DNA of 64,000 nt. It comes from Prochlorococcus marinus str. MIT 9312. GTDB taxonomy: Bacteria; Cyanobacteriota; Cyanobacteriia; PCC-6307; Cyanobiaceae. Where the stretch lies: assembly GCF_000012645.1 (NCBI RefSeq), contig NC_007577.1, positions 620,001 through 684,000 of the forward strand. Reading direction: 5' to 3'. Below, piece by piece: positions 1 to 64,000 of the stretch. Numbering within the stretch: position 1 is the stretch's first letter; every line of letters begins with the position of its first letter. The translations under genes and the position numbers were made by a program. The notes below the pieces were generated by a model. That model worked only from the letters and a program-made list of their open reading frames with translations, was not told where the DNA came from and ran no database searches.

Positions 1-311
1 TTAACTAAGATTAAATTTGATATTTTGTTTTCAAATTTTTTTCCTATATCCATTGCATTAAGCTTGAAATCAGTATTGGAATTTAAAAAAACATCTGTTT
101 TTTTTATGCTTTTATTTATCTGATCTATAAAACTTGGACCGCATCCCAATTCAATATTAATTCCATCTATTTTAGAAAGAAACTTTGAAATGAGTTCATA
201 CCATTCCTTATAAAGAAAACCTAATGCTTTATTTGACTTTTCGAAACCAATTCTATCTTCTGTAATTATCTCACCTTTATTTGACATTTTAGTTGACATT
301 TTTTTTGACAT
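1..311 (-). CDS. SAM-dependent methyltransferase-like protein, C-terminus beyond window
   Basis: The frame runs leftwards off the window edge, so only about 103 N-terminal codons are visible. Around residues 54-60 it has IELGCGPS, the glycine-rich motif I of class I SAM-dependent methyltransferases; the rest of the Rossmann fold lies outside. The first 12 residues come from a 12-bp tandem repeat giving three in-frame ATG codons (first bases 311, 299, 287), so the true start is uncertain; 311 is the longest option after an upstream TGA. The gene lies beyond a tRNA-Ser with an att-like repeat, which suggests accessory DNA, possibly cell-surface modification (inference). The acceptor substrate cannot be told. 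Confidence 0.7.
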   Translation of the reverse strand, partial: MSKKMSTKMSNKGEIITEDRIGFEKSNKALGFLYKEWYELISKFLSKIDGINIELGCGPSFIDQINKSIKKTDVFLNSNTDFKLNAMDIGKKFENKISNLILV

Positions 312-320
312 TTTATTTGA
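276..320 (-). repeat. 12-bp tandem repeat spanning a start codon
   Basis: Read on the minus strand there are nearly four head-to-tail copies of a 12-mer of the form TCAAATAAAATG (variants AAA and ACT at the second codon). Each of the first three units ends in ATG in frame with the methyltransferase-like gene. As 12 is a multiple of three, gain or loss of a unit would move the start without changing frame. Confidence 0.85.
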
Positions 321-405
321 CTTTGGAAATATTATTCACGAATTTGAATTAAAACATAATTTATAAACTGCTTTTAAATTCAATTTAAAGATTTAATAAA
401 TTAAT

Positions 406-429
406 CTTTGGACGGAGGGGGTGCCAAAG
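406..429. repeat. att-like partial copy of the tRNA-Ser 3' end inside an inverted repeat
   Basis: The 12-mer ACGGAGGGGGTG at 412-423 is identical, in the same orientation, to 638-649, the acceptor/T-arm end of the tRNA-Ser gene. It is flanked exactly by CTTTGG and CCAAAG, a 6-bp perfect inverted repeat. A short direct repeat of a tRNA 3' end is what tRNA-targeting integrases leave behind, but no integrase gene is visible here, so the att role is inference. Confidence 0.5.
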
Positions 430-552
430 AATCAGTTTAGAGTGACCAGTTCTGACCCTGTAAGACACAGATCTCTGTACTAATAATAATAAAAAGACAC
501 ACGAAAAACACACGCTAATTTAAAGTTCTTAATTTCTTATAATTAATAATGA

Positions 553-636
553 TCATCTTGTTTTTAGGATATCTCTCTCATACCAGTCTTTCTGGGCTTC
601 TCTGACTAAATTTGTGATATCCTGCTTCGAAGTTAG
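553..636 (-). pseudogene. Possible C-terminal gene remnant beside tRNA-Ser
   Basis: A minus-strand frame beginning at the tRNA end and closing with TGA at 553 encodes LTSKQDITNLVREAQ followed by KDWYERDILKTR. Its composition is protein-like, but it has no ATG, GTG or TTG start and is cut at the tRNA boundary. It may be the tail of a gene truncated by integration or excision. The family is not recognised. Confidence 0.3.
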
Positions 637-638
637 AA

Positions 639-725
639 CGGAGGGGGTGGGATTCGAACCCACGGTGCCCTTGCAGACACGCTAGTTTTCAAGACTAGAG
701 CCTTAAACCACTCGACCACCCCTCC
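639..725 (-). tRNA. tRNA-Ser (UGA)
   Basis: An 87-nt class II tRNA with a 7-bp acceptor stem (GGAGGGG pairing with CCCCTCC), discriminator G, a T-arm containing GGTTCGAATCC and the long variable arm expected for serine. The anticodon stem CTAGT/ACTAG closes the loop CTTGAAA, giving anticodon TGA. CCA is not encoded. The 3' end is partly duplicated at 412-423. Confidence 0.95.
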
Positions 726-923
726 AACAGGTTATTCAGTTTTGATGAACTTAAAAACTATAACATAAGAAATTAGTCATAGTCTATAAATTCAAAGACT
801 AAAAATTTATTTAAAGAAGCTAGTTTGAGAGAGGAATTATTTTTAATAATGACTTGTTAAGTAGTTATATCATTTTATTATTAGTCGCATTTATTTCACA
901 AAATTAGTCCGTACCCAAACACA

Positions 924-1073
924 TTATCCAAAGTTGACATTTTGTTGAAATAAGCCAAATAAGTTGTTACCAATTATGGCAGCTATTATTAAAACGAATG
1001 CAACTATGGCAAAAAGAGTACTTACATCTTTTATGTCATAAGGTGCCTTAAATAGAGGTTTTTGGTCTGCCAT
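924..1073 (-). CDS. Small single-span membrane protein, hypothetical
   Basis: 49 codons from ATG at 1073, beginning MADQKPLFKAPYDIKD. A hydrophilic N-terminus is followed by one strongly hydrophobic segment (about residues 20-42) and a short polar tail. The size and topology resemble small photosystem or thylakoid-associated proteins of cyanobacteria, but no specific family is recognised. It stands alone between the tRNA and a terminator. Confidence 0.65.
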   Translation of the reverse strand: MADQKPLFKAPYDIKDVSTLFAIVAFVLIIAAIIGNNLFGLFQQNVNFG

Positions 1074-1216
1074 AGTTATCAAATCTGTAAATGCAATTAA
1101 ATCATATTAGTTTAATGCTTGTAAAAAGTATTAAGTGATTTTTCGCAACCACCATTTGTACATCCACTGTTTAAAAATCTATTCAAGAGAAAGATTTATG
1201 AGACTATAATCTTTTT

Positions 1217-1333
1217 ATGAAATTTCTAAACGCATTATTAAATGATTTTTGGGGAATTTAAGATTTCAATTATCAATTACCAAAAGAAAATCTCATTGAA
1301 CATTGCAATAATGCATATAAATTTCATTCTTAA
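1217..1333 (+). pseudogene. 38-codon small ORF with one in-frame TAA
   Basis: ATG at 1217 opens MKFLNALLNDFWGI, then TAA at 1259-1261, and the same frame continues without a shift as DFNYQLPKENLIEH and CNNAYKFHS to a TAA at 1331. The downstream half looks like protein, so this is read as a small gene broken by one nonsense mutation; a 14-codon peptide is the alternative. The family is not recognised. Confidence 0.4.
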
Positions 1334-1385
1334 TTTATAATTGCAAAATATATTTTTTTAATTTTTTAGTCTAATATTGGATATT

Positions 1386-1413
1386 AAAAAAGCCACTTTT
1401 AGTGGCTTTTTTA
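1386..1413. terminator. Bidirectional Rho-independent terminator
   Basis: Hairpin AAAAAGCCACT / AGTGGCTTTTT with a 3-nt loop and T or A runs on both sides. It lies just downstream of the minus-strand DUF4278 gene (stop at 1431) and can also stop plus-strand reading from the broken ORF at 1217. Confidence 0.8.
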
Positions 1414-1430
1414 TATTATTGGAAAATGAA

Positions 1431-1532
1431 CTAGCTTGTGTAAGCTTTTCCTCTATAAGTTAGTTCGTTGTGCTGCTTCTTAGCAACTTCTTTGTTCTGG
1501 ACGTACTTTTGTCCTCTGTAAATTAGAGTCAT
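1431..1532 (-). CDS. DUF4278-like small protein
   Basis: 33 codons from ATG at 1532. It carries two copies of the short motif typical of DUF4278: LIYRGQKY near the N-terminus and LTYRGKAY near the C-terminus, separated by a basic helix-like stretch. DUF4278 proteins are small cyanobacterial proteins of unknown function. The gene has a long, relatively GC-rich leader (to about 1630) and its own terminator at 1386, so it is probably a monocistronic transcript. Confidence 0.7.
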   Translation of the reverse strand: MTLIYRGQKYVQNKEVAKKQHNELTYRGKAYTS

Positions 1533-1844
1533 TTTTTAAGCTCCGGTTTCGCTTAAGTCCCCGTTCCATGGCTTAAGTCGATTTGCGGCTTGCTAAACGC
1601 AAGTTGAACGTTTTGGTAGCGGTTGCTACAAATAAATATTAACATCCAAGAAAATTATTTGTCCAGGTTTTTAATAAATAAACTTAAATATCTTAATGAG
1701 TCAATTAGGAGGATCCTAGTAAAAAATATTTGCCTTTAATCTTTATGCCGTTTCTTGCAGGTTACATTTTGTTCGTTTTTAAGAAGTATTTTTTATTTAA
1801 ACACTTTTTAAATGTAAAATTCTGAATATTATAAAATTTGTTTT
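1533..1844 (-). promoter_or_regulatory. Long, structured leader upstream of the DUF4278-like gene
   Basis: No credible ORF here. Positions 1545-1630 are clearly richer in G and C than the surroundings and can form local hairpins on the minus strand, including GTAGC/GCTAC (1616-1629) and TTGCG/CGCAA. The sequence CTTAAG occurs twice. From 1640 to 1844 it is plain AT-rich DNA where a promoter for the plus-strand gene at 1845 would lie. A riboswitch-like or small-RNA role is possible but unproven. Confidence 0.35.
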
Positions 1845-2045
1845 ATGTTTTCTCAAAGCAAAAAACCTACAAGACAAAGATCTAACTCTGCCAATACTCA
1901 ATGGACTCCATTATTTGCTGAATTACTACCATTCGCAAACAAAATGGATGAAAAAGTTCAGTTGGTAAACGCCTTGGCTTTTACTTTTATTATGGGATTC
2001 TCAATTTTTGGAATTGCACTATGGAGACTTTCAGCTCTCACCTAA
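1845..2045 (+). CDS. Small single-span membrane protein, hypothetical
   Basis: 66 aa. A basic, Ser/Thr-rich N-terminus (MFSQSKKPTRQRS) is followed by a short amphipathic region and one C-terminal membrane span (about residues 42-63). It overlaps the stop of the convergent gene at 2042 by four bases. No family recognised. Confidence 0.6.
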   Translation: MFSQSKKPTRQRSNSANTQWTPLFAELLPFANKMDEKVQLVNALAFTFIMGFSIFGIALWRLSALT

Positions 2046-2308
2046 TTATTTAATTTTTGCAAAGCATTAATTTTTGATTCTTTGTTTTTAATTATTGTCA
2101 CTAACCATTTAGAGGCAAGTCCCCTGGATATTGATCTATTTTTTAGAAATCTACATATATATATATGTAGATTTTTTTCATTTTTGGAGTTAAATTTTTC
2201 TTCAAAGTCTAATATATCCTCTTCTGATGTTCTTTTTCTTAGCTCATCCACCAAGGCATGACTGGAGGAATCATTAAATATGTTCCCAATATTTAAGCTT
2301 AATGTCAT
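2042..2308 (-). CDS. Hypothetical soluble protein
   Basis: 88 aa, charged and probably helical (NIGNIFNDSSSHAL at the start, ending KINALQKLNN), with no membrane span or signal peptide. A 28-bp perfect palindrome (2147-2174) falls inside it and encodes the region around residues 46-54. Convergent overlap with the gene at 1845. No family recognised. Confidence 0.55.
   Translation of the reverse strand: MTLSLNIGNIFNDSSSHALVDELRKRTSEEDILDFEEKFNSKNEKNLHIYICRFLKNRSISRGLASKWLVTIIKNKESKINALQKLNN
2147..2174. repeat. 28-bp perfect palindrome inside a coding region
   Basis: The left arm AAATCTACATATAT is followed directly by its exact reverse complement, with no spacer. It lies within the 88-aa gene and would form a hairpin in its mRNA or a cruciform in DNA. 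Confidence 0.85.
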
Positions 2309-2396
2309 AAATAATTTATGTCCCTATTTAAGAGGTAGCCATAAATTAAATTTTTAAAAACTATTTTATATTTTTTATTTACAAATAATTTAAAAA

Positions 2397-4730
2397 TTAA
2401 TCTTTAGGTTTGGCTAGAGGAAGCAGACACTTATCTGAATCACAACCTGCTGGTCCTGCTTCAGATAGTTCTCCAACATCGTATTTATTGAGAGCGTCAA
2501 AGAAATCGTTATTAACTTTCCTTTCTATTACTTTATTTTGCAATGATATATATTCCTCCTTACTTATTGGTTCAAAAGGTAATCTTGGGAAAGTCGCGTT
2601 GGCACTAAATCGAGCTAGTAATGCCGCCGAAATATATCCTTCATTATTTTCTATTGCATTATGAATAGCCTTAGCTAAATCCTCGATTTCATTTTCCCTA
2701 AATTCTACGGTTGCAGAGGTATTATGCTCTGTATAAAATTTCTGCACTTGCATGTAAAAATCAAATTGAGCTAATGCTGAGAAATTATTGATGTCGATTT
2801 GGTCTGCACCATCTATATTTGCCCAGCTAACTTCTGTAGGGATTTCAACTAACCATTCTGTGCATCTTGGATCAAATGGATTGTCAAGCAAACATCCATT
2901 TTCATCTTTATCAGATTGAGATGGAACAACTGAGTAACCATAATCCATGCAAGCTAAAGCGATTGGATCATTTTTCCTGAAAGTTATTCTTCTTATGAAT
3001 CTTTGAGCCTTTGGTGGATGCCATCCTGGAGCTGCTCCAGTTAGAAGACTTTTTGTCCCAGCTGGCTGAACAGTTGTACATCGATTTGGTCTTCTTAGAT
3101 TATTTTTATCACAATATTCCCAGACAGTTTCTTTTACTATTTTTCTCCAGGAATCTAAGAATTTAGCTTCCTTCTCTTTGAAAGACTCCCCTTCTTCGCT
3201 ATTTGGCCTTCCTGCTTCCCACCACTTCAACCATGGTGTTCCAAATGCATGGACGCAAAAATCAAATAATCCAGTGAAACTTACCCCTACAATAGGATCA
3301 TATTCTCTACTTTTTCTATAACGCTCAACATCAAATTCATGATTAAGTAAGCATGCGACAGAAAGAGCTGCTGCTTTAAAAGCCTTTTTTTGCTCTTCAA
3401 AATTTTCGGGATCAATCTGATTTAAATGAACTTCAGCTAAATTGCAGTGAAAATCATTTCCCAATATCTCCCCACATGGGTTAAGTCCATATCTGCTCAT
3501 CCTGTGATTTAGCTCTTCTTGAGAAAATGGACCATAACTACTATTTATCCAATTTCTCGCTTCATCCTTACCTTGTTCTGAATAAATTTCAATAAATTCC
3601 TTCCTTAATTCATCATCTTTGAGAATATCTGCATTTGACCTTGCGATTGCTTCTGGAGCAAATTGAATAGCACCCTCACCAGAATGAAATTGTTTTGTGA
3701 CTGCATCTAAAACAGTTTGATAAGAGGGCTTTGTATGGTAAACCCTAGTATGGTTGGCCATCCTGAGGGCATCTTTTTCAGGATCTATTCTCCAATTACC
3801 ATTATCATCTTGACTCCATAGATTTTCTTTTGCCGATGCCGCCTCATTATCATCTGATGCAAATTGTCTCATTCCAGCACTTCTTCTGATATTCCCAGCA
3901 ACTATGGTTACTGCAGCTTCATCAATTAATAAACAACACTCTACGGTACTTAATTTTCTGCCAATTGCCTTTCCAAGAAGTGATGCGACTCTGGAGTAGA
4001 GATCTTTCAATTTAATAGGATTTGCCATGCCACCAAAACCTTTTAATGATTCTCCTGCAGGTCTAATATCTTCCAAATTAATATAAACATCAATTTCTCT
4101 TTCAAGATCTTCGTTACTTGATGCCTCAAGAAGATATTTGTAGCTATCTACCCAGCCTCTTCTACTGTCTCCAACTTTGATGTGAAGATCTTTCCCTTTA
4201 ATTTCTAATGATGACTTTTCTTTTCTTTGATCTTTAGGAGTTATTCCAACTTCACTAACTGATTTAATATTTATTTTGTTTATTACCGTAGGTAGATTGT
4301 TTATAAAATGAGGCTCAATTATTGCACCTGTTCCACATCCCATCATTGCTAAGTCCATCATCAATGCGAAGGCTTCCCAATCAATTAAGTTTGTTGAGGT
4401 ACAGTTATATGCTCCTGAGAAATTTTGGTTTTTATTAATCCAAGGAGTTCCGCCAATCCATAACCATCTCCCGGAAGGTTGGGCTTTTTGGTTACTTTGC
4501 ATCTCTCTCATTAAGATCAATTCTTCATCAGAAAGTTTTCCTAATTCTTTTAATCCCGATAAATTTCTTTCACCTACTTCGCTCCAGTTTTCCCTTTTGC
4601 CAGAGGAAGTTTTCCTACTGTAAGATCTGAAAAAAACAGGATAAGCAGCTGGTGCTGTTTTTGGAAAATCATCTTTTTTAAGATTATTGGAGTTGCTCTC
4701 TGAAGAAGCTTTATTTGGTGCAACAGTCAC
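2397..4730 (-). CDS. nrdJ: Adenosylcobalamin-dependent (class II) ribonucleotide reductase
   Basis: 777 aa. Reduces ribonucleoside triphosphates to deoxyribonucleotides using an adenosylcobalamin-generated thiyl radical. Visible hallmarks are YNCTSTN near residue 109 (first active-site Cys), NPCGEI near 417 (radical Cys region) followed ten residues later by another Cys (DFHCN), and the C-terminal redox pair CDSDKC close to the end. Length and layout fit the monomeric RTPR type. Being B12-dependent it needs no iron or oxygen, fitting an iron-poor ocean. It stands alone; the 131-bp upstream gap shows no obvious cobalamin riboswitch. Confidence 0.95.
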   Translation of the reverse strand: MTVAPNKASSESNSNNLKKDDFPKTAPAAYPVFFRSYSRKTSSGKRENWSEVGERNLSGLKELGKLSDEELILMREMQSNQKAQPSGRWLWIGGTPWINKNQNFSGAYNCTSTNLIDWEAFALMMDLAMMGCGTGAIIEPHFINNLPTVINKINIKSVSEVGITPKDQRKEKSSLEIKGKDLHIKVGDSRRGWVDSYKYLLEASSNEDLEREIDVYINLEDIRPAGESLKGFGGMANPIKLKDLYSRVASLLGKAIGRKLSTVECCLLIDEAAVTIVAGNIRRSAGMRQFASDDNEAASAKENLWSQDDNGNWRIDPEKDALRMANHTRVYHTKPSYQTVLDAVTKQFHSGEGAIQFAPEAIARSNADILKDDELRKEFIEIYSEQGKDEARNWINSSYGPFSQEELNHRMSRYGLNPCGEILGNDFHCNLAEVHLNQIDPENFEEQKKAFKAAALSVACLLNHEFDVERYRKSREYDPIVGVSFTGLFDFCVHAFGTPWLKWWEAGRPNSEEGESFKEKEAKFLDSWRKIVKETVWEYCDKNNLRRPNRCTTVQPAGTKSLLTGAAPGWHPPKAQRFIRRITFRKNDPIALACMDYGYSVVPSQSDKDENGCLLDNPFDPRCTEWLVEIPTEVSWANIDGADQIDINNFSALAQFDFYMQVQKFYTEHNTSATVEFRENEIEDLAKAIHNAIENNEGYISAALLARFSANATFPRLPFEPISKEEYISLQNKVIERKVNNDFFDALNKYDVGELSEAGPAGCDSDKCLLPLAKPKD

Positions 4731-4861
4731 GATAAAAAAAGTATGTAAATAACCCGTATTGGCAGAATAACTCTACCTGTGGCGTCTGCAACCATTCTTA
4801 CCACTATTTAACGGTTTGTGTAGAATTATGTTTAATATGAAATCTTTGTTTAAGAAAGGAT

Positions 4862-5557
4862 ATGGAAAGAATCCCTGAACCTGAATTGATGAAAAACAAA
4901 GAGCAGGTTATTTCTTATGACGAGGCTGATTTTTCAGAAGGGGAAGTTAATCTAATTAATCAAATTAATTATTATCTTTTGAGAAAAAATATTTCTTTAA
5001 GTGAAAAAGATTTGATTGTTGATTTAGGATGCGGCCCTGGAAATATTTCTGAGAAGTTGGCAATAAAATGGCCTAATACTGAAGTAGTTGGAATAGATGG
5101 CTCTAAAGAGATGATTATGAGAGCGGAGTATAAAAAAGAGACTTCTGGGAATAAAAAAAAATTAAAAAATTTACGCTACATATGTTCTGACATTAAAGAC
5201 ATTAAATCAACTAATTTTTTTCTTAAGAAAGAAATAAGTTTACTTGTAAGTAATAGTTTGATCCATCACATTACACATCTCGAAGATTTCGTTAACACCA
5301 TAAGATGTTTGTCTAGTAATATCACTGTAAATTTTCATAAGGATTTAAAAAGGCCATTAGATGAAAAGTCTGCATTAGAACTCAAATTACAATGTTCGAA
5401 TAAATATAATGAGATCTTAACTAATGATTATTATGCATCTTTAAAAGCTTCTTACTCTTATAAAGAGTTAAAAAATTTCATTTTAGAGAATGATCTATCT
5501 TCTTTAGAAGTGTTTGAAGATGGCGATAAATATTTAATACTCTATGGTAATGTTTAA
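4862..5557 (+). CDS. Class I SAM-dependent methyltransferase
   Basis: 231 aa. Motif I VDLGCGPGNIS lies near residues 57-67, followed by VVGIDGSKEM (motif II, acidic residue contacting the SAM ribose) and LRYICSDIKDI (motif III). The SNSLIHHI segment corresponds to motif IV. The substrate cannot be told from sequence. It ends 32 bp before prfC on the same strand, so the two may be cotranscribed. Confidence 0.85.
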   Translation: MERIPEPELMKNKEQVISYDEADFSEGEVNLINQINYYLLRKNISLSEKDLIVDLGCGPGNISEKLAIKWPNTEVVGIDGSKEMIMRAEYKKETSGNKKKLKNLRYICSDIKDIKSTNFFLKKEISLLVSNSLIHHITHLEDFVNTIRCLSSNITVNFHKDLKRPLDEKSALELKLQCSNKYNEILTNDYYASLKASYSYKELKNFILENDLSSLEVFEDGDKYLILYGNV

Positions 5558-5589
5558 GAACCAAGTTTAAGGGCCTTAATATTAGATAA

Positions 5590-7227
5590 ATGACCTTAGG
5601 TACTAAAATTTTAAATAATAAAGATATTCTGGATGCTGTAAATAAACGAAGAAACTTTGCAATTATTTCGCATCCAGATGCGGGCAAAACAACGCTTACT
5701 GAGAAGCTTCTTTTGTATGGAGGAGCCATTCAGCAGGCAGGAGCAGTAAAGGCTAGAGGTAATCAGAGAAAAGCTACTTCAGACTGGATGGAACTTGAGA
5801 AACAAAGAGGTATTTCAATTACTTCAACTGTATTGCAATTTGAATATGAAAGATCAGTAATTAATCTATTAGATACACCAGGGCACCAAGATTTCTCAGA
5901 AGATACTTATAGAACATTAGCGGCTGCTGATAATGCAGTTATGCTGGAAGATGCTGCTAAGGGGCTAGAACCCCAAACTAGAAAATTGTTTGAAGTGTGC
6001 AAGATGAGAAAAATACCAATATTTACTTTCATAAATAAAATGGACAGGGCTGGAAGAGAGCCATTTTCTTTACTTGATGAAATCGAATCAGAACTAGGAT
6101 TAAACACTTTACCGATTAACTGGCCAATTGGAAGTGGAGAGGAATTTAGGGGAGTTATTGATAGGTTTTCAAGAGAGGTGATTTTATTTGATAAAGCAGT
6201 AAGAGGAAAACAATCGAATGAGAAGAGGTTAAGTCTTGAAGATAAAGACCTATCAAAATATGTAGAGAAAGAGTTGCTTGAGATATCACTTGAAGAATTG
6301 GAGGTTCTTGATGAGGCAGGATCGAAATTTGAAGAAGAAAACGTATTTAATGGCTCCTTAACGCCTGTTTTCTTTGGATCTGCCATGACTAATTTTGGTG
6401 TAAGACCATTTTTAGATAGTTTTCTAAAAATGGCTCAAAAACCAACGTCAAGAAATAGTAATAAAGGGGATATTGAACCTGCAAGTAATGAATTTAGTGG
6501 GTTTGTTTTTAAGCTTCAAGCAAACATGGATCCAAAGCATAGAGATAGAGTTGCTTTTATAAGAGTTTGTAGTGGGAAATTTGAAAAGGACATGTCAGTT
6601 AAACATTCCAGAACTGGGAAAACAATAAGATTATCAAGACCACAAAAAATATTTGGACAAGACAGAGAAGTGGTTGATGATGCGTATCCTGGTGATGTTA
6701 TTGGCTTAAATAATCCAGGAATGTTTTCTATTGGAGATACACTTTACACAGGTACGCATACTGAGTATGAGGGCATACCATCCTTTAGTCCTGAAATATT
6801 TAGCTGGTTGAGAAATCCCAATCCTTCAGCATTTAAAAACTTTAGAAAGGGTGTGAATGAACTTCGTGAAGAAGGTGCTGTTCAGATTCTTTATGACTTT
6901 GATGAGAGTAAAAGAGATCCTATACTTGCAGCCGTTGGTCAATTACAGTTGGAAGTAGTAACTCACAGGTTAAAAAATGAATATGGAGTAGATGCAAATC
7001 TTGAATCAATGCCATATCAATTGGCTAGATGGGTTTCTGATGGATGGCCAGCTATTGAAGAACTAGGCAGAATTTTCAATTGTAAAATAGTTAAAGATTG
7101 TTGGAATAGACCAGTTATTCTTTTTAAAAACGAGTGGAATCTAAATCAATTTGTTGAAGATAACAATCACTTAAATTTAAACAAAGTTGCTCCTGTTGTT
7201 AGTGGAGTTGAGCCAATTGTTTTATAA
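5590..7227 (+). CDS. prfC: Peptide chain release factor 3
   Basis: 545 aa, full length. A translational GTPase that recycles RF1/RF2 from the ribosome after termination. P-loop [15 protein letters not shown] near residues 28-42, switch [14 protein letters not shown] near 95-106, NKMD near 149, then the domain II barrel and the RF3-specific C-terminal domain ([17 protein letters not shown]). The [11 protein letters not shown] segment after switch II separates RF3 from EF-G. No irregularity seen. Confidence 0.95.
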
Positions 7228-7278
7228 AGCCTTAATGGATTATAAAATTGGTTAATCTGTTAGTATTGGTAAAAAATT

Positions 7279-7953
7279 TTGAATTCAAACAATAGTCAAA
7301 ACAATAGTGAAAAAACACCTTATGAAATTTTAGGTGTAAAAGAAGGCTCTTCTTTTGAAGAGATTCAGAAGGCTAGAGATATCAAAGTTAAAGAGGCTGG
7401 TGAAGATCTGATTTTAAAAGCAAAAATAGAGTCTTCCTTTGATCAATTACTTATGGGTAGTTTGAAAGCAAGACAATCAGGGAATGTAAGTTATGCAGCT
7501 GAAAGTGCTTCAAAAAAGGAAAAACAAATTAATCAATTTACCAATAATAATTTCCCACTTCTATCTAAAATAAAAAATCTAAATAATAATACTAACAACT
7601 CAGGTCAGTACAGTCTTCCTAAAATAACGCCCCCCTCCTTTGATAACCTCTCAATAAAATTATCCGCCGGGATATTATTTTTAATTTTGCTATTTATTAG
7701 CCCAGATTCTAATAATAGACTTTTACTTTCTATCTCAACATTAATACTTACTTATACTCAAATTAAATCGGGGAAAAGATTTATAGGTTCTTTAGGATGG
7801 AGTGTTACTTTTCTTTCAATAGGATTAATATTCGGAGGATTACTTGAAACTAATTCTTTAATTCAAGAAATATCAAATAATTCTCTATCAATACAAAAAA
7901 TTCAAAGTATTCCCGCCATGGTTATTTTATGGCTGGGCGTAATCTTCTTATGA
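7279..7953 (+). CDS. CPP1-like J-domain membrane protein
   Basis: 224 aa from a TTG start (no ATG is available in frame nearby). The N-terminus TPYEILGVKEGSS is J-domain-like but lacks a clear HPD motif. It is followed by a basic linker and several hydrophobic spans in the C-terminal half (about residues 125-224). This architecture matches the cyanobacterial/plastid family related to CPP1, a chaperone-like protein for protochlorophyllide oxidoreductase. Thylakoid or envelope chaperone function is inferred from the family. Its stop abuts the convergent hslO. Confidence 0.75.
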   Translation: MNSNNSQNNSEKTPYEILGVKEGSSFEEIQKARDIKVKEAGEDLILKAKIESSFDQLLMGSLKARQSGNVSYAAESASKKEKQINQFTNNNFPLLSKIKNLNNNTNNSGQYSLPKITPPSFDNLSIKLSAGILFLILLFISPDSNNRLLLSISTLILTYTQIKSGKRFIGSLGWSVTFLSIGLIFGGLLETNSLIQEISNNSLSIQKIQSIPAMVILWLGVIFL

Positions 7954-8856
7954 TTAACTTTCTATCATCAATCTAATCTCTTCATAATTTATCAAATATT
8001 TATTCTTACAAAATTCACATACCAACTCTGCTCTACCATCTTTCTTTAAGATATCTTCTAACTCGCACTTATCAAGCATTTTCATTGCATTTAAACTTCT
8101 TTGTTTGGAACACTTGCATTTAAAACCAACTTCTTGGGAACGAGCTTTTTCAGATATTGATTTATCGTCAATATCTGGGAATATATTTCTTATTAACGAA
8201 AGAAGATTATCTTGAGAATGAAACAGGTCTTCGCTGAAAGAATTAATTTCTTTACATCTTTCTTCAAGTAGTGAGACGAGTAAAGGGTCAGTGTCTTTTT
8301 TAGGTAAAACTTGAGCTAACAAGCCACCACTACAAATAACATTTTTATTTTGAATTTTTTCTCCAATAAATACAGCAGAAGGAGTTTGTTCTGAATGATA
8401 TAAATATGAAGCTAAGTCTTCGGCAATATTCCCGTTTACTAATTCAACAGTGCTTGTAAAGGGCTCTCCAATTCCACTATCTCTAATAACATTTAAATAT
8501 CCTGTACCTAATGCTTTTGTGAAATCAAAAGAATATTTATTATTATTTATTTTAACTAAATCTAATTCTAAATCAGGATTACCCACATAACCCCTAACTT
8601 TCCCGTCTCTGCCTGCATCAACTAGCAATCCCTTTAAAGGTCCGTCAGATCTAACCCTTAAAGTAACTCTCCCATGCATTATTTTCATCGAACTTGCTAA
8701 AAGAAGTGAAGCACTAAATGCTCTTCCTAAGATACAGGTGGTTATATAGGAAAGACCGTGCCTTTTTTTTGCTTCTAAAGAAGATTCTGTTGTCAAGACC
8801 GCAACTAATCTTATCCCTCCATTTGCTGCAGTAGCCCGAACTATCCTATCCTTCAT
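7954..8856 (-). CDS. hslO: Redox-regulated chaperone Hsp33
   Basis: 300 aa. Hsp33 is a holdase chaperone activated by oxidative stress when its C-terminal zinc site is oxidised. The N-terminal domain has the typical start ([17 protein letters not shown]), the middle has [10 protein letters not shown], and the zinc ligands are seen as CKC near 248-250 and CEFC near 281-284, giving the CXC...CXXC pattern. Its start overlaps the end of the upstream ABC ATPase gene by 11 bases, implying translational coupling. Confidence 0.93.
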
Positions 8857-9493
8857 AATTTTTTTCTAATAAACTTTGGATTTTTCCTTTTCTCAGCATT
8901 AACATCCTAGAAGGAATATCCTTAAATAAGGAAGGTTCATGAGTAACAATAATAATTGTGTTTTTATTTTTTAGATCAAGAATTAAATTCTTCACATCAT
9001 TTCTCATTGACGAGTCTAATCCAGCAGTTGGTTCATCAAGTAAAAGGATTGAGGGATTTCTAAGTAGCTGCACTGCTACAGCTAATCTCCTTTGTTGTCC
9101 TCCACTAAGTTGTTCTGGTGGTTGGGTCAGATTTAATTTTTCCAAACCGACCTTATTTAAAACTACTTCTATATTTTTTTCTCTTAAAGATTTATGACCT
9201 ATTTTTAATTCTTGCCCAATGGTTGTGCCAATAAAGTATCTTTCTGGGAATTGGAATACTACTCCACAAAACCATCTTCTTTGCCTAGAAGATAAGATTT
9301 TATTCTTCCAAGTAATTTTTCCTTTTTGAGGATTTGTTAACCCGCTTATTATTTCGAGTAGTGTTGTTTTCCCAGAACCACTATTGCCGCAAATTAAAAT
9401 GATTTCATTTTCATGAACTTTTAAACTTAAATTGTCTATTATTTTTCTTTCACCAGTTTGGGGTTGATAAGATATTTCTTGTAAATCAAGCAT
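8846..9493 (-). CDS. ABC transporter ATP-binding protein, CbiO/ECF-like
   Basis: 215 aa, a single nucleotide-binding domain. Walker [10 protein letters not shown] near residues 36-44, Q-loop in [10 protein letters not shown], signature LSGGQQRR near 128-135, Walker [12 protein letters not shown]-loop VTHE. The Q-loop context (FQFPE) is characteristic of energy-coupling-factor type ATPases. No permease or substrate-binding gene adjoins it, so substrate and partners must be encoded elsewhere. It overlaps hslO and is probably cotranscribed with it. Confidence 0.85.
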
Positions 9494-9576
9494 TATTAAT
9501 TAAGTTATAGGTATGAATTTTAATCTAGTAATAACTTACTTATAATAGCTTTAGATCTAAAAAGCTATTAGTCAAT

Positions 9577-10020
9577 ATGAATATTATTTTTAGGGAAGTT
9601 GATCCTTTTAATTGTTGGATATGGATCAGGTTTTCAGAATCACCAACTCAAGATGAAAAAAATTATTTAGATGGTGTTTTTGATAGTTGGTACGTTTTAG
9701 GAAGGCTAGGTGGATTTAATTCTGAAAATTTGCAAACTCATGAAGAGGGTTCCGATCTAAGTTGGATGTCCTACGATAATGACCAAAAAAACGCATCTCT
9801 TCCAGCCTTAATGCATAATTTAGGAATTATGGAATATCAAAACCTGTGGGGAAGGTGTTGGGTTGATTTTGGAACTTCAGACTCCATTTCAATAGATATA
9901 TTAATTAATTCATTGAATGAGATATCAAATAATTATGTAAAAATTGAAGAGTTAATTATTGGCGGTGAAAATAATGATTGGTCAATTGAAGAACATGAAG
10001 ATTTAGTTTTCAAAGATTAA
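9577..10020 (+). CDS. DUF3531 family protein
   Basis: 147 aa. Tryptophan-rich, acidic soluble protein with the conserved beginning FREVDPFNCWIW and the segments FDSWYVLGRLGGFN and LWGRCWVDFGTSD, which I recognise as DUF3531 of cyanobacteria and plants. Function unknown. It ends nine bases before rsmE, suggesting an operon of three genes running to 11547. Confidence 0.8.
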   Translation: MNIIFREVDPFNCWIWIRFSESPTQDEKNYLDGVFDSWYVLGRLGGFNSENLQTHEEGSDLSWMSYDNDQKNASLPALMHNLGIMEYQNLWGRCWVDFGTSDSISIDILINSLNEISNNYVKIEELIIGGENNDWSIEEHEDLVFKD

Positions 10021-10029
10021 GTGTTTTAG

Positions 10030-10803
10030 ATGGAAGATTTAACAAGATTAATTATTTCCCATGAAAGAATTGAAAATATTAAGAACAATAATTTAGAACT
10101 TTCTAAAGAAGAGGCTCATTACATAAATAAAGTAATGAGGATAAAAAATGGTAAAGAAATATTTATATCTAACGGAAAGGGTTCATTATGGAAAGCTATA
10201 AAAGTTAAAAATGATTGTTTAGAAATAATTCAATTTAAGAAACCTTATTTATTTCAAGAACAAGAAATTTACTTATTAGGCATAGCTGTTGTTATACCAA
10301 AAAGTGGTTTTGAGGATATTTTAAAAATGTGTACTGAAATAGGAATTGATTTTATACAGCCATTATTTTCAGAAAGACAGGTAAATAAAAATTTAAATTT
10401 TTCTAGAAAACTTTTAAGATGGAATTCAATTATCAATGAAGCAGTTGAGCAAAGTGAGAGATTATGGAAACCATCTATTTTAAATGGTATGGATATTATT
10501 GAATGGCTAAAAAGTAGAGATAATCAAGAAAGAGTTTCAATTTCTATAACTAGAGAAGATACTACTTATGACTTAAATCAATGGATAAGAAAACAACAAG
10601 AAGCTGTAAATAAAAAAGGGGGTATTTTTTGGAATGTAATTGGCCCTGAAGGAGGTTGGTCCTCTAAAGAAATTGATTTTTTTAATAAAAATAATATTAC
10701 CTTTGTTAAACTTTCCGACAATATCTTAAGAACTTCAACGGCTAGTATTAACGCATCATCAATTCTCAATCAGTGGAGAATTGATTTGAAATTAAGGAAT
10801 TAG
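10030..10803 (+). CDS. rsmE: 16S rRNA (uracil-1498-N3)-methyltransferase
   Basis: 257 aa. SPOUT-class methyltransferase that modifies U1498 of 16S rRNA. The N-terminal PUA-like part carries HYINKVMRIKNG. The C-terminal trefoil-knot SAM site is seen as IGPEGGWSSKEIDFF and LSDNILRTSTA. The family usually has ILRTETA, so the Ser here is a minor variant. Follows the DUF3531 gene closely and precedes the DUF92 gene by six bases. Confidence 0.92.
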   Translation: MEDLTRLIISHERIENIKNNNLELSKEEAHYINKVMRIKNGKEIFISNGKGSLWKAIKVKNDCLEIIQFKKPYLFQEQEIYLLGIAVVIPKSGFEDILKMCTEIGIDFIQPLFSERQVNKNLNFSRKLLRWNSIINEAVEQSERLWKPSILNGMDIIEWLKSRDNQERVSISITREDTTYDLNQWIRKQQEAVNKKGGIFWNVIGPEGGWSSKEIDFFNKNNITFVKLSDNILRTSTASINASSILNQWRIDLKLRN

Positions 10804-10809
10804 ATAAAT

Positions 10810-11547
10810 ATGGATTTAATTAGAAATCAATTTTTTATAGGTTTTTGCATTAATTTTATTTTGATTTATATATTTTGCAAGATTCCTTTGATGACAAAAA
10901 GTGGTTGGATAAGTGCAGGCATTTTAGGCACAATTTTGTGGGGATGTTTGTCTTGGCAGGGATGGATGTCAGTTGTAATTTATTTATTATTTGGATCTCT
11001 CGTTACCAAAATAGGTTTCAAATTTAAAAAAGAACAAGGAATAGCTGAAAAAAGAGGTGGGAGGAGAGGTCCTGAAAATGTATGGGGCTCTGCAGCTACA
11101 GGATTAGTTCTTGCCATGATGACTAAATTTAATCCTGCCAACGTAGTGATGTTTAAAATAGGATTTGCTGCAAGTTTTGCTGCAAAGTTGGCGGATACTT
11201 TTGGCAGCGAAATTGGGAAAAGGTTTGGAAAGGATACATATTTAATTACTTCACTTAAAAAGGTTGAGAGAGGAACTGAAGGAGGAGTAAGTTTAGAAGG
11301 AACATTAGCTAGTGTTTTGGGATCAATATTTATGGCTTTTGTAATGCTTCGTCTATCAATTATTTCTACAAAATACCATTTCATAGTTGTTGCATTTTCG
11401 GGATTTTTGGCCACAATTTCTGAGAGTATTATTGGTGCTAAATTTCAAAACAAATATAAATTAAGTAATGAATTGGTAAATGCTATTCAGACAAGTATTG
11501 CTTCTGTTTTTGCTATCTTTTCTATTATTTTATATTCAAATTTTTAA
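10810..11547 (+). CDS. DUF92 membrane protein, phytyl-phosphate kinase (VTE6)-like
   Basis: 245 aa with about six hydrophobic spans. The conserved signature is seen as RRGPENVWGSAATG and AKLADTFGSEIGKRFG, typical of the DUF92/TIGR00297 family. The plant member VTE6 phosphorylates phytyl phosphate for tocopherol and phylloquinone synthesis; the same role here is inference. Probable operon with the two genes upstream. Confidence 0.8.
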   Translation: MDLIRNQFFIGFCINFILIYIFCKIPLMTKSGWISAGILGTILWGCLSWQGWMSVVIYLLFGSLVTKIGFKFKKEQGIAEKRGGRRGPENVWGSAATGLVLAMMTKFNPANVVMFKIGFAASFAAKLADTFGSEIGKRFGKDTYLITSLKKVERGTEGGVSLEGTLASVLGSIFMAFVMLRLSIISTKYHFIVVAFSGFLATISESIIGAKFQNKYKLSNELVNAIQTSIASVFAIFSIILYSNF

Positions 11548-11568
11548 ATTAAAAATATTTGGACAGAC

Positions 11569-12213
11569 TTAGGATTCCTTCCATTTTGTAAGAATCTCCC
11601 AGCTCTTTAGTCTTTGGAAAATCCAGAAATGACCTTCGGAATTTAGATGAATTCCATCATGCGTAATCCAATTTTTACTCCTTTTATCAGAGTACATTTC
11701 TCTAAAAGTTGGAAGAAACGGGACATTCTGATTGAGGCATACTTCCTCCATTCTCCTTTCATAAGAATTACAAAAATCATTTGAGTACCATAGACATCCT
11801 GCGAAAGGCATTTTGCTTTCGTCAACTGGTGTCAAACCAATAACAAAGACATTTGTTTGAGAGCTCATTTCATTAATTAGTCTCTCTAATCCATATTCAA
11901 ATCCATCTATATCTAATTGATGTCTCCCTTTTTTCTGACCAATTGCTGCAGTGTCGTTAAGACCAACATTAAGCAGGATTGCCTTAGGTTTATTTCTTCT
12001 CGTTTCTCCTCTAGATGACCATTCTTTCTCCCATCTAGATGAAACTTTTTCTATCCCATCTCCCCTTACTCCAAGTTGATAAATTACGGGCCCATTTTGG
12101 TTATTGCACCAATCTTTTCTAAGCCTCTCACACCATCCGCCACCTTCATTATCTCCCCATCCATAAACCGAGCTATCTCCAATTACAACTAGCTGTTTTG
12201 GGAAACTAATCAC
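11569..12213 (-). CDS. SGNH/GDSL-type hydrolase
   Basis: 214 aa. Block I VVIGDSSVYGWG near residues 9-20 (nucleophile Ser in GDS), the Asn block LNVGLNDTAA near 79-88, and the C-terminal catalytic pair THDGIHLNSEGH. This gives a complete Ser-Asp-His esterase arrangement. No signal peptide, so cytoplasmic. Substrate unknown; the family covers esterases and lipases. Confidence 0.85.
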   Translation of the reverse strand: MISFPKQLVVIGDSSVYGWGDNEGGGWCERLRKDWCNNQNGPVIYQLGVRGDGIEKVSSRWEKEWSSRGETRRNKPKAILLNVGLNDTAAIGQKKGRHQLDIDGFEYGLERLINEMSSQTNVFVIGLTPVDESKMPFAGCLWYSNDFCNSYERRMEEVCLNQNVPFLPTFREMYSDKRSKNWITHDGIHLNSEGHFWIFQRLKSWEILTKWKES

Positions 12214-12262
12214 TATAATCGGAAAAAAATAATTACTTGATTCAACAAATTATTCTTACAAA

Positions 12263-13765
12263 TCAAGTTAAACTATTTTTGATTTTACCATTTACTAATT
12301 CACCAACTATTGCGATGGAGCTATAAGCTAACAAAACTATGGTAACTTCTTGCCATGCGAAAGAACTTAATGATTCTTGCAATTGCCAACCTAGACCAAC
12401 ACTTCCAATAACCCCAACAATTGCAGTTTCTCTAATAATTATGTCAGATCTATAAGCGCAATATGCTAAGTAACTTTTTGCTTGTTGAGAAAATAAACCC
12501 AAAAGCCAACTAGTTTTTTTTGAGATTCCTAAAGATTTCATTGCAATATAATTTTTCTTATCTTGGGTTTCTAGATTTGTAAAAAGTAATTTGCTTGTAA
12601 TGCCAGCGTTGTGAAGACCTAATGTTAAAGCTGCTAAAGATAAAGAAGGATTATTAAAAGTTAATAGAGTCAGAAGTATTACAGGTGTAGGTATTAAACG
12701 TAATAAAAATGCAAAAATTTTTATTAAACTTTTAGAAGTATTGTTGTTAAAAATTCCTATTAATAATGGAGGTAAACTAATTGCGATTCCTGTTGATAAA
12801 AGACTTAAAATTATTGTCTCCAATATAAGTTTTAAGAAATAAAATAATCCTAAACCTGAGCTTGATTTAAATAGAGAACTAACAAAATTAAAATTTTCAA
12901 AATTATTATTAAAAATAAAATAAAGAAAATATGAAAAAGAAAATAAAATTGTTATAAATAAAACTGAAATAAAAAAAATAGATAGGATTTTATTTTTATT
13001 GTTAAAGTTTATTTTTTTGAATATTAATCCGGAAAGAATGATTAAAATTGCTAAGGACCATAAATAAGTCCATAACTCTCTAAAATTCAAACTTTGGAAA
13101 GATAAAAAAATACTAGTACCTATTCCTCCAATCCCAAAAAGTCCTAAAATCACCGTACTTCTTATTGAACACTCTAATCGATATAAACCAAAGTTTTTAT
13201 ATGTTTTTATTATTGGATGCCATATTAAAGTTAATAGAGAAGAAAATTTATCCGCATTTATTTGATTTATAGCTTCAAAACTTTTATAGTCAATAGTTTC
13301 TAATTGTTCAGCAAAAACTTTTGAATTTATAGCAATATAAGGAATACATATAGCTATTATCCCTATTGAAAAATTTATGCCATATATTTGCATTAATAAT
13401 ATTCCCCAAACAACTTCATGAATAGATCTAATTATTGTTAGAAAAAACCTTATTAGGTTATAGAAAAAATTTGGAATATTAAAGATTTTATAAAAAATAT
13501 TTGAGGATAATATTCCAAAAATTGCCCCAAAAATAATACTTACTAACCAACTAAAAAAGCCAATTAAGATAGTTTCATTTAATCGATTAATTACGGTAAT
13601 AATAATTTCATTATCGATCTTGGGATTAAATGCAGAAATTAAGAATTCTTGGAATAATTTAAATCCTCCAAAATGAATATTGGTTATTAATTGATACCCT
13701 AGAGGTATGCAAACTAAAATTGGAAGAAAAGATAACGAGGTATAGTTTAATTTTAATTTATTCAA
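12263..13765 (-). CDS. phnE: Phosphonate/phosphite-type ABC permease, double-length
   Basis: 500 aa with about twelve hydrophobic spans and two EAA-type coupling loops, one in each half (FEAINQINADKFSSLL near residue 165 and YIAMKSLGISKKTSWL near 405). It therefore looks like two PhnE-type permeases fused head to tail, so a single protein could supply the whole transmembrane pore. It follows phnC by four bases in the phnD-phnC-phnE operon. Substrate class is inferred from the operon. Confidence 0.88.
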   Translation of the reverse strand: MNKLKLNYTSLSFLPILVCIPLGYQLITNIHFGGFKLFQEFLISAFNPKIDNEIIITVINRLNETILIGFFSWLVSIIFGAIFGILSSNIFYKIFNIPNFFYNLIRFFLTIIRSIHEVVWGILLMQIYGINFSIGIIAICIPYIAINSKVFAEQLETIDYKSFEAINQINADKFSSLLTLIWHPIIKTYKNFGLYRLECSIRSTVILGLFGIGGIGTSIFLSFQSLNFRELWTYLWSLAILIILSGLIFKKINFNNKNKILSIFFISVLFITILFSFSYFLYFIFNNNFENFNFVSSLFKSSSGLGLFYFLKLILETIILSLLSTGIAISLPPLLIGIFNNNTSKSLIKIFAFLLRLIPTPVILLTLLTFNNPSLSLAALTLGLHNAGITSKLLFTNLETQDKKNYIAMKSLGISKKTSWLLGLFSQQAKSYLAYCAYRSDIIIRETAIVGVIGSVGLGWQLQESLSSFAWQEVTIVLLAYSSIAIVGELVNGKIKNSLT

Positions 13766-13769
13766 CTAA

Positions 13770-14510
13770 TTAATATATTTTGTCTAAATGAAACTTCTTT
13801 AAGTTGGTTCTTTTAATATTGAAAAAAATTTTACCATCTCTTATTCCAATAACTTTATCGAAATCGTTCAGCAAATCTAATCTATGTAATGCAACTAATG
13901 TTGTCTTTGGGGATTCTTTTGTATTATTTTTATCTAAATTTTCTAGCAGCAGTTTTTTAATTGTTGTTATCAACTTGGGATCTAAATTATTAAAAGGTTC
14001 ATCTGCAAGTAATATATTTGATCCTTGAATTAATGATCTAGCTATAGCCACCCTTTGTTTTTGTCCCCCAGATAGGGTGCTAATTTTTTTTTCGTAAATA
14101 GAGTTATGAAGTCTACATAATTGCATATATTTATGCGCCTTCTTAAAAGAACTTATATTTAGCAAATTTTTAAAAGCGAAATAAAAATTGTTTTCCGCTA
14201 GTAATCCGCAATTAACATTTTGTTCTGCCGAGAGATCTTCTATTAATCTTAAATCTTGCCAAATAGTTGTTATCTTGCGTTTCTGCTTTCTATCTGATTC
14301 GTCGAAACTTTTATTGAATAAATTAACCTCACCTTGAGTTGGCTTGATAGTTCCATTAAGCACTGATATAAGTGTAGTTTTACCTGAACCGCTTTTACCT
14401 AAAAGTGCAATTTTCTCCCCTGAATTTATTTTTAAATTTACTTTATTTAGAATTAGATTATTTTTGTATTTAAAAGATATATTTTTTAATTCTAAGAGAG
14501 TATTATTCAT
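13770..14510 (-). CDS. phnC: Phosphonate/phosphite-type ABC transporter ATP-binding protein
   Basis: 246 aa. Walker A GKSGSGKTT near residues 38-46, signature LSGGQKQR near 147-154, Walker B ILLADEPFNNLD, H-loop ALHRLD. Drives import with the adjacent permease and the periplasmic protein PhnD. The start ATG overlaps the phnD stop by four bases. Confidence 0.88.
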   Translation of the reverse strand: MNNTLLELKNISFKYKNNLILNKVNLKINSGEKIALLGKSGSGKTTLISVLNGTIKPTQGEVNLFNKSFDESDRKQKRKITTIWQDLRLIEDLSAEQNVNCGLLAENNFYFAFKNLLNISSFKKAHKYMQLCRLHNSIYEKKISTLSGGQKQRVAIARSLIQGSNILLADEPFNNLDPKLITTIKKLLLENLDKNNTKESPKTTLVALHRLDLLNDFDKVIGIRDGKIFFNIKRTNLKKFHLDKIY

Positions 14511-15400
14511 CTAATTTTATTTAATTTCCTCCCGATCTTCTCTATATTTTTATACTGCTTTGCTTCTGCATTAATAAATCTTTTTGCATTGAACATATCT
14601 AATATCTGTTTATGTGATTTTTGTTTTATATCTAAATTTAGAATTACTGATTTAAGTTGTTTTGTAAACCCTTTCCCGAATCTATTTTCAAGATCCCCTT
14701 GAGCCAACCAATGATAGTCAACATATTCAGGGGTGATCCAGAATAATTCTAGGTTAGTTGTTCTTTTGGGATTATTTTTAAGATTGATTTCCCAAACTTG
14801 TTTATTTAAAGCTCCAGCATCAAATGCCCCACTATTTACTAAAGCTATAGTGGCATCATGACTCCCACTAAAACCTGCTTTTCCCCCTTTAAAGTGTTTA
14901 ATTTCTACCCCTGCTTGATTTAAGAAATATTCTGGCATTAATCTTCCAGAAGTTGAGTTTTCAGAGCCAAAGGTAAATCTTAAATTCTTTAGCTTTTTAA
15001 GTCCTTTAATGTTTGAAATTGAGTTAATTTCTAAATTTTTGTTTACTATAAAAACACTTTTAAATTCCTTATCGATATCTCTTTGAGCTATGACAATTGA
15101 ATTAGGAGATTGTAATCTTGCTTGAACTCCTGATAAACCGCCAAACCAAACTAAATCTAAATCTTTAATTCTAAATCCAGTTACTGCTGCAACGTAATTA
15201 ATAACAGGAATGTATTTAACTTTTACATCAAGTTGTTTGGATAATTCTTTCGAAAATAAATTAAATCGTTTGTCCAAAATATCTTGGTTTTGATCAGGTA
15301 TTGCTCCAACTTTTAAAACTTTTGGATTTGCAAATAAAGGTGATGAAAAAAAAGAAAATATTAGAGATGAACTTAGTAAGAAATTTTTTAAATTGAACAT
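14507..15400 (-). CDS. phnD: Periplasmic phosphonate/phosphite-binding protein
   Basis: 297 aa. N-terminal signal peptide (LLSSSLIFSFFSSPLFA) and the PhnD/PtxB-family start KVLKVGAIPDQNQ, followed by DLVWFGGLSGVQA and GSHDATIALVNSGAFDAGAL, typical ligand-binding segments. Related marine cyanobacterial proteins bind phosphite and methylphosphonate; which one is used here cannot be told. No ptxD or C-P lyase gene is visible in the window. First gene of the operon. Confidence 0.88.
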   Translation of the reverse strand: MFNLKNFLLSSSLIFSFFSSPLFANPKVLKVGAIPDQNQDILDKRFNLFSKELSKQLDVKVKYIPVINYVAAVTGFRIKDLDLVWFGGLSGVQARLQSPNSIVIAQRDIDKEFKSVFIVNKNLEINSISNIKGLKKLKNLRFTFGSENSTSGRLMPEYFLNQAGVEIKHFKGGKAGFSGSHDATIALVNSGAFDAGALNKQVWEINLKNNPKRTTNLELFWITPEYVDYHWLAQGDLENRFGKGFTKQLKSVILNLDIKQKSHKQILDMFNAKRFINAEAKQYKNIEKIGRKLNKIR

Positions 15401-15413
15401 TGTTTAGTTGAAA

Positions 15414-16592
15414 TTAAAAGTATTTAGAGATTGCTTTTTTAAATCTTTCTAAACCATCCTTAATTTTAATCTCTGAAGTGGCACAAGAAATTCTTATACA
15501 TTCGTCAGCCCCAAAAGCTTTTCCAGGTACAACAACTAATCCGTAATCTTGAAGAGCTTTATTGCAGAAATCAACAGAAGTAATTGAGGAGTTAGGTAAT
15601 CTTGGAAATGCGTAAAATGCTCCATTAGGTTCTTCAATATAAATCCCATTTATATTCTTAAGGCCCTCATATAGAAGACTTCTTCTTTGATCATAATGGC
15701 TATTTATCATTGAGAAAAACTCATTATTAATTTTTAAAGCCTCTAAAGCACCTTTTTGAACAAAAGAGCAAACATTACTTGTGCTTTGACTTTGTAATGC
15801 TGAGGATGCTTTGATTACATCTTTGGGACCTACTAAATAACCTATCCTCCAGCCAGTCATGGCCCATCCTTTCGCAAACCCATTTATTATAAAAATCCTA
15901 TCTTTTAAGTCATTTGCTTGTGAAGATATACTGTAGTGTTTAAATTCTTTTTTAAGGATTAGTTCGTAAATCTCATCAGAAAGAATATTGATATTTGGAT
16001 TTTCTCTGACTATATCGGCAATTTGCAATAATTCTTCCTTTGACATAACTCTCCCAGTGGGGTTATTAGGAGAATTGATAATTATAAATTTAGTTTTTGA
16101 AGAGATTTTAGACTTCAAATCTTTTATATCTATTTTAAATCCATCTTCTGCAGAAGAATTTGTAAAGATTGGTTTTCCACCCGCCAACCTAACCATTTGG
16201 GGATAACTTAACCAGTATGGAGAAGGAATAATAACTTCGTCTCCAATATTTAACAAAACTTGGAAAAGATTATATATTGCTTGCTTAGCACCATTTGTGA
16301 CCATTACATTTTCAAATTCATAATTTAAATTGTTTTGAATTCGAAGTTTATTTGCAATTGCTTTTCGGAGATCTAAATTTCCTGCTGCGGGTCCGTACTT
16401 TGTAAATCCATCAAATATAGCTTTACTTGTAGCTTCTATAACTTCTTTTGGGGCATTAAAGTCAGGTTCTCCTGCACTTAAATTGCAAATATCTACTCCT
16501 TCTGCAGATAATTGATTTGCTTTAGCACTTATCTGCAATGTAAGAGAAGGCTCAATTGAAAGTGCCCGTTCAGATAAATTAACTTGGCTCAT
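15414..16592 (-). CDS. aspC: Class I pyridoxal-phosphate aminotransferase (aspartate-type)
   Basis: 392 aa. Fold-type I aminotransferase with SAGEPDF near residues 40-46, NSPNNPTGRVMS near 175 (substrate carboxylate and PLP contacts), the Schiff-base lysine in NGFAKGWAMTGWRIGY near 238, and a C-terminal Arg segment ECIRISCATS. Closest in pattern to the I-gamma aspartate/prephenate aminotransferases. It lies 14 bases upstream of phnD in the same direction, so read-through is possible. Confidence 0.85.
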   Translation of the reverse strand: MSQVNLSERALSIEPSLTLQISAKANQLSAEGVDICNLSAGEPDFNAPKEVIEATSKAIFDGFTKYGPAAGNLDLRKAIANKLRIQNNLNYEFENVMVTNGAKQAIYNLFQVLLNIGDEVIIPSPYWLSYPQMVRLAGGKPIFTNSSAEDGFKIDIKDLKSKISSKTKFIIINSPNNPTGRVMSKEELLQIADIVRENPNINILSDEIYELILKKEFKHYSISSQANDLKDRIFIINGFAKGWAMTGWRIGYLVGPKDVIKASSALQSQSTSNVCSFVQKGALEALKINNEFFSMINSHYDQRRSLLYEGLKNINGIYIEEPNGAFYAFPRLPNSSITSVDFCNKALQDYGLVVVPGKAFGADECIRISCATSEIKIKDGLERFKKAISKYF

Positions 16593-16750
16593 TGACTTAT
16601 AACTTTTAAAATATGACTTTTAATAATGACAAACGCATAAATTAAGGATAAATAAAACTATCACATAATGGTTTAATTTAGTTCATTTTCTTAATCTATT
16701 TTATTTTCATGTTTTGAGCTCTTAAGATAAAAGTATTTAAAGTTTTATTT

Positions 16751-17257
16751 TTGGTGAAAAGGTTAGTTATTGGGAGAGGAAGTGTATTTGCAGATTTGTT
16801 AATAATTGGTGAGGCACCTGGAGCACAGGAAGACTTAGAAGGAAAACCATATGTAGGTAAATCCGGTAAGTTATTAAACGAATTGTTGATAAAAGCGGGG
16901 ATTGACTATAAGGAAGATGTTTATTTTTGCAATGTAATTAAATGTCGTCCACCAAATAATAGAAAACCCACTGCTAGAGAAATTAATATTCATAAACCTT
17001 GGTTATTACAGCAAATAAAGCTAGTTGATCCAAAATTTATATTACTTACTGGTTCGACTGCTATGAGAGCTATTTTAGAAGTTAAAGATCCTATAAGTAA
17101 TTTGAGAGGTCAATGGATTAAAAAAGATGGGAGAGAAATTATGGTAATTTTTCATCCATCTTATTTGTTGAGATTTCCTTCTAAAGAAATCAATAAACCT
17201 TACCATCTAACTTTGAAAGACCTAGAGAATTTAGGTGGTAAACTATATGCCGTATAA
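16751..17257 (+). CDS. Family-4-like uracil-DNA glycosylase lacking FeS ligands
   Basis: 168 aa, shorter than typical family 4 enzymes (about 200). GEAPGAQEDLEGKPYVG (residues 20-36) and HPSYLLR (135-141) are the two uracil-binding motifs. Family 4 enzymes normally hold a 4Fe-4S cluster with four Cys: a pair near the N-terminus, one in KCRPP and one about 16 residues later. Here the frame is closed by TGA at 16715, so the N-terminal pair is absent, KCRPP is kept, and the last position is His81 (NIHKPWLL). The start is TTG 16751 or GTG 16754. It is probably a cluster-free enzyme of base-excision repair. Confidence 0.85.
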   Translation: MVKRLVIGRGSVFADLLIIGEAPGAQEDLEGKPYVGKSGKLLNELLIKAGIDYKEDVYFCNVIKCRPPNNRKPTAREINIHKPWLLQQIKLVDPKFILLTGSTAMRAILEVKDPISNLRGQWIKKDGREIMVIFHPSYLLRFPSKEINKPYHLTLKDLENLGGKLYAV

Positions 17258-17291
17258 TTTAGTGAACCCTTTTTGAATATCAAGAATTTTA

Positions 17292-18509
17292 ATGTCATTA
17301 ACTCAATCAAAAGAGGTTAACAGTCTCTCCAAAAGATATTCAACTCATATTGAGAGAAGGATAACTAGAACAGTAATGGTTGGTGATGTAGCTATTGGAA
17401 GCGATTATCCAGTAAGAGTTCAATCGATGATAAATGAAGATACTATGGATGTCGAGAATGCTTACTTAGCTATCAAAAGACTTCATGATGTAGGTTGTGA
17501 AATAGTAAGATTAACAGTCCCTTCATTAGCACACGCAAAAGCAGTAGGAGATATAAAAGCAAAATTATTAGAAAATAATATCAAGACCCCCTTGGTAGCT
17601 GATGTTCACCATAATGGTATGAAAATTGCAATGGAGGTTGCAAAACATGTTGATAAAGTAAGAATTAATCCTGGATTATTTGTGTTTGAAAAATCAGACC
17701 CTACAAGAACTGAATATACAGATGAGGAATTTGAAACTATTAAACAAACAATACTTAAAAGATTTACCCCTTTAGTTGAAGTTTTAAAGGCTGAAAACAA
17801 AGCTCTAAGGATTGGAGTTAATCATGGTTCTCTATCTGAGAGAATGCTTTTTACTTATGGAGATACGCCATTAGGAATGACAGAATCTGCGATGGAGTTC
17901 GTCAAAATTTGTGATGAGCTTGATTTTCATAACATAATTATTTCTATGAAAGCTTCCAGGGCTCCGGTCATGTTGGCAGCTTACAGAATGATTGCAGATA
18001 GGCTTGACTCAGAAGGATATAATTATCCATTACATTTGGGAGTGACCGAAGCTGGAGATGGTGATTATGGAAGGATTAAAAGTACTGCCGGAATCGGAAC
18101 GCTTCTAGCAGAGGGATTAGGAGATACCATTAGGGTTTCTTTAACAGAAGCCCCAGAGAAGGAAATTCCAGTTTGCTATTCAATTTTGCAATCTTTAGGA
18201 TTAAGAAAAACGATGGTTGAATATATCAGTTGCCCTAGTTGTGGGAGAACACTTTTCAATTTAGAAGAAGTTGTAGATAAAGTTAGGAACGCTACTTCAC
18301 ATTTAACTGGTTTAGATATAGCAATAATGGGTTGTATAGTAAATGGACCAGGAGAAATGGCAGATGCTGATTATGGTTATGTTGGGAAAGGTAAAGGAAC
18401 TATTGCCTTATATAGAAGGAAAGAAGAGATAAAAAGAGTACCTGAAGATGAGGGGGTTAATGCTTTAATCCAACTTATTAAGGATGATGGGAAGTGGATT
18501 GATCCTTAA
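17292..18509 (+). CDS. ispG: 4-hydroxy-3-methylbut-2-enyl diphosphate synthase
   Basis: 405 aa. Penultimate step of the MEP isoprenoid pathway, converting MEcPP to HMBPP with a 4Fe-4S cluster. TIM-barrel start [12 protein letters not shown]; cluster ligands are visible as CPSCGR near residues 312-317 and [14 protein letters not shown] near 347-360. Cyanobacterial enzymes take electrons from ferredoxin. It stands alone between the glycosylase and the protease gene. Confidence 0.95.
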
Positions 18510-18571
18510 GGATTTGTCAAATTTATGAATTATAAATAAATTTTTTTTATAATAAAAAAATATATAATTCT

Positions 18572-19906
18572 TTGAAGATAAGAAAATTGCTTAAAAAAAA
18601 TTTTATAATTCTGTTTGCGACAACCTTTTCTGGGCTATTTTTAAATAATTTTGCAGAAGCAACAGTTCTAAATAATAGTTATAAAGAAGTAATTGATCAT
18701 GTTTGGCAAATTGTATATAGAGATTTTCTTGATTCAAGCGGTAAATTTCAAAAGTCTAATTGGATTAATCTAAGAAAAGAAGTTTTATCAAAAACATATT
18801 CAGACAGCAATGAAGCATATGATGCGATTAGAGATATGCTTTCTAATTTAGATGATTCTTATACAAGATTTTTAGAACCTAAGGAATTTAACCAAATGAG
18901 AATTGATACCTCTGGTGAATTAACTGGAGTTGGTATCCAAATAGTTAAAGATAAAGAATCTGATGATTTAATAATTATTTCTCCCATAGAGGGTACCCCT
19001 GCATTTGATGCTGGAATTAAAGCTAGAGATAAAATATTATCTATAGATGATATTTCTACTGAAGGTATGAATATTGAGGAAGCCGTGAAATTAATAAGAG
19101 GACAAAGAGGTACTAAAGTAAAGCTTGAAATTCTTAGAGGTTCTAAATCCTTTTTTAAGATTTTATCAAGAGAAAGAATTGAAATAAAAACTGTATCAAC
19201 TAAAGTCAATCAAGCCAAAAACGGCTTATTAATTGGCTATGTAAGAATTAAACAATTTAATGCAAATGCATCAAAAGAAACTAGAGATGCTATTAAGGAT
19301 TTAGAAACAAAAAAAGTCGCAGGATATGTTCTTGATTTGAGAAGTAATCCAGGAGGTTTATTAGAATCAAGCATTGAGATCTCAAGGCACTTCATTAACA
19401 AAGGAGTAATAGTAAGTACAGTAAGTAAAGATGGTTTAAAAGAGACAAAAAGAGGAAACGGTCAAGCTCTAACAAAAAAGCCCTTGGTTGTCTTAGTTAA
19501 TGAGGGTTCTGCTAGCGCTAGTGAAATAGTCTCTGGTGCAATAAAAGATAACAAAAGAGGAAAATTAGTTGGGAAGAAAACGTTTGGTAAAGGTCTAGTT
19601 CAATCTATGAGAACATTAGTTGATGGTTCAGGTCTAACTGTTACAGTCGCTAAGTATTTAACTCCGAACGGAACTGACATAAACGAATCTGGAATTATTC
19701 CAGACATAGAAGTGAAAATGAATATAAACCCTATTCTCCAAAGAGAGATTGGAACTAGAAAAGATAAACAATATAGAGCTGGTGAAAAAGAGCTAGTAAA
19801 TATAATTAAAAGAAATAATAATATAAGTGAATTTAATCCAAACACTGCAAACCTTAATGCACTCCTAAAAATTAATAAGGAAAATAAAGTATTTTCATTA
19901 AATTAA
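18572..19906 (+). CDS. ctpA: Carboxyl-terminal processing peptidase (S41)
   Basis: 444 aa from a TTG start. Signal peptide at the N-terminus (FIILFATTFSGLFLNNFAEA), PDZ domain about residues 105-185 (GELTGVGIQIV onward), then the S41 catalytic core with Ser in NEGSASASEIVSG near 311 and Lys in GKKTFGKGLVQS near 335. Family members process the D1 protein or related thylakoid/periplasmic substrates. Which paralogue (CtpA, B or C) is uncertain. Its stop overlaps the convergent nadA by four bases. Confidence 0.85.
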   Translation: MKIRKLLKKNFIILFATTFSGLFLNNFAEATVLNNSYKEVIDHVWQIVYRDFLDSSGKFQKSNWINLRKEVLSKTYSDSNEAYDAIRDMLSNLDDSYTRFLEPKEFNQMRIDTSGELTGVGIQIVKDKESDDLIIISPIEGTPAFDAGIKARDKILSIDDISTEGMNIEEAVKLIRGQRGTKVKLEILRGSKSFFKILSRERIEIKTVSTKVNQAKNGLLIGYVRIKQFNANASKETRDAIKDLETKKVAGYVLDLRSNPGGLLESSIEISRHFINKGVIVSTVSKDGLKETKRGNGQALTKKPLVVLVNEGSASASEIVSGAIKDNKRGKLVGKKTFGKGLVQSMRTLVDGSGLTVTVAKYLTPNGTDINESGIIPDIEVKMNINPILQREIGTRKDKQYRAGEKELVNIIKRNNNISEFNPNTANLNALLKINKENKVFSLN

Positions 19907-20817
19907 TTACTCATATCCAACATTCTCTTTATCGGTACATAGGCTCTTCTTAGTATTTCTGGGTCAAGTTCGATAGACGGGGAATTATTTTTCAAACAAT
20001 CAAGAATTTTTTCTAAAGTATTTAATTTCATATATGGACACTCGTTACATTTACAACCTTCTATATCGGGGACTTCAATAAAAATTTTGTTAGGTTCTTT
20101 CTTCTTCATTTGGTGGATTATTCCAGGTTCAGTTAATACCATGTAAGTTTTAGATGAATCTTTACTTACGAAATCAAGCAGTTTACTTGTTGATCCAATA
20201 AAGTCCGAGAGAAGTAGTAAATTTTGACTACATTCAGGATGAGCAATTACTTTTGATCCTGGATTTTGGTATTTTAGTTTTAAAAGTGCTTCTTCACTAA
20301 ATGATTCATGAACAATACAGCTGCCAGGCCATAATTTAAGATCTCTTCCTGAATTTTTCTGCACCCATCTCCCAAGGTTCTGATCTGGTGCAAATATTAT
20401 CTTTTTATCTTGTGGTATCTTTTTAATTAATGAGACTGCATTACTACTTGTACATATCAGATCACTTTGAGCTTTTACTTCTGCAGTGCAATTTATATAA
20501 CTTACAACATAGTGATCTGGATTTTCTTCCCTGAACTTTTGAAATTTATCTGAAGGACAATCGTCTGCTAATGAGCATCCTGCGTCAATATCTGGTAATA
20601 GGACTGTTTTATTAGGGCTAAGTATTTTTGCAGTTTCGGCCATAAAGTGTACACCGCAAAAAATTATTATATCTGCATCATTATTTGCAGCTTTCCTAGA
20701 TAGATCTAATGAATCGCCAATAAAATCTGCAATTTCCTGAATCTCTGGAGCTTGATAATAGTGCGCAAGAATAATAGCATTAGCTTTTTTGCAACGCTCC
20801 TTTATTTCAGAAATCAA
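19903..20817 (-). CDS. nadA: Quinolinate synthase A
   Basis: 304 aa from TTG at 20817. Condenses iminoaspartate with DHAP to quinolinate in NAD synthesis, using a 4Fe-4S cluster. Seen: ILAHYYQAPEIQEIADFIGDSL, the Cys of FCGVHFMAET, INCTAEVKAQSD, SNAVSLI, and the C-terminal CKCNECPYMK. The frame stays open upstream of 20817 for 16 more codons ending in ITSTAKQKS, which looks like a family N-terminus whose ATG has become ATA. The exact start is therefore open. Confidence 0.92.
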   Translation of the reverse strand: MISEIKERCKKANAIILAHYYQAPEIQEIADFIGDSLDLSRKAANNDADIIIFCGVHFMAETAKILSPNKTVLLPDIDAGCSLADDCPSDKFQKFREENPDHYVVSYINCTAEVKAQSDLICTSSNAVSLIKKIPQDKKIIFAPDQNLGRWVQKNSGRDLKLWPGSCIVHESFSEEALLKLKYQNPGSKVIAHPECSQNLLLLSDFIGSTSKLLDFVSKDSSKTYMVLTEPGIIHQMKKKEPNKIFIEVPDIEGCKCNECPYMKLNTLEKILDCLKNNSPSIELDPEILRRAYVPIKRMLDMSN

Positions 20818-20920
20818 ATCCTCTTCGTTTTGAACTGATTTCTGTTTTGCAGTAGAAGTTATACTGGTCAGGATTTAGAATATCTCTAAATAGATTATAT
20901 GCCTTTAAACAGAAAAAATT

Positions 20921-21754
20921 CTGACAAATTTAAAAATTGCTATTGTTGGTGACTGTCATGGTCAATGGTCTGAATTAGACTTGAAAATTTTATCGATTAT
21001 TAAACCAAATATAGTTTTATTCGTTGGTGATATTTCTGATGGGAGTGTCAAAATAATAAAAAAAATCAATGAGATCAAAATTCCTACTTTTGTGATTTTA
21101 GGAAATCATGATAGAGGGAAAGATTCTACAGGCGTAACTCTCTCAAAGCAGATACGTGTTCTTGGTGAAAAATATTGTGCATGGGATTTGAATGTTTTTA
21201 ATAATCAAATAAATTTACTATCCGCCAGACCATGTAGTTCTGGCGGGGGCTATTATCTTTCGAAAGAAGTTAAAGGTGTTTATGGACCTATCACCGAACA
21301 AGATTCAATAAATAAAATTATCAAATGTTCGGAAAAGACTGTAGAAGATATACCTTTAATAATTATGTCTCATGCGGGCCCTTCGGGTTTAGGCTCAGAA
21401 CCTAAAAGCATTTGTGGGAAAGACTGGAAATTACCCTCTTTAGATTGGGGGGATAGAGATTTGTCTGTGGCCATTTCTCAAATACAAAAAAGAAGAAAAG
21501 TTGATCTTGTAATTTTTGGTCATATGCACAATCGCCTTAAAAGAAATCTTGGTTTAAGAGAGATGTTTAAAATTGATAGCAAAGGAACAATTTATTTCAA
21601 CACTGCTGTTGTGCCAAGATATAAAACTGATGAAGATGGGAAATTACTAATTAACTTTTCTTGGATTGAGTTTGAAAAAAAGGAATTAAGACATGTTTCT
21701 CATCGATGGTATTCAGAGTCTGGTGAAATTTTTGAAGAAGATAAATTTTTTTAG
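20921..21754 (+). CDS. Metallophosphoesterase (TIGR04168-like)
   Basis: Calcineurin-like phosphoesterase. Metal ligands are GDCHG (20948-20962), GDISDG, GNHDRG, MSHAGPSG and GHMHNRL. The first canonical start, TTG at 20981, lies downstream of GDCHG, so it would remove an essential metal-binding motif. The frame is open back to a TAA at 20906 with only ATT (20918) or CTG (20921) as candidates, so a rare start codon is likely. CTG is used here; about 277 aa result. Function probably phosphomonoester or phosphodiester hydrolysis. Head-to-head with nadA across about 100 bp. Confidence 0.8.
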   Translation: MTNLKIAIVGDCHGQWSELDLKILSIIKPNIVLFVGDISDGSVKIIKKINEIKIPTFVILGNHDRGKDSTGVTLSKQIRVLGEKYCAWDLNVFNNQINLLSARPCSSGGGYYLSKEVKGVYGPITEQDSINKIIKCSEKTVEDIPLIIMSHAGPSGLGSEPKSICGKDWKLPSLDWGDRDLSVAISQIQKRRKVDLVIFGHMHNRLKRNLGLREMFKIDSKGTIYFNTAVVPRYKTDEDGKLLINFSWIEFEKKELRHVSHRWYSESGEIFEEDKFF

Positions 21755-21777
21755 GATTAGATAATTTTGATCATATT

Positions 21778-22575
21778 TTAAGTATTTTTGGGCTTTTCAT
21801 ATCTTGAAAATAACGTTTGAGACAAGATATAACCGGCAATGCCTGCGGCTGTAAAAGCTAAACCATTTTTAAATAAAGGTAATAAATCATTTGTTCTGGA
21901 TATTATCGGTGCCAAACCAAAAATTCCAAATAACATCCCCCATAAAGGAGAAAGAAGAGCTAAAAATCCAATTGATATGACTTGACCATCTTTTCTTGGA
22001 GCAGAAGCTAAACCTGCTACTAAACCTCCAAGAATAGATGTACATAAAGTCCATATATATTGCTCTTTAGGTAGGCCAGGGACAACTTGACACCCTCCTC
22101 TTTCAAGGCAAATCTTTACGGAATTAATTGCATCTAATACTGCGCCATCCTCACCGTGATCTTTCACATAATATTGATTACCAAATCTTGTTTGAAGTTC
22201 AACCCAAAATAACCTTGGCATAAAATTAAAATAAGCCTCTCCGACGTTAAAGTTCAGTAAATTTCCTCCTCTAGGATCTGCAACTATCAACAAACTTGTC
22301 TCATCTAAATCCCAATAGTCCTTTATTGCACTACCAGGAGAACTCTCAAACTGAGATAAATATTTAATTTTCCACCCACTTTCAATCTCTAGATTATTAA
22401 GCTTGTCCTCTAAAGATTTTTTCTGATTAGGGCTTAATGTTTTAGCTAAATCAATTACTGGTGTTTTTTCTTCTGGTAAGAGATTTGGATTATTTATAGC
22501 GAAAACGGGTTTATGTGAAATTAAAACTAATATAGATAGAAATATTCCCAATAAATAGTTAATCTTTGAAGGCAT
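21778..22575 (-). CDS. TPM-domain membrane protein (TLP18.3/Psb32-like)
   Basis: 265 aa from ATG 22575, chosen because it opens a signal-anchor (SKINYLLGIFLSILVLIS) and avoids overlap with the divergent gene at 22607; a longer frame to 22671 exists. TPM domain about residues 40-185 (VIDLAKTLSPNQKKSLEDKL, then LLIVADPRGGN), then three hydrophobic spans. Plant and cyanobacterial TPM proteins assist photosystem II repair and have acid phosphatase activity; that role here is inferred from the family. Confidence 0.78.
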   Translation of the reverse strand: MPSKINYLLGIFLSILVLISHKPVFAINNPNLLPEEKTPVIDLAKTLSPNQKKSLEDKLNNLEIESGWKIKYLSQFESSPGSAIKDYWDLDETSLLIVADPRGGNLLNFNVGEAYFNFMPRLFWVELQTRFGNQYYVKDHGEDGAVLDAINSVKICLERGGCQVVPGLPKEQYIWTLCTSILGGLVAGLASAPRKDGQVISIGFLALLSPLWGMLFGIFGLAPIISRTNDLLPLFKNGLAFTAAGIAGYILSQTLFSRYEKPKNT

Positions 22576-22606
22576 AAATAAGTTTTGTCTCTTTATATTT
22601 TCGCCG

Positions 22607-23797
22607 ATGAATAGCTTACCCGCGAATAATCCAGATTGGTTAGTAAAAAAAATAATAAAAATGGGTGGCACTATAAGTTTTTATGACTTTATGAATTTTG
22701 TTTTAAATGATCCTATTAATGGTTATTACGGTAGCGGCAAAGCTGTGTTAGGCGTTCGAGGGGATTTTGTTACATCAACCTCTTTATCTGATGATTTTGC
22801 TTTTTTGGCTGGTAAACAAATAGAAGATTGGCTAATTCAGTTCAAAAGTAGTTTTTTATCTAATCAGAAATTAGCTGTAATTGAATTTGGAGCTGGAGAT
22901 GGAAGCTTTATGAGTGGATTAATTAAATATTTTTTAGAAAATAACAAGAATTTTCTGGAAGGAGTTTCTTTTTTAATTATTGAACCTAATAAAGGGATGG
23001 TAGAAAAACAAAAAAATAAATTGGAGGAATTTTTAAACTTAGGTATTGATATTTTATGGAAAGGTTTGGAAGAAGTAGAGGAAAATAATATAAATGGAAT
23101 AGTTCTTGCCAATGAGGTTTTAGATGCTTTGCCAGTTGAGAGAATAACCTTCTCAAAAGGAAAATTACTTCGACAAGCAGTTTCTATAGACAAAAAATCT
23201 CATAATTTATTTTTTGATGAAATGCCAATTACAAATGAATTGGACAAAAGTATTGAACTTGCTAAAAGTGAGTTGGGAATCACTATCCCGCCTGAAGATG
23301 CTCTTGAAGGATGGACGACAGAATGGCATATAGATAACTCAAAATGGTTAAAAGCTATTTATGGAAAAATTAATAATGGTATTTTATTGATAATTGATTA
23401 CGCTAAAGAAGCTAAAAAATACTACACCTCTAAGAATTCTGATGGGACGATAGTTTCTTATGAAAATCAAAAAATGACGAATAATGTCCTAGATTCTCCT
23501 GGAAATTGCGATTTAACATCTCATGTGTGCATAGAAACTTTAATTCATGATGCTGAGACTCTTGGATTTAATACTGTTGGAATAACTAAACAAGGAGAGG
23601 CTTTGTTGGCACTTGGATTGGCAGAGAGACTTTATGGGATTCAGAAAGAATTTAAGGAGGATTTATCAAATGCCCTTTTAAGAAGGGAGGCATTACTTAG
23701 ACTCGTTGATCCTGTTTGTTTAGGTGATTTTAAGTGGTTTGTTTTTAAAAAGTTTAATGAGAAGAAAATGAATATAAATTCAACCTGTTTGCGTTAA
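22607..23797 (+). CDS. MidA/NDUFAF7-like SAM-dependent methyltransferase
   Basis: 396 aa. DUF185 family: N-terminal [23 protein letters not shown] site [15 protein letters not shown] near residues 90-104, [13 protein letters not shown] near 165, and [11 protein letters not shown]. The mitochondrial homologue methylates an arginine of a complex I subunit; in cyanobacteria NDH-1 could be the target (inference). Convergent with aroB, overlapping by four bases. Confidence 0.85.
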
Positions 23798-24885
23798 GAA
23801 AAAAACTTTAAAAATAATGCATCTTCTACGTCATCATATATATCCACAACACCAATTTCTTTCGGTAATATAAACCTCATTTTGCCATTACGAACTTTTT
23901 TATCGCCCATAAGTATTGTTAGAACGTCTTCTTTATTTATTTTGGGGATCTCGGTAGGAAGATCGTAACTCTTCAAAAGATTCTTCTGTCTTTCTAATTC
24001 TTCTTTAGACCATAACCCTTTATCAATTGCTATTTCCCCTGCAATATTCATACCAATTGATATTGCCTCACCATGTAGAAATTTGCCGTATCCACATAAA
24101 TTTTCAATAACGTGACCAAAAGAATGACCATAATTCAATATTGCTCTAACACCATTTTCATGTTCGTCTTGAGAAACAATATAAGACTTTGTTTTAATTG
24201 AACTATTAATTATTTTAATTAGATATTCATTCTTCAGATTAATAAGTTCATTCTTGTTTTTTTCAATTTCTAAGTATTCGAAAAGTTCTTTATCTCTTAT
24301 TACTCCGTATTTTATTACTTCGGCCATACCTGCACTGAATTCTCTTTTGGGCAAACTTTTTAAAGTTTCTGGATCAATAAAAACTGCTTTAGGTTGATTG
24401 AAAGCTCCAATTAAATTTTTACCTTTAGGATGATTTACTCCTGTTTTCCCTCCCACAGATGAATCAACCATCGATAATAAAGTTGTTGGAATCTGAATAT
24501 ATTCGATACCTCTCAGCCAAGTCGCAGCTGCAAAACCACTTACATCTCCAACAATTCCTCCTCCAAGGGCAATAATTATTGAATTTCTATCTAAACCAAA
24601 TTCAAATGCAACGTCATATATTTCACTTAAGGTTTTTAAGTTTTTATATGATTCTCCAGCCTTGATAAGGAACATTTGGACCTGAAATTTATTATCTTTT
24701 AAATCATTTAAGAATTTTTCTCCATAAAAATTTGATATTTCTTCATTTGAAATTACAAGTATTTTTCTATTCTTTGTTATTCCAATTTTTAAAAGTTCTT
24801 CGCTGATATTATTCAGTATCCCTGCTTCAATAGTTACTTCGTATGACTTATTACCTAATGGGACTAATATTTTTCTCTTATTCAC
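23794..24885 (-). CDS. aroB: 3-dehydroquinate synthase
   Basis: 363 aa. Second step of the shikimate pathway, NAD- and divalent-metal-dependent conversion of DAHP to 3-dehydroquinate. NAD-binding [16 protein letters not shown] near residues 108-123, [17 protein letters not shown], metal ligands in [10 protein letters not shown] and [10 protein letters not shown]. Complete and regular. Confidence 0.96.
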
Positions 24886-25010
24886 AATTGATTACCTAGT
24901 TAAAATTTATAAATATTTGGTATTAAGTACTATATATATTAGCAAAATCTAAGCTCTAGATACTTAAAAATTCAGTTGTTAAGAATTAGAAATCGTAATA
25001 AAATCATGCT

Positions 25011-26201
25011 ATGAGTTTAAAAAGAAATATAAACGATATTAAGAAAAATTATTCCCTAGGAATAATTGGAGGCGGTCAACTGGCTTTGATGTTAACCGAG
25101 GCAGCACAAAAAAGAGATTTAGAAGTATGTGTGCAAACAAAATCTTGTGATGATCCTGCTGGTTTAAAAGCAGATCATGTCATAGAAGCTGATCCTTTAA
25201 AGATAAGAGGTAATAAATCGTTAATTAATGAGTGTGAAAAAATAATTTTTGAAAATGAATGGATAAAAATTGATAAATTAAATTTAATTGATAATAACGA
25301 TATTTTTGTTCCAAGCCTTAATGCGATTAAGCCATTAGTAGATAGGTTTTCTCAAAAAAAATTAATAGATAGAATGAATATTCCCTGTCCAAAATGGATA
25401 AGTATTGAAGATTTTAAAAATCTCCCTTATGAGGAAATCAGTAATTGGAGTTTCCCTTTAATGGCAAAATCAAATAAAGGTGGATATGACGGTAAAGGGA
25501 ACAGAAAAATAATGACAAAAGAAGATTTAGATTCTTTTTTAAAAGAGAATAATTCTGATGAATGGTTAATAGAAGAATGGATAGAGTATGAAAAGGAACT
25601 AGCTCTTGTTGGTTCGAGAGATAGAACCGGTAAGATAAGATTCTTTCCAATCGTTGAGACATTCCAATCAAATCATGTTTGTGATTGGGTTCTTGCACCT
25701 GCTACTACTGAATATGATTTGAACTTATTTGCAATAAATATTTTTTCCTCAATAGTCAATGAACTTAATTATGTTGGAGTTTTAGCTATTGAATTCTTCT
25801 ATGGAGATAATGGTCTTTTAATTAATGAAATAGCTCCAAGAACACATAACTCAGCACATTTCTCTATTGAAGCTTGTACTTCAAGTCAGTTTGATCAATA
25901 TGTTTGCATTTCTTCTGGGATAATGCCACCTGAAATTAAAATGCACTCAGAAGGGGCAATTATGATAAATCTACTGGGATTAAAAAAGAATTTCCCAATT
26001 TCAATAGAAACAAGAGTTAAAATGTTGTCTGAAATTGAGGGTTCTAATATTCATTGTTATGGTAAATCTCGAGAAATTCTGGGGAGAAAAATGGCTCACA
26101 TTACATTTTTATTGAACGGTAAAACGCATTCAGAAAGATATGATCAGGCACAAGTTTTATTAACTATGGTAAGAGACATTTGGCCATCTCCAAATACATA
26201 A
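25011..26201 (+). CDS. purK: 5-(carboxyamino)imidazole ribonucleotide synthase
   Basis: 396 aa. ATP-grasp enzyme carboxylating AIR in purine biosynthesis. LGIIGGGQLALMLTEAA near residues 17-33, KSNKGGYDGKGNRKI near 156, EEWIEYEKELALVGSR near 187, INEIAPRTHNSAHFSIEA near 268. It is the last clear core gene before the hli island that begins about 20 bp downstream. Confidence 0.95.
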   Translation: MSLKRNINDIKKNYSLGIIGGGQLALMLTEAAQKRDLEVCVQTKSCDDPAGLKADHVIEADPLKIRGNKSLINECEKIIFENEWIKIDKLNLIDNNDIFVPSLNAIKPLVDRFSQKKLIDRMNIPCPKWISIEDFKNLPYEEISNWSFPLMAKSNKGGYDGKGNRKIMTKEDLDSFLKENNSDEWLIEEWIEYEKELALVGSRDRTGKIRFFPIVETFQSNHVCDWVLAPATTEYDLNLFAINIFSSIVNELNYVGVLAIEFFYGDNGLLINEIAPRTHNSAHFSIEACTSSQFDQYVCISSGIMPPEIKMHSEGAIMINLLGLKKNFPISIETRVKMLSEIEGSNIHCYGKSREILGRKMAHITFLLNGKTHSERYDQAQVLLTMVRDIWPSPNT

Positions 26202-26270
26202 AAAAATAAGTTAGAGTTAAGTCACTGGATCTTTGGTTAAGTTCTTCTTTATGTGCTCTGATCTGACTTT

Positions 26271-26362
26271 CTTTCGACGTGAGGAGACTGTCGTGATGCG
26301 GTAGTAAACCGATCTTGTAATCGGAAACGAAAGCCCACTTTGAATCCTCTTCTGGCTTTTCC
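26271..26362 (+). pseudogene. tRNA-Thr(UGU)-like relic or structured RNA
   Basis: A perfect anticodon arm CCGAT/ATCGG with loop CTTGTAA (anticodon TGT) is followed by TTTGAATCC, a T-arm missing one C, and ends TGGCTTTTCCA. The acceptor 5' strand does not pair, so this is not a working tRNA. Alternative hairpins are good: CTTTCG/CGAAAG (26271-26333), CGAC/GTCG inside it, and AAGCC/GGCTT (26331-26358). It is therefore either a decayed tRNA-Thr duplicate at an integration site or a small RNA. The sequence just after the CCA is repeated at 29.6 kb. Confidence 0.45.
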
Positions 26363-26440
26363 AGGTCGATGCAGCAGAGAACTGACGGGGATCCGGTAAA
26401 CCTCTCAAAAGCTTGTAATATCAACGGTTTTTGAGGGGTT
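26357..26440 (+). repeat. Island-flanking repeat, left copy, ending in a hairpin
   Basis: From TTCCA onward this stretch matches 29587-29665: the 13-mer ATGCAGCAGAGAA is identical and similarity continues through CGGGGATC and TCAAAA to GCTTG. It ends with a terminator-like hairpin CCTCTCAAAA (26401-26410) / TTTTGAGGGG (26429-26438) followed by a T-rich tail. Low stop density on both strands here argues for structured RNA rather than a gene. Confidence 0.6.
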
Positions 26441-26551
26441 CTTTCTTTGCCTTGTATTGGGTGCCTTACCAGTACTGTATTTGTAATACTTTTTATACAA
26501 ATGATTTGTAGCGATAGATTTATAAGGCATGCCTATTTGCTTTTTAAAGGT

Positions 26552-26734
26552 TCAGCTTATATAGGGCTTATTGAGAATGGATTTGTTCCAATTAAAGGTC
26601 ATTTCTTGAGCTCCTTTCATGCATCCTCCTGTTGGATAGCTGATAACTTTTTTTGATATTGCACCAATACCAATAGCTAATACTCCAATACCTAATAATG
26701 CTTTTGATCTGTTACTTGTAAGAAGAGATTTCAT
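26552..26734 (-). CDS. Small membrane-anchored hypothetical protein
   Basis: 60 aa. MKSLLTSNRSKALLG leads into one hydrophobic span (about residues 12-30), then a short tail with SYPTGGCMKGAQEM. One conserved-looking Cys. No family recognised; the position at the island edge suggests accessory DNA. Confidence 0.5.
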   Translation of the reverse strand: MKSLLTSNRSKALLGIGVLAIGIGAISKKVISYPTGGCMKGAQEMTFNWNKSILNKPYIS

Positions 26735-26846
26735 TAGAAATTTGTATTTTTTTAATTATAGAAGCTATGTTTAAAGATCCAGAAGTCAAACCATTAATTG
26801 AGAGTGCTAGTCAGATTTATGATCCGACTGTCATATCAAGCTACTT

Positions 26847-27005
26847 TTAATTGACAGTCGATCTAAAATGATGAAATCTTTGATCGTCAACGTCTGCCAT
26901 TAAATCATATTCTTTTGCCTTTTTTGTAATCCTCTTATATTCAATATCATTTACTAAATAAGCTAAATATTTTTCTAAAAAATTTATATTGATTTTTAGT
27001 TTCAT
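26847..27005 (-). CDS. Small charged hypothetical protein
   Basis: 52 aa from ATG at 27005, beginning MKLKININFLEKYLAYLV and ending HHFRSTVN. Helical, with no membrane span. Its 3' end overlaps one of the dispersed DNA motifs TTTTAGATCGACT that also occur near 27060, 29355 and 32160. No family recognised. Confidence 0.5.
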   Translation of the reverse strand: MKLKININFLEKYLAYLVNDIEYKRITKKAKEYDLMADVDDQRFHHFRSTVN

Positions 27006-27190
27006 TAATATCCTTTATTTATTAATAGCTAATAATTCTCTTTCTAACTTTTTTTGATTGATAGTCGATCTAAACTAAGGCGCAAGTAGCCTGTTTTTTT
27101 GATGAACACACTCATCAAAGATAGAAAACAAAAAAAAGCTCGCTTATATCCCTAAAAGCAAGCTCTCATGACGATTTGATTTTTAAATAT

Positions 27191-27313
27191 TTATGCTGAC
27201 AATCTACACTCAATTTCTATTATTTCTTTATCCATAAGCCTACCAATTTTTAAAACTACTGCCTTATCTAACCTTGAGAATTCTGATTGATGATTTGCAA
27301 TCCAATTCGGATA
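27191..27313 (-). pseudogene. Protein-like frame without a start codon
   Basis: A minus-strand frame reads PNWIANHQSEFSRLDK then AVVLKIGRLMDKEI and IEIECRLSA to TAA at 27191. It is bounded upstream by TAA and has no ATG, GTG or TTG before the internal Met in RLMDK. Probably the tail of a small gene that lost its 5' end; family not recognised. Confidence 0.35.
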
Positions 27314-27467
27314 AAGTTATTAATTCAGTTTTATTAACTAGTAAAAAAAGAATACCTAAATTAATTTATTTAATTAGTTGGTTTTTTCCCTTTAGCTATT
27401 ATTACCAGTGACAGTAATAGATATGTAAAGAAGGAGATTAAGAAAATGTCTATATTTATTGTTTTAT

Positions 27468-27695
27468 CTATAAATTTTTTAAATCCTGCTCTATTTTTTT
27501 TAGTTTTTGATTAATTTCTTTTTGCTCCCTCAATAAAGCTTTTTTCTTTGTTTGAAGTTCTTTGTTCAAGGGGGAATTAAAGTATTTTTGATAAGCAAGG
27601 AAAAAAACCGCAAGTGCTACCACAATTCCTAAAGCACCAATTATTAGTATGGGAGAAGATGGGAAATCGTAAAAGGGTATAGAAAGTAAAAACAT
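27468..27695 (-). CDS. Small membrane protein with C-terminal coiled coil
   Basis: 75 aa from ATG at 27695, preferred over an in-frame start at 27725 because it begins one base after the hli stop. A hydrophobic span (SPILIIGALGIVVALAVFFL) is followed by a Lys/Glu/Gln heptad-like coiled coil to the C-terminus. Likely translated with the upstream hli gene. Possibly a thylakoid scaffold; function unknown. Confidence 0.6.
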   Translation of the reverse strand: MFLLSIPFYDFPSSPILIIGALGIVVALAVFFLAYQKYFNSPLNKELQTKKKALLREQKEINQKLKKIEQDLKNL

Positions 27696-27696
27696 T

Positions 27697-27825
27697 TTAA
27701 AAAATACCTGGTATGATCCAGCCAAAAAGGCCGTAGTTTACTACTAATGCGAATAAACCCATCATTGCCATTCTTCCATTGGTTCTCTCGGCATTTTGCC
27801 AATAAGTTGATTTTGAGTTTTCCAT
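27697..27825 (-). CDS. hli: High-light-inducible protein
   Basis: 42 aa from ATG at 27825. Single chlorophyll-binding helix with the motif AERTNGRMAMMG and the C-terminal GLFGWIIPG typical of Prochlorococcus HLIPs. These thylakoid proteins bind chlorophyll and carotenoid and quench energy under light stress or phage infection. Its 3' neighbour starts one base on, indicating an operon. Confidence 0.92.
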   Translation of the reverse strand: MENSKSTYWQNAERTNGRMAMMGLFALVVNYGLFGWIIPGIF

Positions 27826-27943
27826 TTTTTGATTGTTCGTTAATAAGGGTGATTAAATATTTATAGTGCGTAAGCAATACTTGGTGCTATCGCAGTAGTT
27901 ATTGTTTAAATGCCAAATAGTGATATGGCAGTTGGATATGTTT

Positions 27944-28057
27944 TTATAAGAGTCCTACTTTTCCTGCTGTAAAACCCACAGTAAGAAAGAAACCAAACTC
28001 TAAAAGGTCTTTAGCACTTGAAGGGACTGAGTTAAATAAGGATGAGATGAAAATCAT
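27944..28057 (-). CDS. Tiny hydrophobic hypothetical protein
   Basis: 37 aa from ATG at 28057: MIFISSLFNSVPSSAKDL then a hydrophobic C-terminal segment with FFLTVGFTAGKVG. It lies in the gap of the hli cluster, on the same strand. Possible small membrane partner; no family recognised. Confidence 0.45.
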   Translation of the reverse strand: MIFISSLFNSVPSSAKDLLEFGFFLTVGFTAGKVGLL

Positions 28058-28072
28058 TTTGATATATATCCT

Positions 28073-28255
28073 CTAAGCCCCTTTGGGAACATAGTTATAC
28101 ATCGGCGAGATTAATCCACCGCCACCATCATCGTCATCATCATCATTCCATGGCAAATCACTCAACATTAATGCACTAACAATAAATACCGTTATGACTG
28201 GCATAAAAGGAAAAAGTATAGTGTTGATCCAAGTGTGAATTCCTGCCTCAAGCAT
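28073..28255 (-). CDS. Small membrane protein with Asp/Gly run, hypothetical
   Basis: 60 aa. An N-terminal amphipathic or membrane segment (TWINTILFPFMPVITVFIVSAL) is followed by a run of six Asp and four Gly residues and the tail LISPMYNYVPKGA. The ATG overlaps the stop of the upstream hli gene (TAATG), so it is probably translated with it. The acidic run could bind a cation; function unknown. Confidence 0.65.
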   Translation of the reverse strand: MLEAGIHTWINTILFPFMPVITVFIVSALMLSDLPWNDDDDDDGGGGLISPMYNYVPKGA

Positions 28256-28395
28256 TACACCATGCCAGGAATAATTTGACCTGTTGTTAGATAAGCCCCA
28301 ACAAGAGCAACAAAGCCCATCATTGCAAATCTGCCGTTAAGCTTCTCAGCTATAATCTTTTCCTTCTCAACTGTTTTTGTTTTTGTGTTTGTCAT
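28255..28395 (-). CDS. hli: High-light-inducible protein
   Basis: 46 aa from ATG at 28395. A basic N-terminus (MTNTKTKTVEKEK) precedes the HLIP core AEKLNGRFAMMGFVAL and the C-terminal TTGQIIPGMV. Start and stop both overlap neighbouring genes as TAATG, so three genes from 28502 to 28073 form a coupled operon. Confidence 0.93.
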   Translation of the reverse strand: MTNTKTKTVEKEKIIAEKLNGRFAMMGFVALVGAYLTTGQIIPGMV

Positions 28396-28502
28396 TAGAA
28401 CCAACCAGGAATAATCTGACCAGTTGTTACGTATGCGCCAACAGCTGCAACGAAACCAAGCATTGCTGCCCAACCGTTAAATCTTTCTGCTTGAGGGGTC
28501 AT
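28395..28502 (-). CDS. hli: High-light-inducible protein, short form
   Basis: 35 aa from ATG at 28502. Core AERFNGWAAMLGFVAA with the tail TTGQIIPGWF. The Arg of the usual ExxNGR chlorophyll-binding motif is Trp here (NGW), a variant I recall from short Prochlorococcus HLIPs. First gene of the operon; a motif shared with the hli gene at 36.5 kb lies 41 bp upstream. Confidence 0.92.
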   Translation of the reverse strand: MTPQAERFNGWAAMLGFVAAVGAYVTTGQIIPGWF

Positions 28503-28542
28503 TTTTATAAAGAGTAATTTATGTAAACTAATGTAACACCAA

Positions 28543-28557
28543 TATTAATTAATGTAA
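28543..28557 (-). promoter_or_regulatory. Shared hli upstream motif, copy 1
   Basis: Plus-strand TATTAATTAATGTAA (minus TTACATTAATTAATA) is identical to 36646-36660, upstream of the other hli gene. Two further TTACAT-like words lie between it and the start codon (at about 28524 and 28534). Likely part of the promoter or an activator site. Confidence 0.45.
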
Positions 28558-28887
28558 AGAAATTGATCTATATTTCTATTTATTTCAGACATTCTACGCA
28601 TATCTGTAGCATAAATGTACATTAGCTAAGTCGCTGTAGATATTGTTATCAAGCTGCTTCTGGAGCAAGTTTATAGCCTATCGCTTAACCAGTCAAAGAA
28701 ATGATAAGTGTAAAGACCTTTCCTAGCAAGAAGTAAATGTTCATTATTTAATAAGCGGTGCAAGTAGTAAGAGTTTATTACTTTTTTTATTTAAACTTTT
28801 TATCGTAGAAGTCTCTTTCATTTTTGAGTAATTGTTTTGATTGCGATTCATAGCAAATATTGCTTTGATTTAAAAAATTACCCTTCA
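28558..28887. other. Intergenic region between divergent island genes
   Basis: About 330 bp with no gene I can support. It should hold the hli operon promoter and the promoter of the plus-strand gene at 28888. Short frames exist on the minus strand around 28620-28710 but lack good starts. A small RNA is possible; no terminator-like hairpin is obvious. Confidence 0.4.
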
Positions 28888-29382
28888 ATGATTAAAGTCT
28901 TAATTACTCTTTTAACTTCATTTCTTATTTGGTTTGGCATTGTAAAAATATTTACCAAAGATAATGAAAATTCAATTAATATTCTTTCAAGTAAATTGTT
29001 TAATGATTTTTCTTTGATTTTTCGAAATATAATTGATCTTATCGATTCTCTTTTTAAAAGCTTCATTCAAATCTATGAACTTTTAGGTACATTATTAAAA
29101 AATGTAGTTGGAATATTTAAGTCATTGATGTCTGCTTTTATTCAATTTCTAAATCTCTTTAAATTAATAGGGATTACTTGTTTATCTTTTATTTCTTTAT
29201 GTAAGGGACTATTCAAGGAATCGAGGAAAATTAATATCTTTAATAATTTTGAATTAACACTTAATAATACTGATTCTGCCAAAAACAATGTAATTAAATT
29301 AAATGAAAAAACAGAAGAAAATAAAAAGGAAGAAAAATTTATTCCCTCTTTTTTAGATCGACTTTCATTTATCAATAAGTAA
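28888..29382 (+). CDS. Membrane-anchored hypothetical protein
   Basis: 164 aa from ATG at 28888 (a TTG at 28837 in frame is possible but adds an unlikely tail). N-terminal span MIKVLITLLTSFLIWFGIV, then long amphipathic helices rich in Phe, Ile and Leu (SLFKSFIQIYELLGTL, SAFIQFLNLFKLIG), a charged linker, and the C-terminus PSFLDRLSFINK. The coding DNA for LDRLS is the dispersed motif TTTTAGATCGACT. No family recognised. Confidence 0.6.
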   Translation: MIKVLITLLTSFLIWFGIVKIFTKDNENSINILSSKLFNDFSLIFRNIIDLIDSLFKSFIQIYELLGTLLKNVVGIFKSLMSAFIQFLNLFKLIGITCLSFISLCKGLFKESRKINIFNNFELTLNNTDSAKNNVIKLNEKTEENKKEEKFIPSFLDRLSFINK

Positions 29383-29397
29383 TTAGTACATTGTATT

Positions 29398-29469
29398 TTT
29401 ACTTTCATTAATGGAAGTAGGTACAGCCATAGCAGATAGTAGTGGGATTAGTAAGCGTTTCATGAATCT
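29398..29469 (-). pseudogene. Signal-peptide fragment of a small secreted-protein gene
   Basis: From ATG at 29469 the frame reads MKRLLIPLLSAMAVPTSIN, a typical signal peptide, then only ESKNTMY before stop. Small cyanobacterial secreted proteins often start this way, so this is probably the 5' end of a gene whose body is lost. The frame stays open upstream to 29715 but that extension overlaps the island repeat. Confidence 0.35.
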
Positions 29470-29586
29470 GGATTTTCTCCTACTAATTCCAAACCATCTT
29501 TCCTTCATTTGTTTGCATGTATTGTTCCATCCTGGATCAGGCTGGTAATCAGGACATCTTTTATCATTAAAGGCTTTAGCATTAGT

Positions 29587-29665
29587 AGTTCCAAGTTCAT
29601 GCAGCAGAGAACTTGCGGGGATCAGGTGTAGCCTATCAAAATGCTTGCAATAAATGGCTTTTGCT
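29587..29665 (+). repeat. Island-flanking repeat, right copy
   Basis: Diverged copy of 26357-26440, in the same orientation 3.2 kb away, starting TTCCAAGTTC and sharing ATGCAGCAGAGAACT, CGGGGATC, TATCAAAA and GCTTGCAATA. Together the two copies bracket the hli genes. The hairpin seen in the left copy is not conserved here. Confidence 0.6.
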
Positions 29666-29862
29666 AAGTATTTTGTTGTTATGAATTTGGTGTGTAGGAC
29701 CAAAGTGCAGTGCAAGATTTAAGACCATATTAGCTATTGCTAAATCAAATAAGCTATAGCTTGAGAAACAGATCTCTTCTAATAAAAAATTTAATTTAAG
29801 TAAAAAATTATACTCTAAAAAATAATTACCACTATTATCTTATTTAATAGCTTTAAAGTATT

Positions 29863-31461
29863 TTGGATAATATTCTTTTATTTATAACAGGTGTTTTGTC
29901 AGGAATTATTGCAGGGTTTATTCTTGGACGTTTATATACAAAAAGTAATAGAAACAATGATGGAAGTAGAGAAAGTTTACTCGAAGAAAGATTATTAAAG
30001 GCAGATAAATCTATAGAAGATTTTTCATTGGCATATGACAATCTAAGGGAAGAATTAAAAAATGTTCAAAAAGAGGCTCGAGAAAATAGCGAGAAGGCAA
30101 AAGTTAAGGAAGTTGAACTCCAGAAAACTTTTGAAGAAAAAGTCAACCTAGATAATAATTACAAAGAAATTTCTGAAAAGTTGGATTTAATAAGAATCCA
30201 AAAGGAAAAACTAAGTATAGAGAATGGAGAATTGACGGAACAATTGAAATCTCAGGAAGATGAATCTTTGCGTTTAGATAAAGAAAAAAATAAATTAGAA
30301 GAGATACAAGAAATTAATATTGAAGAGAAAGAGAGATTGCGAGTTGAGAGAGAAAATCTCAGCAATAAATTTGCTGAAATTAAGGAGCAATTGAGATCAC
30401 AAGAAAGCCAAAATAAATTTTTAGAACAAGCCAAAGCAGATCTCCTTACTCAGTTTCAAGCACTTAGTGGAAAAATGCTGGATGGATCAAGAAATGCTTT
30501 GCTAAAGACGACAAAAGAAACAGTAACAGAGCCTTTTACAAAGCAAGTTGAGACACTCAGAAAACAAGTTGAAGAGCTTTCAAAAGATTCTTCAGAAAAA
30601 CTTGGTGTTTTAGCTCAAACTACATCTGAGTTAAAAGAAAAAAGTGAAGATGTTAGAGGTGCTGCTCAACAATTAACAAGTGCCTTAAGATCTCCGAATG
30701 TTAAAGGTAGATGGGGAGAAGTTAACCTTAAACGGATTTTAGAATTTGTAGGATTAATCAACTACTGTGATTTTGATGAGCAACTTAATATTCAAACTGA
30801 GGGAGGCGGTAGTCTCAAACCTGATTGTGTGATTACTATTCCTGGCTCAAGAAAACTAATAGTTGATTCAAAAGCTCCAATTGAAAGCTATTTAGATGCT
30901 ATACAAGCGACCGATAGTAATATTCAGGAAAAACTCTTAACTGAGCATCTTAGGAAAGTCAGAAGTCATATTGACCAACTTTCTAAAAAAGATTATGCAA
31001 ATAATTTAAGTGAAATAGGACAGGTCGTTGATGGAGTAATTCTCTACATCCCAGTTGAGGGTGCATTATCTATGGCATTAGAGAGAGATCCATCTCTTCT
31101 AGAGTATGCTTTTGAAAAAAATATTATTCTTACTTTCCCTACAAGTCTCCTTGCAATATTAAAAGGCTTGTCAATGACGATTCAACAGGCGGAAATTACG
31201 AAGAATATTAATGAAATTCAGAAGAACGCTATTGAACTCTCTAAGAGATTCTCAAATTTTATTGAAAAGTTTAATTCAATAGGTTCAAATATTACTAGGT
31301 TAAATAAATCATTTAATGAGGCTGTTGGTTCTTTCGAAAGAAGACTAATGCCACAAGGTAAACGTTTTGCAGAAATGTCAGGGCAAAATGCTGAATTGAA
31401 TCTTACTGAAGAAGTTGATATCCTCGTAAAGGAATTAAAAACTTCAGATCAAAATAAATAA
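29863..31461 (+). CDS. rmuC: RmuC-type DNA recombination protein
   Basis: 532 aa from TTG at 29863. N-terminal membrane anchor (ILLFITGVLSGIIAGFILG), a long coiled coil about residues 30-250, then the RmuC nuclease-like domain: NVKGRWGEVNLKRILE near 275, LKPDCVITIPGSRKLIVDSKAP near 305-326, and GVILYIPVEGALSMAL. RmuC limits DNA inversions at short inverted repeats. It separates the two accessory islands. Confidence 0.9.
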   Translation: MDNILLFITGVLSGIIAGFILGRLYTKSNRNNDGSRESLLEERLLKADKSIEDFSLAYDNLREELKNVQKEARENSEKAKVKEVELQKTFEEKVNLDNNYKEISEKLDLIRIQKEKLSIENGELTEQLKSQEDESLRLDKEKNKLEEIQEINIEEKERLRVERENLSNKFAEIKEQLRSQESQNKFLEQAKADLLTQFQALSGKMLDGSRNALLKTTKETVTEPFTKQVETLRKQVEELSKDSSEKLGVLAQTTSELKEKSEDVRGAAQQLTSALRSPNVKGRWGEVNLKRILEFVGLINYCDFDEQLNIQTEGGGSLKPDCVITIPGSRKLIVDSKAPIESYLDAIQATDSNIQEKLLTEHLRKVRSHIDQLSKKDYANNLSEIGQVVDGVILYIPVEGALSMALERDPSLLEYAFEKNIILTFPTSLLAILKGLSMTIQQAEITKNINEIQKNAIELSKRFSNFIEKFNSIGSNITRLNKSFNEAVGSFERRLMPQGKRFAEMSGQNAELNLTEEVDILVKELKTSDQNK

Positions 31462-31495
31462 AATTAAAAAGTTTAATCTTTAATAACTTTTTCCT

Positions 31496-31643
31496 TTAAG
31501 CTAATTCTTCATCCACATATAGCACATTAGCAAAGGCAGCTTGAAGTCCTGAATAATCATTTGTTTTTTAATAGATCTTTTTGTTCTAAATAATTAACAA
31601 GAGTTCTTATTTGTTCGATAGTATTTTCTTCTAATTCCTTCAT
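31496..31643 (-). pseudogene. Small gene broken by an A6 slip
   Basis: ATG at 31643 gives MKELEENTIEQIRTLV then NYLEQKDLLKNK and TGA at 31557. Removing one A from the A6 run (31564-31569) restores a longer frame continuing as TNDYSGLQAAFANV then LYVDEELA to TAA at 31496, about 48 aa. The continuation is protein-like, so a single-base homopolymer frameshift is the best reading. A 28-aa protein is the alternative. No family recognised. Confidence 0.5.
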
Positions 31644-31705
31644 TAGTCTCTTTCTATTAACTCTATCTTATATCCAACAGGATCTTCTACGAACGCTAAG
31701 ACTGT
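31642..31705 (-). pseudogene. C-terminal fragment of a glyoxalase I-like gene
   Basis: The frame STVLAFVEDPVGYKIELIERD ends in TAA overlapping the next ATG. AFVEDPxGYKIELIE is the C-terminal signature of lactoylglutathione lyase (GloA). Nothing else of the gene remains: immediately upstream is the end of the 62-aa gene in another frame. The fragment appears to be what an insertion or deletion left behind. Confidence 0.65.
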
Positions 31706-31884
31706 TGATCTTGTCGCATTTGTTTTTTCTTCAGTCTTTCGTATTCAACGTGCAAAACACCTAAACGCCAAGCATCTTTCAATCCTTTGACACCTCCTAT
31801 CAGGAGTTTTGCATCAGAAGGTGAATGTGACTTCATGTTCAAGAAATCTTTTTGCCAAGATTTGTCATTCCATTTATTAGTCAT
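31696..31884 (-). CDS. Small hypothetical protein
   Basis: 62 aa: MTNKWNDKSWQKDFLNMK, then LLIGGVKGLKDAWRLGVL and a basic, Gln-rich C-terminus. Soluble and helical. Its ATG overlaps the TGA of the upstream broken frame (ATGA). No family recognised. Confidence 0.5.
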   Translation of the reverse strand: MTNKWNDKSWQKDFLNMKSHSPSDAKLLIGGVKGLKDAWRLGVLHVEYERLKKKQMRQDQQS

Positions 31885-32025
31885 TCAACCAGCTCAAGTT
31901 TATAAACTATATCTTTGCAGTTATTAGCTTTATCCAATTCTGAACCTAACATCTTTGCAAACTCTTCTAGACTTGAAACAGTATAAAAGGAATGAGACTT
32001 GCGATCATTAATTTTTACAAATCAT
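31881..32025 (-). pseudogene. Small gene broken by an A5 slip
   Basis: From ATG at 32025 the frame MICKN meets TAA after five codons. Dropping one A from AAAAA gives MICKINDRKSHSFYTV, SSLEEFAKMLGSELDK and ANNCKDIVYKLELVE, ending in TGA that overlaps the next gene's ATG. The tight overlap and the protein-like sequence support a recently frameshifted 47-aa gene. Confidence 0.5.
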
Positions 32026-32132
32026 AATTAATTACGATTCCATCTTCTTGTTCTTCTATTCATTGCTTAACAGTCTCTTCATAAATATTGAAAAGAGCAA
32101 TCAAAATTGCAAACGATTAATAACTTTTCCAT
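32015..32132 (-). pseudogene. Small gene with a T-run slip and a nonsense codon
   Basis: ATG at 32132 starts MEKLLIVCNFDCSF, then the frame closes at 32079. Removing one T of TTTT continues as NIYEETVKQ, an in-frame TGA (TGG expected, Trp), and IEEQEDGIVINYDL to TAA at 32015. Two lesions make this a decayed gene. Family not recognised. Confidence 0.4.
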
Positions 32133-32224
32133 AAAAAGAGAAGGTTTTCTCCCTCCAATTTTAAATCGACTATCAATAAGATATTTGTTTTTGATAAGTG
32201 CAAATAATTTGTTTGCCAAAATGC

Positions 32225-32271
32225 TTGACGATCTATTCCTAATGTATCTATATTAATAGTACAAATGTATT
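32225..32271 (+). promoter_or_regulatory. Promoter with LexA-box-like operator, operon 1
   Basis: TTGACG (32225-32230), an 18-bp spacer, and TATATT (32249-32254) form a sigma-70-type promoter. AGTACAAATGTATT (32258-32271) follows directly, matching the cyanobacterial LexA consensus RGTACNNNDGTWCB at all but one defined position. The ATG is at 32279. The same arrangement occurs at 34687-34732 before the paralogous gene. Confidence 0.55.
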
Positions 32272-32278
32272 ATTAGTA

Positions 32279-32578
32279 ATGACTATAGGAGGAGCTAATG
32301 TTTGGACTAATTTTTCTTACGGTTATCGTAATGAGTCCCCAAGTGGTTGGTTGCTTAGCCCAGACCGCAGCAGATTAATTTTGTTTACAAGGAATAAAAA
32401 ATCTCCAAGAAATAGTATGAGAATTTTTGCTCATACATATTATGCAAATGATCTAGGTGAGCCAATGGCAATTAAATCATCAACTCAAATGTATTTGGAT
32501 AATGCTTGGGATAAATGGCATGACCTTCAATTAGAAGGTTGGACTTTTGAAGAACTTGAATTACCTGAATCAGTATGA
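32279..32578 (+). CDS. DUF1651-like protein, paralogue A
   Basis: 99 aa. Features of the cyanobacterial DUF1651 family: SPSGWLLSPDRSRLILF near residues 19-35, YYANDLGEPMAIK, and DNAWDKWHDLQLEGW. Paralogous to the gene at 34739, sharing MTxGxANVxTNF, the GWL segment, YANxLGEP and a Trp-rich C-terminus. Its stop overlaps the next ATG (ATGA). Function unknown; the LexA-like promoter suggests damage-linked expression (inference). Confidence 0.7.
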   Translation: MTIGGANVWTNFSYGYRNESPSGWLLSPDRSRLILFTRNKKSPRNSMRIFAHTYYANDLGEPMAIKSSTQMYLDNAWDKWHDLQLEGWTFEELELPESV

Positions 32579-32715
32579 CTAACTTAAATCCAATAAAAAA
32601 GAAACTATCAAAAGTAGATAGAAAGATATCTATACAAGACTCATCAAAATTATTAGCAGAATTTTTTAATGGTGTTGTCATTGAACTTGATGAAGAATAT
32701 AGATATGACTCATAA
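32575..32715 (+). CDS. Small hypothetical protein, middle gene of operon 1
   Basis: 46 aa from ATG at 32575: MTNLNPIKKKLSKVDRK, then SSKLLAEFFNGVVIELDEE. Basic N-terminus, acidic C-terminus. Overlaps the upstream stop by four bases and the downstream gene by eleven, so all three genes of the operon are translationally coupled. No family recognised. Confidence 0.6.
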   Translation: MTNLNPIKKKLSKVDRKISIQDSSKLLAEFFNGVVIELDEEYRYDS

Positions 32716-32857
32716 AGAATTGATAGATCAAATTTCCGCAAATTTATTTAAACAAAGTGGAAAGTTAGAAAGCAGAAGATCTTGGTTGGCAATGAGAAAT
32801 TATCTCGAACAATTAGATAGCGAGCAACTTAAATCCATTCTTAAGGACCACCGATGA
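32705..32857 (+). CDS. Small helical hypothetical protein, last gene of operon 1
   Basis: 50 aa from ATG at 32705, preferred over an in-frame ATG at 32669 because it fits the overlapping-gene pattern. MTHKELIDQISANLFKQ, then SWLAMRNYLEQLDSEQLK. All-helical and charged, resembling a small DNA- or protein-binding adaptor. No family recognised. Confidence 0.6.
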   Translation: MTHKELIDQISANLFKQSGKLESRRSWLAMRNYLEQLDSEQLKSILKDHR

Positions 32858-32881
32858 TTTATAAACTTTATTTTGAATTAT

Positions 32882-32995
32882 TTATTTGGTTTTTATTTTT
32901 TTCTTAATTCTTAGAAAACCGTATGTTGCAAAGCCAACCAAAAACATATCTAAGTAAATATGCCAAGTAGGAAAAATCTGATGTACTAATTCCAT
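32882..32995 (-). CDS. Tiny membrane protein following the ligase-like gene
   Basis: 37 aa from ATG at 32995. MELVHQIFPTWHIYLD leads into a hydrophobic segment (MFLVGFATYGFL) and a Lys-rich tail. Its ATG overlaps the stop of the ligase-like gene (TAATG), so it is the coupled third gene of 33951-32882. The layout resembles a second tiny gene at 36903. Function unknown. Confidence 0.55.
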   Translation of the reverse strand: MELVHQIFPTWHIYLDMFLVGFATYGFLRIKKKIKTK

Positions 32996-33744
32996 TAACT
33001 TTTTATTGCAACTTGCCAATAAGGATAATCTAAATTTGATTTTTCTCTAATTAATTGTAATTTTCTAGAATTTATCTTTACTACTATTCCATCTGTTGGA
33101 TATTCCCTAAAAAGTTTCCCTTCTATCCACTGTTTTCTGAATACTTGAACTTGGCTCGTAAAGTTGCATGAAATATCCTGAGGGATCGTGAAGCCAAGCT
33201 CGGAAAGACTCTTTTTGGATTCATATTGGTTAAGTGTTGAATTAAGTATTTGAAATGCGCAGAAGCTAAGTCTTTCAGGAAATCCTTCTTTTGCTCTGAG
33301 ATATCCTGAAGCCATTCTTTGGGAGATATTTGGAGTTTGGTTAGATGCGTATAGTTCGCCTCTAACTTGAAGAACTCCTCGCAAAGGAAGATGATTGGGA
33401 ATGTCTTGAACTTTTATAAGTTTAGTAGTGACGTCAGTCCCCTTTCTTGAAATTGCTTTCTCCAAGATTCCATCCCTATATTGCAAAGCAACAGCACAAC
33501 CATCAATTTTAGGCTCAATTAATAATCTCGTATCTGCTAATAATCCTTCCAAAAATCTATCTATTGAATCCTTCTCTAATGAAGGTAAAACTAACTTACT
33601 TCTTTTCTTAAAGTAATCACAATTAGGATTTGTTCTTAATAAATTCTTTTCAAGTTGGTCGAACTGCTTATCAGAAATTAAAGCATTACCATTTCTGTAA
33701 TTATCGTCATACCATTCAATTCGTTCTTCGAAATAAGTCTTCAT
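32995..33744 (-). CDS. Stand-alone NAD-dependent DNA ligase adenylation domain
   Basis: 249 aa. Contains a short Ia-like NAD-binding region (WYDDNYRNGNALISDKQFDQL), the nucleotidyl-lysine motif EPKIDGCAVALQYRDG near residues 78-93, RGELYA near 129, LSFCAFQI, DGIVVKI and a final PYWQVAIK. All belong to the adenylation domain of LigA. The OB fold, zinc finger, helix-hairpin-helix and BRCT domains of LigA (about 670 aa) are absent, and the frame ends cleanly with a coupled downstream gene. It may nick-seal, adenylate another partner, or be a remnant that kept its reading frame. Confidence 0.85.
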   Translation of the reverse strand: MKTYFEERIEWYDDNYRNGNALISDKQFDQLEKNLLRTNPNCDYFKKRSKLVLPSLEKDSIDRFLEGLLADTRLLIEPKIDGCAVALQYRDGILEKAISRKGTDVTTKLIKVQDIPNHLPLRGVLQVRGELYASNQTPNISQRMASGYLRAKEGFPERLSFCAFQILNSTLNQYESKKSLSELGFTIPQDISCNFTSQVQVFRKQWIEGKLFREYPTDGIVVKINSRKLQLIREKSNLDYPYWQVAIKS

Positions 33745-33951
33745 TTAATACGATTTCTTAAGTTTTGGGCTAGGTATCGAATTTGGTTTATCTATAATCC
33801 ATTTATCTCTATCTTCATATTTAACAGTCCATAAAAGAAATGAAGAAATTTGTTTTAAAGATATACCAACCAAATACCTTGTTTTTGGACTTATTGATAT
33901 AAATCCAAATAATGATATTAATAAAAATAGTTTGAACACACCCTTAATCAT
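33745..33951 (-). CDS. Small membrane protein upstream of the ligase-like gene
   Basis: 68 aa: MIKGVFKLFLLISLFGFISI, a signal-anchor, then SPKTRYLVGISLKQISS and a charged tail ending KLKKSY. Its stop directly abuts the ligase-like ATG. Probable operon partner; no family recognised. Confidence 0.55.
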   Translation of the reverse strand: MIKGVFKLFLLISLFGFISISPKTRYLVGISLKQISSFLLWTVKYEDRDKWIIDKPNSIPSPKLKKSY

Positions 33952-33982
33952 TCATAAAATCAGAATAACTTTTGCAAACTTT

Positions 33983-34240
33983 TTAATTTATGCAATTTTT
34001 ATAACCTTCAATCTTTGCTAGTTCAGCAATGTTTAAACCTGTTTCTTCTAATAAAGTTTCTCCGATATCGTCTTGATTGAATTTAGTTAAGGCTCCTTTA
34101 GTAGAGTATTTAATGCATTGGTTTTTATATTTTGCTTCATTGACCACAGGAGATAAATAAAAACCAAATAAGATGATAAAAACTCCATAGGTTACAACTT
34201 TTCTATGGTTTTTCCACCATTCATAAAATTTATTGGACAC
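33983..34240 (-). CDS. Membrane-anchored hypothetical protein with GTG start
   Basis: 85 aa from GTG at 34240. MSNKFYEWWKNHRKVV, one span (TYGVFIILFGFYLSPVV), then a soluble part with two Cys (NQCIKYSTKGALT... EGYKNCIN) that could form a disulfide outside the membrane. The leader holds five GTTA repeats between GGAG and the start codon, putting the Shine-Dalgarno 21 nt away. No family recognised. Confidence 0.6.
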   Translation of the reverse strand: MSNKFYEWWKNHRKVVTYGVFIILFGFYLSPVVNEAKYKNQCIKYSTKGALTKFNQDDIGETLLEETGLNIAELAKIEGYKNCIN

Positions 34241-34242
34241 GA

Positions 34243-34262
34243 TAACTAACTAACTAACTAAC
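34243..34262. repeat. (TAAC)5 tetranucleotide repeat in a ribosome-binding region
   Basis: Five perfect TAAC units, reading GTTA on the minus strand, sit between GGAG (34262-34265) and the GTG start at 34240. Each unit changes the spacing by four bases; at the present count it is 21 nt, too long for efficient initiation, while one or two units would give 5-9 nt. Confidence 0.9.
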
Positions 34263-34309
34263 TCCTATTTTAAATTGATTGTCAACAAAATACTTTAATA
34301 ATTAAGGGA

Positions 34310-34549
34310 CTAGTTAATTCTTTGTTTTTCCTTAATGTATCTAAGCCAAGAATAATATCTTGATTTTCTAATCCTTTGTTCTTTAGAGACTAATCTATCT
34401 GCAGATTCTAAGGGTGATTCTCCTTTCTTAATTTTTGTTGTAATAGATATACCAAAACCTTTTGCTTCAATTTTTGCTATGCCGCCTTCTAAAAAAAATA
34501 GAAAAGACCAACCTTGATTCCATCCTAAATAGAAGGGATTTGGATACAT
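34310..34549 (-). CDS. Small basic hypothetical protein
   Basis: 79 aa. MYPNPFYLGWNQGWSF and FFLEGGIAKIEAKGFG, then a Lys/Arg-rich half ending YSWLRYIKEKQRIN. No clear membrane span. Divergent from the DUF1651-like gene at 34739. No family recognised. Confidence 0.45.
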   Translation of the reverse strand: MYPNPFYLGWNQGWSFLFFLEGGIAKIEAKGFGISITTKIKKGESPLESADRLVSKEQRIRKSRYYSWLRYIKEKQRIN

Positions 34550-34686
34550 ATTATTTTTGGATTTACCCTTCTATGATATTTTCTTTTGAAGGAGTTACTT
34601 GTATAGACTGTTGCCAAATAAGAATTTTACCGAAGCTTATTTATAGCAAGTGATTTTTGTATTTAAATAATTATAAGAAAGAATAC

Positions 34687-34732
34687 TTGACGTTGAATAG
34701 TAGTACATCTATATTATTAGTACAACTGTATT
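34687..34732 (+). promoter_or_regulatory. Promoter with LexA-box-like operator, operon 2
   Basis: TTGACG (34687-34692), a 17-bp spacer, TATATT (34710-34715), then AGTACAACTGTATT (34719-34732), seven bases from the ATG at 34739. It matches operon 1 element for element. A second half-like AGTAC lies in the spacer at 34702. Confidence 0.55.
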
Positions 34733-34738
34733 ATCTTC

Positions 34739-35029
34739 ATGACAACTGGAGTTGCTAATGTTCGGACTAATTTTTATCCTAGCAGCCTTATTGACCCCCC
34801 AACTGGCTGGTTGTTTAACCAAAAAAGTGATTTATTGATTTTTTTTGAGAGTTATAAGAAATCTGAATCTAATAACTTAAAAGTTTATACTCACCTTTTC
34901 TATGCAAATGAATTAGGTGAACCTGCCCAACTGAAAAATTCAAGACTTCATTCTATTCAGGGTGCTTATGAAACATGGAATGAATTAATTTTAGGGGACT
35001 GGCAAATTGTTACTAATAAATTCCAATAA
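34739..35029 (+). CDS. DUF1651-like protein, paralogue B
   Basis: 96 aa. PPTGWLFNQKSDLLIFFE near residues 20-37, YANELGEPAQLK, and AYETWNELILGDWQ correspond position by position to paralogue A at 32279. Function unknown. Followed after two bases by a Cys-containing small gene, so the second operon carries different cargo from the first. Confidence 0.7.
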   Translation: MTTGVANVRTNFYPSSLIDPPTGWLFNQKSDLLIFFESYKKSESNNLKVYTHLFYANELGEPAQLKNSRLHSIQGAYETWNELILGDWQIVTNKFQ

Positions 35030-35031
35030 TC

Positions 35032-35289
35032 ATGATTAAGGTAAATCCGGCAAAATGGGAATATCTAAGAGAATCTATTTTAAAACGAAAACTTACAAAG
35101 ATTTGTATTACTTGCAATCACTTTCTCTACAGCACTACAGAAACTTTTGCTACTGTCTTGATCTGTCCAAGATACGAAAAACGTATACCACAGGATGATC
35201 ATTTACTTAAAGGTTGTGAAAATTGGCAAAAAATTAGGACTATATTATCCCCGAAACTTCTTAATTATTCTTCAATTAAATTTTTATAA
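35032..35289 (+). CDS. Small Cys-rich, probably zinc-binding protein
   Basis: 85 aa. CITCNHFLYS near residues 25-34 gives a CxxC, and two more Cys follow (VLICPRYEKR and LLKGCENW), a plausible four-Cys zinc site. The C-terminus is basic and hydrophobic. Second gene of operon 2. Its position suggests a nucleic-acid-binding partner, but this is inference. Confidence 0.6.
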   Translation: MIKVNPAKWEYLRESILKRKLTKICITCNHFLYSTTETFATVLICPRYEKRIPQDDHLLKGCENWQKIRTILSPKLLNYSSIKFL

Positions 35290-35365
35290 GTAGATATATT
35301 TAGTTATGTAAACAAAGCATTATTTTATACTACTCCAAAAAATGTTTTAAGGTAATTTCATATTT

Positions 35366-35467
35366 ATGATTCAATTTTACTTTTCCATATTTCTATTAGT
35401 TGTGCTTACTTTTTTTGCACTTTTGTTGGACGCACCAGAATTAGCATCTTTAATTCAAACATTTTAG
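35366..35467 (+). CDS. Tiny single-span membrane protein
   Basis: 33 aa: MIQFYFSIFLLVVLTFFALLL followed by DAPELASLIQTF. Size and topology fit a small photosystem-associated or membrane peptide. No family recognised. Confidence 0.45.
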   Translation: MIQFYFSIFLLVVLTFFALLLDAPELASLIQTF

Positions 35468-35558
35468 GATTTAAAAATTAGGTTCCAATTTTTTATAGAC
35501 CAAAACTTGTTTAAGATTATCAAAATAAATAAATAAATAAATATTAGATTAAATAATT

Positions 35559-35583
35559 AAATCAGCATTTTTACTGATTTACT
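35559..35583 (+). terminator. Probable Rho-independent terminator
   Basis: Hairpin AAATCAG/CTGATTT with an 8-nt T-rich loop, then a short T-containing tail. It is preceded by a run of AAAT repeats (35524-35543). It could end transcription from the 35366 gene. Confidence 0.5.
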
Positions 35584-35632
35584 TTCTGTATAAGTAAGAC
35601 GTAAGTTTAATTTGTTGAATCGGAGGGATCTA

Positions 35633-35763
35633 ATGATTGACAGTCCACCAGAGGAGTTAGATTATAAAATTTATATCTAGATAAAACTAATGCTATGTCA
35701 GGAATGCATCTCTTGTTAGAGATTCATTCCTCTTTAATTTTTCTAAAAAATTATGAATATTAA
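35633..35763 (+). pseudogene. Small gene frameshifted by an AT slip
   Basis: GGAGGG precedes ATG at 35633, giving MIDSPPEELDYKIYI and TAG. Removing one AT from the TATAT run near 35671-35676 lets it continue as YLDKTNAMSGMHLLLE and IHSSLIFLKNYEY to TAA at 35761, about 42 aa. A good ribosome-binding site and the protein-like continuation point to a recent dinucleotide slip. The alternative is a 15-aa peptide or a 22-aa protein from ATG at 35695. Confidence 0.45.
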
Positions 35764-35820
35764 AATTTTAAAGTAAATTATATATTGTGTTTTAAAGCCT
35801 CTTATAGATACTGTCTAATT

Positions 35821-36003
35821 TTACCTGAATCCAAACCCATTTTTTTGTTCTTTCTTCTCTTCCCATCCGTTCATAATTAGGTTTAATAAACTTTTGATTT
35901 CTAAATTAGAAGCACCAGTATCTTTTTGAAGATTGATACATATATTCTTTATTTCCTCATAGGCATTATCAATCAATAATCTTTTTACATTTGGATTAGT
36001 CAT
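35821..36003 (-). CDS. Small helical hypothetical protein (paralogue of 37743)
   Basis: 60 aa. MTNPNVKRLLIDNAYEE, then LQKDTGASNLEIKSLLNLI and NGWEEKKEQ. The pattern YxxI...LQKxTG...I...L...I.N.W recurs in the gene at 37743-37952, so the island holds two copies of this family. Helical and soluble; function unknown. Confidence 0.55.
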   Translation of the reverse strand: MTNPNVKRLLIDNAYEEIKNICINLQKDTGASNLEIKSLLNLIMNGWEEKKEQKNGFGFR

Positions 36004-36009
36004 AGAATT

Positions 36010-36207
36010 TTAAAAAGCTCCGTTACAGTTAAATCCACTGCAGTTAATAATTCTGAAAATATTCATTATGTAATTATGGAAGTTTTCATCAAAAAAAAAT
36101 GCCCAGGTCGTAAATATAACAAAACAAGAGACAGCAAAAGCAGCATATTGAAGCCAATGTATTCCATAGCTGTCTAATCCATTTTTATCAAAATCAGAAT
36201 TACTCAA
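36010..36207 (-). CDS. Small single-span membrane protein, hypothetical
   Basis: 65 aa. A polar N-terminus (SNSDFDKNGLDSYGIHW), a span (YAAFAVSCFVIFTTWAFFF), then a tail with INCSGFNCNG carrying two Cys. It stops six bases before the helical gene downstream on the same strand. No family recognised. Confidence 0.55.
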   Translation of the reverse strand: MSNSDFDKNGLDSYGIHWLQYAAFAVSCFVIFTTWAFFFDENFHNYIMNIFRIINCSGFNCNGAF

Positions 36208-36299
36208 TTGCTTTTTTTCTTATAATAAAAATTTTTTTTTTAAAAGGTGAGCTTTTGAAATAGTTTTAATTCCCTGAAAATCTTAAATGTTTTTATTGC

Positions 36300-36554
36300 T
36301 TAAATAAAACCTGGAATTATCCATCCAAAAAAGCCGTAGTTTATTATTAAAACTAAAAAACCAATCATAGCTAATCTGCCATTTGTTATTTCGGCATTTT
36401 CCCAATATTGACCGATGTAGTTTTTAATTTTTTTTGAATTCTTATCTATCAAATAATTTGGATCTAGAGGTTCATGCAATCGTTTAATTGTATATAAAGA
36501 AAATTGGATTGTAATTGCAATGATTAAAATTATAAAACTAGTTAGAGAATCCAT
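36300..36554 (-). CDS. hli: High-light-inducible protein with an extra N-terminal membrane span
   Basis: 84 aa, about twice the usual HLIP length. Residues 5-25 form an additional span (LTSFIILIIAITIQFSLYT). A charged linker leads to the HLIP core ENAEITNGRLAMIGFLVL and FFGWIIPGF. The second half resembles the HLIP at 27697. A 15-bp motif shared with the hli operon lies 92 bp upstream. The extra span may dock it to another complex. Confidence 0.88.
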   Translation of the reverse strand: MDSLTSFIILIIAITIQFSLYTIKRLHEPLDPNYLIDKNSKKIKNYIGQYWENAEITNGRLAMIGFLVLIINYGFFGWIIPGFI

Positions 36555-36902
36555 TTTTTTATTTCATCTGTGGTAAATAACATTTGTATTTATCAAAAAT
36601 TTCCTTATATTTGATTTATTGGTAAAAGAGAATCTTAATTAGAATTATTAATTAATGTAACATATTCTAAAAAAAAATAGTATTAATTTTTACTTTTTTT
36701 TTGGAATTCTAATTATAAAAGACCTATGTGTTACGTTTATGTGTCAGATATATCTAAGGACCTTTCTCAATGGAATCAAAGTATTTGAGTTAACATTGTA
36801 TCGCTCGAAATGTAGAGAGTACTTAACAGTAGCTATATTTTTATATGAATAAATTGTCAATATTATTGATCTACAAATAAAATTTTTAATAACTATGTAG
36901 GA
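36555..36902. promoter_or_regulatory. Upstream region of the hli gene, with shared motif copy 2
   Basis: TATTAATTAATGTAA at 36646-36660 is identical to 28543-28557 upstream of the other hli operon. The remainder has no gene I can support: a 20-codon frame at 36726 (MCYVYVSDISKDL) is too short to trust. Positions 36790-36840 are less AT-rich and could hold a small RNA. Confidence 0.4.
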
Positions 36903-37022
36903 TTATTTTTGTTTGATTTTAGGAAGATAAAATTTATTGCCTAATGTATATCCTATTGACATAAGTACTAACCCAATAAGTTGAGGTAAATGTGCATTTG
37001 CAAGAGAGATTTTTTCAATCAT
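36903..37022 (-). CDS. Tiny membrane protein, hypothetical
   Basis: 39 aa from ATG at 37022: MIEKISLANAHLPQ, then a hydrophobic segment (LIGLVLMSIGYTLG) and NKFYLPKIKQK. Similar in size and layout to the 37-aa protein at 32882. No family recognised. Confidence 0.45.
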   Translation of the reverse strand: MIEKISLANAHLPQLIGLVLMSIGYTLGNKFYLPKIKQK

Positions 37023-37073
37023 TTCTCAGTATATAAAACAACATAATAATAAAAATTTCTTAATTCTGTAAAT

Positions 37074-37247
37074 CTATTTCTTTTTTGATTCTTTGATTTC
37101 GCCAGATTTTTTTAGAGAATTCACAAGTCTTTCATTTTCTGTTTTTAAATTTTCTAATGCAGATTTTGTGAATTGCTCTTTAGCCTCAAATTTTGCTGAT
37201 CTTATAACTTTTTTATTTGGAAGTTTTTTCTTAGGTTCTGGCTTCAT
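37074..37247 (-). CDS. Lys-rich coiled-coil hypothetical protein, paralogue 1
   Basis: 57 aa from ATG at 37247. A basic N-terminus MKPEPKKKLPNKK, then FTKSALENLKTENERLV and NSLKKSGEIKE. The core aligns with the protein at 41076 (FKKSKLDVLTNENDFL, KNLKKAG). A short parallel coiled coil is likely. Function unknown. Confidence 0.55.
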   Translation of the reverse strand: MKPEPKKKLPNKKVIRSAKFEAKEQFTKSALENLKTENERLVNSLKKSGEIKESKKK

Positions 37248-37345
37248 ATTAAATAGCTTTTTGGAAATATTAGAAGATATTTTTTCCGCATTAGGTAATA
37301 TTTTTTACAGTTTTCTGGTTAATAATATAAATTTACATAAAAAAA

Positions 37346-37558
37346 TTAATCTTTATCTTTTGGGAGCGTTAACCAACCTGAAGTCCATTCTGATTTTAGT
37401 TTTGCCCATGTGATCCTTTTAATATCTTTTTTATTTTTGGTGGGAAAAATATCAACCCATCTAGATTTATTTTTACCACCATAAGATTTAACTTGAAAAT
37501 GCCTATTACCATTAATAGTTTTTGGTGCTGTCCAACAAAGAGTGGGAGGCCATTTCAT
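37346..37558 (-). CDS. TIGR02450-like Trp-rich protein
   Basis: 70 aa. WPPTLCWTAPKTINGNRHF, SRWVDIFPTKNK, RITWAKLKSEW and SGWLTLP give the pattern of the tryptophan-rich TIGR02450 family found in cyanobacteria and other bacteria. Complete length. Function unknown. Confidence 0.8.
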   Translation of the reverse strand: MKWPPTLCWTAPKTINGNRHFQVKSYGGKNKSRWVDIFPTKNKKDIKRITWAKLKSEWTSGWLTLPKDKD

Positions 37559-37583
37559 GAAAATTTTAAAAAGTTAAAAAAAA

Positions 37584-37670
37584 CTAAAGGTTGCTTTGCC
37601 CAGTCAAAACTAAACCATAATATGCAATCCTACCAAGAATAAGTACAATGCCTAGTATCCTAATAATCAT
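37584..37670 (-). CDS. Tiny hydrophobic peptide
   Basis: 28 aa from ATG at 37670: MIIRILGIVLILGRIA then YYGLVLTGQSNL. It follows the same plan (single span, short tail) as a GTG-start 28-aa frame at 44456. Could be a real membrane peptide; evidence is only the frame and composition. Confidence 0.35.
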   Translation of the reverse strand: MIIRILGIVLILGRIAYYGLVLTGQSNL

Positions 37671-37742
37671 GTTTTAATTATTTTTAATTTAAGATTATAT
37701 TGAAGAATTTTTATATATTTGAGTCGAACATTTTTAAATTCT

Positions 37743-37952
37743 TTAATTATTCCCTTTTTTATTTCTAACTAAGGAGTGGCATGATTTTGGATGCCATTCA
37801 TTTTGAATATTCTCAATTAGATCATAAATAAAAGAATCTGGACATCCAGTTTCTTTTTGAAGTTCTGAAAGCTCTTCTTTTATGGATTGATACACATTCG
37901 TTATTATCCCAATATTTTCTTCTTGGGAGGGAGCCCAGTTTTTATTATCCAT
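37743..37952 (-). CDS. Small helical hypothetical protein (paralogue of 35821)
   Basis: 69 aa from ATG at 37952 (an in-frame ATG at 37979 adds nine residues and overlaps the upstream gene). NVYQSIKEELSELQKETG and YDLIENIQNEWHPKS repeat the pattern of the 35821 protein. Function unknown. Confidence 0.55.
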   Translation of the reverse strand: MDNKNWAPSQEENIGIITNVYQSIKEELSELQKETGCPDSFIYDLIENIQNEWHPKSCHSLVRNKKGNN

Positions 37953-37962
37953 TGTTACGGTT

Positions 37963-38133
37963 TTAATTATTTTCCACAATATCGTAATAAGTTATATCTC
38001 CATAATCAGCATCTGAACAACATAAATCACCATATAGTTCTTCTAACAAATCGTATGCATCTGAATACTTATCAAAACTTTGAGTGGTTAATTTGTCATC
38101 TTTGCCATCAATTCTAATTATTTTGTAATTCAT
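37963..38133 (-). CDS. Small acidic hypothetical protein
   Basis: 56 aa from ATG at 38133: MNYKIIRIDGKDDKLTT, SYSDAYDLLEELYG-like segment (KYSDAYDLLEELYGD), then CCSDADYGDITYYDIV. Compact and acidic with a beta-alpha-beta look, a style I associate with small cyanobacterial and cyanophage proteins. Ends 11 bases before the next start. No family recognised. Confidence 0.55.
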   Translation of the reverse strand: MNYKIIRIDGKDDKLTTQSFDKYSDAYDLLEELYGDLCCSDADYGDITYYDIVENN

Positions 38134-38194
38134 ATTTAACTCAGAGGCAAAAAGTATATTTTTGATACATTAGAAAATATTATAAATAAAAAAA

Positions 38195-38407
38195 TTATTT
38201 AGGACTATTAGTATTGGTGGGGTAAAGTTTCTGAATTTTATTCTTCTGAATTTCTATTTTTCTTTGCTCATATTTTTTTGCCATTATTTTTCTGATAAAT
38301 AATTGTGGGATAAGCCAAACCAAAGCAATAGCTATAGCCATGAAAACAGGATTTCTCCAAGTTAACCTAATAATATCTTGTATAAATTCTTGATTAGAAA
38401 TTTCCAT
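38195..38407 (-). CDS. Small membrane-anchored hypothetical protein
   Basis: 70 aa. An amphipathic N-terminus (NQEFIQDIIRLTWRN), one span (PVFMAIAIALVWLIPQLFI), then a basic helical tail (KYEQRKIEIQKNK). Orientation with a basic tail in the cytoplasm is expected. No family recognised. Confidence 0.55.
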   Translation of the reverse strand: MEISNQEFIQDIIRLTWRNPVFMAIAIALVWLIPQLFIRKIMAKKYEQRKIEIQKNKIQKLYPTNTNSPK

Positions 38408-38580
38408 AAAATGAATTTTGGATGATAAAAATATCTACACTATCTTTTAAAAAACATTATAAATTTCATAAATTATTATAACCTTAAAAAAATCTTATCA
38501 GGATTTTATACCTTTTATCTTTTTCTAGTTTGTTTTTTTTGATATTTGGTTTAGATTAATTTTTTATTTTTAGTTTAAAG

Positions 38581-39246
38581 ATGTCAACTTATCTAATCAC
38601 AGGATCAAATAGGGGTATTGGATTAGAATTGTGTAGGCAAATTCATAAGAGAGGAGATATTGTAATTGCAACGTGTAGGAAAGCTTCAAAAGAACTTAGG
38701 GATTTAGGAGTGAGAATTGAAGAGAATATAGAAATTTCTTCTGATGAGTCAATAACAAATTTGTGTAAAAAACTATCCGGAGTTAATTTAGATTGCTTAA
38801 TTCATAATGCAGGAATTTATGAATTTAATTCTTTCGAAAACTTAGATAAAGAAAGTATTTTGCGTCAATTTGAAGTGAATGCATTAAGCCCAATATTTCT
38901 TACTCAATCACTCAAACATCTTTTAAAAAGATCCTCTAAAGTTGCTTTTATTACAAGTAGAATGGGATCTATCGAAGATAATTCATCTGGAAGTTCTTAT
39001 GGTTACAGGATGTCTAAAGTCGCCTTATCAATGGCAGCAAAATCAATTTCTATAGATTTATCAAAAGAAGATATTTTTGTAGCTATTTTACATCCAGGGC
39101 TCGTGAGTACAAGAATGACAGGCTTTACTAGAAATGGAATTAGTCCTGAAGAATCAGCAAATGGCCTTTTAAAACGAATTGATTCTTTAAATAAAAAAAA
39201 CTCAGGTACGTTTTGGCATGCCAACGGAGAAGTTTTGCCTTGGTAA
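38581..39246 (+). CDS. Short-chain dehydrogenase/reductase
   Basis: 221 aa. NAD(P)-binding ITGSNRGIGLELCRQI near residues 6-21, LIHNAGIYEF near 77-86, the catalytic Ser region FITSRMGS, and YGYRMSKVALSM with the YxxxK pair near 140-144. A classical SDR, similar to C-factor-like members. The oxidised substrate cannot be told. It is the largest gene in the island and on the opposite strand to most neighbours. Confidence 0.88.
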   Translation: MSTYLITGSNRGIGLELCRQIHKRGDIVIATCRKASKELRDLGVRIEENIEISSDESITNLCKKLSGVNLDCLIHNAGIYEFNSFENLDKESILRQFEVNALSPIFLTQSLKHLLKRSSKVAFITSRMGSIEDNSSGSSYGYRMSKVALSMAAKSISIDLSKEDIFVAILHPGLVSTRMTGFTRNGISPEESANGLLKRIDSLNKKNSGTFWHANGEVLPW

Positions 39247-39363
39247 TATCTAAACTTTTATATTGAAGAGATTTATATCGTTAATTTGTTAAAAAACTTT
39301 TAAATTTTCAACCAATTTCGTTGCTTGTTTAATTCTTTTAGTTATCTTTAAAAAAACATTAGT

Positions 39364-39501
39364 AAAGGAGGTGATTCATTGTCGTATCTACCGAAAATTG
39401 CGGTTATCGAAGGGGCCGTGAATTCAGTATCTTCATCATATTCATCGGTCTCTTTTTCTTTAATTAAGAAAAAAGGTTTTATCATCAATAGATTTATATA
39501 A
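39364..39501 (+). CDS. Ser-rich 40-aa protein with TTG start and near-perfect Shine-Dalgarno
   Basis: AAAGGAGGTGAT (39364-39375) matches the complement of the 16S rRNA 3' tail over 12 nt and lies seven bases (from GGAGG) before TTG at 39379. The coding part is 39379-39501, reading MSYLPKIAVIEGAVN, SVSSSYSSVSFSLIKK and KGFIINRFI. A terminator follows at 39522. Such a strong ribosome-binding site is unusual here and argues for high expression. No family recognised. Confidence 0.5.
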   Translation, partial: KGGDSLSYLPKIAVIEGAVNSVSSSYSSVSFSLIKKKGFIINRFI

Positions 39502-39521
39502 ATCAGTCACTTAATAATCAA

Positions 39522-39557
39522 AAGCTCTGCCTCTCAAGTAGATGCAGAGTTTTTTTT
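39522..39557 (+). terminator. Rho-independent terminator
   Basis: Hairpin CTCTGC (39525-39530) / GCAGAG (39544-39549), extended by flanking AAAG/TTTT pairing, followed by a run of eight T. It ends the 40-aa gene's transcript. Confidence 0.8.
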
Positions 39558-39587
39558 ATGAATTTAAATAATCTTTTAAAGTGTAAT

Positions 39588-39689
39588 CTATCTTTTTTTG
39601 CCGAAATATACTAAGGCTAAAAAAGATAAAGTGCTCACCAAAGCGATTAAATACCACCCAATTGAGGAGTTGCTAGTTACTTCTATCAT
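39588..39689 (-). CDS. Tiny single-span membrane protein
   Basis: 33 aa from ATG at 39689: MIEVTSNSSIGWYL, then a span (IALVSTLSFLALVYF) and GKKR. The ATG overlaps the upstream stop (ATGA), so it is the fourth gene of a coupled set running from 40263. No family recognised. Confidence 0.5.
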   Translation of the reverse strand: MIEVTSNSSIGWYLIALVSTLSFLALVYFGKKR

Positions 39690-39781
39690 TTATTCTGATT
39701 TTTGTCGGAGGAATTTATTATTTGAGTGAAAATCACAATTGATATCATTAAAAAAAATAAAAGAATGTAAGTTAAGTTCAT
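39686..39781 (-). CDS. Tiny single-span membrane protein
   Basis: 31 aa from ATG at 39781: MNLTYILLFFLMISIVIF, then TQIINSSDKNQNK. Starts on the base after the 84-aa gene's stop and overlaps the next gene by four bases. No family recognised. Confidence 0.45.
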   Translation of the reverse strand: MNLTYILLFFLMISIVIFTQIINSSDKNQNK

Positions 39782-40036
39782 TTATAAAAAAATGCTAATT
39801 ATTAAAAAGATTATTCCTAGAACTACCGTAACAATTGCTCCATCAACTAATAAGTCTTTCCATGTATAGCTTTTAAGCATCCTTCTTTTATCTTCTTCAC
39901 TCATAAGATTCTTCAACCAGGTCCAATCTAAAAGCTGTGTCAATGCAATGGCAAAAATAACGTGACCCAGCAAAATCCCTATTAGATCAATTCTAGAAAT
40001 ATCTTTAGTGAAACTTGTGATAATAAAAACGTCCAC
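39782..40036 (-). CDS. Two-span membrane protein, hypothetical
   Basis: 84 aa. Spans at about residues 17-36 (IDLIGILLGHVIFAIALTQL) and 66-83, with a basic loop between (MSEEDKRRMLKSYTWKD). The start overlaps the stop of the 75-aa gene. Part of a four-gene membrane-protein operon; function unknown. Confidence 0.6.
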   Translation of the reverse strand: MDVFIITSFTKDISRIDLIGILLGHVIFAIALTQLLDWTWLKNLMSEEDKRRMLKSYTWKDLLVDGAIVTVVLGIIFLIISIFL

Positions 40037-40263
40037 TAGCTTTTGTCTTTATTAGATAATGCTCCACCTTCTTTTTTGTATTTTTCCCAAGCTTCACTTA
40101 TTTTAGCTTTTGAAAAATTTTGTTTCCCCTCAGAGAATTTATTTTTGAGATTATTAAAACTATTTGTCAGCTCTTTTTTTGTTGGTTCATCAAGAAAGTT
40201 TGATGTTAATTTCCATAGATACCAGCTACTAGCTAGAAGGAGAATCAATCCAAGTAATTGCAT
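40036..40263 (-). CDS. Membrane-anchored coiled-coil protein, hypothetical
   Basis: 75 aa. N-terminal span MQLLGLILLLASSWYL, then a charged helical region (TKKELTNSFNNLKNKF, AWEKYKKEGGAL). First gene of the four-gene overlapping set 40263-39588. No family recognised. Confidence 0.6.
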   Translation of the reverse strand: MQLLGLILLLASSWYLWKLTSNFLDEPTKKELTNSFNNLKNKFSEGKQNFSKAKISEAWEKYKKEGGALSNKDKS

Positions 40264-40352
40264 ATTTGTTTTTTACTATGCTACAACTTTTTAAATGGTT
40301 TCGATAAGTTAATTTATTTGAAACTTATAAAATTTCTTTCACTAAATTGAAA

Positions 40353-40508
40353 TTAGAGTTTTAACCAGTGAAAAAATATTCTATCTAGTAACCAAATAGT
40401 TAACCCCCCTTCCAGGAAAGCTAACCAGTACATCCCATAATCAGAAAACCCCATTTGTTCTTTTACCGTTTTAATTAATTTTTTATGAGCTTGAATAAGA
40501 TCTTTCAT
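40353..40508 (-). CDS. Small hypothetical protein with C-terminal hydrophobic segment
   Basis: 51 aa from ATG at 40508: MKDLIQAHKKLIKTVKE, QMGFSDYGMYWLAFLE, GGLTIWLLDRIFFHWL. A basic helix followed by a Trp-rich membrane-interacting part. It resembles the hydrophobic ends of accessory antenna-linked proteins, but no family is recognised. Confidence 0.5.
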   Translation of the reverse strand: MKDLIQAHKKLIKTVKEQMGFSDYGMYWLAFLEGGLTIWLLDRIFFHWLKL

Positions 40509-40526
40509 TAATAAATCAAAATTGTT

Positions 40527-40778
40527 TTAAACCTGTTGAATTTCTTTAATTAAAGAACCCTTTCCATAACAAGATAGACAGGTTTTAGTTTCATCTAATG
40601 AAATTCTTAGAAAACCTGCGCCATTACATCTAAAGCAATTTACTTTAGTGTTTGAATAGATTTTTGACTTGATTTTAGCAGCACGATTTAAGTAAGAAAC
40701 AGTTTCTTTACGACCGTTTGCTTTAGCAGCTTTGTTTAAAAGTTTTTTGTAGTTGATTTTAAGTTCTTGGGTATTCAT
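40527..40778 (-). CDS. Small DnaJ-type zinc-finger protein
   Basis: 83 aa. A basic helical N-terminal half (LKINYKKLLNKAAKANG) is followed by CFRCNGAGFLRISLDE and TCLSCYGKGS, two CxxCxGxG repeats as in the DnaJ zinc domain. A single zinc site is expected. Related small cyanobacterial proteins act in thiol or assembly chemistry; the function here is unknown. Confidence 0.75.
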   Translation of the reverse strand: MNTQELKINYKKLLNKAAKANGRKETVSYLNRAAKIKSKIYSNTKVNCFRCNGAGFLRISLDETKTCLSCYGKGSLIKEIQQV

Positions 40779-41075
40779 CTTTTAAATGGAACTGATTTTC
40801 GATTATAGGTACAGGAATTAATAAGTAATTTAAATAAACTCTAAGAATTTACCGTTTATATTTCTAATCTGATCTCTTATTGAGATTCAACTAATATAAC
40901 TGATATTTATTTTTAATGTTTAACCAAGAAGTACAATTATGTATTTTTAAAAGAAAATTTATATTTAATTAACTATCTCAAATAATTAAAAAATAAATTA
41001 GTTTTTGATTCTCAGAAGAATAGATTTTTAAATAGGATTATTTCTTAAAAATATATATTTGATAACTCTAAAATA

Positions 41076-41204
41076 TTATTTTCCAGCCTTTTTAAGATTT
41101 TTTATTAAAAAATCATTTTCATTAGTAAGAACATCAAGCTTAGATTTCTTAAATTCTTCTTTAATTACAGAAGTTAAATTTTTTTTAATTTTATTGAAAT
41201 TCAT
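41076..41204 (-). CDS. Lys-rich coiled-coil hypothetical protein, paralogue 2
   Basis: 42 aa from ATG at 41204: MNFNKIKKNLTSVIKE, then FKKSKLDVLTNENDFL and IKNLKKAGK. The core aligns with the protein at 37074, implying duplication within the island. Function unknown. Confidence 0.5.
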   Translation of the reverse strand: MNFNKIKKNLTSVIKEEFKKSKLDVLTNENDFLIKNLKKAGK

Positions 41205-41257
41205 AAATTTAAAATTTCAAAAAAGACAATAAGAATCATACTGATCCCCAAAACAAA

Positions 41258-41490
41258 ATGTGGACAGATTTTTCAAAAAAGCGAAAATATTTTATTTTGC
41301 ACATAGAAGATTTAATTCAATCAACATACTGTGGAAAACCCTGTTGAAAAACACTAAAAAAGTGGATAACTCTCGGGGAGCATTATCAAAACAAGCTTTT
41401 ATCGATTAATTTCTAAGTATTAATACTGAATCAAGAAAAGTTTAAATATAGTTTAAAAGAGATCAAAATCTATTGTTATAACTGTGGGAT
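41258..41490 (+). other. Cluster of DnaA-box-like words in non-coding DNA
   Basis: TGTGGACAG (41259), TGTGGAAAA (41330, reverse complement TTTTCCACA, the cyanobacterial DnaA-box form), GTGGATAAC (41362) and TGTGGGATC (41483) all lie on the same strand within 230 bp. A 29-codon frame from ATG at 41258 (MWTDFSKKRKYFILH) covers the first two. The stretch to 41731 otherwise holds no gene I can support. It may be a DnaA-binding site or a relic replication origin of a mobile element. Confidence 0.35.
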
Positions 41491-41731
41491 CATTACTTTT
41501 ATCTTTTAAAAAAGGATCTTTTCTAGAAACTAGTGTTGATAAGAAAATTTAAAATATATTTTTGTATGATGTATCAAATTGACAATTAAAGTTACGAAAA
41601 ATAAATGGAAACTTGAATTTTGAAAAATTTGTCTCATCTGTTCAAATTAAGTCTTGATTCGGTTTTCTCTATGCCAATACTTCTCAATCCTTGAATTAAT
41701 CAAATAGGTTTATTTTAGTTAAAAACTTAAA

Positions 41732-41968
41732 ATGACAAAAGAAAAAACGGATTCAAAAAAATGTTCTGGAAAGAAAAACATTATGTTTGCCTATGGCTTT
41801 GTACAACTTGGTTCTAGTTTCATATCTGCAATAGCATTAGCCGCGATTGCTTTTGGATTCTGTTCAGTTAAAAAAGAGTCTAAACTCTTTAATTATTGTG
41901 TTGCCGAAATTATTGAAGATGGTGGTAAAAATTCTGAGGCCGTAAGATATTGCAATGGGGGCAATTAA
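41732..41968 (+). CDS. Small membrane-anchored Cys-containing protein, hypothetical
   Basis: 78 aa. A Lys-rich N-terminus (MTKEKTDSKKCSGKK), a span (LGSSFISAIALAAIAFGFC), then FNYCVAEIIEDGG and EAVRYCNGGN. The paired Cys in the C-terminal domain recall a widespread small Prochlorococcus protein type ending in LCNG; assignment is tentative. Confidence 0.55.
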   Translation: MTKEKTDSKKCSGKKNIMFAYGFVQLGSSFISAIALAAIAFGFCSVKKESKLFNYCVAEIIEDGGKNSEAVRYCNGGN

Positions 41969-41990
41969 AAATATTTCACATAATAATTAA

Positions 41991-42233
41991 ATGAATTCAA
42001 CATGTGATTTGATTATTGAATCCTTAAAAGATGAGCCAATTGGAGATACTGATCACTTTATTTGGTTTATAACAGATATTGGCATTGTTGCCCTTTTTAA
42101 AAGAGGGGAGAACTTCGAAAAATATAGTTCTAATGTCGAAATTGAGGCAAATAAAATAGATTTGGATATAAGCAAAGAAGAAAAGGAGTATCTCAATATT
42201 AAAGAGAAACAATTTTTCTTATTTTATTCATAA
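41991..42233 (+). CDS. Acidic soluble hypothetical protein
   Basis: 80 aa: MNSTCDLIIESLKDEPIG, FIWFITDIGIVALFKRG, then an acidic helical part (EIEANKIDLDISKEEKEY). Preferred over a minus-strand frame because of its normal charged composition and gene-like start. No family recognised. Confidence 0.5.
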   Translation: MNSTCDLIIESLKDEPIGDTDHFIWFITDIGIVALFKRGENFEKYSSNVEIEANKIDLDISKEEKEYLNIKEKQFFLFYS

Positions 42234-42253
42234 TTTAAAATCTATTTCACGAT

Positions 42254-42445
42254 TTAGTAAGATGGCTCAAGGTTAAAGCTTGGCTGCTTAATATTATTTT
42301 CGCTAATTAATTCGTACGTAAGTTCTTTATTTAGGGCATTTATATAGGATGTATAAAGTTTCCCCCAAACAAATTCGAATTCATCTTTACTTAAATTCTT
42401 GAAAAGAATTTCTCCTTTAAAGTAAATGTGATAAGAATCATTCAT
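42254..42445 (-). CDS. Small hypothetical protein
   Basis: 63 aa: YHIYFKGEILFKNLSKDEF, then WGKLYTSYINALNKEL. A beta-hairpin followed by helix is suggested. The style is that of short proteins shared among marine picocyanobacteria and their phages, but I cannot name the family. Confidence 0.5.
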   Translation of the reverse strand: MNDSYHIYFKGEILFKNLSKDEFEFVWGKLYTSYINALNKELTYELISENNIKQPSFNLEPSY

Positions 42446-42541
42446 AGTGAAAAATCAATCTTATCCTTTTTAACGCAAAGAATTCTGTATGTAGTATTGT
42501 CTGCTACTAAAAAAGATTAATAAATGGGATGAGAAATACTC

Positions 42542-42853
42542 TTAAACCATTCGTGTATTCATTTTTTGTTTTTTGAATAATCCAACTGTCTCATCAAGAT
42601 CCATGCATGGCTGAATACTTATATCCATTAACCTTCTCCAGGGATGCCATTGCTTCCAAATCGTCTCAAGAGAATCTGCGCTAACTACAGAATGTCCAAT
42701 ACCATTTTGAACCATAAAAATCCAAGAATGGACCTCATAGTTTTCAGGTCTGTTTTGAGGGCCGCCTGATTCGTACCAATTAATTAGCATTTCTGCCCCT
42801 TCTTCTTGATCCTCGCCATCAGTAAATTCGTAGGAAATCAAATACCTTTGCAT
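42542..42853 (-). CDS. DUF3303-like protein
   Basis: 103 aa. MQRYLISYEFTDGEDQEEG, INWYESGGPQNRPENYEV, SADSLETIWKQWHPWRRL and ISIQPCMDLDETVGLFK follow the pattern of DUF3303, a small alpha+beta barrel-like family in cyanobacteria. Function unknown. Complete length. Confidence 0.7.
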   Translation of the reverse strand: MQRYLISYEFTDGEDQEEGAEMLINWYESGGPQNRPENYEVHSWIFMVQNGIGHSVVSADSLETIWKQWHPWRRLMDISIQPCMDLDETVGLFKKQKMNTRMV

Positions 42854-42953
42854 ATAGATTATTATTAAAATCTCTAAACTATTTTAACTCTAGATTTAGA
42901 TATTGCCTTCCAATTTAAAAAATGCTATGAAGTTTATAGAATTGATTGTTTAA

Positions 42954-43058
42954 ATGGCAGAAGGATTTGGAAAAATTAAAAAAAATGTCTTAAGTAATAT
43001 ATCTTTTATAAATAAGACAATTTTGAAGTATTTTCAAAACCATGACCTATTCGTATAG
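42954..43058 (+). CDS. Tiny basic hypothetical protein
   Basis: 34 aa from ATG at 42954: MAEGFGKIKKNVLSN, then ISFINKTILKYFQNHD. No family; supported only by the frame, composition and an otherwise empty gap (42854-43135). Confidence 0.3.
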   Translation: MAEGFGKIKKNVLSNISFINKTILKYFQNHDLFV

Positions 43059-43135
43059 CTCCAGTTGATAGATAATATTTGATACTTTTTAAAACACAAT
43101 AAATTAGTTATTATGTTTATGCTTAAGAGATTTTA

Positions 43136-43519
43136 ATGAAAAATAAAAAGGATAATCGTGATCCAATTGATAATTTAGAGTATGAAAAAGTTCTAGAAGA
43201 AGAAATAATTAATTCATACGAAAGTAAATTGCATAAAGATACTGAACAAGATAGTAAAAAGATTAAACTCTATAGACTTAAAAGAACTCCATTGGAGATA
43301 GTAAATAGGTTATTTTTCTTTTTCTTTGTTGGAAGTTTTCTTTTCTCTTTGTTTTTAGCTTATTCAGAAAGTAAGTTGTGGTTCATACTTTATGTAATAA
43401 GTGCATTGTCATGTGTTTTCTATACTCCTAATAGAAAGGCACTTAAAGAATTAATAGCAGCTTGGCCTAATATAGAAGATCTCATTAAAGGGAGGAGTAT
43501 GTGGAGAAAAGGCAAATAA
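43136..43519 (+). CDS. Two-span membrane protein, hypothetical
   Basis: 127 aa. A charged N-terminal half (residues 1-55), then two hydrophobic segments (IVNRLFFFFFVGSFLFSLFL and LWFILYVISALSCVFY) and a basic tail ending SMWRKGK. First of three closely spaced plus-strand genes to 43753. No family recognised. Confidence 0.6.
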   Translation: MKNKKDNRDPIDNLEYEKVLEEEIINSYESKLHKDTEQDSKKIKLYRLKRTPLEIVNRLFFFFFVGSFLFSLFLAYSESKLWFILYVISALSCVFYTPNRKALKELIAAWPNIEDLIKGRSMWRKGK

Positions 43520-43526
43520 ATAGTTT

Positions 43527-43619
43527 ATGAAACCGTTAAGTTCATTTAAAAAATGGTTATTAAATATCCTTGTGCCATACATAGAGGGCACCAACAAGAA
43601 AAAAGAGGATAAAAAATGA
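43527..43619 (+). CDS. Tiny basic hypothetical protein
   Basis: 30 aa from ATG at 43527: MKPLSSFKKWLLNIL then VPYIEGTNKKKEDKK. An amphipathic N-terminus and a Lys-rich end. Stop overlaps the next ATG (ATGA), implying coupling. Confidence 0.45.
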   Translation: MKPLSSFKKWLLNILVPYIEGTNKKKEDKK

Positions 43620-43753
43620 GTTTAATAAAGGTTGGAATTATTGTTGAAATTTTTTTGTTTGTAGGGGTTTTTTTATGGCTTAGGAAATTAACTAGTAAAA
43701 AAGGTAGGCAACCATCTCTATCAAAAAAAACAATAAAAAATCTCAAATTGTAG
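43616..43753 (+). CDS. Tiny single-span membrane protein
   Basis: 45 aa from ATG at 43616: MSLIKVGIIVEIFLFV, GVFLWLRKLTSKKGRQ, then a basic Ser/Lys tail. Overlaps the upstream stop. No family recognised. Confidence 0.5.
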   Translation: MSLIKVGIIVEIFLFVGVFLWLRKLTSKKGRQPSLSKKTIKNLKL

Positions 43754-43873
43754 AATTTTGATCACAAATAAGGAATCTTTATAGAGAGATCAAATTTATG
43801 GGAAAATTCTTTACTTTTTTTCTCTCGTTTTGTGTATGAAATCGGTTAGAACATCTATAACTTTCTTAAAAAT

Positions 43874-44227
43874 ATGGTTTCCTCCATTCAAGGTCTTGCT
43901 CCAATAACTAATCCATTAAATAGTGTCTTAATTGAAAAGAAACTAATAAATGTTGATCAAAAGTTCATTCAACTTGTTTCTCTGGCAGAAGGATTACCTC
44001 GCACAGAAGTTATTGAAAGTAATAGAAATTATTGGAGAGGTGTTTGTAGAAGCTTAATTTTTAGATTTCCAGATGATCTCGAAATTTTGAAGCTTGACGT
44101 AAGAAGTTATGTAGATAGATCAAAAGGCATTATTCAGATAAGATCCGCAGCAAGATTAGGACAATCAGATTTAGGTGTAAATCTTAGAAGAGTGGAATAC
44201 TTGTTTAATCAATTAGAGAAATTTTAA
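43874..44227 (+). CDS. DUF1499-like protein
   Basis: 117 aa. FRFPDDLEILKLDVR, SYVDRSKGIIQIRSAARLGQ and SDLGVNLRRVEYLF correspond to the C-terminal signature of DUF1499 (IQVRSASRxGxSDxGxNRxRxE). The N-terminal half is shortened compared with typical members. Function unknown. Confidence 0.8.
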   Translation: MVSSIQGLAPITNPLNSVLIEKKLINVDQKFIQLVSLAEGLPRTEVIESNRNYWRGVCRSLIFRFPDDLEILKLDVRSYVDRSKGIIQIRSAARLGQSDLGVNLRRVEYLFNQLEKF

Positions 44228-44304
44228 TTAATCTATTTTTTATAAATTTAAGGTTCTTTTTGCTAATTAGGTGTGCTTTAATTCATAAGAATATTTGAAA
44301 TGCC

Positions 44305-44436
44305 ATGATAAAGATTATCTTAGTTGGAATTATTATAGCGCTTGTATATTCTCAACCTGACCTTCGTCTTACAGTTGCCGACTGGTTAAAAGCAGCCTCT
44401 GATTTTCTTATTGAATCAGTACAGGTAAAACCTTGA
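44305..44436 (+). CDS. Small single-span hypothetical protein
   Basis: 43 aa from ATG at 44305: MIKIILVGIIIALVYSQ then PDLRLTVADWLKAASD and a short tail. N-terminal span plus amphipathic helix. No family recognised. Confidence 0.5.
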   Translation: MIKIILVGIIIALVYSQPDLRLTVADWLKAASDFLIESVQVKP

Positions 44437-44455
44437 ATTAATTTTTAATGAAGCA

Positions 44456-44542
44456 TTAAATAAGACCTGAGACAGTAAGCATTTGTTTAATGCATACAGC
44501 TACGAAAATAAGTATTATTATCCTGCTTAAAATGTATTTCAC
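44456..44542 (-). CDS. Tiny hydrophobic peptide with GTG start
   Basis: 28 aa from GTG at 44542: MKYILSRIIILIFVAV then CIKQMLTVSGLI. Same plan as the 28-aa peptide at 37584. Weak evidence. Confidence 0.25.
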   Translation of the reverse strand: MKYILSRIIILIFVAVCIKQMLTVSGLI

Positions 44543-44619
44543 TTAAACAAATAAATAGTTTTAGGAACATAATAGAAAATTTTTTTGAAATTTTTGAATA
44601 GTTAACGATAATAAGGGAT

Positions 44620-45675
44620 ATGAAGCTTAGATTATTTGAGTTCTATTTTATTAAAGACTATTTAAGGCCTTGGTTTGGTCTTATTTATTCTTTATTCTTT
44701 CTGTTTTTTTTAGGTGCAATTGGTTATCGAATAACAGAGGGATGGGAATGGAGTGATTGCTTATGGATGGTTCTGATCACAATAACCACTATTGGTTTTG
44801 GAGAAGTTCAACCTTTAAGTCCTGAAGGCAGGATAGTAACTGTTTTAGTAATCGTTGGCGGATTGATATTTATTCAATTTACCTTTCAAAAAGCTGTTAG
44901 ATTATTCGAATCCGGCTATTTTCAAAGAGTAAACGAATTACGTTTTAAAAGACTTCTTAGAAAAATGGAAAATCATGTAATTTTGTGCGGATATGGGAGG
45001 GTAGGTCAGGAAATATCAAACCAAATAAAAACGCAAAATATTCCAATTATTGTTGTTGAGAGTGATGAAGATAGAAAAAAGATTGCGGAAGAAAATGGTT
45101 TAGAAGTACTTTGTGCTGACGCCACTCTTGATGAGACGTTAAAACTGGCAGGATTAGAAAAATGCAAAAGTTTGGTTGTTACCTTGCCTAATGATGCTGC
45201 AAATTTATATGTGGTTTTAAGCGCTAAAGGAATAAGAAGTTCTATAAGAGTAATTGCAAGAGCTGGAACTGAAGAAGCTGCAAGTAAATTGAGATTAGCT
45301 GGAGCAAGTATAGTCGTAAGCCCTTATATAGCTGCAGGAAGAGCAATGGCATCAATGGCTTTAAGACCAATAGCTATCGACTTCCTTGATCTGCTTGCAG
45401 GAAGTGAATGTGAAATTGAAGAATTTGAATTAAGTAATGATATTAGTCTTTTTGAAACAGCAGAGAAAAGATCACTCTCTGAACTTGGAATAGGCAAAAA
45501 GAGTGGTGCAAAAATTTTGGCTATAAAAGAGAACGAAAAATTATTTACCAACCCTGGCGGCAATTTCATACTTCAACCTGGTCAGGTATTAATAGCATTT
45601 GGTAGTAAAGAACAACTAAATATTTTGAATGGTTTGTTGGGTAATCTTGTTGTAGCAGTAGAGTTATTAAAATAA
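44620..45675 (+). CDS. Two-span potassium channel with TrkA-N (RCK) domain
   Basis: 351 aa. Two membrane helices flank a pore loop with filter TITTIGFGEVQP near residues 52-63 (usually TVGYGD), at about residues 20-90. A cytoplasmic RCK domain follows: HVILCGYGRVGQEISNQI near 114-131 binds NAD or another nucleotide, then a TrkA-C part from about 265. A tetrameric cation channel with ligand gating is expected. The GFGE filter variant may alter K+ selectivity. Confidence 0.88.
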   Translation: MKLRLFEFYFIKDYLRPWFGLIYSLFFLFFLGAIGYRITEGWEWSDCLWMVLITITTIGFGEVQPLSPEGRIVTVLVIVGGLIFIQFTFQKAVRLFESGYFQRVNELRFKRLLRKMENHVILCGYGRVGQEISNQIKTQNIPIIVVESDEDRKKIAEENGLEVLCADATLDETLKLAGLEKCKSLVVTLPNDAANLYVVLSAKGIRSSIRVIARAGTEEAASKLRLAGASIVVSPYIAAGRAMASMALRPIAIDFLDLLAGSECEIEEFELSNDISLFETAEKRSLSELGIGKKSGAKILAIKENEKLFTNPGGNFILQPGQVLIAFGSKEQLNILNGLLGNLVVAVELLK

Positions 45676-45729
45676 ATAGATTGAGATTAAGAATTAATTG
45701 CTAAATTAATTGTGGGTCAAATAAATCAA

Positions 45730-46083
45730 ATGAAAATATTTAAATTTCTAATCGTAATTCCTGTAATAACATTAATAATTATTTTTCAAACCTCTGTGCA
45801 AAATAGATATCTAATGGCTTCTGATATTAGAAATGGAGAAACAATTTTTAGAAATGTTTGTGCAGGCTGCCATGTAAGAGGGGGATCAGTTGTTCTTAAA
45901 GGATCCAAATCATTAAAACTTTCTGACCTTGAAAAAAGAGGAATAGCAGATGAGATTTCAATAGCAAAAATTGCTAATGAGGGTATTGGTTACATGAAAG
46001 GTTATAAAAAGAAATTAAAGGATGGAGAGGATAAGGTTCTTGCACAATGGATTATTCAAAATGCAGAAAACGGTTGGGAGTAG
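45730..46083 (+). CDS. Class I cytochrome c, c6-like
   Basis: 117 aa from ATG at 45730 (GTG at 45712 is in frame but the ATG opens a normal signal peptide, MKIFKFLIVIPVITLIII). One haem site, NVCAGCHVRGG (CxxCH), with a likely axial Met in GIGYMKGY and the C-terminal Trp segment AENGWE seen in cytochrome c6. Lumenal or periplasmic electron carrier. It differs from main c6 proteins and may be a low-abundance relative such as c6C. Confidence 0.85.
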   Translation: MKIFKFLIVIPVITLIIIFQTSVQNRYLMASDIRNGETIFRNVCAGCHVRGGSVVLKGSKSLKLSDLEKRGIADEISIAKIANEGIGYMKGYKKKLKDGEDKVLAQWIIQNAENGWE

Positions 46084-46094
46084 ATGAAAAGTTT

Positions 46095-46138
46095 GCTTCT
46101 TTAATATGTTTGTGTGAGGAAAATTAAAGAAGCGTTTT
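46095..46138 (+). terminator. Rho-independent terminator after the cytochrome gene
   Basis: Ten-base perfect stem GCTTCTTTAA (46095-46104) / TTAAAGAAGC (46124-46133) followed by GTTTTTA, located just past the cytochrome stop. Confidence 0.75.
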
Positions 46139-46278
46139 TATATTAAATAAACAGGTTTAAGGACAAATTAAAAAGCTAATAAGATCAAATAAAAAAATAA
46201 GCATTGAATGTAAAGTAAATATGAAATAATTAGATCAAATAATTTTGATTATATAAAATAAAATTGTTGGAACTTTAA

Positions 46279-47007
46279 ATGGCTATTAAAGATCATAAAA
46301 GTTTGCAAGACTCAAGAATTCTTCTTGTAGAGGATGATAAGAGTATTAGGCTTACTGTCAGTGAAACCTTGATCAGCGAAGGTTTCAAAGTATCAAGTTT
46401 CAAAGACGGTTTAAGTGCCTTAGATTTTATTAATAATGATATTAAAAAAGATGTTGACCTAATAATTCTAGATTTAATGTTGCCAGGACTAAATGGATTA
46501 GAGTTATGTAGAAAAATAAGAAATGATGAAGACTATACACCCATACTAATTTTGAGTGCTAAAGATAATGAATCAGACAGGGTTCTTGGATTAGAGGTTG
46601 GTGCAGATGATTATTTAACAAAACCTTTTGGTTTAAATGAATTAATTGCTAGATCTAGAGCATTAATAAGAAGATCTAAACGTAATAAAAAATATATAGA
46701 AAACTCAAAAACTGTTCTCGAGTTTAATCATATAAAAATGTTCTTGGAAGAATGTAGGGTAACTTCTTTTGATAGAGAAATAACATTATCTCCAAAAGAA
46801 TTTAAATTATTAGAGTTATTTATGAAAAATCCAAAAAGAGTATGGTCAAGGGATTTAATACTTGAAAAAATATGGGAAATTGACTTTATTGGTGATACTA
46901 AAACTGTAGATGTTCATGTTAGGTGGCTCAGAGAGAAATTAGAAGAAGATCCCTCAGCTCCAAAGTTTCTTAAAACTGTAAGAGGTTTTGGATATAAGTT
47001 TGGATGA
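46279..47007 (+). CDS. phoB: Phosphate response regulator PhoB
   Basis: 242 aa. Receiver domain about residues 12-130 with EDD (acidic pocket), the phospho-acceptor Asp in LIILDLMLPGLNG and the conserved Lys in YLTKPFGLNEL; then an OmpR-type winged helix from about 145 (SPKEFKLLELFMKNP, TVDVHVRWLREKLE, VRGFGYKFG). Activates the pho regulon in this window. Its stop overlaps the phoR ATG by four bases. Confidence 0.94.
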   Translation: MAIKDHKSLQDSRILLVEDDKSIRLTVSETLISEGFKVSSFKDGLSALDFINNDIKKDVDLIILDLMLPGLNGLELCRKIRNDEDYTPILILSAKDNESDRVLGLEVGADDYLTKPFGLNELIARSRALIRRSKRNKKYIENSKTVLEFNHIKMFLEECRVTSFDREITLSPKEFKLLELFMKNPKRVWSRDLILEKIWEIDFIGDTKTVDVHVRWLREKLEEDPSAPKFLKTVRGFGYKFG

Positions 47008-48164
47008 AAATGAAAACACTACAAGAAGTATTATTTTTTTTACATCAGAAGTGGAAAATAAAAGTCAAGCATTTTTCTCAATCAAAAGAAAAAAAATTTG
47101 AAGTTGATAAAAATAAGTATAAAAAAACTATTGATTTCCCATTTGATAAAATTAAACCTCAAGAAGTGTTGTCTTGGTTAGATTATTCATCGCAAGGGTG
47201 GATAATCTTATCATCTGATCTAACAATAAAATTTATCAATCAGAAAGCTTTATCTCTTATTAGGGTTATCAAATATAAAGATGTTATTGGAAAAGCAATT
47301 AATGATATTAATGAGCTTGAAGTACTTAGTAATAAAATTCTATATTTAAGAAAAAAAGATTTCCCATTCAACCTTGATTTCATAATTGCGGGAGTACCCA
47401 TTTCGGTAAATATTGTTAGAGGAAGGAAAAAGAATTATTTAATATTATTGGAAAGTAAATTATCAATTGAATCGATAAAAAAACGACAAAATCAATTAAT
47501 TAATGATGTGTCTCATGAACTGAAAACTCCTCTTACATCACTTATCTTAATTGGGGAAAGACTTGAATCAGTAGTATCAAAAAAGGATAGGTATCTTGTT
47601 AAAAGACTTAAGAAAGAGTCAAAAAGATTAAGAAAAATGGCCGAAGAGACTTTAGAGCTTTCTAAGCTAGAAAGTAACGAAGATTTTAATAAAAACAAAA
47701 AAATATCTATTTCAGATTTGATTATGGAATCTTGGCAAACACTAAAACCGCTTGCAGAAAAAAAGGATATAAAAATAAATTTATTTTCTCCAACAAAATA
47801 TTATATATCTGGGGATATTGAAAATTTAAAAAGAGCATTTATAAATATTTTAGATAACGCTATTCGTTATTCCCCAACAAAAGAGGGCATACAAATTGAA
47901 ATTTTTAAGAGAGCTAGCTCTGTTGTTATAAGAGTTAGAGATAAAGGTATTGGATTAGAAGAAAATGAATCAAATGACATTTTTTCTCGTTTTTATCGTG
48001 GGGATCCATCAAGGACTAAATTTAAGAAAAGTGGAAGTGGTTTAGGTCTTTCAATTACAAAAAAAATAATTAATAACAATAAAGGTTTTATAAAGGCATT
48101 TAATCATAAAGATGGTGGAGCGATTATTGAAACTATCTTTCCGTGTCTTAATACAGATTTATAG
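47004..48164 (+). CDS. phoR: Phosphate sensor histidine kinase PhoR
   Basis: 386 aa, apparently intact. A basic N-terminus without obvious periplasmic domain, a PAS-like region about residues 55-150, the H-box DVSHELKTPLTSLIL near 168-182, N-box NILDNAIRYSP, G1 DKGIGLEENE, F-box FSRFYRGDPSR, G2 SGSGLGLSIT. It should phosphorylate PhoB. phoR is missing or frameshifted in some Prochlorococcus strains, so intactness is informative. Confidence 0.93.
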   Translation: MKMKTLQEVLFFLHQKWKIKVKHFSQSKEKKFEVDKNKYKKTIDFPFDKIKPQEVLSWLDYSSQGWIILSSDLTIKFINQKALSLIRVIKYKDVIGKAINDINELEVLSNKILYLRKKDFPFNLDFIIAGVPISVNIVRGRKKNYLILLESKLSIESIKKRQNQLINDVSHELKTPLTSLILIGERLESVVSKKDRYLVKRLKKESKRLRKMAEETLELSKLESNEDFNKNKKISISDLIMESWQTLKPLAEKKDIKINLFSPTKYYISGDIENLKRAFINILDNAIRYSPTKEGIQIEIFKRASSVVIRVRDKGIGLEENESNDIFSRFYRGDPSRTKFKKSGSGLGLSITKKIINNNKGFIKAFNHKDGGAIIETIFPCLNTDL

Positions 48165-48171
48165 GGAAAAT

Positions 48172-48498
48172 TTAAAAAATATTAGGACATGATTTTTCTG
48201 CAATAAATTTTTTTAAATTCAAAACCCCTTCTCTTGTAAAAAGAATGCTTCCTTCTTTGGAGTCATCTGCCCAATAAGAATCTCTTTTGCCAATAGCTAA
48301 CCAAAACCTATCAGGTAATGTTGGCATGTACATACTCTCGAAAGCAGATGTTCCAATGTCATTTTCTTCTTTCATATCTTTGCATGCTTCTATCATTAGT
48401 TTGGGTCGATTTAAATAATGCCTGACACCCTGCCAATAATATTTTGTTTCAGCTTTAACTGGGGCGATGAATAAGATAATAAATATTAGGTATTTCAT
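48172..48498 (-). CDS. Secreted small hypothetical protein
   Basis: 108 aa. Signal peptide MKYLIFIILFIAPVKA, then ETKYYWQGVRHYLNRPK, two Cys (ACKDMKEEND and KSCPNIF) and PDRFWLAIGKRD. A small periplasmic protein next to the phosphatase gene; role in phosphate stress is inferred from position only. Confidence 0.65.
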   Translation of the reverse strand: MKYLIFIILFIAPVKAETKYYWQGVRHYLNRPKLMIEACKDMKEENDIGTSAFESMYMPTLPDRFWLAIGKRDSYWADDSKEGSILFTREGVLNLKKFIAEKSCPNIF

Positions 48499-48532
48499 GA
48501 TTTAACTTTTTTTAATTATAAGAACTGCAAAA

Positions 48533-48562
48533 AAAAGCCACCTTATATAAAAGGTGACTTTT
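48533..48562. terminator. Bidirectional terminator
   Basis: AAAAGCCACCTT / AAGGTGACTTTT with one C-A mismatch and a 5-6 nt loop, flanked by A and T runs. Lies just past the minus-strand phosphatase gene. Confidence 0.65.
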
Positions 48563-48576
48563 ATTAGTAGTTTTAA

Positions 48577-50859
48577 CTAGATTTTTCCAATATTTAGGAA
48601 AAGAGTTTCACCAGTTGATTTCTTTCCAGTCCCGTCGTTGTCAGTTGAAATCCATGCTTGCCCTTCGCTTGTTATTGCTAAGCCTTCAACCTTTTCAAGG
48701 ATAAAACCACCCGTAGATTGCATTACTGGTTTTAGATCAGTAACTAACTCTTTTTCAACTAAAGGATAAAGTCTGGGAGGAATATTAGTCTGAAGACCTT
48801 CGAAAATAACATCATCTAAATCTATTTTATATATAGCTTTCAATTTCGCTTTCTTTCCATAAAAACTATCTCTTTCAATAACGTAAAGTGCTCCATCATG
48901 ATAGGTCAACTCAGAAATGCCAACGCCCCCTTTTTTGATCCTATCTAATTGATAATTTACAGCCCCCCACTGTTTGGTTTTTAAATTATAGGAAAGGATC
49001 TTAGTAGTATTGAAAGTATCATCACCCCAAGGCTTCTGTTGAGCAATATAAAGAATATCCCCATTCCTTGTTATGCCTTCAAAACCAGGATTTTTAGCAT
49101 AATTAAGATATGAAGCTGGTGGAGTTATCTTCTCTAAAATTTCACCATCTGAGCTTACATGGTAGATTGCAGGAGGATGTTCATCTAGCTTTTTCTTGAT
49201 TCCTTCAGTAGAAATGTAGAATCCACCATTACCATCTGTTGTAATACCCTCTTGATCCATGAATAATGCAGTCTTACCATCTAGCTTTATATCTATTGCT
49301 CTTTCTAGTAAAGCTGGTGAACTTGAAGGATCAATAACGTAAATTCTTGGCTGAGTTTTAAAAGTCCCATCATTTACAGCATAAATTTTACCGTCTTCAC
49401 CAGCCACCATTCCACTTATCGCACCCCAAGATACAAATTCAAGGCCATTTTCATTTGTTAAATGTGGGTATGAAGCAGGAGCATCTTGTAGTTGATAAAT
49501 AGTCACATGAGAAGATAAACCAGGTTCTTTTTTGTTGTAGTCTTTTTCATTTGCTGAGGCAATTAATCCCCTCTCTGGAATTGCGACAAATCCCTCTGGT
49601 CCAATGCCTGATGGAAGTAATTGAGTAAGCAAAGGTTGATTTAGTTCTGTAATATCGTAAACAGCTAATATCCCAGCCCTCTCAGCACCAACAAATAAAT
49701 AGGGCGTTCCATTAATTTTTGAATATGTAACTGACTCAGGTTCTACTCCTTTTTTACCTGCTCTTCCATCTTGGAAATGACCTATCTGTGCAATTGCTCT
49801 TTCTAATCTATTTGCATCTTCATAAACTACTGTTCCATCTTTTTTAAAAATAGTCCAGGATCTTGAACCACCTCTTTTTGCCTGATTTGGATCAATATGC
49901 TTGTAATCGCCTTCATTTGCTGTTGCAAAATGGTCATTATCAATCCAAGTAAGACCATCGGGTTCTCTTCTTACATTCTTTAGTTTGCTTTTAAATTTAT
50001 GTGCTCCATCTTTCTTTGTATCCATTCCTGCCATTTGTTTTACAACTCCTGCCGAGAAATGTGATATTACATTTCCATCTTTATCAATTACTGCAAGATG
50101 GTTGTTTTCTTGAAGAGAGACAACTGTTTCACCAAGATCATTAATAGCAACGAATTCTGGTTCGGGATCAAAAGGAGCTATTTCGGATAAGCCTGTTAAA
50201 TCTACTTTTTTAATTGAGTTACATTGTATTTTTCCTCTTTTGTTTAACTTCACAAGAGAAACATAACCTGCAGGATTAATTTGAATGCCATTGTCATCAA
50301 TTTGAGGGATAAATCCATTTTTATATTCTTCGTCCCTCTCATTTTCTACAGCGACAGCTAGAAATGTTCCGTCTGGTGAAACAAAAACGCTATCAGGCTG
50401 CCCACCTAAATCACATTCTTTTACTGCTTTTCTTGTTTCTAAATTGTATTGAACTAATGCTCCTGAAGGATTTGTATAACTTTCAGATGTATTCGAACCT
50501 ATATAAGCATTGTTTCCAAGTGCTGCAATTCCAGTTGGTTCTGCCTCAAGTTCAACAACTCCCAATGCTTTAGGGTTTGCAGGGTCTGAGATATCAACTA
50601 AACCTACTACTCCTAGATCGCTATCTGTATACATCAAAGTCTTTCCATCTTCTGAAGCTGTAACTACCTCTGAAGATGTTTTGGTTGTAGATTTTGATCC
50701 ATCTGGTAAATTGTCACTTACATTAAAAGAAGAAATTCTGTTGAAGTTTTTTTCATTTGCCCAATATTTTGTATTCCAATTTGCAAATCCGCTACTTGTA
50801 GAGGAGGCGAATATTGCAAGTAATGCTGAAAAACTTGCAGCAGCTAATGTTTTTTTCAT
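48577..50859 (-). CDS. Secreted phosphatase with phytase-esterase-like domain (Psip1-like)
   Basis: 760 aa. Signal peptide (LAAASFSALLAIFASSTSSGFA). An N-terminal beta-propeller-like part about residues 40-420 (SEVVTASEDGKTLMYTDSD, VSPDGTFLAVAVENERDEEY, EPEFVAINDLGETVVSLQENN), then an esterase-like-activity-of-phytase region (GPEGFVAIPERG, GITTDGNGGFYISTEG, PGFEGITRNGDILY, KVEGLAITSEGQAWISTDND). The layout matches phosphatases induced by phosphate stress in marine picocyanobacteria, for which the name Psip1 has been used. Pho-box-like repeats lie 62 bp upstream. Confidence 0.8.
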   Translation of the reverse strand: MKKTLAAASFSALLAIFASSTSSGFANWNTKYWANEKNFNRISSFNVSDNLPDGSKSTTKTSSEVVTASEDGKTLMYTDSDLGVVGLVDISDPANPKALGVVELEAEPTGIAALGNNAYIGSNTSESYTNPSGALVQYNLETRKAVKECDLGGQPDSVFVSPDGTFLAVAVENERDEEYKNGFIPQIDDNGIQINPAGYVSLVKLNKRGKIQCNSIKKVDLTGLSEIAPFDPEPEFVAINDLGETVVSLQENNHLAVIDKDGNVISHFSAGVVKQMAGMDTKKDGAHKFKSKLKNVRREPDGLTWIDNDHFATANEGDYKHIDPNQAKRGGSRSWTIFKKDGTVVYEDANRLERAIAQIGHFQDGRAGKKGVEPESVTYSKINGTPYLFVGAERAGILAVYDITELNQPLLTQLLPSGIGPEGFVAIPERGLIASANEKDYNKKEPGLSSHVTIYQLQDAPASYPHLTNENGLEFVSWGAISGMVAGEDGKIYAVNDGTFKTQPRIYVIDPSSSPALLERAIDIKLDGKTALFMDQEGITTDGNGGFYISTEGIKKKLDEHPPAIYHVSSDGEILEKITPPASYLNYAKNPGFEGITRNGDILYIAQQKPWGDDTFNTTKILSYNLKTKQWGAVNYQLDRIKKGGVGISELTYHDGALYVIERDSFYGKKAKLKAIYKIDLDDVIFEGLQTNIPPRLYPLVEKELVTDLKPVMQSTGGFILEKVEGLAITSEGQAWISTDNDGTGKKSTGETLFLNIGKI

Positions 50860-50920
50860 TTAGTGCGTAAGAAAACACATATTAATGTTCCCTTTAAAAA
50901 GTTAAGAAAAAAAAATAGAT

Positions 50921-50939
50921 TTATTAAGAACAATTTAAG
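50921..50939 (-). promoter_or_regulatory. Pho-box-like direct repeat upstream of the phosphatase gene
   Basis: On the minus strand CTTAAATT - GTT - CTTAATAA, two octamers with 11-bp periodicity resembling the cyanobacterial PhoB site CTTAACCT. A third word, CTTAACTT, lies closer to the gene near 50900. Confidence 0.5.
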
Positions 50940-50961
50940 GTTTATAGGAAGTAAGCAAAAA

Positions 50962-50990
50962 AAAAGGACCTCCTAAATGGAGGTCCTTTT
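50962..50990 (-). terminator. Rho-independent terminator of the porin gene
   Basis: Twelve-base perfect stem AAAAGGACCTCC / GGAGGTCCTTTT with a 5-nt loop and, on the minus strand, a following run of T. It begins 17 bases past the porin stop. Confidence 0.9.
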
Positions 50991-51006
50991 GATTTGGGTA
51001 TTCTGA

Positions 51007-52329
51007 TTAGAATTTAAATGTAGTAAGGAATCCTACAGCAGTTGTGTCATCAGTAGCAGCAACAGTTTCAGCAATGTAAGCAAAAGTGTCTAAGGTCACA
51101 GAGTCGTTTACTGGGTAGCTATATTTAACTTCATAGACATGAAGATCCTCAGCATTGTCATCTATAGCACCATTAGTACCAATACCTGCAGAAATTTCTC
51201 CTGGGCCCATTTCAGTTGTGATTCCTACAGTCCACTGTTCTGAGTTCACATCAGTCGCAAGATCTGCTTCCATCCATTCAATACCTCCACTTAGCGTAAA
51301 GGGTTCAAAATTATAATAAGCAGTTGCTCCAACGTAGGTGTTGTTAGCTGCTCCATCTTCGATACTGGAATATGCCAAAGTTACTCCATAAGTATCATTT
51401 TCATAACCTAAAGCCAAACCGTAGCGATCATCTCCTTCCTCTGTGAACATTCCAGCATTGGTTTCACCATCATCGGCAGAAGCTCCGAGACCAAATGACC
51501 ATCCGTCACCAAAATCTCTACCTGCACTTATTGATATATCACCACCTAAGTCAACAGAGTTTGATGCACCACAATCACCAATGTTGTCAACAACATTCCC
51601 GTACTTACAAGAATTTGGCCAGTTCTTTGAAGCATCCATTGATTCACCAACAGATAAAGCCCATTCTCCTACTGGGAACGTGTAGTTAACATCTTCTATT
51701 GCTAAATTATCACTAGTTTCGCCCAATGCGTCATGGGCTGCGGCAACTGAGTTTGCTACTTGATTACCTGCAGCAATTTCAACATTTAATTTGTCATCTC
51801 CTGTGAAGCTTGTATTTAAGTCAACTTCATAATGATAATTGAACATTACTGCATCATTAGCACCAGCATCTGTACTTTGTGCTGCGAGCATTGCTTCCAC
51901 CTTTCCTTTCATTGATGTGGTTGATGAAAAGCTGCCAGCCTCTATTGTATTTACACGAGATTCAAGGCCATCCACTCTTCCTTTCATAATTGCCAACTCA
52001 GAACCAAGCTCATCACTTAACCTGTCTATTGCAGCTCCGTTCATTAAGCCTTCGCCACCTGCAATTAGATTATTTAATTCAGCAGCAGCTTCTAAACGAG
52101 AAACTGAGTTCCCATTGAATTTTGGACTATTTGTTAGATCCTTTAATGAATCGTAAGCCCAATCTCCTGGGAATAAAGTATCTGATTTAAAATCACCTAA
52201 AGATACTAGATTGTTAGAGTTTGAATAATCACTAAGATCTGTTGAATTGATCTCAGTTGCGTTTACTGCGAAACCTGATGCCAAAGAAATCAAGGCAGGA
52301 GCAGCTATTAATTTTTGAAAAAGTTTCAT
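51007..52329 (-). CDS. Outer-membrane porin with SLH-like N-terminus (phosphate-regulated)
   Basis: 440 aa from ATG at 52329 (a GTG at 52341 is possible). Signal peptide (LFQKLIAAPALISLASGFAVNA), then an SLH-like region about residues 45-95 (DWAYDSLKDLTN, NGNSVSRLEAAAELNNLI), a coiled stalk (LSDELGSELAIMKGRV), and a C-terminal beta-barrel ending in Phe (GFLTTFKF). Cyanobacterial OprB/SomA-type architecture. Position opposite pstS and the Pho-box-like repeats support phosphate-limited expression (PhoE-like). Confidence 0.85.
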   Translation of the reverse strand: MKLFQKLIAAPALISLASGFAVNATEINSTDLSDYSNSNNLVSLGDFKSDTLFPGDWAYDSLKDLTNSPKFNGNSVSRLEAAAELNNLIAGGEGLMNGAAIDRLSDELGSELAIMKGRVDGLESRVNTIEAGSFSSTTSMKGKVEAMLAAQSTDAGANDAVMFNYHYEVDLNTSFTGDDKLNVEIAAGNQVANSVAAAHDALGETSDNLAIEDVNYTFPVGEWALSVGESMDASKNWPNSCKYGNVVDNIGDCGASNSVDLGGDISISAGRDFGDGWSFGLGASADDGETNAGMFTEEGDDRYGLALGYENDTYGVTLAYSSIEDGAANNTYVGATAYYNFEPFTLSGGIEWMEADLATDVNSEQWTVGITTEMGPGEISAGIGTNGAIDDNAEDLHVYEVKYSYPVNDSVTLDTFAYIAETVAATDDTTAVGFLTTFKF

Positions 52330-52422
52330 AAACCTCAACACGTAAAAATGGATTAATATCCAATTGTTATTTCAACGGTTTTAGGTTAAGAAATGAATAA
52401 GGATCAAAAGTAAATAGAAAAA

Positions 52423-52452
52423 TTTAAAGAGAACTTAAACTTCCCTTAAATT
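52423..52452 (+). promoter_or_regulatory. Pho-box-like triple repeat between porin and pstS
   Basis: TTTAAAGA - GAA - CTTAAACT - TCC - CTTAAATT: three octamers at exact 11-bp spacing on the plus strand, resembling CTTAACCT repeats. It is 219 bp before the pstS ATG and 94 bp before the porin ATG, so it may serve either. Confidence 0.5.
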
Positions 52453-52565
52453 AAAAGAAAAATTGTCCACAAAATTCAAAATTTTTCAATAATAAGTTAA
52501 AAATTAATCTAAGTTTATTTTTAAATATTTTTGAAACAAAACGAAAAAAGCTCTAATCAAGATTT

Positions 52566-52584
52566 GTTTTAAGAGAAGGTTAAG
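52566..52584 (-). promoter_or_regulatory. Second Pho-box-like repeat
   Basis: On the minus strand CTTAACCT (exact consensus) - TCT - CTTAAAAC, 11-bp periodicity. It is 87 bp before pstS. A further isolated CTTAACCT lies at 52383-52390. Confidence 0.5.
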
Positions 52585-52670
52585 AACTAATTAACCAAAG
52601 GATAAAATTTTAATTAATGAGTATTTGTGTATAAATTCGGTGCTATATATATGTAGTCTTTAATTTAATC

Positions 52671-53666
52671 ATGACATCCATGAACATAGCTAAGAAAGCT
52701 TTGGTTTTCACTTCTGCAGTAGCCATTGCTGCTGGTACAAGTGTTCCTGGCACAAGTGTTTCTGCTAAAACAAGATTAAGTGGTGCTGGAGCATCATTTC
52801 CTGCCAAAATTTACACTCGTTGGTTCAAAGATTTAGCTACTTCAGGGGGGCCAAGAGTAAACTATCAAGCTGTTGGTTCAGGCTCTGGAAGAAAAGCTTT
52901 TATTGATCAGACAGTAAACTTTGGTGCTTCTGATGATCCTATGAAGGATAAAGATATAGCAAAGGTAACAAGAGGATTAGTACAGATTCCTATGGTTGGA
53001 GGAACTATTGCATTTGGTTATAACTATGATTGTGATCTGAAACTTACTCAAGAGCAAGCAGTAAGAGTTGCTATGGGTATGGTTAAAAACTGGAAAGAAT
53101 TAGGCTGTAAATCAGGTAAGTTAACTTGGGCACATCGTTCTGACGGATCAGGTACAACTAAAGCCTTTACAAACTCTATGGAAGCGTTTTCAAAAACTTG
53201 GACACTAGGAACAGGTAAATCAGTTAAGTGGCCGGCAGGTGTTGGTGCAAAAGGTAATTCTGGTGTAGCTGGAGTTATACAAAACACTCCTGGCGCAATC
53301 GGTTATGTTAACCAGTCTTATATAAAAGGTAATATTAAAGCTGCTGCTCTTCAGAATCTTTCTGGAGAATATGTAAAGCCTACAGTTGAGGCAGGAGCAA
53401 AAGCTCTTAATGGCATTAATTTAGATGAAAATCTTGCGGGTAAAAATCCTAATCCAACTGCAAAAGGAGCATATCCTATAGCTTCATTAACATGGATACT
53501 TGCTTATGAAGAGGGTAATGGTAGAAACACTAAAGCTATCAAACAAGCCTTTAATACATTGTTAAGTGATGAGTATCAAGATAAAGCTCCATCACTAGGA
53601 TTTGTTCCTTTGAAAGGTGATATTCTTGAGAAATCAAGAGCTGCTGTAAAAAGAATCGGTAAATAA
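52671..53666 (+). CDS. pstS: Periplasmic phosphate-binding protein PstS
   Basis: 331 aa. Signal peptide ending VSA, then RLSGAGASFPAKIYTRW, NYQAVGSGSGRKAF, VNFGASDDPM, AHRSDGSGTTKAF and IGYVNQSY, which are the phosphate-contacting loops of PstS. It delivers phosphate to PstC-PstA-PstB encoded at 58.1-60.8 kb. pstS is separated from pstCAB by the arsenic genes, as I recall for related strains. Own terminator follows. Confidence 0.95.
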   Translation: MTSMNIAKKALVFTSAVAIAAGTSVPGTSVSAKTRLSGAGASFPAKIYTRWFKDLATSGGPRVNYQAVGSGSGRKAFIDQTVNFGASDDPMKDKDIAKVTRGLVQIPMVGGTIAFGYNYDCDLKLTQEQAVRVAMGMVKNWKELGCKSGKLTWAHRSDGSGTTKAFTNSMEAFSKTWTLGTGKSVKWPAGVGAKGNSGVAGVIQNTPGAIGYVNQSYIKGNIKAAALQNLSGEYVKPTVEAGAKALNGINLDENLAGKNPNPTAKGAYPIASLTWILAYEEGNGRNTKAIKQAFNTLLSDEYQDKAPSLGFVPLKGDILEKSRAAVKRIGK

Positions 53667-53685
53667 ACCGTAAGACAATATTTAA

Positions 53686-53714
53686 AAGGAGGAATTTATT
53701 TCTTCCTTTTTTTA
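53686..53714. terminator. Terminator after pstS
   Basis: AAAGGAGGAA (53686-53695) / TTCTTCCTTT (53701-53710), ten pairs with one G-T wobble, then a T run. It overlaps the end of the convergent chrA gene. Confidence 0.8.
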
Positions 53715-54938
53715 TGCAAACAAATATTTTGATAAACCTAAAATTAAAGAAAAAAGAATAAGTATATAGGTTGGAACTATTTTAAAAAAAGATAATAGTG
53801 TGGAGATTAAAACTATAAAAATAGAGCTAATTAAAAAGAATTTTGATGAAAAACTATCTTCAATTAAATTAAAGCCAGAAAAAATAACTGCTCCTGGAAT
53901 TGTATTGATTACTCCTTCGATAAAGTAATTAATCGATTTAATTCTGTTTTTTATGAAGCCTTTTCCAAAAACAAAAATCAATAAAAAACTTGGTAAAAAA
54001 ATTGCAAAAGTTGATATAAATGAATACTTTAAAGCTTCATTTATTCCTCCGACCGAAAAACCAGCTTTGTATCCAATAAAACTTGTAGTTAATAAGACAG
54101 GACCAGGTGTTATCTGGCCAATCATTATCCCATCTATAAATTCATTATTTGTTAACCATCCTTGTGAGACAACATAATCACTCATTAGAGGAATGATTAC
54201 TAATCCCCCTCCAAAAATAAAAAGTCCCGATTTCAAGAAGAAAAAAAACAGATTAAGATAATCTATTAAAAACTTTGAGTTTGTAGAGAGCTTTAAAAAA
54301 TTATAAAACTTGGCAATATCCAAAAAGATTGAGCTAGTTAAAAATGAGGTTGTTGAAAATATAGATAAAGGAACCAAGTTATAAAAAATATTTTTCGATT
54401 TCTGTAAGAAAATATTTATCAAACCTGCAGTAGTAAGAATTGTTATGAGAGGAAATTGAATACTATTATATTTTGCAAATATAAGGAGAGATAAGATTGA
54501 GCTAGAGAATAATATTCGATCTAACTTTAATCTTTTTTTTAAAAGAACTAATGAAAATGAAAAAATTATTCCTGCAATAATAGGAGGATTAAAATAAATT
54601 AAATCATTAAGAAATTTTGATCCAGAATAAATTTGCCAAAAAAAGCTAAGAACTAATACCGAAATGAATCCTGGGATAATGAAACATATACCGGATATTA
54701 ATCCACCAAGATAACCATTAATTTTAAGACCTATATATATTGCTAATTGAGTGGATATTGGCCCTGGAAGCAATTGACATAAACCAATACCTTTTTCAAA
54801 AGATTTGGTTGAGATCAATTTTTTACTATTTATAATTTCATCTTCGAATAAAGAAATATGAGCATATGGTCCTCCAAAACTGAAAATACCAATTTTTAGA
54901 AAAATTTTTGCAAGTTCAATTAAGGATATTTTTGCCAT
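53712..54938 (-). CDS. chrA: ChrA-type chromate/anion transporter
   Basis: 408 aa with about ten to twelve spans in two repeated halves. [18 protein letters not shown] near residues 18-35 and [18 protein letters not shown] near 235 are the paired ChrA signatures; [14 protein letters not shown] and [14 protein letters not shown] repeat the second motif. The family moves chromate out of cells; in this phosphate cluster another oxyanion may be the substrate. Follows the arsJ-like gene by 30 bp, probable operon. Confidence 0.88.
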
Positions 54939-54968
54939 CTAAATATTCTAATTTCTTAAAATTAGCTT

Positions 54969-56228
54969 TTATGGTGATGATAAGCTTTGTTTGATTGATG
55001 GTAATTTAAGACTCGAAATCCAAGAGAATAATATTAGAAGTGATGAAAAATAAAGACAATATTGAAGACCAATACTCGGATTTCTCCCAATCATAAATAG
55101 TAAGCCAGATAGTAATGTTCCAACTAGTCTTCCAGCAGCATTTGCCATGTAATAGAAGCCAACATTTAAGCTGACTTTTTCATTATCAGAGTAGGCCAAA
55201 ATCATATACGAATGTGTAGAGGAATTCATTGCAAAAACAAATCCAAAAATAGTAAGTCCTAAAATTATTGCTATCGATGGAGAACTCTCTCTCCATAATG
55301 CGACTCCTATCAAAGATGGTATGACCATTAATACGGCACTCCAAAATTGGATAGCTTTACGATCTGGACTTTCTTTCTGGCCCCACATCTTTCTAATTGC
55401 TGGAGCCGAAGCCTGAACAATTCCATAACCTATTACCCAGGCCCCAAGAAATAATCCTATTTCCATGTAGTCCCAACCAAATGCCATATCTAGGAATACT
55501 GGGAGAGCTACAACAAACCAAACATCTCTTGCTCCAAAAAGAAAGAATCTTGCTGATGAAAGAATATTTATTGCATTTGATTTTGAAAAAAGATCATTAA
55601 AAGCTGGTTTGGTTTTCATCTTGCCAATTTCTCCAGGCAAAATTAATGTCAATAAAAAGGCTAAGCAGAGTCCAAAACCCATAATTCCTACAGCATTATT
55701 GAATCCAAATAACTTATATAAAAGTCCACCCAAGAAAAAGCCAACTCCCTTAAGAGCATTTTTAGATCCAGTTAAAATAGCAACCCATTTAAAAAGTTGT
55801 TTTTGGCCATTATCATTGCCATCATTTGTCTCTGGAACTACTGTCTTAACAGCACTTTTAGCACTCATTTTGTTTAAATCTTTTGCTATCCCACTAACTG
55901 CTTGAGCAACCATAACGTATGCGACACTAAAAATTACTGGCCAATCTTCCTTAACTGGAATAAGCATAAAAAGAGCGATGATTTGCAGGATAGTCCCAAT
56001 CCATAAAGTAAGTCGTAATCCATATCTTGCTCCTATCCAACCACCATATAGATTAGTAATTATTCCAAAAAACTCATAAAAAAGGAAAAGTAAAGCAATT
56101 TGTAAAGTTGTGTAACCTAGCTCATGAAAGTGACCAACAACTAATAATCTTAATGCGCCGTCAGTAAGCGTGAACGCCCAATAGTTTGCTGTTACAACAC
56201 TATATTGTTGAATATTAGATAATTTCAT
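54969..56228 (-). CDS. arsJ: Organoarsenical efflux MFS transporter, ArsJ-type
   Basis: 419 aa, about twelve spans. NYWAFTLTDGALRLLVVGHF near residues 14-33, LWIGTILQIIALFMLIPV, and FVFAMNSSTHSYMILAYS are typical of ArsJ. ArsJ exports 1-arseno-3-phosphoglycerate made by the neighbouring dehydrogenase, giving arsenate resistance. It sits 11 bp downstream of that gene in the same operon, the standard arsJ-gap pairing. Confidence 0.85.
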   Translation of the reverse strand: MKLSNIQQYSVVTANYWAFTLTDGALRLLVVGHFHELGYTTLQIALLFLFYEFFGIITNLYGGWIGARYGLRLTLWIGTILQIIALFMLIPVKEDWPVIFSVAYVMVAQAVSGIAKDLNKMSAKSAVKTVVPETNDGNDNGQKQLFKWVAILTGSKNALKGVGFFLGGLLYKLFGFNNAVGIMGFGLCLAFLLTLILPGEIGKMKTKPAFNDLFSKSNAINILSSARFFLFGARDVWFVVALPVFLDMAFGWDYMEIGLFLGAWVIGYGIVQASAPAIRKMWGQKESPDRKAIQFWSAVLMVIPSLIGVALWRESSPSIAIILGLTIFGFVFAMNSSTHSYMILAYSDNEKVSLNVGFYYMANAAGRLVGTLLSGLLFMIGRNPSIGLQYCLYFSSLLILFSWISSLKLPSIKQSLSSP

Positions 56229-56239
56229 AAAGACATAAA

Positions 56240-57262
56240 TTAAATCTCTTTTTTGATTACATATTCAGTAAGATCTGCAAGTCTGCAGCTGTAACCCCAC
56301 TCGTTGTCATACCAAGCGTATATCTTTAATAAATTTGAATTAACAACCATCGTTGATAAACTATCAACTATTGAACTTCTGGAGTCATTTACATAATCTG
56401 CAGAAACTAAAGGTCTTTCTTCGTAGCCAAGAATTCCTTTTAAATAAGTTTCTGAAGCTTCCTTTAGTGCCATATTTACTTGTTCAGTTGTCACTTCTTT
56501 ATTTAATTCAAAAACTGCATCTGTTAAAGAACCATTAAGCAGAGGAACTCTTACTGCATGTCCATTTAATTTTCCTTTTAATTCTGGGAAGATCTCAGCG
56601 ATAGCTTTAGCAGATCCAGTGGTAGTAGGTATTAAACTTTGCATACATCCTCTTGCTCTCCTCAAATCACTTTTATAAAAATCTACAGGAACTTGAGTGT
56701 TCGTGACATCGTGAATAGTTGTAATAGCGCCATGTTTAATTGAGAAATTTTCATTAATTACCTTTACTATCGGAGCTAAACAATTTGTAGTGCAGGATGC
56801 TGCTGTTACTAATTTATGTTTGGAAGGGTCATAAAGACTTTGATTTATACCGTAAACAATATTAAGTGCTTCCTCTCCAGTTACAATTCCCTTTACTGGA
56901 CAAGCTACTATTACTCTTTTCATACCTAGAGAATCAAAATAGGGATTTAGTTTGTCTGGCTTTTTATTCTTACCTGTACATTCCAAAATAATATCTACAG
57001 AAGATTTTTCCCAAGGAACATCAAGGTAATTTTTAAAAGATGTGTAGGTTAATTTCATTCCATCAATTATTATTCCTTCTTCTTTAACCTTTATATCTTT
57101 CTCCCATCTGCCATGGACTGAATCGAATTCGAGTAGATGCGCAGCGGCATTCGAATCTCCTGCTATCTCATTAATGTGAGTTATTTCTATATCAGCTCTA
57201 TCCCATAATGCTCTGAAAACTAATCTGCCAATTCTTCCAAAACCATTAATTCCAATTTTCAT
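56240..57262 (-). CDS. gap: ArsJ-associated glyceraldehyde-3-phosphate dehydrogenase
   Basis: 340 aa from ATG at 57262 (a longer frame reaches 57316, but homology starts at [16 protein letters not shown]). NAD-binding GFGRIGR; catalytic Cys in [11 protein letters not shown] near residue 158; [35 protein letters not shown]. With arsenate it makes unstable 1-arseno-3-phosphoglycerate, exported by ArsJ. The gene is divergent from arsR across a perfect operator. Confidence 0.9.
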
Positions 57263-57289
57263 AACTTTGAAATTTTTTCTATATAAATC

Positions 57290-57313
57290 ATACATCAAAA
57301 TATTTTGATGTAT
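57290..57313. promoter_or_regulatory. ArsR operator, 24-bp perfect palindrome
   Basis: ATACATCAAAAT followed directly by its reverse complement ATTTTGATGTAT. It contains ATCAA-N6-TTGAT, the operator form known for ArsR/SmtB repressors. It lies between the divergent gap and arsR genes, positioned to control both. A further partial copy (CAAGATGTTTTGA) follows at 57314-57326. Confidence 0.8.
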
Positions 57314-57381
57314 CAAGATGTTTTGACTAATGAAATCTTTTTTATTTAAGCTATATTTAGGAAAATTTAATTACTTTAAAA

Positions 57382-57702
57382 TTGTTAAAAGATATTAGCA
57401 AAGTAAAAAAAGAAAATATATCTAAGTTGATGGTTTTATTCTCTGATCCTTTTAGGCTGGAAATAATTGACCTAATGATGGATGGAGAAGTTTGTGTATG
57501 CGATATTATGAAGTTAACTAATTTATCTCAATCAAGAATTTCATATCACATAAAAATTTTGAAGGAAGCTGGTCTTATCTCAGACAGACAAGAAGGTAGA
57601 TGGGTTTACTACAGCCTTAATAAAGAATCTCTCTTTTTGATCAAGGAATGGATAAATTCTTTGACAGATTATTCCTCGAATAGAAAACGTTGCTGCGAAT
57701 AA
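57382..57702 (+). CDS. arsR: ArsR-family metalloregulator
   Basis: 106 aa from TTG at 57382. Winged helix with MVLFSDPFRLEIIDLM, the metal-site region EVCVCDIMKLTNLSQSRISYHIK (CVC as in arsenic-sensing ArsR) and REQ-like DRQEGRWVYYSLN. Ends KRCCE, with two adjacent Cys that could add arsenite ligands. It should repress gap-arsJ-chrA and itself. Confidence 0.9.
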   Translation: MLKDISKVKKENISKLMVLFSDPFRLEIIDLMMDGEVCVCDIMKLTNLSQSRISYHIKILKEAGLISDRQEGRWVYYSLNKESLFLIKEWINSLTDYSSNRKRCCE

Positions 57703-57720
57703 ATTATATTTTAGATTTTA

Positions 57721-57927
57721 TTAATTAACTTCTGATTCCCTGTCATAAGTCATTCCTGATTGTTCCATCCACTCAGCTTTAGTTTTGCAATTTTGTTTGT
57801 GATTAAAGATGTGAAAACCTTCAATAATAATCATTATGGATAGAAGCAAAACAGGAATAAAATATACAGGGGAAGATATTACTTCTTTATATTTGATTTG
57901 AGCTATAAATTCCTTGTATTTAGACAT
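57721..57927 (-). CDS. Small membrane-anchored hypothetical protein
   Basis: 68 aa. MSKYKEFIAQIKYKEV, one span (SPVYFIPVLLLSIMIIIEGF), then HIFNHKQNCKTKAEWM. Convergent with arsR. No family recognised. Confidence 0.55.
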   Translation of the reverse strand: MSKYKEFIAQIKYKEVISSPVYFIPVLLLSIMIIIEGFHIFNHKQNCKTKAEWMEQSGMTYDRESEVN

Positions 57928-58104
57928 CTCTTCAGTTTCTATTTAATAAATAATATTCACCTATGGTTAAGTAAAGTTAAAGAAAAAATTTTTGAAGAAA
58001 TTAATTTAAGGATGTTTACTTTTCATGACTTTCTTATACCTTTAACCCCTCTTAAAGTCTTTTACACTATTTAGTAGTAGATTTATAGAGATATTCTTTT
58101 TTTA

Positions 58105-59052
58105 ATGGAAGAGAAATTAACTCTTTTCAAGAATCGTAAAAGATTCGGTATCGAAAAAAATATAGATATTATCTTCAAGAATACTGCTCTAGTCTTGTCT
58201 AGTTTCGTAGCAATAATACTTTTAGGAATTATTTTAGTAGTCTTTTTTCAGTCATTTGAATCCTTTTCAAGGTATGGCTTGAAGTTTTTAGTAACCTCTG
58301 AATGGAATCCTGTAAAAGATGAATACGGAGCTTTTACTGCAATTTATGGCACATTGGTAACTTCATTTCTTTCGTTATTAATAACTATCCCTCTAGGAGT
58401 TGGAACTGCAATATTTATTACTGAAGACTTTGTCCCGAAAGTTGTCAGAGAAATAATAGGTTCATTTGTTGAATTATTAGCAGCTATTCCATCAGTTGTA
58501 TTGGGACTTTGGGCAATATTTGTAATGGAACCTTTTTTTAGAGCCTTTTTTGTCTTTTTACATAATTTCTTTGGTTGGATACCTTTATTCAGTACAGAAC
58601 CTACAGGAAGAAATTCCTTGTTAGCAATATTGATTTTAGTAGTTATGCTTTTGCCTATAGTGACATCCATTGCAAGAGATTCTCTTAATCAGGTTCCTAA
58701 AAAGTTAAGAAATGCAGCATATGGAATTGGAGCAAGCAGATGGAAAACAATATTTTCAGTAATTTTGCCGGCAGCGTTATCAGGAATTATGGCAGGAGTT
58801 CTATTGGCTTTAGGTAGGGCAATGGGAGAAACAATGGCTGTGACAATGATTATTGGTAATTCAAATGCATTTAGTTGGTCTCTATTATCTCCTGGATATA
58901 CCATTTCCTCCATGCTCGCAAACCAGTTTGGTGAAGCTGATGGAAGTCAGGTTTCATCACTGTTTTATGCGGCTTTTGTACTAATGATTCTTTCTTTGGT
59001 AGTAAATATCTTTGCGCAATGGTTAGTTAAGAAATTTAGTCTCAAATATTAG
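58105..59052 (+). CDS. pstC: Phosphate ABC transporter permease PstC
   Basis: 315 aa with six spans. FGAYGTLVTSFLSLLIT-like entry (FTAIYGTLVTSFLSLL), PSVVLGLWAIFVM, NAAYGIGASRWKTIFSVILPAALSGI (EAA coupling loop) and GRAMGETMAVTMIIGN. Pairs with PstA to form the pore. The upstream region 58030-58075 has TTAA-containing words but no clear 11-bp Pho-box spacing. pstC-pstA-pstB are separated by 6 and 0 bp. Confidence 0.94.
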   Translation: MEEKLTLFKNRKRFGIEKNIDIIFKNTALVLSSFVAIILLGIILVVFFQSFESFSRYGLKFLVTSEWNPVKDEYGAFTAIYGTLVTSFLSLLITIPLGVGTAIFITEDFVPKVVREIIGSFVELLAAIPSVVLGLWAIFVMEPFFRAFFVFLHNFFGWIPLFSTEPTGRNSLLAILILVVMLLPIVTSIARDSLNQVPKKLRNAAYGIGASRWKTIFSVILPAALSGIMAGVLLALGRAMGETMAVTMIIGNSNAFSWSLLSPGYTISSMLANQFGEADGSQVSSLFYAAFVLMILSLVVNIFAQWLVKKFSLKY

Positions 59053-59058
59053 ATAATT

Positions 59059-59952
59059 ATGAATTCACTTTATTACCAGAAAAGATTATCAAGAAATATA
59101 GGAGATAAACTCTTTACTTCTTTATCAGTAATTTGTGCATTGATAGCGATACTGCCTTTAATTTTTCTGGTTACATATATTCTTATTAAAGGTGGATCTC
59201 AAATCACACCAGAACTATTTACTTTAGAACCAAACCCTCCTGGAGATGACTTAGATGCAGGAGGCATTAATCCTGCATTAATAGGAACACTGATAATTAC
59301 CTCCATTGCTTCAATTATTGCCATACCAGTAGGTGTTGGCGGTGGAATATATCTGGCGGAATATTCTAAAGGCGGTGCTTTTTCAAGGTTTATTAGATTT
59401 GGGGTAAATGTTTTAGCGGGAGTCCCCTCAATAATTGCCGGTGTATTTATTTATGCCTTAATTGTTTCAACAAAGATCTTATTTGGAAGTATGTACAGTG
59501 GCTTGGCGGGAGGTATGGCACTTTCAATATTGATGTTGCCTACTGTTATTAAGACTACTGACGAAGGTTTAAAGTTAGTTCCTAACGAATTAAGATATGC
59601 GTCTCTTGGTGTTGGAGCAAGTATGTATACAACCATATTGAAAGTTACTTTGCCCTCTGCCTTTAGATCTATTGCTACTGGAGTTGTACTTGGAATCGCA
59701 AGAGCTGCAGGCGAAACAGCTCCTTTGATCTTTACTGCTTTATTTTCTTACTATTACATAACTGGTTTTGGGGATTTGTTTTATGAGATGGGCTCTCTGG
59801 CCGTTCTGATATACAACTTTGCCCTTGAACCTTACGATGCACAGAATAAACTAGCTTGGGCAGCTTCCTTTATTCTTGTTTTATCGATATTATCAGTAAA
59901 TATACTTTCAAGGATATTAGCCGCTTTTACTGAGAAAACTAAGAGGGTATAA
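59059..59952 (+). CDS. pstA: Phosphate ABC transporter permease PstA
   Basis: 297 aa with six spans. NPALIGTLIITSIASII, GVGGGIYLAEYSKGG, GVPSIIAGVFIYALIV, RYASLGVGASMYTTILKVTLPSAF (coupling loop) and ARAAGETAPLIFTALF. Full length. Stop abuts pstB. Confidence 0.94.
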   Translation: MNSLYYQKRLSRNIGDKLFTSLSVICALIAILPLIFLVTYILIKGGSQITPELFTLEPNPPGDDLDAGGINPALIGTLIITSIASIIAIPVGVGGGIYLAEYSKGGAFSRFIRFGVNVLAGVPSIIAGVFIYALIVSTKILFGSMYSGLAGGMALSILMLPTVIKTTDEGLKLVPNELRYASLGVGASMYTTILKVTLPSAFRSIATGVVLGIARAAGETAPLIFTALFSYYYITGFGDLFYEMGSLAVLIYNFALEPYDAQNKLAWAASFILVLSILSVNILSRILAAFTEKTKRV

Positions 59953-60762
59953 ATGATTAAAACTAATAAAAAAACTCCAAAAAATATCATTTTATCCCTT
60001 GAGAATGTCTCTATTAGCTATGGAACTTTTGAAGCCGTAAGAAATGTTTTTTGTAACTTTAAAAAAGGGAATATTACCTCCCTTATTGGACCTTCAGGTT
60101 GCGGAAAATCAACGGTTCTTAGATCTTTAAATAGGATGAACGATCTGATTCCTAATTGTTCCTTGAAAGGAACAGTCCTGTTTGACGGAACTAATATTTA
60201 CGATAAAAGAGTAGATCCAGTTGAAGTAAGAAGAAGAATTGGGATGGTTTTTCAACAACCTAATCCTTTTCCTAAATCTATTTACGAAAATATTGCATTT
60301 GGGGCAAGAATTAATGGTTTTACGGGAGATATGGATGAATTAGTAGAAAGTTCACTAAGAAAGGCTGCTTTATGGGACGAATGTAAGGATAAATTGAATG
60401 ATAGTGGTTACTCTTTATCAGGTGGACAACAACAAAGATTATGTATCGCTAGAACCATTGCGATTGAGCCTGAAATAATTCTCATGGATGAGCCATGCTC
60501 AGCTTTAGATCCAATCTCTACTTTGAAAATAGAAGAGACGATGCACGAACTTAAGATGAATTACACAATAATAATCGTTACCCATAATATGCAGCAGGCT
60601 TTAAGAGTCAGCGATATGACTGCTTTCTTTAATGCAGTTGAATACGAAGACGGTGATGGAGGAAAGGTTGGTTACCTTGCGGAATTTAATTCCACTAAGA
60701 AAATTTTTAACTCTCCAAAAGAAAAAACCACTCAGGAATATATATCTGGTAAATTTGGTTGA
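59953..60762 (+). CDS. pstB: Phosphate ABC transporter ATP-binding protein PstB
   Basis: 269 aa. Walker [21 protein letters not shown] near residues 47-66, Q-loop [18 protein letters not shown], signature [14 protein letters not shown], Walker [15 protein letters not shown]-loop [12 protein letters not shown]. Last gene of the operon; phoU is not present downstream. Confidence 0.95.
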
Positions 60763-60848
60763 TGTTGAATTTTTACCTTTAATACCTCCTAGGGGTAGAC
60801 AAACAGTATAAATACCTATATAGTAAACTCGCATTAGCAAGTTAATCC

Positions 60849-60938
60849 TTGAAAAACTTTCCATTTCTACCTTTCTTGATTTTTGCAGGAGCTCTAATAA
60901 CAACTGCAACAATAGGCTTACCTGTATTTACTTCATAA
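60849..60938 (+). CDS. Tiny hydrophobic peptide with TTG start
   Basis: 29 aa from TTG at 60849: MKNFPFLPFLIFAGAL then ITTATIGLPVFTS. A single span of photosystem-peptide size. Support is only frame and composition. Confidence 0.4.
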   Translation: MKNFPFLPFLIFAGALITTATIGLPVFTS

Positions 60939-61134
60939 TTTAAAAGTAATTCTATTTAAGGTAATCTTTTGGTTTCAATAACAAATAAACTATTGATTGG
61001 AAGTCCTCATAAAACTTTAACAAAGGGAAATTTATTTGACTTTATAAAAAAAAGAGTGAATATGAATCTGTGTGGGAGTGAAAAATCTGTATTAAAACCA
61101 TTTTTAAAAGTGGTTAATTTCTAATTTATTTATC

Positions 61135-61281
61135 ATGGATAAAACTAAAGAACAGTTAGAAAAATTGAGAGAAGTAGCAGAAGCATCTCTTACAAAAACG
61201 GATGAACTTCAAAAAGTTCTTGCTCAAATTGAAGCTTTAATGTCTAGAGAAGAATCACAAACTCTATCAAAGAAGAAATAA
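61135..61281 (+). CDS. Small coiled-coil hypothetical protein
   Basis: 48 aa from ATG at 61135: MDKTKEQLEKLREVAEA, LTKTDELQKVLAQIEALM, then a Ser/Lys tail. Clear heptad pattern. A hairpin (AACCA/TGGTT) lies just upstream at 61096-61115. Function unknown. Confidence 0.55.
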   Translation: MDKTKEQLEKLREVAEASLTKTDELQKVLAQIEALMSREESQTLSKKK

Positions 61282-61315
61282 TTATTAAAAATAATTTTAG
61301 TTTTTGTACTTTTAA

Positions 61316-61459
61316 TTACACCTCTAAAATTCCATTGTAGTTATTAATTGTATATGCAGAACCCGTTCCAAAGTTTTCTGTTAGGTCTCTAGGTCTTACC
61401 TTCTTTAAGTAAAAGACCTCTTTAATTTCTTTGTCTTTATTATATTTTTTATAGCCTGA
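61316..61459 (-). pseudogene. Protein-like frame without a start codon
   Basis: The frame reads SGYKKYNKDKEIKEVF, YLKKVRPRDLTENFGTG and SAYTINNYNGILEV to TAA at 61316, bounded upstream by TAA. There is no ATG, GTG or TTG in a useful position. It lies immediately after the stop of the 100-aa secreted protein, so it could be a separated C-terminus or another decayed gene. Confidence 0.35.
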
Positions 61460-61463
61460 TTAT

Positions 61464-61766
61464 TTAGTTGATTACTTTATAGATTTTTTTCAAACAGACA
61501 TTTACATCGAAAGATTCAGTATTTACAACCTCTATGCCTGTTTTTTCTGTAACTTCAACAATAGCATTGCATTCGTCTTGTTTAAGAGCCATGTAACTTG
61601 GCTTTTTATCTTCTATATCTAATTCAATACTAGATTCATTATCTTCTTTATATTGCTCCATTACAAGTGTAAGAGCCTCTATCTCTACCGAAAAATTCTC
61701 ATTTGCTTTTGCCTCAAATGGAATGATAAGAAATGGAAATAAAATCAAGGCTATTAATTTTTTCAT
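61464..61766 (-). CDS. Secreted small hypothetical protein
   Basis: 100 aa. Signal peptide MKKLIALILFPFLIIPFEAKA, then an acidic helical region (VEIEALTLVMEQYKED) and two Cys (LKQDECNAIV and FDVNVCLKK) able to form a disulfide. No family recognised. Confidence 0.65.
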   Translation of the reverse strand: MKKLIALILFPFLIIPFEAKANENFSVEIEALTLVMEQYKEDNESSIELDIEDKKPSYMALKQDECNAIVEVTEKTGIEVVNTESFDVNVCLKKIYKVIN

Positions 61767-61976
61767 TTCTATAAAATGTGTTTATTTTTTTTATAACGTG
61801 GATTGTCTGCTAAAGGAAGGGGCATTATTCATTTTATTTTTTTAGTTGTTTATTCTTTATTAATAAATAATTATTCAATATTTATAAATTAATTGATGAA
61901 ATTATTTAATGAGAGTTTTAAGTATAAATTAGTATATCTAAATGAAAAATTTAATTCACTTCAATAGGATTTTTAC

Positions 61977-62627
61977 TTAAGAATTTATTTCGATAATTTC
62001 TTCTTCAGAAACAATTGCCCATTTTCTAAAGGACTTTTTGCAAGGATATCCTCCTGTTAAGTCTCCAAATGCGGGCAAGAATAAAGTATTTTTATTCTTA
62101 TCCATTGCAAAACACCTGAAAGACAATTTATCTCCTTTGTTTTTTAAATAGATTTTTGGATGATAATGTCCACAAATATTCAAAGTTTTATTATCGCCTA
62201 AATCAACTGGTTCATGGCTAAAAGTAATATTTTTAGTTTTTCTAATATCAAAAATTTTTATGTTTTTAATATCACAACCTACATCGTGATTTCCGAGGAC
62301 TAGTTCAACATTAGTTTGTAGTAGTTCAGGAAGATCCTCAACTTTTTTTTGAAGAGTTTTATCTATTGAATATTTGCTGTGGAATAAATCTCCCAATATT
62401 ATTAACTTTTCAGGACTATATTTTTTTACTATTTTTTTTATTCTTGCGAAATTGTTTTTATCTGAATTATTAGTAAGAGGTATACCATTTTGCTGAAAAT
62501 ACTCAGCTTTCCCAAGATGAATATCGCATATTAACAACTCTTTTGTTATCGGTAGAAATAACGCTCTTAAAGGAAGCATCTCTAACAATGTATCTTCCCA
62601 ACAAAATTTAAAAGTACTTTTTTTCAT
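61977..62627 (-). CDS. pdeM: Ligase-associated DNA damage response endonuclease PdeM
   Basis: 216 aa. Calcineurin-like metallophosphoesterase with LLICDIHLGKAEYFQQNG near residues 31-48, LIILGDLFHSK near 75, LVLGNHDVG near 108, ICGHYHPKI near 150 and LPAFGDLTGG. This N-to-C pattern is that of PdeM, which works with a Lhr-type helicase, an exonuclease and an ATP-dependent ligase. It abuts the helicase gene (1 base gap). Confidence 0.88.
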   Translation of the reverse strand: MKKSTFKFCWEDTLLEMLPLRALFLPITKELLICDIHLGKAEYFQQNGIPLTNNSDKNNFARIKKIVKKYSPEKLIILGDLFHSKYSIDKTLQKKVEDLPELLQTNVELVLGNHDVGCDIKNIKIFDIRKTKNITFSHEPVDLGDNKTLNICGHYHPKIYLKNKGDKLSFRCFAMDKNKNTLFLPAFGDLTGGYPCKKSFRKWAIVSEEEIIEINS

Positions 62628-64000
62628 TTAATCACTATATTTTTTTATAAGTTTTTCTACTCTTCTTTCTATTGGTTCATTGCTTAAGGTATTTTTAAGT
62701 CTTTCAACTAATAAAGGGAAAGCAAAAGGAGTTGGAGTTTTTATCTCGTTTAATAGCATTTTTAAATTCTTTAATCTTTCTAATGATCTAGATATTCTTT
62801 TATTTTCTAATTGATATTCTTTAACTTCTTGATGCGATTGTTTTATCAAAAGATGGCCTTCTTCATATTTAGTAAAGACATCGTAGAAAAGACTTGAACT
62901 TATTTGAAGTTGAGAAGAAGTTTTTGTTTTGGTTGGATTATTTTGATTTACTAGTCCACTTATCTGGGCAATATGTTTAAATCTACGTTTTGTCAATTCT
63001 GAAAAATTTATTGCATTTTCTAGATCTTCCTCTAATTTTTTGTTATCAAAAAAATAATCAGCTTCTTTTTTAATTATGGAAAAATCATAATCTTCTGAGC
63101 TAGTTAAGCTGAATCCAAAATCATTAGCAGTAATACTAAATGTAGATTGTTTTAATTTTGCTAATCTTAAAGCCCATAGAAATGCAATTCCTTCATTTAC
63201 AAATTTGCCATCAAGTGTAAAAACAAAAATAGTTGATAAATCCTTGGTTTTATATATTTCTATAAGGAATTCATCTTTCTTTGGAATATTTGAAAGAACC
63301 TTTTGTTTCTTCAATATTGGGCGTAATGAATTTAGTTCAGGATTCGAGCAATCATAATTTTCTGGTTCATTGCATATATCTATTTCTTTTCTCAAACTTT
63401 CACAAAGTAGATCAGAAATTGCCATTTGACCTCCAACCCATGCAGGAATTAGAGAACTTTTTTTTGTAGATTTTTTAACGTATAAAATCATATCTCTGAT
63501 TCTTACAAATTGAAGCATTTTACCGGCAAAGTAAAAGGTATCTCCAGGATTTAATTTTGAGGCAAAATTCTCTTCTAAATTTCCCAAGGATTTACCTTTC
63601 ATATATTTTACATTCACAAATTTGTCGCTCGTAATTGTCCCAATATTGAACTTATGCATTCTTATTAAAGATTTGTCTTTTACAAAATATTTAAAGTTTA
63701 CATTATTATTTTGTGATTCTTCTTTAATTATCTTTTTATATTTTGGGTATGCTTTAAGACATTTTCCTCCATATTCTAAAAAGTCAAGACACCAATCCCA
63801 ATCTTGATCTTTTAAGTTTCTATAACTCCAACAACTTTTAATTCTTTCTTTCTCAATTTTCGGATCAAAGCCATTTCCGCATGCCAAACTTATTAGATGT
63901 TGAAGAAGTACATCATAAGATAATTCAGGAAGTCTAATTTCCTCAGATATACCACTTTTTATTATTCTTCTCATTGCACTAATCTCAAATAACTCCAAAG
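62628..64000 (-). CDS. Ligase-associated DEXH-box helicase, C-terminal part
   Basis: At least 456 residues; the frame is open to the right edge, so the N-terminal helicase motor lies outside. The visible part fits the C-terminal region of Lhr-type helicases of the ligase-associated set: FEISAMRRIIKSG, RLPELSYDVLLQHLISLACG, FNIGTITSDKFVNVKYMKG, KLNPGDTFYFAGKMLQFVRI and PAWVGGQMAISDLLCESLR. It probably forms an operon with pdeM; the partner ATP-dependent ligase and exonuclease would be upstream. Confidence 0.85.
   Translation of the reverse strand, partial: LELFEISAMRRIIKSGISEEIRLPELSYDVLLQHLISLACGNGFDPKIEKERIKSCWSYRNLKDQDWDWCLDFLEYGGKCLKAYPKYKKIIKEESQNNNVNFKYFVKDKSLIRMHKFNIGTITSDKFVNVKYMKGKSLGNLEENFASKLNPGDTFYFAGKMLQFVRIRDMILYVKKSTKKSSLIPAWVGGQMAISDLLCESLRKEIDICNEPENYDCSNPELNSLRPILKKQKVLSNIPKKDEFLIEIYKTKDLSTIFVFTLDGKFVNEGIAFLWALRLAKLKQSTFSITANDFGFSLTSSEDYDFSIIKKEADYFFDNKKLEEDLENAINFSELTKRRFKHIAQISGLVNQNNPTKTKTSSQLQISSSLFYDVFTKYEEGHLLIKQSHQEVKEYQLENKRISRSLERLKNLKMLLNEIKTPTPFAFPLLVERLKNTLSNEPIERRVEKLIKKYSD

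Follow-up and report, generated by a model that had tools for sequence, protein, structure and literature searches.

The DNA analysed here, referred to as the window, is a stretch of 64,000 nucleotides corresponding to bases 620001-684000 of the 1,709,204-base single-contig genome of Prochlorococcus marinus str. MIT 9312. It contains a gene for a 249-aa protein related to the NAD+-dependent DNA ligases (LigA), set between two genes for small hydrophobic proteins (Table 1), whose membrane label rests on hydrophobic stretches judged by eye. The 68-aa ORF runs right up to the ATG of the ligase gene and the 37-aa ORF overlaps the ligase stop by TAATG, in agreement with the tight coupling of both small genes described in the sequence-only reading that was followed up in this work. 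On the opposite strand, the three-gene set is enclosed by a DUF1651 protein and a look-alike, a possible trace of insertion or duplication, and the only tRNA in the window lies 32 kb from the 249-aa gene.

Table 1. Coordinates of the genes discussed in the text, given as positions of the window unless another source is named
Feature	Position	Strand	Basis
DUF1651 protein flanking the three-gene set	32279..32578	+	PF07864, E 2e-10
37-aa hydrophobic small protein, TAATG overlap with ligase stop, conserved at the locus	32882..32995	-	ORF list, relatives' loci
Stand-alone NAD-ligase Ia + nucleotidyltransferase protein, 249 aa	32995..33744	-	Pfam/PHROG profiles, alignment, model
68-aa hydrophobic small protein, abuts ligase start, weakly constrained	33745..33951	-	ORF list, relatives' loci
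Second DUF1651-like protein, other side of the three-gene set	34739..35029	+	by eye
Pmar-Lig (L006), 442 aa, ligA position	L189:8205-9533 = own genome 1,663,204-1,664,532		PDB, phrog_114 matches

The 249-aa ORF is the Ia plus nucleotidyltransferase (NTase) module of an NAD+-dependent DNA ligase. In profile searches it matched PF01653 with 69.4 bits against a cut-off of 27 (E 4.4e-19) and two PHROG families of NAD-dependent ligases (E 6.6e-30 and 5.4e-21), and it scored 71.8 bits with the full-length LigA model TIGR00575 (cut-off 444.45), of which only positions 94-301 were matched. Motifs I (EPKIDG, including Lys79), III (RGELY(A)/RGE) and IV (DGIVVK(I)), i.e., the three segments noticed initially, are all present, and alignment with host LigA and T5-type subunits extended that list to domain Ia-like residues (Y16 R17, D25, F28 D29) and motif V (WQVAIK, Lys248). 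The ORF stops one residue after Lys248, and none of the OB, zinc, HhH or BRCT parts, which had already been read as missing, follows motif V. An AlphaFold2 model built on a 28-sequence alignment (mean pLDDT 89.4, pTM 0.81) had its best structural match in the NAD-bound LigA of M. tuberculosis (7k72_A; Z 23.9, rmsd 2.9, 244/249 residues aligned), a match that spans model residues 1-249 and includes both domain Ia and the NTase domain; 1tae, 8jyd and E. coli LigA-NAD came next (Z 23.1-23.4), followed at a lower level by the heterodimeric ligase of phage PR1 (Z 16.9) and by the ATP ligase Pmar-Lig (6rar, Z 14.4). The Pfam match over cut-off, the LigA-NAD-like predicted fold and the lack of C-terminal domains thus sustain the initial description of a stand-alone NAD-ligase adenylation domain.

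Compared to LigA (PF01653; 7k72, 5tt5, 1tae), the protein displays the same Ia plus NTase fold over its whole length with motifs I, III, IV and V, but, besides the C-terminal domains, it lacks the insert that LigA carries around NPRN. The adenylation domain itself is already known, as is its placing on a separate polypeptide in the T5-type heterodimeric phage ligases; T5 subunit A (dnlj1, 323 aa) aligns with 99% of the 249-aa protein at 26.5% identity, and the PR1 ligase (structures 9hu3, 9i5i) is of this kind as well. The T5 and Akh-2 subunits extend past motif V, T5 by ~79 residues that we take to form an OB fold, whereas the 249-aa protein ends there; moreover, T5 has a second ligase gene close to subunit A, whereas no B subunit was found with the 249-aa protein in the TIGR00575 search.

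Conservation of the protein and of its small neighbours

For the family survey, 251 genomes were used, 16 from genus g1, which we take to be high-light (HL) Prochlorococcus, and 235 from other genera, among which neighbouring ones such as g56 are presumably low-light (LL) Prochlorococcus. An orthologue of the 249-aa protein was found in 15/16 genus genomes (70-100% identity); in G167 (20 contigs, 99% complete) the matches listed comprised only an impaired paralogue and no main copy. This paralogue (47-49% identity) occurs in at least 13 of the 16 genomes, G000, G017 and G136 being without it among the matches listed. Within the named loci, which are the best 80 of 444 relatives, the length was 249 aa in 80/80, Asp81 was kept in 79/80, and a motif script passed 77/80, the other three carrying DGLV (two) or PKING (one). 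Loss of the catalytic lysine in related strains had been named beforehand as evidence against a functional protein: Lys79 is kept in 80/80 of these loci, and it is lost in one of nine fixed copies belonging to other lineages (LL-type copy L036). Residues Y16, D25, K79, D81, G82, E130, D218 and K248 were invariant in 31/31 aligned proteins (the window protein, 4 of the 80 named HL loci and 26 of the 33 viral proteins presented below), and Arg150, which aligns with a LigA arginine, was kept in 16/16 HL main copies and 12/12 copies from integrative elements; the HL orthologue of G270 carries K248N. The dN/dS of the gene was 0.166 for 91 pairs of 14 loci and 0.152 for 119 usable pairs drawn from 16 sequences, those of G136 and G270 among them, and the gene is under purifying selection.

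Other copies have followed a different course. Nine LL-type fixed copies (225-235 aa) are missing the Ia residues Y16 R17 and show D81I in 9/9, E130V/I/K in 9/9, D218N/S in 8/9 and loss of K248 in 8/9; the dN/dS of the 228-aa type was 0.31 (7 sequences), compared with 0.13 in 6 sequences of a neighbouring gene. HL paralogue 2 has lost D29, R150, D218 and K248 in 4/4, with a dN/dS of 0.58 that derives from four close sequences and little data. Since the LL-type copies and HL paralogue 2 have lost motif residues, relatives of this kind can persist without ligase chemistry. Seven fixed LL-type stubs (L028, L032, L033, L035, L037, L053, L057), still conserved after the loss of motif residues, are possible pseudo-enzymes. 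In PMC6102989, 'DNA ligase' appears twice among the LLI-specific genes, with lengths of 603 and 687 nt; judging from these lengths, both are probably LL-type stub copies. One may ask whether the 249-aa protein itself has a non-catalytic or regulatory role, as a binder of NAD+ or DNA ends whose catalytic residues are on their way out. The persistence of the 228-aa copies and of the impaired paralogue speaks for such a role, but the near-complete retention of Lys79 and Asp81 by the HL main copy, under stronger constraint than either, makes it unlikely.

The small neighbours were inspected in 15 genus loci (L008-L022), where the 37-aa downstream ORF was present in 14/15 (with 33 aa in one and a GTG start in another) and an upstream ORF of 67-68 aa adjoining the ATG in 12/15; the upstream ORF is shortened in L016 and has a premature stop in L020, and L022 (G136) has neither small ORF. 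Across the best 80 of 444 relatives, the downstream gene looks intact in 78/80, 74 by script and 4 by eye (the six script misses comprise four that differ near the start only and two that are frameshifted), and its dN/dS was 0.12 (33 codons). The upstream ORF was called by script at 55 aa or more, abutting the ATG, in 66/80 of the same loci; eight of the 14 script misses are still at least 59 aa, with another start codon or end point, five of the 79 assessable loci have the gene interrupted, and one contig ends too soon. The dN/dS of this gene was 0.52 over its last 42 codons.

The orthologue of G136 lies 170 bases from a tRNA-Ser(TGA), beside genes matching the window's 0.9-5.6 kb and not its 33-kb position, and the 11-12 kb surrounding the orthologues of G136 and G270 gave no homologue of either small protein (best E 0.096); therefore, the three-gene set is a property of one locus. 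An integrase-like fragment, judged by eye, was observed near the NTase locus of the genus genome G202 (L011:12-533, - strand). Conservation of the set thus holds at its own locus, as seen with the 37-aa ORF, and fails at the G136 and G270 loci. The sequence-only reading had further suggested a membrane-associated, three-gene adenylating system, for which one could cite the tight coupling, the constraint on the downstream gene and an upstream gene open over at least 59 aa in 74/79 assessable loci (best 80 of 444), some with another start or spacing. We regard this system as decidedly improbable, given the interrupted and weakly constrained upstream gene, the missing small genes around two orthologues, and the different neighbours of the phage and element relatives.

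LigA and Pmar-Lig in high-light Prochlorococcus

LigA is usually presented as the ligase that all bacteria have and need, and it has been pursued as an antibacterial target; non-orthologous ligase displacement is known elsewhere. In the window's own genome, PF01653 and TIGR00575 returned only the 249-aa ORF, plus TIGR00575 positions 503-556 in another frame of 652 aa, and no second LigA half that could act as a split-ligase partner was found by PF03120 or TIGR00575. PF03120 (ligase OB) had no match in 16/16 genus genomes, the own one included, and was matched in 214/235 other family genomes; considering all genomes of the family with at least 90% completeness, it was present in 151/168, and the 17 without it include all 16 genus genomes. 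Likewise, none of 61 genus genomes, of which 22 have a completeness of 90% or more, exceeded the TIGR00575 cut-off. Each LigA search was accompanied by 14 control genomes, positive in at least 11.

A PF01068 ligase in a frame of 444-452 aa, with 77-81 bits, was detected in 16/16 genus genomes and 0/235 others, where a match, if there was one, mostly lay in a larger frame. The genus-wide assignment of this frame to Pmar-Lig relies on frame size and score, sequences having been compared for the own copy vs that of G136 (81% identity). The own copy matches the Pmar-Lig entries 6rau, 6ras and 6rar at 939-958 bits, as well as ATP ligases of phages (phrog_114, E 3.3e-88), among them those of Bacillus and Geobacillus phages at 31-33% identity. 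It shares the NTase superfamily fold with the 249-aa protein encoded in the same genome, but it is a complete three-domain phage-type ATP ligase, unlike the 249-aa NTase module. Synteny at the ligA position was inspected in two HL and two LigA-bearing genomes: in G161 and G065, LigA (690 and 686 aa) has a 140-aa gene on one side and, on the other, a gene of 201-204 aa and then one of 933 aa (valS-like by eye), and in G000 and G136 Pmar-Lig is flanked by the same neighbours. In the comparison with the own stretch at the ligA position, LigA and two other small genes were without a match. A third ATP-ligase-like protein of 364 aa is encoded in the own genome (L007:1228-2322, - strand; phrog_114 E 3.3e-20); a frame of this type was not seen in the other 15 genus genomes among the matches listed, G167 having a different frame of 463 aa.

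Our results indicate that in HL Prochlorococcus LigA has very probably been displaced by the phage-type ATP ligase Pmar-Lig, a conclusion that we hold with more confidence than the family assignment given in the next section, and replication in these organisms is most likely served by Pmar-Lig. The idea that the 249-aa protein itself replaces LigA as the replicative nick sealer draws on its being the sole NAD-ligase domain found in the window's genome; it is scarcely credible for a protein lacking the DNA-clamping domains, with no main copy among the matches listed for G167, and with a Pmar-Lig-sized ATP ligase in all 16 genus genomes that occupies the ligA position in the two inspected.

A structural paper on Pmar-Lig assumes that an NAD-dependent ligase is still present (PMC6698739), which does not fit these HL genomes, and an NAD-ligase VFam figures in PMC11357015 among those unique to some LL strains, in agreement with the HL absence. 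According to PMC7824862, most subgroup 2.1 jumbo phages are without a known ligase and have the DNA-binding domain of ATP ligases on its own, by which the host ligase might be recruited; cyanophage P-SSM2 is called a subgroup 2.1 phage in the same source, an assignment that would suit a host with Pmar-Lig.

Phage and element relatives and the origin of the protein

A scan of viral contigs with the single protein gave no match, and a scan with alignment A1 gave 39 encoding loci. Stand-alone ORFs of 239-289 aa constitute 33/39 of these viral relatives, the six longer ones being a T5-like protein of 326 aa, four of 671-684 aa and one of 1236 aa. Clustering of the 33 proteins gave 32 groups at 95% identity, 26 groups at 90% and 19 groups at 70%. 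Random truncation had been raised as a possible explanation of such homologues; these 33 viral relatives and the aligned element copies all stop soon after motif V, which argues against it. In the 1236-aa ORF (L183:4060-7770) the NAD-ligase domain comes after an unrelated N-terminal region, possibly as a fusion.

The viral contigs carrying these relatives are fragments. A gene of ~250 aa resembling a 'minor tail protein' was found in 32/33 loci, directly upstream of the NTase in 30 (L151-L179, L181), with a 70-aa ORF call between the two genes in L178; it is downstream in L148 and 4.9 kb away on the other strand in L150, and L149, whose contig starts at the NTase gene, has no such neighbour. 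All four tested members of the neighbour cluster matched phrog_1924 'minor tail protein'; this label is possibly mistaken, or the protein could act as a partner of the NTase. A single-sequence search, run without a positive control, found no such neighbour in the window's own genome. A VRR-NUC nuclease and a VapE-type helicase (one member of each profile-tested) lie near the viral NTase in 23/33 and 21/33 loci, respectively, and a helicase-like ORF named by eye in 24/33. On these 33 fragmentary records, PF01068 ATP ligases were found in 0/33, and the search for a LigA remainder with TIGR00575 gave nothing past model position 304 and nothing over the cut-off.

In the integrative elements of picocyanobacteria that carry the stub, possibly tycheposon-like, the copy in L056 overlaps a tyrosine recombinase (phrog_1, E 2e-15) by 4 nt, and L034 has the same arrangement with a recombinase judged by eye. 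A tRNA-Pro lies 37 bases from the copy in L054; for L061, a recombinase (phrog_1, E 8.1e-16) and a tRNA-Pro are found at distances of 4 and 5 kb, and L063 is accompanied by VapE together with a small, weakly scoring HTH-like ORF. As for cultured phages, 594 records matched the window protein, the best 40 of 594 being all NAD-ligase-like and mostly T5-type, and the viral homologues either had T5-type subunits among their best 25 of 69 matches or no match at all. Matches to a viral homologue came from 36 plasmid records, none over 80% of the length, 9 of the best 10 being annotated as LigA. The best 50 Foldseek matches among viral models were mostly larger proteins named ligases, with many unnamed; a 193-aa protein of S-CAM8 is among the Foldseek viral matches. 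Altogether, the 249-aa protein most probably belongs to a stand-alone NAD-ligase NTase family of phages and integrative elements.

A comparison with ligase-like enzymes of RNA repair or defence had also been suggested; PADLOC defence models gave 0 families at E 0.1 for the ligase stubs examined. This bears on another explanation, that of an NAD+-consuming defence or anti-defence enzyme, in which Lys-AMP would be hydrolysed or passed to a protein or metabolite, leading to NAD+ depletion or NMN production. Such an enzyme would be in keeping with the retained domain Ia, the NAD-bound LigA as closest fold, the absent DNA-binding domain, and carriage by phages and islands; we nevertheless deem it improbable in view of the PADLOC result, the DNA replication and recombination genes among the tested phage neighbours, and the conserved Arg150 of HL main and element copies.

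In a tree of 41 rows, which omits seven near-identical HL rows, the stand-alone copies and T5-type subunits were placed apart from three host LigAs (support 100/100); of the eight loci L038-L045 only L043 had given a usable ORF for a host LigA. HL main copy and HL paralogue were sisters (100/99), and the HL copies fell into one group (96/97) with the fixed LL-type copies and two element copies. Finer branching is uncertain, because long branches meet (LigA with T5, and some LL-type rows) and only three LigAs are included. Further, LigA and stand-alone copies occur together in related genomes such as G161 and G052. On the basis of the separation from three LigAs in the tree and of synteny in the genomes inspected, the candidate explanation of a host-LigA relic was rejected. 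That the protein might be what was left of the host LigA after loss of its C-terminal domains was prompted by a genome without detectable LigA that yet keeps one PF01653 ORF, but this is now hardly conceivable, as the host LigA position is elsewhere in the two relatives inspected (and filled by Pmar-Lig in two HL genomes), the three LigAs are separated in the tree, both types of gene coexist in G161 and G052, and the dN/dS is 0.15-0.17. The original remark that clean gene borders speak against a simple relic is upheld by the protein forming a family of its own, its constant length in the named loci, and this constraint.

Proposed activity and significance

From the sequence features and the predicted fold, we propose, at about even chances, that the 249-aa protein performs NAD+-driven adenylation of Lys79 in the service of DNA end or nick sealing in trans. 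Domain Ia would hold the NMN half of NAD+, AMP would be taken onto Lys79 with release of NMN, and it would then be handed to the 5'-phosphate of a DNA end or nick presented by another protein; a separate DNA-presenting partner is proposed because the 249-aa protein has no DNA-clamping domain. In phages, the neighbouring phrog_1924-like protein or the machinery of replication and recombination may take this part, and in integrative elements the substrate may be an intermediate of the tyrosine recombinase reaction. HL Prochlorococcus may have captured the gene from phages or elements and kept it as an accessory end-processing enzyme. Truncated T4 RNA ligase 2 (residues 1-249), a man-made truncation from the ATP/RNA ligase branch, is an NTase without partner domain that self-adenylates and seals pre-adenylated ends. 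The adjacency of the phrog_1924-like gene may be structural rather than functional, given its tail-protein annotation; no partner with a DNA-binding part was identified in the HL genome, and the protein may be dispensable, since G167 is without a main copy among the matches listed. The main alternatives to sealing in trans are a non-catalytic role, with the LL-type copies as precedent, and NAD+ turnover.

In the literature on ligases, Prochlorococcus and mobile elements, in which subscription journals were thinly covered, we found neither a statement of the absence of LigA from HL Prochlorococcus nor a description of an OB-less stand-alone family or its phage context; a prior description of the family or of the HL LigA displacement is possible. 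A joint reading, quite unlikely to be right in all its parts, would see HL Prochlorococcus as a free-living LigA-less clade that exchanged its replicative ligase, at the same site, for one of the phage ATP type and that keeps a phage-derived, NAD+-only 'adenylate loader', the family being an undescribed two-component class of phage nucleic-acid ligases, with the NTase charged by NAD+ and the phrog_1924-like neighbour presenting DNA. A very abundant photosynthetic lineage seems to have put a phage-type ATP ligase in the place of LigA, one gene for the other. In a family of phages and mobile elements, the NAD+-dependent ligase is cut down to its charging module, raising the question of what is the target of adenylation once no DNA-binding domain remains.
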